Positions 1 through 22,287 of a stretch of 22,287 bases of DNA are shown piece after piece. The translations under genes and the position numbers were made by a program. Position 1 is the stretch's first letter, and every line of letters begins with the position of its first letter. Under the pieces are notes generated by a model. The model had not been told where the DNA came from. It saw only the letters and a list, made by a program, of their open reading frames with translations, and did not search any database. The DNA lies in IMG/VR virus record IMGVR_UViG_3300036792_000534, positions 1 through 22,287 of that record; one strand, given 5' to 3'. Origin of the DNA: a virus.

Positions 1-1425
1 ATGGAAACTGAAGTACGGCCGATAATCCCGGGTTGGGAGCCCCAGCCCGGTCCCCAGCGCGCGTTCGTCCAATCCACGCTGTTCGAGGTGGTGTATGGCG
101 GGGCGCGCGGCGGAGGAAAGACGGACGCCGCCCTGGGCGAGTTCGCGACCCACGCTGCGACGTATGGCAAGGCGGCCAAAGGCCTGCTGGTGAGGCGCAC
201 GCGTGTGGCGCTCCTGCCGACGATCGACCGGGCGCGGGAGATCTACAGCGCCATGGGCGCGGCCTGGCAGGAGCAGAAGTCCCGCTTCGTCTGGCCGAGC
301 GGCGCCGTGCTCTATGTGCGCTACCTCGATCGGGACCAGGACGCCGACGCCTACCAGGGCCACGACTACACACGGGTCTATGTCGAAGAGCTGACGCAAT
401 TCGCGAGCCCGAGGCCCATCGACAAGCTCAAGGCGACCCTGCGCAGCGCCGCAGGCGTCCCCTGCGGCTTCCGCGCGACCTGCAATCCTGGCGGTCCGGG
501 GCACGCGTGGGTCAAGGCCCGCTACATCGACGCCGGCCCCTATCATCCGATTGAGGAGAACGGCCTCGAGCGCGTCTTCATCCCCGCGCGGCTGAGCGAC
601 AATCCACGGCTAAGCGTAGCCGACCCGCTGTATGTCGAGCGGCTTCGCCAGTCGGGGTCGGCCGAGCTCGTGCGCGCCTGGCTGGAGGGCGACTGGAACA
701 TCATCGAGGGCGCCTTCTTCGACAAATGGTCGGGGCGCAACATCGTGCGGCCGTTCCCGGTGCCTGAGCTCTGGACCCGGGTGCGTTCCCTGGACTGGGG
801 CTACGCCGCGCCCTTCAGCGTCGGCTGGTGGGCGGTGGCCTCGGACGACACGAAGGCGGAGAGCGAGGTCGGACCGGTCGTCATCCCACGCGGGGCGCTG
901 GTGCGCTATCGCGAGTGGTACGGTTCGACGGGTCGGCCGAACCAGGGCCTGAGGCTGGAAGCCGAGGCGGTCGCCAAGGGCGTCGTCGAGCGCGAGCGGG
1001 GCGAGAAGATCCACAATGCGGTGGCCGATCCGGCCATCTTCAGCACCCAGGGCGGCCCCTCCATCGGCGAGCGGCTGCGGGCGGCCGGCGTTTGGTTTCG
1101 GCCCGCGGACAACACCCGGGTGGGAAAAGCCGGCGCCTTGTCGGGCTGGGATCAGATGCGCGCGCGGATCGCGGGCCAGGGGAGGGGACCGATGCTCTAT
1201 GTCTTCGACACCTGCCGCGATTTCATCCGCACCGTGCCGGTGTTGCAGCACGACCCTGACAGGCCGGAGGATCTGGACACGACGGCTGAGGACCACATCG
1301 CGGATGAGGCGCGCTACGCCTGCCTCTCGCGCCCGCTGACGGCGGGCCGCCCCGTGCCGCCAGCCAATCCACGAGATCTGTGGGGGCGGTCCGCCAGGCC
1401 GCCCGTCAACTGGAAGGTGGCCTAA
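1..1425 (+). CDS. terL: Terminase large subunit (DNA packaging ATPase/nuclease)
   Basis: Packaging motor protein that pumps DNA into the prohead and cuts the concatemer; it acts at the portal in the cytoplasm. The 474-aa product has a Walker A motif GGARGGGKT at residues 33-41 and a Walker B-like VYVEE at 126-130. The C-terminal RNase H-like nuclease domain shows candidate acidic residues at D265 (SLDWGY), D343 (VADPAIF) and D435 in a DHIADEARY motif typical of terminase C-terminal domains. Length is normal for the family. The ATG is the first base of the window, so its ribosome binding site and the small terminase expected upstream are not visible. The portal gene starts one base after its stop. 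An antisense open frame covers its 3' half and is treated as a shadow. Confidence 0.95.
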   Translation: METEVRPIIPGWEPQPGPQRAFVQSTLFEVVYGGARGGGKTDAALGEFATHAATYGKAAKGLLVRRTRVALLPTIDRAREIYSAMGAAWQEQKSRFVWPSGAVLYVRYLDRDQDADAYQGHDYTRVYVEELTQFASPRPIDKLKATLRSAAGVPCGFRATCNPGGPGHAWVKARYIDAGPYHPIEENGLERVFIPARLSDNPRLSVADPLYVERLRQSGSAELVRAWLEGDWNIIEGAFFDKWSGRNIVRPFPVPELWTRVRSLDWGYAAPFSVGWWAVASDDTKAESEVGPVVIPRGALVRYREWYGSTGRPNQGLRLEAEAVAKGVVERERGEKIHNAVADPAIFSTQGGPSIGERLRAAGVWFRPADNTRVGKAGALSGWDQMRARIAGQGRGPMLYVFDTCRDFIRTVPVLQHDPDRPEDLDTTAEDHIADEARYACLSRPLTAGRPVPPANPRDLWGRSARPPVNWKVA

Positions 1426-1426
1426 G

Positions 1427-3442
1427 ATGCGGGGACCAGCTTCGGCCATGGACGATCGGCGGGACCGTTCGCGCTCGTTCGCACAGCGTCAGCGGGAGGG
1501 CGGCGACGAACTGCCGGACCGACCGGCGCAACCCTCCCAGGAAGCGTCCGGCGGGATCACCTCCGGCCCGGCTGAGAGCGCGGCGACCGAACTCCCCGAC
1601 CTGAATAGGCTGAAGCGGTATTTCACCGAGCACGAACAGCTGACGTACGAGGCTCGCCGCAACAGCCTGACGGCCATCGACTACTACGACTCCGACCAGT
1701 TCACGCGCGAGGAGCTGGCCGAGCTGCACGCTCGCGGCCAGCCGGCGGTCGTGATCAACCGGATCAAGCCGGCGATCAACGGCATCATCGGCGTCACCGA
1801 GCGCGGGCGATCCGACCCCAAAGCCTGGCCGCGCAATCCCGGCGACGCCGACAGCGCGGACACGGCCACCGACGTCCTGCGATACATCGGCGACTTCAAC
1901 AGATTCCGCCGGCTCAAGCAGGATGTCTTCCGCGACATCCTCGTGCCGGGCACCGGCGCGGCCCTGATCGGCGCGGACGCAGACAGCCAGGTGACTATCA
2001 CTCAGATCAGGTGGGAGGAATTTTTCTTCGACGCCCGCAGCCGGCGCGCCGACCTGAAGGATGCGCGGTACCTTGGCGTCGCCAAGTGGATGTACGCCGA
2101 CGACGTGGTCGCCCTCTATCCCGACCGGGCGCGGGAGGTGGAGCTCAGCGTCGAGAACACTCCGCTGGGCGGCGGCGGGATCGTCCCGGATCAGAGCTTC
2201 CAGGATCGGCCGCTGAATGGGCCAGGTACGGGCGGGGCGTGGATTGATCCCAAGCTGCGGCGCCTGCTGGTGGTGGAGATGTATTGGCGCGACGGCGGAG
2301 CGTGGAACCGCTCCGTCTTCACGGGAACCGACATCCTCGAGCACGGCCCGAGCCCTTACCTCGACCACAAGGGACGGCCTGACTGCCCGATCGAGGCCCA
2401 GAGCGCCTATGTGCGCCGGGACAACGGCCGCTACGGCGCCGTCTGGGACATGATTGGCCCGCAGGACGAGATCAACAAACGGCGGGCGAAGAGCCTACAC
2501 CTGCTCACCGTTACGCGTCTGGAGGCCAAGGACCCGAGCGCGGTGAACATCGACGCGGACGTGGCGCGCAAGGAGGCCGCGCGGCCTGACGGCGTCCTGC
2601 CGCTCGGCTGGGGCATTGCGCCCAACACCGCCGAGTTCCAGGGCAACATGGAGATGATGTCGGAGGCCAAGGCCGAGATCGAGCGGATGGGGCCCAACCC
2701 CGCCGTGCTCGGCCGCAACGACCAGGACGCCTCCGGCCGCGCCCTGCTGGCGCGCCAGCAGTCCGGCTTGGTGGAGATGGCCAATCTCTATGGCGCTCTG
2801 GAGGACTGGGAGCTGCGCGTCTATCGCCAGTGCTGGGCGAGGGCCAAGCAGTTCTGGCGCGCGCCGCAGTTCATCCGGGTCACCGACGACGAGAACTCGC
2901 CGAAGTTCATTGGCCTCAACCAACCCGCGGTCCATCCGATGACCGGCCAGGTGCTCGGTTATCGCAACGCCGTGGCCGAGATGGACGTCGATATCGAGGT
3001 CGACACCCAGCAGGATGTCGGCAACCTGCAGGCCGAGGCCTTCCAGCAGATCGTCGACCTGGTGAAGCTCTCACCGGGATTCCAACAGCAGGTCACCTTG
3101 AAAGAGCTGATCCAGCTCTCGCCGATCCAGCACAAGCGCGCGATCCTCGACATGATCGACCAGCGCGCCCAGCAACAGGCCGCCCAGGGCGCCCAGGTCC
3201 AGCAAATGCAGACCGCGCACGCGCAGGCCCAGGTCGACAAGACCAAGAGCGAGACGGCGCGGAACGAGGCCGAGGGCACGGCGCACATGCTGAACGCGCT
3301 TAGCGAGGCGCATGCAGTGCATAACGACGGGGCGGCGGCCGCGCTGGAGGCCCAGCTGAAGCTGGCGAACGCGCAGCAGGCGCAGGCGGCGACGGGAGCG
3401 CAGGTGGCGGGGGCGGCGTCTGCGAACGGCCAATTCCCCTAA
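1427..3442 (+). CDS. Portal protein, P22 gp1-like
   Basis: Forms the dodecameric ring at one capsid vertex through which DNA enters and leaves, and docks terminase and then the tail. The 671-aa product is close to the P22 portal (about 725 aa). Residues 74-130 carry the recognisable stretch TYEARRNSLTAIDYYDSDQF followed by GQPAVVINRIKPAINGIIG, seen in P22-type portals. The last 100 or so residues are Gln/Ala-rich and helical, matching the C-terminal barrel helices of that family. The first 55 residues are polar and low-complexity, so the true start could lie a little downstream, but AAGGTGG lies 7-8 bases upstream of this ATG. It is coupled to terminase (one-base gap). P22-type identity agrees with the gp4/gp10-like genes downstream. 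Confidence 0.9.
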   Translation: MRGPASAMDDRRDRSRSFAQRQREGGDELPDRPAQPSQEASGGITSGPAESAATELPDLNRLKRYFTEHEQLTYEARRNSLTAIDYYDSDQFTREELAELHARGQPAVVINRIKPAINGIIGVTERGRSDPKAWPRNPGDADSADTATDVLRYIGDFNRFRRLKQDVFRDILVPGTGAALIGADADSQVTITQIRWEEFFFDARSRRADLKDARYLGVAKWMYADDVVALYPDRAREVELSVENTPLGGGGIVPDQSFQDRPLNGPGTGGAWIDPKLRRLLVVEMYWRDGGAWNRSVFTGTDILEHGPSPYLDHKGRPDCPIEAQSAYVRRDNGRYGAVWDMIGPQDEINKRRAKSLHLLTVTRLEAKDPSAVNIDADVARKEAARPDGVLPLGWGIAPNTAEFQGNMEMMSEAKAEIERMGPNPAVLGRNDQDASGRALLARQQSGLVEMANLYGALEDWELRVYRQCWARAKQFWRAPQFIRVTDDENSPKFIGLNQPAVHPMTGQVLGYRNAVAEMDVDIEVDTQQDVGNLQAEAFQQIVDLVKLSPGFQQQVTLKELIQLSPIQHKRAILDMIDQRAQQQAAQGAQVQQMQTAHAQAQVDKTKSETARNEAEGTAHMLNALSEAHAVHNDGAAAALEAQLKLANAQQAQAATGAQVAGAASANGQFP

Positions 3443-3503
3443 TTGACCGAGCGAGCGCGGCTGCCCGCCGTCACACGGAAAGGCAACTCATAGTGAGCAG
3501 CCG

Positions 3504-3568
3504 GCTTGACAGGTCCGGCCTTGCGGAATCGCGAATCACGCGGACTCGGTTCGGAGGTTCTGTCAAGC
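3504..3568. repeat. 9-bp inverted repeat in the portal-hicB gap
   Basis: GCTTGACAG at 3504-3512 and its exact complement CTGTCAAGC at 3560-3568 flank a 47-base loop. The loop is long for a terminator and there is no T-tract. The arms carry a TTGACA hexamer on both strands, so they could be divergent -35 elements or a regulator site. The rest of the 192-base gap (3443-3634) holds no gene that I can support. Confidence 0.4.
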
Positions 3569-3575
3569 TCTGACG

Positions 3576-3620
3576 TTGACTTACGACAGAGTGTTATCCC
3601 ATATCATGGCATACCGTAAC
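3576..3620 (+). promoter_or_regulatory. Putative hicBA promoter with overlapping operator dyad
   Basis: A TTGACT hexamer (3576-3581) could be a -35 element; the best -10-like sequences are CATATC (3600-3605, 18-base spacing) or TATCAT (3602-3607, spacing 20). Overlapping it, 3593-3620 is an imperfect dyad centred on CATG, with outer arms GTTA and TAAC and 8 of 14 base pairs matching. It ends 14 bases before the antitoxin ATG. The placement suits autoregulation by the HicB-HicA complex, but this antitoxin shows no obvious DNA-binding domain. Sequence-based guess only. Confidence 0.4.
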
Positions 3621-3634
3621 CGAGGGTTCGTTTC

Positions 3635-3883
3635 ATGCCGCACATCATCGTCGTAAGGGCGACCTTCGATGAGGAAGCGGGGGTTTGGTGTACCGAGTCC
3701 GTCGACCTCCCGGGCCTGCGGATCGAGGCTCCCACGTTTGAGGCCCTGCAGGAGAGACTCCCCGGCGCAATCGCCGACCTTCTGGAAGATTGCGAGGGCG
3801 ACGAGGGTCACGACGACATCGAAGTTCCGGTGGAGCTATTCGCCACCGCCAGTTCGCGGGTGCGAGTGCGCGCCTACGCCTAA
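3635..3883 (+). CDS. hicB: HicB-like antitoxin (DUF1902-type)
   Basis: An 82-aa acidic protein beginning MPHIIVVRATFDEEAGVW, followed by SVDLPGLRIEAPTFEALQER and a helix with LPGAIADLLED. This is the partial RNase-H-like fold of the HicB/DUF1902 antitoxin family, which masks the HicA toxin. Only that fold is present; there is no ribbon-helix-helix or helix-turn-helix tail, unlike many HicB proteins. GAGGG lies 8 bases before the ATG. It is followed after six bases by a HicA-like gene, in the antitoxin-first order. Its own promoter-like region separates it from the portal, consistent with an independently expressed accessory gene inside a late operon. Possible roles are plasmid-like maintenance of the prophage or anti-phage defence; neither can be read from the sequence. 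Confidence 0.8.
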   Translation: MPHIIVVRATFDEEAGVWCTESVDLPGLRIEAPTFEALQERLPGAIADLLEDCEGDEGHDDIEVPVELFATASSRVRVRAYA

Positions 3884-3889
3884 GCGCCG

Positions 3890-4084
3890 ATGGCGGACTA
3901 CGGGCCTGCCGTCCGCGAAATCCTGATGGCGAATGGTTGTTGGTTTCACCGCCGCGGTCGCGGTGACCATGACATATGGAAGAGCCCGCACACCAACCGG
4001 CCGTTTACGGTGGACGGTGTGATCAAGTCGCGCCACACGGCCAATGGTGTCTTAAAGGACGCGGGGCTGCCAAAGGCCTTTTGA
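3890..4084 (+). CDS. hicA: HicA-like mRNA interferase toxin
   Basis: A 64-aa basic protein of the length and fold expected for HicA, a double-stranded-RNA-binding-like toxin that cleaves mRNA. The centre reads FHRRGRGDHDIWKSPHTNRP; H27 corresponds to the catalytic histidine in the family's G-x-H-x-I-W type motif, and the tail SRHTANGVLKDAGL matches the usual C-terminal helix. It starts six bases after hicB, so the two are probably co-transcribed and the toxin is translated by coupling. No strong Shine-Dalgarno sequence is seen (AGCG only), consistent with low toxin expression. The catalytic histidine is intact, so the toxin is likely functional unless other residues have drifted. Confidence 0.8.
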   Translation: MADYGPAVREILMANGCWFHRRGRGDHDIWKSPHTNRPFTVDGVIKSRHTANGVLKDAGLPKAF

Positions 4085-4482
4085 GCCGTGTGCTACCCCT
4101 TATCCCTGCCGACCTTCCCTCGCTCCAGACATCCCGCGCCCTCGCCGCGATAAGTCGCGCGCCAGCCGGCTTGCGGATCGCAATCCGCGTCGTGTCGTCC
4201 GGTTCTAGGATGCGGTCCTCAACCATAGATCGGCTGTCTGGGCCGCTCCGGCGCGTCATGCGGGATCGGGGTGTCACAGGTTCGCGACCAAGACGAAGCG
4301 TCGGCGTCCTCGCCGGCTGGGTTCAAAACGACGGGCGGAGGTCCCAAGCCCGCAACTCATAGCCGCCGCCGGGCCATCCCCCTTCGCTCGCTTCGCGAGC
4401 TTCGGGGGACAAGCGGGCGAATCCCTGCCGCCGGGGGTGAACGGGCGAGATCAGGCCGCCGCTGAACGGGCGAGGGAGTTCC
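4085..4482. other. Non-coding gap between hicA and the scaffold gene
   Basis: About 400 bases with no + strand frame that looks coding. It contains a small hairpin at 4173-4188 (GCGGAT/ATCCGC, 4-base loop), a strong palindrome at 4378-4408 listed separately, and a 12-base direct repeat TGAACGGGCGAG at 4438-4449 and 4463-4474. The second copy ends 8 bases before the scaffold ATG, so its GGGCGAGGGAG overlaps the ribosome binding site. An antisense frame at 4023-4277 is open but unrecognisable. The stretch looks like the 3' flank of an inserted accessory cassette. Confidence 0.5.
4378..4408. repeat. REP-like palindrome, copy A
   Basis: CCCCC and GGGGG outer arms enclose a perfect inner hairpin GCTCGC-TTC-GCGAGC (4386-4400), with TTC on either side. 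It is followed by ACAAG. Its outline (CC-rich, TTCGC, GAGCTTCGG, GG-rich, ACAAG) recurs at 5212-5240 and 14966-15025, so these look like members of one palindromic repeat family. There is no T-tract, so an intrinsic terminator is unlikely. Confidence 0.6.
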
Positions 4483-5211
4483 ATGGACGAAGATACACTG
4501 GCGTTCCTCTCAGGAGGGACGGAAGACACTGCGGCTGCGCCATCGCCGGCGCCAGAAGCTCCATCGGCCGCGCCGGAAGGCCCCGCACGGGGACCGGACG
4601 GCCGGTTCACGAGCCGCGAGGCGGCGCCGGACGGAGGCGGTCGGCCGGTCGAACCCGGTCATGTGCCGCTTTCGGCGGTGCTGGACGAACGGGAGCGGCG
4701 GCAGGCCGCGGAGGCGCGGCTGGCCGAGTACGAGGCTCTGCAGCGGGAGGCGATGGCGCAGGTCCAGGAGGCTGAGTTGCCTCCGGCCGAGCGGGTCGAG
4801 CACGCGCTCTACGCTCAGAATCTGCGCGCCTCGCGCCGGTTCGCCGAGCGCGAGTACGGCAAGGGGGCTATCGCCGCCCTGCACGACTGGGCTGTGGCCC
4901 GCTGCGACGCCGATCCGTTCTTCAACCAGCAGATGCTGGCGTCCGAGGACCCCTACGAGGCCGCATACCGGTCCTGGCAGAGCGAGCAGGTTCTCGCCCG
5001 CGTCAGCCCGACGGACCTCGCCGACTACGAAGCCTGGAGGGCGGCCAGAGCGGCCGCCGTCTCCGCCGCCCGGGGCTCAGGACCCGGCGGCTTTCCCCGA
5101 CAACCGGCTCCGCCGCGCTCCCTGGCCAACGCGCCCAATGCGGGCGGCTCGGGCTTGCCCGAGGTCCAGTTCGGCCCGGGCGCCGCGCACGCGAGCCTTT
5201 TCAGACGATAG
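4483..5211 (+). CDS. Putative capsid scaffold protein
   Basis: A 242-aa protein between portal and major capsid genes, the usual place of the scaffold that organises coat subunits and is then released or degraded. Residues 1-60 are Pro/Ala/Glu/Gly-rich and disordered-looking, including RGPDGRFTSRE. Residues 60-165 are strongly helical and charged (ERERRQAAEARLAEYEALQR) with likely coiled coil. The C-terminal 60 residues are again Gly/Pro/Ala-rich and end in a short basic LFRR. No enzymatic motif, and no sign of a serine protease fused to it. GAGGGAG precedes the ATG by 6 bases. The assignment rests on position and composition; scaffold proteins diverge too fast to confirm by motif. No separate maturation protease is seen nearby. 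Confidence 0.65.
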   Translation: MDEDTLAFLSGGTEDTAAAPSPAPEAPSAAPEGPARGPDGRFTSREAAPDGGGRPVEPGHVPLSAVLDERERRQAAEARLAEYEALQREAMAQVQEAELPPAERVEHALYAQNLRASRRFAEREYGKGAIAALHDWAVARCDADPFFNQQMLASEDPYEAAYRSWQSEQVLARVSPTDLADYEAWRAARAAAVSAARGSGPGGFPRQPAPPRSLANAPNAGGSGLPEVQFGPGAAHASLFRR

Positions 5212-5270
5212 CCCTCCTTCGCTCTGCGAGCTTCGGAGGGCGCGCCCTCCGGAGCCTTGGCGAAGGAGGG
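5212..5270. repeat. REP-like palindromes, copy B, between scaffold and coat
   Basis: CCCTCCTTCG (5212-5221) pairs perfectly with CGAAGGAGGG (5261-5270). Nested inside is a perfect 18-bp palindrome at 5234-5251 whose core is GGAGGGCGCGCCCTCC. The left half alone (CCCTCC, TTCGCTCTGCGAGCTTC, GGAGGG) repeats the outline of copy A. The element begins directly after the scaffold stop and ends 31 bases before the coat ATG. It could form a large cruciform or mRNA stem that insulates the coat message. There is no T-tract. Confidence 0.65.
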
Positions 5271-5301
5271 TTCGGACCATTCCCGAAAGGACAACTGAAC
5301 C

Positions 5302-6441
5302 ATGGCCGAGACCATTCTCGCCTCCGCCCTCGAGCGGCAGGTGTGGATCACCAAGTATTTCCAGGAGTATGTGCGCACCTCGCGGTTCATGCCCTACATG
5401 TCGAATTCCGACATCAACAAGGGCGGCATCATCCTCACCAAGTTCCAGCGTGAGGATGAGGCGTTCCGCACGATCAATATTCCCTTCATCGGACGCCTCA
5501 AGTCGTCGGGTGTGACAGGCGCCAGCGTGCTGGACGGCGCCGAAGAGGAACTGACCAACTTCAACTGCCCGATCACCATCGACTGGCGCCGCAACGCTGT
5601 GCGTCTGCCCAAGTCGACGACCTTCCGCACGGAGGTCAATCTCTGGGATGCAGCCAAGGACGCACTCCTGGTGTGGGAGACGGAGAAGCTGCGCGACGAC
5701 ATCATCAAGGCCTTGGCGATGTGCGTGATCGACACCAACGGCACAATTGCCTTCTACGACCAGGCCACGGTGGCTCAGCAGAACGCCTGGTGTGCGGCCA
5801 ACCCGGACCGGCTGCTGTTTGGCAGCAATGTCGCCAACTATTCGGCGACCTTCGCCACGGCACTCGGCAACGTCGGCGCGACCCAGACCGCCTCGGCCGC
5901 CACGGTGTCGAAGGCCAAGCGGATGGCCAAGCAGGCGGACCCGCACATTCGCCCGTTCCGCGTCGAGGATGGCGATGGGCGGGAGTATTTCGTCCTCTTT
6001 TCCGGCTCGCGGACCTTCCGTGATCTGAAGATCGACTCGAACATCATCGCGGCCAACTCCAACGCGCGGGCCCGCGAGGGGATGGGAATGGAGAAGAACC
6101 CGATCTTCCAGGACGGCGACCTGATCTGGGACGGCGTGATCATCCGCGAGATCCCCGAGATCGACCTTTATTGCGCCGGCATCGCCAATCCCAACGGCGG
6201 CGCGGCCTTCAATAGCGCCGGGGGATCGGGCGGCGACGTGCGGCCGATGTTCCTGTGCGGCGGCGGGGCGGTGGGCGTCGCCTGGGGCCAGGAACCGACG
6301 CCACGCACCGACATGATCAAGGACTACGGGTTCCGCCCTGGCGTCGCGATCGAGGAGCTGCTGGGCGTCAAGAAGCTGAACTTCAACGGCGTCCAAAACG
6401 GCATGGTGACGATCTTCGCGGCGGCTTCGGCTGATAGCTAA
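5302..6441 (+). CDS. Major capsid protein, N4-gp56 family type
   Basis: The 379-aa product builds the icosahedral shell. N-terminal residues ERQVWITKYFQEYVRTSRFM lead into INIPFIGRLKSSGVTGASVL, then GAEEEL (79-84) and ITIDWRRNAVRL (91-102), followed by a long helix with NLWDAAKDALLVWETEKLRD. The pattern of G-V-x-G, x-L-x-G-x-E-E-x-L, then I-x-I-D-x-x-R-x-x-V is that of the N4-gp56-like coat family. Note that P22 itself uses an unrelated coat sequence family, so the head is a mosaic relative to the P22-like portal and tail. GAAAGGAC lies about 10 bases before the ATG. It is likely the most abundant virion protein, and it is flanked on both sides by inverted-repeat elements. Confidence 0.87.
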   Translation: MAETILASALERQVWITKYFQEYVRTSRFMPYMSNSDINKGGIILTKFQREDEAFRTINIPFIGRLKSSGVTGASVLDGAEEELTNFNCPITIDWRRNAVRLPKSTTFRTEVNLWDAAKDALLVWETEKLRDDIIKALAMCVIDTNGTIAFYDQATVAQQNAWCAANPDRLLFGSNVANYSATFATALGNVGATQTASAATVSKAKRMAKQADPHIRPFRVEDGDGREYFVLFSGSRTFRDLKIDSNIIAANSNARAREGMGMEKNPIFQDGDLIWDGVIIREIPEIDLYCAGIANPNGGAAFNSAGGSGGDVRPMFLCGGGAVGVAWGQEPTPRTDMIKDYGFRPGVAIEELLGVKKLNFNGVQNGMVTIFAAASADS

Positions 6442-6449
6442 CGCCGTTT

Positions 6450-6536
6450 AACCGCAGAGGCGCGGAGGCGCAGAGAAGAAGAATTGCGCCCTGCGGACGC
6501 GATAAAGTTCTCCGCCTCCTCTGCGCCTCTGTGGTT
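6450..6536. repeat. Large imperfect inverted repeat after the coat gene
   Basis: The left arm (6450-6475) reads AACCGCAGAGGCGCGGAGG then CGCAGAG. The right arm (6511-6536) is nearly its complement, ending in CTCTGCGCCTCTGTGGTT. The arms are about 26 bases and separated by 35. Blocks of GCAGAGGCGC repeat within each arm, so the element is itself repetitive. Dispersed repeats of the CCGCAGAG-GCGCAGAG type occur in many bacterial chromosomes, so this looks like a host-genome repeat carried into a phage gap. No terminator T-tract. Confidence 0.65.
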
Positions 6537-6584
6537 CGAACTTCTTCTCCCCCTCATCTCAAGATTTGAAAGGAGCGGATCGAG

Positions 6585-7055
6585 ATGTCGACCGCCTACG
6601 CCACTGCCTTGTTCAACTCCAAGGTCGGCGCCTCGTCCGGGCATGGTCTCAACCGGATGTCGAGCCACCTCCACGCCATCTCGCCGACGATTTCCACGTG
6701 GGCCACGGGCGACACGATCACGGTTGGGAACCTGCCTCGCCAAGCGATCGTGACCAATGTGGTGCTGAAGGCCGCCGGCCAGCTGGACAGCAGCGGCTCT
6801 CCGACCCTGACCCTGGACGTCGGCGTCACGGGTTCGGCGCAGCTGTTCAAGGCCGCGATCTCGACGGTGGGCCGGGCCGCGGGCGCCAGCGTGGACACGA
6901 CCAACACCCCGGCCGGCTATCTCTCACAGAACACCAGCGGCGTGGATCAGGCCGTGCTCATCACCGTCCACGCCGGAGCCGCGAGCCCGGTCGCTGGAAC
7001 GCTCGAACTCGACGTGGAGTACTACGTCGAAGACGCGCCCGGTTCGAACCCCTGA
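6585..7055 (+). CDS. Small beta-rich virion protein, possible capsid decoration
   Basis: A 156-aa product that I do not recognise from motif. It is rich in Thr, Ser, Val and Gly with alternating hydrophobics (TITVGNLPRQAIVTNVVLKA, TLTLDVGVTG, GTLELDVEYYVED), which suggests an all-beta fold, and it has no signal peptide or membrane segment. Its place directly after the coat gene is where head-decoration or minor capsid proteins are commonly encoded. AAAGGAG lies 10 bases before the ATG. The 140-base gap in front holds the large inverted repeat. Alternatives are a small tail or head-fibre protein. Structural role likely, exact function unknown. Confidence 0.7.
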   Translation: MSTAYATALFNSKVGASSGHGLNRMSSHLHAISPTISTWATGDTITVGNLPRQAIVTNVVLKAAGQLDSSGSPTLTLDVGVTGSAQLFKAAISTVGRAAGASVDTTNTPAGYLSQNTSGVDQAVLITVHAGAASPVAGTLELDVEYYVEDAPGSNP

Positions 7056-7064
7056 CGGCGGCGC

Positions 7065-7331
7065 GTGGCGTTCCACGACGCCCGCCCCAGACGCTCCGAG
7101 CACTGGCTGCAGGTGGCCACGCTCGTGGCCACCTCGGTCCTGCTCGGGATCCTGGGGTGGATGGCGATGCAGTTCGTCGCCATGCGCGACGACACGCACG
7201 CGCTGAAGGATCAGCTGCAGACGGTCCAGCAGCAGATCACCGACCTGAAAGACAACCTCGGCGAGCGGCTCAATCGCGTGGAAGCGCGGGTCGATAAGCT
7301 CGACGACGAAGCGAGGGAGCGCGCGCCATAA
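7065..7331 (+). CDS. Membrane-anchored coiled-coil protein, lysis-associated (spanin or holin-like)
   Basis: An 88-aa protein with a basic N-terminus (HDARPRRSEHW), one hydrophobic helix at about residues 16-37 (LQVATLVATSVLLGILGWMAM), then a charged coiled coil from about 44 to 85 (LKDQLQTVQQQITDLKDNLGERLNRVEARVDKLDDE). This N-in, coiled-coil-out layout resembles inner-membrane spanins and some small phage lysis proteins, but no outer-membrane spanin partner with a lipobox was found in the window. The start is GTG, as no ATG precedes the membrane helix in frame; the ribosome binding site is weak. Its stop codon overlaps the predicted start of the endolysin, which supports a lysis role. It could equally be a structural membrane-interacting protein. 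Confidence 0.75.
   Translation: MAFHDARPRRSEHWLQVATLVATSVLLGILGWMAMQFVAMRDDTHALKDQLQTVQQQITDLKDNLGERLNRVEARVDKLDDEARERAP
7314..7319 (+). promoter_or_regulatory. Shine-Dalgarno that positions the endolysin start
   Basis: AGGGAG lies 8 bases upstream of the ATA at 7328. This is the ideal distance for that codon and too far from the next non-canonical candidates (CTG 7343, ATT 7346). It sits inside the 3' end of the coiled-coil gene and supports translation starting at the ATAA stop/start overlap. Confidence 0.5.
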
Positions 7332-7801
7332 CTACGCCCGCCCTGATTGAAGACCTCAAGCGGGACGAGGGGTTCCGCGCCCGCGCCTACCAGGACGCGC
7401 ACGGTGTGTGGACGATCGGCTACGGCCACGCCCACGCCGATCCGCGTGCGGTCTGGAGCCTGGACGAGGCCGAAACCCAACTCGCTGTGGATGTCGACCT
7501 CGCCTGCGAACGCCTCGATCACGCGCTTCCCTGGTGGCGGCGGCTGGACGAGGTGCGTCAGGACGCCCTGGCCAACATGGCCTTCAACGTCGGGGTCGGC
7601 CTCGCCCCCTGCGCTGCCTGCCCCGACGGGAGCGGCCTGCAGGGCTTCACCCGCATGCTCGCCGCCCTGGAGGCGGGCGACTACCCGCATGCCTCGGCGC
7701 AGATGCTGCTCTCCGACTGGGCCAAGGACGCGCCGGAGGGCGTGGGCGCGCGCGCCGAGCGCCTGGCGGCCATGATCCGAACCGGAGAGCGCCATCCATG
7801 A
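7328..7801 (+). CDS. Endolysin, T4-type lysozyme fold (GH24-like), non-canonical start
   Basis: Peptidoglycan muramidase for host lysis. Reading from ATA 7328 gives 157 aa beginning (M)TTPALIEDLKRDEGFRARAY. The catalytic triad E-x8-D-x5-T is intact as E14, D23 and T29, in the context QDAHGVWTIGYGH. Further conserved features are DALANMAFNVGVG and the C-terminal RRAW-like region replaced here by VGARAERLAAMI. No ATG, GTG or TTG exists in frame between the stop at 7295 and the GTG at 7406; that GTG would delete E14 and D23. The AGGGAG site and the ATAA overlap with the preceding stop favour ATA, perhaps a mutated ATGA junction. An insertion with CxxC (C95, C98) lies after the VGVG motif. No signal peptide, so it needs a holin. 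Overlaps the holin gene by ATGA. Function confident, start uncertain. Confidence 0.85.
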   Translation: MTTPALIEDLKRDEGFRARAYQDAHGVWTIGYGHAHADPRAVWSLDEAETQLAVDVDLACERLDHALPWWRRLDEVRQDALANMAFNVGVGLAPCAACPDGSGLQGFTRMLAALEAGDYPHASAQMLLSDWAKDAPEGVGARAERLAAMIRTGERHP

Positions 7802-8268
7802 GCGAAACCTCTACTGCGCCGGGCGCTTCGGCGTCGGGTCCCGTCAAGGCTGCGACCATGGACATGCTGCGAAGCGTGCTCATGGGCGCGGGCACGCCCC
7901 TGCTGGCGCGCGGCCTGGTCAACGGCGACCAGCTGGCCGCGATCATCGGCGGACTGCTGGCGATCGCCTCGGCCATCTGGTCCTACGCCGCCGCCCATCA
8001 GGGCGGACCGTCCCTGCTTGCCCGCGTGCTGCCGCTCGCCGCCTCAGCGCGGCGGTCGCGGGCCTGGAACGCCGACGCCGCTGCGCTTGGGGCGGCCCTG
8101 CTGCCGGTCCTCGAGAGCATCGTCGACCGCCAGATCCGCTCGCGCGCCGGTGTGCTGTCAGCCCCGCTCGACGTCGCCGCCAACGCCGCCCTGCGAGCAG
8201 CTGAAGCGAAGGCCATGGCGGCGGTCGAACTCCCCCAATCCTCAAACCAACCGGAGCCATGCCCATGA
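7798..8268 (+). CDS. Holin-like membrane protein (Pam3-gp28-like)
   Basis: A 156-aa product starting at the ATGA overlap with the endolysin stop; frame upstream of this ATG is a shadow of the endolysin. Residues 20-67 contain two hydrophobic segments, MDMLRSVLMGAGTPLLARGL and AAIIGGLLAIASAIWSYAAA, arranged like the small Pam3-gp28-type putative holins found in phages of GC-rich bacteria. Such proteins permeabilise the inner membrane at a set time and let the endolysin out. Unusually, a further 85 or so residues follow, Ala/Arg-rich and helical (SARRSRAWNADAAALGAALL; RQIRSRAGVLSAPLDVAANA), making it about twice the length expected. The extension may be a regulatory or anchoring domain. The next gene overlaps its stop. 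Confidence 0.65.
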   Translation: MSETSTAPGASASGPVKAATMDMLRSVLMGAGTPLLARGLVNGDQLAAIIGGLLAIASAIWSYAAAHQGGPSLLARVLPLAASARRSRAWNADAAALGAALLPVLESIVDRQIRSRAGVLSAPLDVAANAALRAAEAKAMAAVELPQSSNQPEPCP

Positions 8269-8579
8269 CCAATATCGTGGTCACCGCGTTCGACGACGTG
8301 GTGAAGTTCTTCGAAGGCGCGAGCAAGGCCGCGCCCGCCGGCGACAGCAGCATCAGCCAGGCCCAGGCCGCCGTAACCAGCGCCAAGAGCGCGGTGGAGA
8401 ACGCCATCCCCGCCCTGGCCGAAGGCGCGGCCAATGCGGCCCTGGCCCTCATCCCACTCGGCTCGCTCCTGGCTCCCGAGGTCGACCAGATCATCACCCT
8501 GGTGATCCAGAAGCTGCAGACGCGGCTGTCGAGCCCTGCCGCTTCGCCGACTGGCGTCGCGTCCGGAGCGGTCGCCTGA
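8265..8579 (+). CDS. Small hydrophobic protein of the lysis cassette, unknown function
   Basis: A 104-aa protein that I do not recognise. Start placed at ATG 8265, which forms an ATGA overlap with the upstream stop and lies 8 bases from GGAG; ATG 8259 is only two bases from it. The N-terminal part (FDDVVKFFEGASKAAP) is amphipathic. A long Ala-rich helix follows, and residues 50-90 are hydrophobic (AIPALAEGAANAALALIPLG, then EVDQIITLVIQKLQTRL). It may associate with the membrane, for example as a holin partner, antiholin or structural helix bundle. It overlaps the next gene by one base (TGATG), so it is part of the same translationally coupled chain. Confidence 0.65.
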   Translation: MTNIVVTAFDDVVKFFEGASKAAPAGDSSISQAQAAVTSAKSAVENAIPALAEGAANAALALIPLGSLLAPEVDQIITLVIQKLQTRLSSPAASPTGVASGAVA

Positions 8580-8809
8580 TGGCCCGGCTGCGCTTCATCG
8601 CGGCGGGGCACGACCACCAGGTCTGCGAGGTGTTCGGGCGCGAGTTCCCGCACGGCGCCTGGGTCGAGGCCTCGGACATGGATCCGGAACACGTCGCCCT
8701 GCTGACCGCCAACCCGACCTTCGAGGCCGACATGGGAGTCGCGAGGGCGGCGTCCGAAACCTCAACCGCGCCGCGACGCGCCGACACGTCTTCCGGCAAG
8801 GGAAACTGA
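8579..8809 (+). CDS. Small phage protein, unknown function
   Basis: A 76-aa protein starting at the TGATG junction. The N-terminal 50 residues are well ordered: MARLRFIAAGHDHQVCEVFG, then FPHGAWVEASDMDPEHVALLTANPTFEAD. The W-V-E-x-S-D then LxxNPTFE pattern recalls small uncharacterised proteins often found near head-tail genes of phages. The last 25 residues are polar and probably disordered. No enzymatic motif and no membrane segment. Coupled to the upstream gene and three bases from the following adaptor-like gene. A longer open frame in the same register extends upstream, but it is a shadow of the two preceding genes. Confidence 0.65.
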   Translation: MARLRFIAAGHDHQVCEVFGREFPHGAWVEASDMDPEHVALLTANPTFEADMGVARAASETSTAPRRADTSSGKGN

Positions 8810-8812
8810 GCC

Positions 8813-9463
8813 GTGTCCACCGTCCGGGCCGCGATCAAGGAGGCCATGCGTCTGCTCAAGGCGCTCGCGCCTGGCGACGACCCGACGGTGGACGAGCTCG
8901 CCGTCGGCCTGGAGGCCAGTCAGGCCCTGACGCTCGAGATTCACGAAGCGCGTGGCCCCATGCTGGACATCGACGTCACGGCCGATCTCACGCCTGGCGA
9001 GAACCAGCGGCTGCGCGTCCAGGCGGGCGCCACCATCAACGTGACCCTGCCGAATTCGATCTCGATCTTCGGGGCCTACGATCCCTATGACTACGGCTTC
9101 GCACCATCGGTGATCTGGGATCCGCCCGTCGGCTCTACGGCGCCCGCTGACGGGATCTATTGGCGGGCGCCCACAGACGGTGCGCGCATCGAGATCGTCG
9201 GGACCACCCAGGCGCTCTATTTCTACCGGGCCGACGTGAACCAGTGGGCGCCGGCGCTGGGCCTGACGCTCGACACCGAGCTCCCCTTCAGCAGCCGCCT
9301 GCAGGGAGCGTTCGCCGCCATCCTCGGCGAACGCCTTGCCGACGTGCTGGCCAATCTGCCCGCTCCGACCAAGGCCCAACTGGCCCGCGTAGCGCATGCC
9401 CGCGAGGCCATGTTCACCCGTCCCGGCGCGCGCCGCGCCCCGGTGCGCGGACAATATCTTTAA
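8813..9463 (+). CDS. gp4-like head-tail adaptor, first copy (putative)
   Basis: A 216-aa product with a GTG start and GGGAAA about 7 bases before it. Domain order resembles P22 gp4-type tail-accessory factors: N-terminal helices (AAIKEAMRLLKALAPGDDPT, VDELAVGLEASQALTLEIHE), a central beta domain, then a YFYRADVNQWAPALGLTLD motif and C-terminal helices (FAAILGERLADVLANLPAPT). The same layout is seen in the second candidate at 14266. gp4-like proteins form a ring below the portal and help close the packaged head. I infer the family from architecture, not from an unmistakable motif, so another head-completion protein is possible. It is followed by a structural gene with a strong ribosome binding site. 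Confidence 0.55.
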   Translation: MSTVRAAIKEAMRLLKALAPGDDPTVDELAVGLEASQALTLEIHEARGPMLDIDVTADLTPGENQRLRVQAGATINVTLPNSISIFGAYDPYDYGFAPSVIWDPPVGSTAPADGIYWRAPTDGARIEIVGTTQALYFYRADVNQWAPALGLTLDTELPFSSRLQGAFAAILGERLADVLANLPAPTKAQLARVAHAREAMFTRPGARRAPVRGQYL

Positions 9464-9473
9464 GGAGATCTGC

Positions 9474-10934
9474 ATGGGCACCAAGTCCGGCATCGACGGC
9501 GTCCTTGACGTCGCCGTGGTCAGCGGGGGCGTCGGCGGCGGAGACAACGCCGCCTCCGGCCTTACCGGATCAGCGGCGCCTTCGAGCGCCGACTATCTCG
9601 GATTCAGCCAGGGCGGACTGCTTGTCGGCGTATCGAGCGCCGCGCCGCTGCCGGTTAGCGACAGCACGAACTATTCTTCGCCCGACGGGCGCGCGGTGAA
9701 GGTGCAGTCCAATGCCGCCATCCTGTTCAGCGACGACTTTGGCGGCGCGACCCTCGACACGACCATTCGTTGGGACGTGATCGATGGCGGCCTCCCGGCC
9801 AACCCGACCCTTCATGGCAAGAGCCTGAGTCAGAGCGCGATCGGATCTGGCGTGACCGGCATGACCGACGCAGTGGCCAATTCGGCCCTGACGGTGACCA
9901 TGGGCACGACTGCGAACGCCGAGCGCTGGTATCTCAGCCAGCAGGCCTTCGCGGGGGCCGAAGATCTGCTCGTGTTGCTGTCCAAGAGCCAGGCGATCGC
10001 GGCGAACAGCATCTGGATCGGCCTGGTGGAGGTCGACCCCACAACGCTGATCCCGCTCTGCAACGCGAACAGCCCAAGTTACACGATCAACAGTCAGGCC
10101 GTGCCGTTCTACTTCACCAACGCCGGCGGCGCGGAAGTCGGACTCCAGACGGTCAACACTTCGTATGCGACCGCCGCGGTGGGCGACAGTTCGAGTACGG
10201 CGGCGGCGGGCTCGACCGGGACCGCGCTCGCCGCTCTCACCGCCTCGAGCGAGTTCTTCGTCGAGTTCCACGCCGAAGACGTGATCGCCTCGAATGGCGC
10301 AGTCGACAGCGTGGCGGCGAAGAACGCCAATCCCTCCCGGGTGTCGACCCAGGTCCCCAACGACGGCAAGGTCTACAAGCTGCTGATGCGGTTCCGGAAC
10401 GTTGGGACGCCTGCGAGTTCGACGAGCGTCACGGTGCAGCGCGTGCTGTTGTGGAATAGCCAGGAAATGCGGGTGGAGGTCGCCTCGGGTCGCGGCGATC
10501 AGAATCCGCAGAAGGCGGTGGCGATCAATGTGGCGAACAACCCGGTGCTTGGGACCGGCGGCAGTGTTATCGGGTCGGTCTATCTCCAGCCGAGAACCAC
10601 GTCCGGCGCTGGTAACGCCAAGACGATCACGACCGGACTGACCGGTGTTGCGCAGTCTAGCGGCCACACGATCTTCGGATACGACCTTCTGAACGTCAGC
10701 ACAGGCGTTCGCTACCTGCAACTCTACAACAGCACCTCGGGGACATTTGGCTCCCAGGGGACGCCACTGATCACCGTACCCATCCCCGCCGGGGCCAAGG
10801 CGCAGCTCTATGGCGACATGGGAATGCAGTCGTGCGCGACAGGCGTCGCCTGGGCGATCACGGCTGACGGCGCTGGCGCGAGCCAGACCGGTGTCTCCAG
10901 CGGCGACGTCATTGGCACGGTCTACACCAACTGA
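9474..10934 (+). CDS. Virion surface or tail protein, beta-rich
   Basis: A 486-aa product starting at ATG 9474, 6 bases after AAGGAG; upstream frame extension belongs to the preceding gene. Gly/Ser/Thr/Ala-rich. Residues 1-70 look like a flexible linker or attachment region. A central domain from about 75 to 330 begins ILFSDDFGGATLDTTIRWDV and contains short beta strands (LTVTMGTTANAERWYLSQQA, FFVEFHAEDVIA), a jelly-roll-like lectin arrangement. A C-terminal domain from about 355 contains RYLQLYNSTSGTFGSQGTPL then TVPIPAGAK, a pattern often seen at the ends of phage surface proteins. Likely role is receptor or glycan binding on the capsid or tail. No signal peptide. One-base overlap with the next gene. 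Confidence 0.7.
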   Translation: MGTKSGIDGVLDVAVVSGGVGGGDNAASGLTGSAAPSSADYLGFSQGGLLVGVSSAAPLPVSDSTNYSSPDGRAVKVQSNAAILFSDDFGGATLDTTIRWDVIDGGLPANPTLHGKSLSQSAIGSGVTGMTDAVANSALTVTMGTTANAERWYLSQQAFAGAEDLLVLLSKSQAIAANSIWIGLVEVDPTTLIPLCNANSPSYTINSQAVPFYFTNAGGAEVGLQTVNTSYATAAVGDSSSTAAAGSTGTALAALTASSEFFVEFHAEDVIASNGAVDSVAAKNANPSRVSTQVPNDGKVYKLLMRFRNVGTPASSTSVTVQRVLLWNSQEMRVEVASGRGDQNPQKAVAINVANNPVLGTGGSVIGSVYLQPRTTSGAGNAKTITTGLTGVAQSSGHTIFGYDLLNVSTGVRYLQLYNSTSGTFGSQGTPLITVPIPAGAKAQLYGDMGMQSCATGVAWAITADGAGASQTGVSSGDVIGTVYTN

Positions 10935-11224
10935 TGAGCAGGGCGGGGGCCGCTGCGGGCGGCACGATCGCGAGCGCGGGCGAAACCGCGTCGTCGGTCT
11001 TTGAGGAGATCGGTCACGGCCCGTTTGCTGACCTCGTCGCAGACGGCGCCCTGGCGACCGCCAGCGTCAGCATGGTTGGCTCGACGCCCTCGGGCGAGGG
11101 CGAGGTCGTCGTGCTGTTCATCGACGCCCAGCGCGATCCGCTCGAGATCGACGCAGCCGGCGATCCTCTCCTCGTCCAGGCCGGGCAGAGCTGGATTGGG
11201 CGAAGCGCTTCGGAGGTTGTGTAA
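10934..11224 (+). CDS. Small tail-associated protein, unknown function
   Basis: A 96-aa acidic protein starting at a TGATG junction and ending in a TAATG junction with the tailspike gene. The second half forms plausible beta strands (ATASVSMVGSTPSG, EGEVVVLFIDAQRDPLEIDA, DPLLVQAGQSWIG). No known motif and no membrane segment. Being wedged between two surface proteins with overlaps on both sides points to a fibre-associated or chaperone-like role, but this is context only. Confidence 0.6.
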   Translation: MSRAGAAAGGTIASAGETASSVFEEIGHGPFADLVADGALATASVSMVGSTPSGEGEVVVLFIDAQRDPLEIDAAGDPLLVQAGQSWIGRSASEVV

Positions 11225-13095
11225 TGAAGACTCTCGCGGCCCTGCTGGCCGGCGCGGCGCTATCACCCATCAGCTTGCAGCCCGCCCTCGCGCAGGCTGG
11301 TGGCAAGACTGCAGACCAGCTGGCGCCGCGTGGGACGCCTGCGGCGAGCGATCTGATTCCGTGCCTGCCCAATGGCGGCGCGGTCCTCGAGGGCTGCACC
11401 GTCGCGGGATTGTCGGCGTTGCTGACGAGCGTCGTCGCGACGCCCTGCAACGGGCTCGTCGACGACACTCTGGCAATCCAGGCGGCGCTGAACAGCGGGC
11501 TGGCGGTCCAGTTGCCGCCCGGCGTGTGCGTGGTGTCCTCGCCGCTCCTGGTCGAGAGCTATCGTAACAACGGCCAGACGCTGAAGGGTGCAGGCAGCTA
11601 CTACAGCGCCTCTTCAGTCGGCTTCTCCGCGGCCCCGCCTCCCGGCACGACCGTGATCCGGCCGACCTCGGCGATGAGCGGCAAGTCTGTCTTCATCATC
11701 GACGGCACGCCGATCGGCGGCGCGCAACAGACCTGGGTCCAGGGTTTTGGCATCGAGAATCTCGCGATCGACATGGTCAACACGACCGACGAGTCCACCT
11801 CGGTCGCGATCGAACAGATCCAGGCATTCGATATTCACTATTCCGGCGTTCGCGTGATGAACGACGGCGCGAGCAAGCGTGCGTGGCTCCTCAAGGCGGG
11901 CGCGTTCACGACGCACCTCAGCCATGTACAGGGCGATCTGATCGACTTCGAGGGAACGAGCTCGAGCTACGCCGTCACGACGATCGACCTGATCGACGCA
12001 GACGTCGGCGGCATCACAGGCCAGTTCTACCAGAACGTGACCTTCTATGGCGGGTCGATCCAGGCACCTTACCGGGTCGGGTCCACGCCGATCAGCTATC
12101 TCGCGGCGGAGACAGCCCCTTATCGAATGGTCCCGAACACCGGCGGCCTCTACGTGGCGACGCCGATCGTGATCCGAAACAGCCTGCAGTTCATGACGGT
12201 GGGAACCGACTGGGAAGCCGCGTCGGAGCCTTCGCAGACCTGCACGATCCCGAGCAGCTCATCCTGGTATGGCCACTGGGCCTACGGGACCTACAACGAC
12301 GGCACGCACGGGTGTTTGCCCATCGTCATGACTGTGGAGATTGAGGCGAACGCTTCAAACACGAAGCTCATCGCGCCGACCCTGGCGGGCGAATATCCGT
12401 TCGACCAGGGAGTGAACACTCAGATCGATGCCTATGGCGGGAGTATCCATAATGCCACGGAGTACTTCCTGCAGCCACTGAGCTGCGCGAACACCATCGT
12501 CGGTTTCACCGATCTGGCGCAGTACCTCGACTACGGGTCGACGACCACGTTCAACATCAACTGCCTGACCGGTGTCGCCAACTTTCCGAAGGTCGCCCTG
12601 CGCCCCGCCACGGACGGCGCAATCCTGACCTTCCAGAACGCAGCTGGGGCGACCCTTGGATATGTCGGGACAAGCGGGACGCCCGAAATCTCCTGGAGCG
12701 GGCTGCTCGCGCCAAACCAGATCCTCTCTCAGCCGACGACGGACGGATCGAACGTCTTTCTGGGTGAGAACGCTGAGGGTGTGCAACTCTTCAATTTCTC
12801 GACGAACGCGTCCGCCCAATACAGCCAGTTTAACTTTGCCAACGGCCTTCAGCTCAACTTCTACTCGGACAACTATGCAACCCTGACGGCAAGCATAGTC
12901 GGAGGGGTTGGCATGTTCGCGAACGGCGTCGCCACTCCCCCGACGACTTATGCCAACCTGCCGGGGTCGCCGGTCGCCGGCCAGCGCGAGCTCGTGAGCG
13001 ATGCGACGAGTTGCACCTTCGGCTCGCCAGTGAGCGCAGGCGGGTCAACGTACTGCCCTGTGATCCGGATCGGCAGTTCATGGGTGGCCGGCTGA
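11224..13095 (+). CDS. Tailspike-like beta-helix protein with N-terminal signal peptide
   Basis: A 623-aa product. It opens MKTLAALLAGAALSPISLQP followed by ALA|QA, a classical Sec signal peptide with likely cleavage after residue 23. Next comes a phage-tail-type linker (ASDLIPCLPNGG, then TVAGLSALL). From about residue 75, NGLVDDTLAIQAALNSGLAV and the following VQLPPGVCVVSSPLL mark the start of a right-handed beta-helix, as in tailspikes and pectate-lyase-like glycan-cleaving enzymes. The C-terminus (LPGSPVAGQRELVSDATSCT, then SSWVAG) is a typical trimerisation-type cap. Likely cleaves or binds host surface polysaccharide; catalytic residues cannot be assigned. A secretion signal is unexpected for a virion protein that assembles in the cytoplasm. 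Several cysteines are present. It is followed by a polymerase-like membrane protein. Confidence 0.8.
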   Translation: MKTLAALLAGAALSPISLQPALAQAGGKTADQLAPRGTPAASDLIPCLPNGGAVLEGCTVAGLSALLTSVVATPCNGLVDDTLAIQAALNSGLAVQLPPGVCVVSSPLLVESYRNNGQTLKGAGSYYSASSVGFSAAPPPGTTVIRPTSAMSGKSVFIIDGTPIGGAQQTWVQGFGIENLAIDMVNTTDESTSVAIEQIQAFDIHYSGVRVMNDGASKRAWLLKAGAFTTHLSHVQGDLIDFEGTSSSYAVTTIDLIDADVGGITGQFYQNVTFYGGSIQAPYRVGSTPISYLAAETAPYRMVPNTGGLYVATPIVIRNSLQFMTVGTDWEAASEPSQTCTIPSSSSWYGHWAYGTYNDGTHGCLPIVMTVEIEANASNTKLIAPTLAGEYPFDQGVNTQIDAYGGSIHNATEYFLQPLSCANTIVGFTDLAQYLDYGSTTTFNINCLTGVANFPKVALRPATDGAILTFQNAAGATLGYVGTSGTPEISWSGLLAPNQILSQPTTDGSNVFLGENAEGVQLFNFSTNASAQYSQFNFANGLQLNFYSDNYATLTASIVGGVGMFANGVATPPTTYANLPGSPVAGQRELVSDATSCTFGSPVSAGGSTYCPVIRIGSSWVAG

Positions 13096-13172
13096 TCAGC
13101 CAGGTCGACTATGCAGAGTTATCGCCCTACGGAACGGCTGTGGCTAAGCAGTTTCGCTAGGGGAAGAACCGA

Positions 13173-14198
13173 ATGAGAGTGGCGAGTGCGGTAGCAGCTG
13201 GCTACTGCGCTTTTCTTTCAATGGTGGCAGTCGGCTTGACGTTCCTCGGCAAGGTAGCGCTGGGTGACTGGGACGGCTATCAGGCGATGTATGATCGTGG
13301 TGGCGGCTATCTTGTAGATCAGGGTCGTGATCCACTATTCAGTTGGATCATGGATCGGGCCTTCGATGTGTTCGGCGGCGGCGCGTACGAAATCTTTCGT
13401 ATTGTCTTGTTCATCTCTTTCACTTTCCTTGCGGCGGTCGTCGCGTTTAGTGGGGTGCTTGAGGGTTCTCTCATATTCGCTAGCGTTCTGGTTTCGGTAG
13501 ACGCGTTCGTTCTAAAGAGTCTCGTCCAGATTCGCGAGGGTATCGCGTTTGCGGTCGTCATGTGGTCAACGGCATTGTTCCCTGAAAAGAGGAACATAGG
13601 TGTAATAATATCGGTTTTAGGATGCATCTCATCTGCCTTTATTCACGCAGGCACATGCGTGTTCTTGCTCGTTTGGGTTGTCGCTTTGTGTCTGCGCCTC
13701 CTGTCGATCGGGCGTTCAAATCCTCACTTAATTTCAAAATACCTTACATCATCTGCCGTGATTTCTGGGATTGCTGTTGCAGTCTTAATAAATCAAGATG
13801 CTCAATTTCTTGAGCGCACGCTTCGTCACCTCGGTGTAACAGGGGACGGGCCGGTCACCGTCAGCGCGTGGAAATATTTGTATTGGGCCGCCATGGGCAT
13901 CGTCGTTGTCGTGGTACGGGCGCAAGTCGCGGATGCTAATCGAGAATTCAAATATTTTCGATCTGTGTATGCGGTCGTGCTGGGTGCTGGTCTTGTGCCA
14001 TTGCTCTATGTGATGTGCGTAATCACCGTCGTCACGGAGTTTACGGCGACAGTCGCGGCGATGGAGATACGGATGCTCCTAACGGCGCTCGAACTTAGTC
14101 TTGTGACAATTGTCATGCGTGGTCGGGCGAACGCTCTCACGGGGCTCGTTGCGGTCGCTACGCTAACTGATCAGATGCGGCTGATCTTGGTTCCCTAG
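13173..14198 (+). CDS. EpsG/Wzy-like polysaccharide polymerase (putative), accessory gene
   Basis: A 341-aa polytopic inner-membrane protein with roughly eight to ten hydrophobic helices, the first at residues 5-26 and others around 73-95, 100-118, 143-175, 190-206 and 235-249. Motifs are a periplasmic-loop DWDGYQAMY then RDPLFSWIMDRAFDVFG (52-68), QIREGIAFAVVMW (119-131), and SSAFIHAG (153-160). The DPL..., R.G.A and .IH.. positions match the EpsG family of exopolysaccharide/O-antigen polymerases. In phages, such enzymes remodel host glycan and block superinfection. GC content drops clearly (two sampled 60-base blocks near 13561 and 13741 are 40%), with many codons unusual for the neighbours, so it is likely acquired. 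GGGGAAG precedes the ATG. It interrupts the tail module between tailspike and gp4-like genes. Confidence 0.65.
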   Translation: MRVASAVAAGYCAFLSMVAVGLTFLGKVALGDWDGYQAMYDRGGGYLVDQGRDPLFSWIMDRAFDVFGGGAYEIFRIVLFISFTFLAAVVAFSGVLEGSLIFASVLVSVDAFVLKSLVQIREGIAFAVVMWSTALFPEKRNIGVIISVLGCISSAFIHAGTCVFLLVWVVALCLRLLSIGRSNPHLISKYLTSSAVISGIAVAVLINQDAQFLERTLRHLGVTGDGPVTVSAWKYLYWAAMGIVVVVVRAQVADANREFKYFRSVYAVVLGAGLVPLLYVMCVITVVTEFTATVAAMEIRMLLTALELSLVTIVMRGRANALTGLVAVATLTDQMRLILVP

Positions 14199-14265
14199 TG
14201 GAACTGGGACTTCGACGACCATCGCCGGCATCAACCCGGCCTCCTACTCGGAGGAGAGAGACCCC

Positions 14266-14964
14266 ATGTCCCTTAACATCGGGCAAGTGATCGACCGCGC
14301 CTTGCGGATGCATGGCGTGATCGCGGACGGGGGAAGCCCGTCTGCGAGTGTTGGCGCGGATATGCTCGTCGCCGCCAATGCGATGAAGCGGGCCTGGTTC
14401 GGTACGTTGATCGGGCCGCGGATGAGCCCTCAGGCTTTCGCCGCGGGCTCTACTGCAGGTCAGGCGGAAACCGGGGGCGAATACGCGGTCCCGGGCGGAG
14501 CGGCATTCACGGTGAGCGCTCCGCTCAATCCTCGCGCCGGCGCGCGCTTCGGGGTCGTCGACGGAGGGGCGGATTTCGCGACCAATCCCTGCACGATCCA
14601 GGCGAACGGACGGTTGATCGGCGCGCCGGGCGGGACCCTCACGACGAGTACTGTGCTCTCGGCCAACGGTCAGGCTGCGCGGTGGTGGTTCCGAGGCGAC
14701 AATGGAGCCTGGACCCTCGAGCAGGACTGGCTCTCGCTCACGGCCACGATCGAGTTTCCCGATCCGATCGTCGCCTACATGCCTTACATGCTGGCGGTGG
14801 ATGTCGCCTCGGAGTTCGGGGCGGACATCACTGCAGAGATGGCGCAGGGCGCCATGGAGGGCCGCCAGGCGCTGGCGCGAAGCTATGCGCGCCGCGGGCT
14901 GGCGGCCCTCGATGGCGTGATCGGCCTGGCGTCGGCGGCGCCTACAGGCCTCGAGGCGCGCTGA
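14266..14964 (+). CDS. P22 gp4-like tail accessory factor / head-completion protein
   Basis: A 232-aa product. P22 gp4 forms the ring that joins portal to tail and stabilises packaged DNA. N-terminal helices read MSLNIGQVIDRALRMHGVIA, then MLVAANAMKRAWFGT. A beta insert follows with RFGVVDGGADFATNPCTIQA and ANGRLIGAPGG, then WWFRGDNGAWTLEQDWLSL. Helices with FPDPIVAYMPYMLAVDVASE close the protein. This set of segments is common in gp4-like proteins of short-tailed phages. Strong GGAGGAGAG lies 6 bases before the ATG. The next gene is gp10-like, the order seen in P22 (4 then 10). The frame is open for 27 more codons upstream, discussed in the findings. Confidence 0.75.
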   Translation: MSLNIGQVIDRALRMHGVIADGGSPSASVGADMLVAANAMKRAWFGTLIGPRMSPQAFAAGSTAGQAETGGEYAVPGGAAFTVSAPLNPRAGARFGVVDGGADFATNPCTIQANGRLIGAPGGTLTTSTVLSANGQAARWWFRGDNGAWTLEQDWLSLTATIEFPDPIVAYMPYMLAVDVASEFGADITAEMAQGAMEGRQALARSYARRGLAALDGVIGLASAAPTGLEAR

Positions 14965-14965
14965 T

Positions 14966-15020
14966 CCTCCTTCGCTGAAGCTCCCTCCTTCGCCGAGGCT
15001 TCGGAGGGCAGGTTGGAGGA
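14966..15020. repeat. REP-like palindrome, copy C, with tandem half-sites
   Basis: Two 17-base units, CCTCCTTCGCTGAAGCT (14966-14982) and CCTCCTTCGCCGAGGCT (14984-15000), match at 15 of 17 positions with an 18-base period. CCCTCC (14983-14988) pairs with GGAGGG (15003-15008), and TCCTCC (14965-14970) with GGAGGA (15015-15020). The last arm doubles as the ribosome binding site of the following gene, so the fold could mask it. Same family as copies A and B. Confidence 0.6.
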
Positions 15021-15027
15021 CAAGTCC

Positions 15028-16566
15028 ATGACTGTAGGCCAAGGAGGCGCGCCCAGCGCGCAGATCGCTCAGTTCCGGTCCGATGGCGTGACCGCGGCCA
15101 CGGGCCTGCGGATCCCGTTCTTCACCGACGCCTTTTCCCGGGCGTTCGGTTTTCCGGACGTCCTGCCGATCAACATGATCGCGGAGGAAACGCCCCTTCG
15201 CGAGGAGCGTCCGTTCGCGGCCTATGTGGGCCTGCGAGAGGTGCACTACGGGCGACCGGGGCTGGTGACCGGCTACAATTTCGGATTCGGACCGATCCGC
15301 GGGATCATCCGCGCGCCGAACGTTTATGGCGGCGGCCTCTTCGTCGTGTCCGGCCAGACCGCGTACGACGTCGCCAGCGGCGCCGCCTGCGGAGCGATCG
15401 GCGGAAGCGATCGGGTGCGGTGGGCGACCAGCGAGAGCCAGATGGTGCTGGTCGCGGGCGGAACGGCCTATCTTTACGATGGGGCGAACTTCAGTCCGAT
15501 CGTCTCGGCGTCCCTGCCGGCAGTGAGCGACGTGGCGTGGCTCGACGGCCGGTTCGTGTTCATGGCGGTGGGCTCCGATCAGTTCTGGTTCTCGGAGATC
15601 AGCGACGCCGCCAATGTCGGAGGACTCGACTTCGACACCGCCGAGGCCTTCCCCGACCCGAATGTGGGTTGCGCGGTGCTCAACCAGGAACTGGTGATCT
15701 TCGGGACCGAGAGCGTGGAGTTCTGGGGTCCCGGCGGGACCGACGCAGAGGGCGACATAGTGCCCTTCCAGCCCAACGGGACGCCGCCGTTCCAGCGCGG
15801 CTGCATTGCCCGCGACACCATCCAGTTGGCCGACAACTCCCTGTTCTGGGTTGGCGACAACAAGGTCGTATACCGAGTGGGGAATGTCCCCACACGGATC
15901 AGCTCCAGTTCGATTGAGGACAAGATCCGGCAATGCGCCAATCCGGGCGCGATGAGCGCAGTCGTGGCGACCTTCGAGGGGCATGAGTTCTATGTGCTGA
16001 ACATCCCGGGCGTGGGCTCGTTCGCCTACGACATCAGCCGCATCGGCACTCAGGCGCAGGCCTATGGCGACAGCTATTCGCGCGGCGAGTGGCAGGAGTG
16101 GACCAGCTTCGGGCGTGACCAATTCCGCGGCCAGGCCGCCTGCATGCTGAATGGCGTCGCCTATGTGGGTGACGACACGACCAATGACGTCTGGATGATG
16201 CAGGTGGGCGCCTGGACCGACGCCAACGGCCCGCTCACGCGCCAGGCCAGCGCCTTCATCAAGGTGGAAGAGGGTACTCCCCGCTGCCTGAACATCGTCC
16301 TGCACGGGGTGGTCGGCCAGGGGAACGCGACGAACCCCGGCGCGGACCCGGTAGTCGAGATGCGCTTCAGCGACGATCAGGGCCGCACCTTCACGGCCTG
16401 GCGCGCCGCGCAACTCGGCGCGCAAGGGGCCTATCGCACCCGGGTCTTCTGGCAGCGCTTGGGGTTGCTCCGTGCCCCCGGGCGTCTCGTGCAGGTGCGA
16501 TGCTCGGATCCGGTCAACGTCGTGTTCAGCCACATTGAGCTGAACGCGAGCCGGCCGGCGAGGTGA
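15028..16566 (+). CDS. P22 gp10-like packaged-DNA stabilisation / tail hub protein
   Basis: A 512-aa beta-propeller-like tail protein that in P22 plugs the neck after gp4. The N-terminus reads GLRIPFFTDAFSRAFGFPDV then LPINMIAEETPL. Repeated blades of 40-60 residues follow (GGGLFVVSGQTAYDV, MVLVAGGTAYLYDGANF, DVAWLDGRFVFMAVGSDQFW), and near the middle are ELVIFGTESVEFWGPGG then PFQRGCIARDTIQLADNSLF, typical of gp10-type proteins. ATG 15028 is chosen over TTG 15013 because GGAGGA (15015-15020) lies 7 bases before it. The upstream palindrome overlaps that site. Length is normal for gp10 (about 470 aa) with a slightly longer C-terminus. Confidence 0.85.
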   Translation: MTVGQGGAPSAQIAQFRSDGVTAATGLRIPFFTDAFSRAFGFPDVLPINMIAEETPLREERPFAAYVGLREVHYGRPGLVTGYNFGFGPIRGIIRAPNVYGGGLFVVSGQTAYDVASGAACGAIGGSDRVRWATSESQMVLVAGGTAYLYDGANFSPIVSASLPAVSDVAWLDGRFVFMAVGSDQFWFSEISDAANVGGLDFDTAEAFPDPNVGCAVLNQELVIFGTESVEFWGPGGTDAEGDIVPFQPNGTPPFQRGCIARDTIQLADNSLFWVGDNKVVYRVGNVPTRISSSSIEDKIRQCANPGAMSAVVATFEGHEFYVLNIPGVGSFAYDISRIGTQAQAYGDSYSRGEWQEWTSFGRDQFRGQAACMLNGVAYVGDDTTNDVWMMQVGAWTDANGPLTRQASAFIKVEEGTPRCLNIVLHGVVGQGNATNPGADPVVEMRFSDDQGRTFTAWRAAQLGAQGAYRTRVFWQRLGLLRAPGRLVQVRCSDPVNVVFSHIELNASRPAR

Positions 16567-16570
16567 GGCG

Positions 16571-16990
16571 ATGGCGCCCGCCCCGCTCCCGTCGCCGCCG
16601 TTCAGCGTCTCGCTGACGGACGCGCAGGGCATCGTCTCACGCGCCTGGCAAAACTGGCTGCAGTCGGTCCAAAACCGTCTCGGGGGACAGTCCGACAAGG
16701 TCGATGCGGCCTATCAGGCGGCCAAGGGCGCCGCGGCTGCGAGCGCCGAGGTGGTGGCCGGCGCGGGTCTGCAAGGGGGCGGCCGGATCGGGCCGAACGC
16801 TGCTCTTGGCCTATACCTGGCGGTCACGTCCGTCGCGAACCTCCCGACCTCGGCGGGCGAGGGCGATTGGGCCTACGCCCTGGACGGGCGCAAGGCCGGC
16901 GAGGCGGCCGGTTCGGGGACTGGCGTGCCCTGCTGGCGCTCGAACGGCGCCTGGATGGCCGTGGACAGCGGCGCGGCCGTAGCCGCTTAG
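16571..16990 (+). CDS. Tail-tip or needle-position protein (gp26 position)
   Basis: A 139-aa product in the place of P22 gp26, the tail needle, but without gp26's long trimeric coiled coil. The N-terminus is Pro-rich (MAPAPLPSPPFSVSLTD), then AWQNWLQSVQNRLGGQSDKV forms a helix, then Ala/Gly-rich helix. The C-terminal half contains GDWAYALDGRKAGE and GVPCWRSNGAWMAVDS, a small beta motif common in short phage tail proteins. GAGGTGAGGCG precedes the ATG with gp10 ending four bases away. Likely structural and possibly a tail-tip component; the needle assignment rests on position only. Confidence 0.6.
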   Translation: MAPAPLPSPPFSVSLTDAQGIVSRAWQNWLQSVQNRLGGQSDKVDAAYQAAKGAAAASAEVVAGAGLQGGGRIGPNAALGLYLAVTSVANLPTSAGEGDWAYALDGRKAGEAAGSGTGVPCWRSNGAWMAVDSGAAVAA

Positions 16991-17003
16991 CGGAGCTTCT
17001 CGA

Positions 17004-17789
17004 ATGGCAGGACTTCTCCTGGCACAGCCCGTATTCCGGGCCGTGGACGCCACCGGCGCGCCCATGGCGGGCGCGCAACTGCAGTTCTTCCTGACCGGCA
17101 CGACGACGCCCACAGCGGTCTATTCGTCGGCCACGCTGTCGACCCCGCTGAGCAATCCAGTGGTCGCTGACTCGGGCGGCCTGTTCGCACCCATGTGGCT
17201 GGACCCAACGGTGACCTATCGGGTGCAACTCCTCACGGCCGCCGGCGCGCTCGTGCAGGACATCGACCCGGTTGCTGAGAGCGTGGTGGAGGCGACGCAG
17301 GCCCAGGTGAACGCGGGGGCGGCCACGGGCGTCTTTGTCTCGCCGGCAAAGCTTGCGGCTTGGGGTGGGATCGCCACGGCGCTGGGCTACACGCCCCTGA
17401 ACAAGGCCGGGGACACGGCCAGCAATCTGCTGCTGGCGTTCAGCTCCTATTCCCCGAACAGCGCCGGCTACATGGGCGCGCCGATCAACGAGCAGGACGG
17501 GTCCTACACCCTGCAGCAGTCGGACGCCGGAAAGCTCGTGCGGGCCTTCATCAGCGCGGCGGCCACCTACACCGTCCCGCCCAACGCCTTCCAGCTCGGC
17601 AACCTGGTGATGATCCGCAACGCGGCCAATTCGAGCGCCACACTGACCGTCGCCCGCGGGAGCGGCGTGGCGATCTATGGCGCAGGCGGGACCACTTCGA
17701 AGGACTGGGCTCTCGCGCCTGGCGCCCTCGCGACGATCGGTGGCGACGCCAACAACACGTGGTGGATCAGCGGCGCGGGGATCTCATGA
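17004..17789 (+). CDS. Tail fibre protein
   Basis: A 261-aa product. Residues 1-90 are a classic phage fibre N-terminal module: FRAVDATGAPMAGAQLQFFL, TGTTTPTAVYSS, LSNPVVADSGGLFAPMWLDP. Residues 96-121 (EATQAQVNAGAATGVFVSPA) match the repeat unit widespread in tail fibres. After GYTPLNKAGD a C-terminal domain begins that ends with SAAATYTVPPNAFQLGNLVM and IRNAANSSATLTVARG, a beta-sandwich receptor-binding style domain. GGAG lies 8 bases before the ATG. It overlaps the next gene by ATGA. It probably attaches to the tail hub by its N-terminus and contacts the host surface with its C-terminus. Confidence 0.8.
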   Translation: MAGLLLAQPVFRAVDATGAPMAGAQLQFFLTGTTTPTAVYSSATLSTPLSNPVVADSGGLFAPMWLDPTVTYRVQLLTAAGALVQDIDPVAESVVEATQAQVNAGAATGVFVSPAKLAAWGGIATALGYTPLNKAGDTASNLLLAFSSYSPNSAGYMGAPINEQDGSYTLQQSDAGKLVRAFISAAATYTVPPNAFQLGNLVMIRNAANSSATLTVARGSGVAIYGAGGTTSKDWALAPGALATIGGDANNTWWISGAGIS

Positions 17790-18160
17790 CCGGCGTCGTG
17801 ATGGGCGCGGCTGCGGCCGGCGGCCCGACAGGCTTCTCGGGCACACCCGGAACGATCGCCTGGGGCAACATCAACGCTGTCAGCGGCGGCGCCACCAATC
17901 TGGTCACCCTATCCGGGATCACCGGGGCGATCACCGTCTCGGCGGCGATCACTGGAGGTGCAGCGCTCTCCTACACGCTGAACGGGGTGAACCGGCCTTA
18001 TTCGGGAGCCTTCCAGTGGCCAGAGGGTCAGGCCCTGGGCTGGACCGTCATCGGCCCGGGGACAGGGACCGTCACGGTCACCTCTGAGGGAAGCACCCTC
18101 GATAGCTTCACCTATCTGATCGTCCCGCCCGGGATCGTCTCGCTTGGGGAAATCGAATGA
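17786..18160 (+). CDS. Small beta-rich fibre-associated protein
   Basis: A 124-aa product starting in the ATGA overlap with the fibre gene; the open frame upstream of that ATG is a shadow. Gly/Thr/Ala-rich, with alternating strands (NLVTLSGITGAITVSAAITG, ALSYTLNGVNRPYSGAFQWP, GTVTVTSEGSTLDSFTYLIV). The fold looks like an immunoglobulin-like or carbohydrate-binding beta-sandwich. It may extend the fibre or decorate the tail. ATGA overlap at its 3' end couples it to the gp14-like gene. Confidence 0.65.
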   Translation: MTGVVMGAAAAGGPTGFSGTPGTIAWGNINAVSGGATNLVTLSGITGAITVSAAITGGAALSYTLNGVNRPYSGAFQWPEGQALGWTVIGPGTGTVTVTSEGSTLDSFTYLIVPPGIVSLGEIE

Positions 18161-18633
18161 CGGGCGCCGTGATCCGCATCGAGCGCGATCCCGACTTCTG
18201 GACGCGCGTCGCTTCCGATCCGGCCGTTGCGGTCGCCTTGGGCGGAATGGCCCCCGAAGCGGTCGGGGCGTGGGCCGGGCGCGCGGAGGTGCTTCCGCTG
18301 GCCAGCGCGCACGGTGGCTTCCTGCTCACGCGCCTCGACCCGCTCGGCATGGTCGCCGAACTGCACACCCTGTTCATGCCCGAGGGCTGGGGTCGCGAGG
18401 TCGTGTTGGCCGGGATCGCCGCGATCGGGGCGGTTTGGACGTGTGGTTTCCAGACGATCGTCACGCTGGAAATGAAGGCGAACCCGCACAGCCGCCCTGC
18501 GCGCACTTTCGGCTTCCAGCGATGCGGCGACTGGAAGGCCACGCCCTGGGGCGACGCCCGACAGTGGCTGGTGACCCGCGAGAGCTGGAACGCATCGCCT
18601 GCGGCGCGCCGGCGCGCCCGGACCCTCGACTGA
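18157..18633 (+). CDS. GNAT-fold phage protein (P22 gp14 / DUF2824-like)
   Basis: A 158-aa product with an acyl-CoA N-acyltransferase outline: GGFLLTRLDPLGMVAELHTL, then FMPEGWGREVVLAGIAAIGA, then WTCGFQTIVTLEMKANPHSR and a closing GFQRCGDWK. The final N-x-x-S-x-x-x-x-x-x-x-G-F-x motif is typical of GNAT proteins. In P22, gp14 of this general type lies between tail and ejection genes and is needed for virion assembly; the same neighbourhood holds here. The GNAT acetyl-CoA signature (Q/R-x-x-G-x-G/A) is poorly matched, so enzymatic activity is doubtful. Starts by ATGA overlap with the previous gene; 11 bases separate it from the next. Confidence 0.65.
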   Translation: MTGAVIRIERDPDFWTRVASDPAVAVALGGMAPEAVGAWAGRAEVLPLASAHGGFLLTRLDPLGMVAELHTLFMPEGWGREVVLAGIAAIGAVWTCGFQTIVTLEMKANPHSRPARTFGFQRCGDWKATPWGDARQWLVTRESWNASPAARRRARTLD

Positions 18634-18644
18634 CGGAGGAACAC

Positions 18645-19328
18645 ATGCCTGTCGCCATCCCACTGGCCATAGTCGGCGCCGCCGGACTGGGCGCCGGCGC
18701 GAGCCTGATCGGCTCCGGCGAGGCGGCCGGCGCCGCCAAGAGCGCCGCAAGCCAGAGCAACGCCCTTCAAAGCCAGATCTACAGCCAGAACAGCGCCAAC
18801 GCGCAGCCGTACATCCAGGCCGGCGACGCCGCCAACTCCGCCTTGCAGGGGTTCCTTGGGATCGGGGGCAATCCGGCTGCGAGCCAGAAGGCGCTCTCCA
18901 ATTACCTCAACTCAACGGGATACCAGTTCGACCTGAACCAGGGGCTGAACGCCGTGGAGACGAGCAAAGCCGCCCAGGGATTGCTCGGGTCAGGTTCGAC
19001 GCTGCAGGCGCTCGACAGCTTCGCGACGGGCAAGGCGAACCAGTACGGTCAGCAATATGAGCAGAACCTGCAGAATGTCGCCGGCACCGGGCAGGCTGCG
19101 GCGAGCGCTCTGGCGGGTCAGGGCCAGAGCTACGCTAATGCGGTCTCAACCAACAACACGAATGCCGCGAACGCCACCGGCAACGCGTTCCTAAGCGGCG
19201 CCAACACCGTCAACGGCCTGATCGGCAACGCCATGAACGCATTCAACTTTTCCAAGGGCGGCTCGAGCTTCGGCGGCGGGGCGGGCGGCAGTTACGCGTC
19301 GGGCATCGGCAACATGATCGGCGGTTGA
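18645..19328 (+). CDS. DNA ejection (transfer) protein, gp7-like
   Basis: A 227-aa product rich in Ala, Gly, Asn, Ser and Gln. The N-terminus is hydrophobic and Gly/Ala-rich (IPLAIVGAAGLGAGASLIGS), then helical repeats such as SQSNALQSQIYSQNSANAQP, AQGLLGSGSTLQALDSFATG and NQYGQQYEQNLQNVAGTGQA. This composition and order occur in P22 gp7-like proteins, which leave the head with the DNA and help it cross the cell envelope. GGAGGA lies 4 bases before ATG 18645. The C-terminus is Gly-rich (FGGGAGGSYASGIGNMIGG). A second ejection-type gene follows after a hairpin. Confidence 0.75.
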   Translation: MPVAIPLAIVGAAGLGAGASLIGSGEAAGAAKSAASQSNALQSQIYSQNSANAQPYIQAGDAANSALQGFLGIGGNPAASQKALSNYLNSTGYQFDLNQGLNAVETSKAAQGLLGSGSTLQALDSFATGKANQYGQQYEQNLQNVAGTGQAAASALAGQGQSYANAVSTNNTNAANATGNAFLSGANTVNGLIGNAMNAFNFSKGGSSFGGGAGGSYASGIGNMIGG

Positions 19329-19338
19329 GACGCCGACG

Positions 19339-19356
19339 GCGCGGCTTTCGCCGCGC
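19339..19356. terminator. GC-rich hairpin between ejection genes
   Basis: GCGCGGC (19339-19345) and GCCGCGC (19350-19356) form a perfect 7-bp stem with a TTTC loop, 11 bases after the gp7-like stop. No T-tract follows, so it may be an attenuator or mRNA-stabilising stem more than a terminator. Confidence 0.35.
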
Positions 19357-19381
19357 GCAGATCATCGCGGAGACAATCGAC

Positions 19382-19906
19382 ATGAATGACCTCCAGGCGC
19401 GCCTTGCCGGCCTGGGCGAGGGCGAGCGCGCGTCTGCGCCTAGCGGTTCGCCCGCACCCATCAGCGCGATGGACGATCCGACATCTGTCCACACTGCGAT
19501 CGCCGCGGCGCCTCCTGAACACCAGGCGGTCGTCCTGCAGCGGCTTCGGCTGATCGACCAGATCGCGCAGGCAATCCGCGGTCAGACGAACGACCCTGTC
19601 GAGCGGGCGCGCATGGCGCAGCACATCGCCCAGATACATCCCGAGATGGGGATCGACCCCGGCATGCTGACGCCGCAGGCGATGAGTGATGCGAACATAG
19701 CGGCACTGCATCAGCTCGCGGTCGAGGCAACGCTGAAGGTCGCTCTCGCCAACCTTCACGCCCGGGCTGGCGCCCACGCGGTGGGGCCCAGTGGCCCGTC
19801 CGCCGGTTCCTCGGGCGGGGCTGGGACCACCGCCCAGACATTTGTCCCGCCCGCGAGCGGGACAAGCCACGCCGCCCAGGGCTTCACCCTTCTCGGAGTC
19901 GAATGA
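19382..19906 (+). CDS. Ejection-module protein (gp20 position), unknown family
   Basis: A 174-aa product starting at ATG 19382 with GGAGA about 9 bases upstream. A frame open from TTG 19325 was rejected as it runs through the hairpin. Helical, with a motif-like core EHQAVVLQRLRLIDQIAQAI, then DPVERARMAQHIAQIHPEMG and MSDANIAALHQLAVEATLKV. The C-terminus is Gly/Ser/Ala-rich and probably disordered. P22 places gp20 here, but I see no sequence motif that proves homology. Ends one base before the next ATG (TGAAATG), so it is coupled to the large ejection protein. Confidence 0.6.
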   Translation: MNDLQARLAGLGEGERASAPSGSPAPISAMDDPTSVHTAIAAAPPEHQAVVLQRLRLIDQIAQAIRGQTNDPVERARMAQHIAQIHPEMGIDPGMLTPQAMSDANIAALHQLAVEATLKVALANLHARAGAHAVGPSGPSAGSSGGAGTTAQTFVPPASGTSHAAQGFTLLGVE

Positions 19907-19907
19907 A

Positions 19908-21851
19908 ATGCCGACCTATACGATCCAGACTCCGGACCGTCGCACCGTCCGCGTCCAGGCACCGGACTATGCCAGCGCCATGAGGACCGCCGTGAGGGAG
20001 GCTACGGGCTATCTCACCACGGCGGCGCGGGCTGTTCCCTTCCTCACGGAGGCGGGGGCTGGCTGGAGTGCGGGGGTACGCTCCCTCGACAACCTGCTTA
20101 ACGGACGCCCGATCGACCCAGCCCGAGACTGGACACGCGCCAGGGCCGAGCAACAGGCGGTCGTGGATGCTTTCCAACGCGAACACCCGTTTGCGTCGAA
20201 CAACGCCACGGCGCTAGGCACGGTCGCGCCGATGGCGGCCGGAGGACTGGGTCTCGTGCGAGCGGCCCGACCGGCCGCACTGCTTTCCGCCTCTAACGCT
20301 GGCGCCTCCGGAGGTGGCTCAGCGGCCGAGACAGTACTTCGAAACGCGTTCACTGGCGCGACCGTCGGTGGGTTGTACGGAGCAGCTCGACCCGGCACTG
20401 TACGGCAGAGGACGAAGTATGCGTTGGACTCAGTGGAGCCTGGTGCTGTGGGGGGGGTGGCAATCCCAGTCGCTGTACGCGGTATTGAGTTCGCCGCGCC
20501 ACGCATTGGGGCCGTGGGCTCTGAACTGGCGGACACGCTTTATCGAGCCGTCACGGGTCGCACGCCCGTCGACCAGTCTAGCCAACTGCCTGCTGCCGCA
20601 GACACATTGCCCCAATTTGAAGCGATACATCTATTGCGACAGACGGGGGTGACGCCCGAGGGGCTCGAAGATGCGCAGAAGGCCGCACTGTGGAAGCCCA
20701 TCACCACGGCAGAAGCAATTGGTCCCAGCGGCATGGCGCTCGCCCAAGGGCTGAGAGGCCGTGCGGGAACCACCGACGCGACGGCGGATGAGTTCCTGGA
20801 GCATAGGGCTGTGACGCGGCCGCGGCGCGTCCTTGGTGACGTTCAAAGAGCGACTGCGCTGCAAAGTCGGGCGATTCTGGGTGACGTCGGTACAATCCTC
20901 GCACGAAACCGCGGAATGGCAGCACCGATGTTCAACGACGCTTACGCTCAATCCATCCCTATAGTGAACACACCAGAAGGAAATATTTTTCAGATAATGA
21001 GTCACGATGAAATAAATCCTTATTATTCGAAAGTCAAATTGGCAATTCGGGACAAAAATCGTCCATTCTTTACTCTAATCCCTAACCCTCACAATTTAGA
21101 AGGTATGCCACCTGCAATTCCTACCATGGAAGCCCTGGATTCTTTAAAGAATGAATTGCAAAATGAATTGATTGATGAAAAAGGATTGCCATATCGAACT
21201 AAGACAATATTGTATGATGTAGAGGACAAGGTGCACAATCTTCTGTCTAGAAATGGAAGTTACGCCAAGGGTTTTAATGTTGGTGGGGATTTGTTCTCTA
21301 CGGATGCGGTGCTTCGGAGCGCGCGAGGAAGGGTCCTGGACCCGTCAATTGATTCCTCGAGCTTCGCGTCGGAATTCGGTGCGCTCCCACCTTTTGCGCA
21401 AGCGACGGCAAAAGCCGCTGCGGCCGGTGACGTCACGAAACTGGGGTATTATCCGCCATTCGACGCTGCGCAGTTGTGGGATCCCACGGTGCGCGAGAAA
21501 TTGAGTTTCTTATTTGGGGACGAGGGCTACGCGAGCCTGGACAAGTCATTCGGTCTTGAGAACAGAATGGCGCAGTTTGAAGAGGGACCGCCCAACGGAT
21601 TGGCCGGTCTAGGGTTTCGCCTTCGTGCTGCGGCGCGAGCACCGCTGAACATGGCAGGCCGCAACGCGCTGGGCCACCTCCTGTATCAAGATCCCAGTGT
21701 CACGGCGCAGATCATGCGAGGGTCAGACGACCTGCCGAATGCCTTTGATTCCCCTGGAAGTCGCCCGCCGTCTGTTCCCCAGTACGGATGGATGGGTCTG
21801 GGCGAAATGACGTCAGTCCCTGGTCGGCCGTCGGGCGCCAACGATCCTTGA
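19908..21851 (+). CDS. Large ejection protein (gp16 position) with AT-rich internal segment
   Basis: A 647-aa product starting at ATG 19908, one base after the preceding stop; the earlier in-frame sequence is a shadow. Residues 41-112 hold a module, RAVPFLTEAGAGWSAGVRSL then FQREHPFASNNATALG, shared with the next gene. Residues 112-300 are Ala/Gly-rich with hydrophobic patches (TVAPMAAGGLGLV), as expected of a protein that interacts with membranes during injection. Residues about 358-461 are encoded by a strikingly AT-rich segment (37% GC over 21001-21240 by hand count) with Asn/Lys/Ile-rich sequence (DEINPYYSKVKLAIRDKNRP). The C-terminal 180 residues return to normal composition. Order matches P22 gp16, which travels into the host; homology is not proven. 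Confidence 0.7.
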   Translation: MPTYTIQTPDRRTVRVQAPDYASAMRTAVREATGYLTTAARAVPFLTEAGAGWSAGVRSLDNLLNGRPIDPARDWTRARAEQQAVVDAFQREHPFASNNATALGTVAPMAAGGLGLVRAARPAALLSASNAGASGGGSAAETVLRNAFTGATVGGLYGAARPGTVRQRTKYALDSVEPGAVGGVAIPVAVRGIEFAAPRIGAVGSELADTLYRAVTGRTPVDQSSQLPAAADTLPQFEAIHLLRQTGVTPEGLEDAQKAALWKPITTAEAIGPSGMALAQGLRGRAGTTDATADEFLEHRAVTRPRRVLGDVQRATALQSRAILGDVGTILARNRGMAAPMFNDAYAQSIPIVNTPEGNIFQIMSHDEINPYYSKVKLAIRDKNRPFFTLIPNPHNLEGMPPAIPTMEALDSLKNELQNELIDEKGLPYRTKTILYDVEDKVHNLLSRNGSYAKGFNVGGDLFSTDAVLRSARGRVLDPSIDSSSFASEFGALPPFAQATAKAAAAGDVTKLGYYPPFDAAQLWDPTVREKLSFLFGDEGYASLDKSFGLENRMAQFEEGPPNGLAGLGFRLRAAARAPLNMAGRNALGHLLYQDPSVTAQIMRGSDDLPNAFDSPGSRPPSVPQYGWMGLGEMTSVPGRPSGANDP

Positions 21852-21957
21852 GGTCACTCTGTGCGCGGGTCGGCCGCCCGCCCCATTTGCGAAATTCTGA
21901 CGCTGAAACCGCGGGCGCAGGCGATCTCGCCGTGCTCCGAGCCGCTTTGGAGCGAGC

Positions 21958-22287
21958 ATGGATCCACAATCGAACGCGAAGGCGCAGCGTTTGGCCGCCA
22001 CGTACAGCGCGGCCAGACTGCAAGCGCAACAAGATCAGGCCACTGCCGCGGCCCAGAGATTTGCCAACGCGGTTCCGTTCCTGCCGGAGATGGGCGCAGC
22101 CTGGAGCGCAGGCCTGCGTTCGCTGGGCGATCTCTCGTCGGGTCGTGCGTTAGACTTCGGCGAGCGATGGGATGAAGCGCGAGCGCAACAGAGGGCGTAT
22201 GCTGACGAGTTCCAGCGCGAGCATCCGATTGCCGGCAATTTTCTCGGCGCGCTGGGCATGGCGGCCCCTGTAGCGCTGACCTCGGCC
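21958..22287 (+). CDS. Second large ejection-type protein, N-terminal fragment
   Basis: Open to the end of the window, so only the first 110 residues are visible. ATG 21958 has GGAG five bases upstream. The product begins MDPQSNAKAQRLAATYSAAR, then a Gln/Ala-rich helix, then FANAVPFLPEMGAAWSAGLR. From residue 36 to 106 it aligns to residues 41-112 of the previous gene at about 40 of 70 positions by eye, including a shared FQREHP. It is therefore a tandem paralogue, at least in its N-terminal module. A gap of 106 bases separates the two genes. Complete length and C-terminal function are unknown. Confidence 0.75.
   Translation, partial: MDPQSNAKAQRLAATYSAARLQAQQDQATAAAQRFANAVPFLPEMGAAWSAGLRSLGDLSSGRALDFGERWDEARAQQRAYADEFQREHPIAGNFLGALGMAAPVALTSA

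Follow-up and report, generated by a model that had tools for sequence, protein, structure and literature searches.

A phage T4-type lysozyme gene with ATA at the start position of its relatives, overlapping the stop codon of the gene upstream

Lysozymes of the T4 type (PF00959; phrog_7) carry a catalytic set of E, D and T residues and start with ATG or GTG, whereas the phage gene described here belongs to the same family, has the same residues and shows ATA at that position. For ATA, reporter measurements in E. coli, as quoted in PMC12864459 from Hecht 2017, give up to 1% of the initiation obtained with ATG. In a strain of E. coli O104:H4 the start of rpoS was changed from ATG to ATA and RpoS was kept within 5-fold (PMC12864459). 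Our locus shows the same single-base start change, but the rpoS case, in which the protein was lowered up to 5-fold, is a spontaneous laboratory mutation in a bacterium with no stop–start overlap described. In rsbW of Listeria monocytogenes, the downstream gene of an overlapping pair, ATG was changed to ATA as well; the protein was clearly reduced yet detectable, as was reporter translation, and ATA variants were also seen in natural isolates (PMC13068326). This layout resembles ours, in which the downstream gene also overlaps the upstream one, but the overlap in rsbW is 17 bp instead of 4, the gene is a bacterial regulatory one, the change arose under acid selection, and it was shown by experiment whereas ours is read from sequence. 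Overlaps of 4 nt are the commonest short-distance junction between genes on the same strand in prokaryotes and are associated with termination-reinitiation (PMC10666635). Coupling of this kind is described for the coat and lysis genes of the phages MS2 and fr, where translation of the lysis gene depends on termination in the preceding gene (PMC12548453, PMC10666635); these are single-stranded RNA phages with a long overlap with the coat gene and another lysis protein, whereas at our locus it is the overlap that points to coupling. Both the enzyme family and the change of a start from ATG to ATA are known, and what is new is their occurrence in a phage endolysin at a coupled junction. A literature search, judged by title and abstract, found no phage endolysin with an AUA start, which is weak evidence of absence. 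If real, the locus would show AUA starting, in nature and inside a coupled junction, an enzyme that lysis normally requires, and would serve as a test case for whether AUA is better tolerated in reinitiation than in de novo initiation.

The locus is part of the IMG/VR record IMGVR_UViG_3300036792_000534 from an uncultured phage, the 22,287 bases of which (66% G+C) were analysed as a whole and are called the window in the following. A small lysis module, encoded on the + strand, sits there between the capsid and tail genes. It starts with a gene for an 88-aa protein (7065..7331, GTG start at 7065, stop TAA at 7329-7331) that has a hydrophobic N-terminal segment followed by a coiled-coil tail and shows a weak match to Rz-like spanins (phrog_89, E=0.0018; phrog_1009, E=6e-5); a similar coiled-coil gene precedes the lysozyme in relatives. 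It is followed by the lysozyme (endolysin) frame, which comprises 157 aa if ATA is the start (7328..7801, stop TGA at 7799-7801), and by a holin-like gene (7798..8268), whose own ATG overlaps the lysozyme stop in a normal ATGA junction and whose product matches the Pam3 gp28 holin family PF23987 (E=1.2e-5, slightly below the curated cut-off). Among the remaining proteins of the window that were scanned we recognised no second lysin, though several of them match no family. The window encodes no tRNA and hence no odd initiator tRNA.

The lysozyme frame matches the PF00959 family profile with E=3.2e-16 (60.2 bits against a cut-off of 22.3) and the endolysin family phrog_7 with E=1.1e-27. It shows the catalytic pattern of E, eight residues, D, five residues and T (7367..7414), in which E14 (7367-7369), D23 (7394-7396) and T29 (7412-7414) align with E11, D20 and T26 of T4 lysozyme. 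The frame encodes a phage lysozyme of the T4 type, for which muramidase activity is predicted. An earlier note on this DNA had stated that neither ATG, GTG nor TTG occurs between the stop at 7295-7297 and a GTG at 7406..7408, which itself lies after E14 and D23, and sequence and translation bear this out: following the TAA at 7295-7297 the frame reads ARRRSEGARA-ITTPALIEDLKRDEGFRARAYQDAHGVWTIGYGH..., and the GTG is codon 27, so that the shorter form would begin at residue 27 and retain T29 with the loss of E14 and D23. Also correct were its placement of AGGGAG, which is Shine-Dalgarno-like, at 7314..7319, 8 nt before the ATA at 7328..7330, and its observation that this ATA overlaps the upstream stop TAA (7329..7331) as ATAA, the TAA being the one that closes the 88-aa frame. 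The Shine-Dalgarno region includes GAGG (from 7313) and GGAG. A mechanical ORF list takes the GTG at 7406 as the lysozyme start, and this may serve as a warning for annotation, as such a choice shortens the lysozyme and removes two catalytic residues.

A run of 36 codons free of starts is unremarkable alone at 66% G+C (by our own estimate about 1 in 4); it is the comparison with other lysozymes that makes the window exceptional. Of the 96 distinct lysozyme loci that we surveyed, all 96 possess a canonical start ahead of the catalytic glutamic acid, the window being the sole exception. A search with the major capsid protein yielded 57 related contigs with lysozyme matches at 24 loci, 21 of which were examined. 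Their lysozyme start falls on the column of the ATA in the window and is ATG in 20 of them and GTG in the remaining one (L089); for L139 the alignment begins at residue 9 and the ATG is found eight codons earlier. Four more contigs identified with a degenerate DNA pattern (L142, L143, L150 and L155) all have ATG. Nearly all of these 25 related contigs share the N-terminus MTT, and the window reads I-TTP at the same column. The upstream TGA overlaps the lysozyme start as ATGA or GTGA in 14 of the 17 relatives checked, which argues for coupling as the ancestral layout. The suggestion that an ATGA junction had mutated from G to A gains support from this alignment as the simplest history, since the column of 7328 holds ATG, usually as ATGA, in all relatives but the one with GTG. 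No relative was found to have an ATA start, even when IMG/VR was searched with a degenerate DNA pattern covering the start region. A search for a closer copy with the 88-aa upstream protein returned only L083, the nearest relative. The searches as a whole, from which such records may have been withheld, returned no near-identical genome. For the cultured relative Pam1 no lysozyme is annotated in the region that follows the cement protein, and it hence offers no junction to compare.

We propose, with a probability of roughly 0.5, that the ATA is the true start, that initiation there is inefficient but assisted by coupling with the upstream gene, and that less endolysin is made as a result. The ancestral start would have been an ATG within an ATGA overlap with the upstream coiled-coil gene, and a single G-to-A change at 7330 would have converted ATGA into ATAA, with the start becoming ATA and the upstream stop TGA becoming TAA; as one stop is exchanged for another, the 88-aa protein would be unchanged. 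Initiation at the ATA might then be carried out by a ribosome finishing the upstream gene or by a 30S subunit bound at AGGGAG, with fMet-tRNA initiating there at low efficiency. The endolysin would be full-length but scarcer, and the holin would retain its own ATG. By analogy with rpoS and rsbW, the likeliest outcome is that full-length endolysin is produced, though more slowly; we infer that the base truly occurs in the population, that the ATA is used and that the output is reduced. A much more specific model, namely a maintained AUA start which works only via the 4-nt AUAA overlap, so that the endolysin is wholly dependent on upstream termination and, as a means of timing lysis, is kept at a level far lower than that of the holin, has in our opinion only a small chance of being correct.

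The arrangement expected of genes coupled by termination-reinitiation is present, as the upstream stop and the ATA share a 4-nt overlap and the Shine-Dalgarno site lies ahead of the stop. Its duplex with the anti-Shine-Dalgarno sequence has an energy of -8.4 kcal/mol compared to -6.6 kcal/mol for the homologous site in L083, and the stronger value results from a synonymous arginine codon, which is AGG in the window and CGG in L083, AGG accounting for 5.7% of the arginine codons. Compensation of this sort has been reported for weak start codons (PMC5622118), and the AGG difference could be such a compensation if AGG is the derived codon. The folding energy around the start (-15.3) is the second weakest of 18 sequences, which also makes the start region a favourable one.

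The lysozyme ORF is intact, with no stop or frameshift in 157 codons, and comparison to L083 gave dN 0.063, dS 0.671 and dN/dS 0.094 (87 codons), indicating purifying selection. With L089 as outgroup, 6 nonsynonymous and 10 synonymous changes fall on the side of the window and 3 and 13 on the side of L083, a difference that is not significant (p=0.43). As judged from these substitutions the gene has not been dead for long, and a very recent loss is possible. It is this intact and selected ORF together with the good Shine-Dalgarno site that leads us to favour an ATA start which is weakly used and aided by coupling.

The A at 7330 is one base in one assembled metagenomic contig, and as all relatives have ATG or GTG and the other main window genes whose starts were inspected begin with ATG or GTG as well, it might be a consensus, assembly or minority-variant artefact in a population that truly has ATG (as ATGA). 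We consider this rather unlikely: the per-base rate of consensus errors from short reads is low, such an error would have had to strike a start codon, and the remainder of the ORF is without sign of error. Consensus error was absent from the explanations listed in the earlier note, which named resequencing as a refuter. The change might also be real and the allele null or too weak for lysis, as would be the case if the endolysin had been damaged recently in a genome that is defective or derived from a prophage, or if it were rescued by coinfection. The upper limit of 1% for ATA quoted above would fit such a loss, even if the host may differ from E. coli, and so would the fact that the next in-frame start drops E14 and D23. 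Nevertheless the ORF is not only free of stops but conserved, and by our estimate several stops would be expected at a neutral divergence matching the synonymous changes (stop fraction 0.028, 468 sites), so that any loss must be recent; since the Shine-Dalgarno site is intact too, we regard a dead or inadequate allele as unlikely.

Initiation might instead take place at another non-canonical codon that keeps E14, and CTG at 7343 and ATT at 7346 are both in frame ahead of it. CTG and ATT are weak starts in E. coli. For ATT a value of about 0.3% of ATG is quoted in PMC10666635. As AGGGAG would lie at a distance of 23 or 26 nt, none of the relatives starts at either codon and the protein would lose the conserved TTP segment, we take their use to be very unlikely. 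The lysozyme lies in the -1 frame of the 88-aa gene and runs across the stop of the latter, so that a ribosome slipping or shifting by -1 near this stop might also fuse the membrane/coiled-coil segment to the lysozyme. Here we found no slippery heptamer (GCGCGCGCCATAA), and the frame relation is not conserved, as the two genes are separated in L083 by a 38-nt insertion, which is not a multiple of 3, and are spaced differently in L092; a fusion is therefore extremely improbable.

The junction is a variable place. Between window and L083 dS is 0.154 for the 88-aa gene, 0.671 for the lysozyme, 0.532 for the gene of a 156-aa protein and 0.432 for the capsid gene, the difference between the first two of these values being significant (p=0.0002). 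This pattern of substitutions suggests a recombination boundary at or near the lysozyme start and a recent exchange of the 88-aa gene. The junction itself reads ATAA in the window and GTGA in L089, and in L083 a repeat interrupts it. The repeat in L083 (L083:5060-5102) is a 33-bp palindrome (TCCTCCTTCGCCAAGGCTTCGGAGGGCAAGCCG) located between the 88-aa gene and the lysozyme, where the insertion amounts to 38 nt; it has a GATGA on either flank, resembling an insertion that duplicated its 5-bp target, and places GGAGG ahead of the second ATG. Relatives of this repeat are present in two further junctions of the window, at 14965-15012 and at 5212-5267, the latter being an inverted pair ahead of the capsid gene, as well as in L086, L088 and L115, and a contig scan with the repeat returned as its only hit one copy in the contig L156 of a bacterial MAG. 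In the window at 14965, in L083 and in L086 the repeat directly follows a TGA. Elsewhere in the window, the region between the portal and scaffold genes (3440-4400) shows no more than background nucleotide identity to L083, as in an exchanged segment, and the ORFs at 3635 and 3890 have their matches in L146 at a different genome position.
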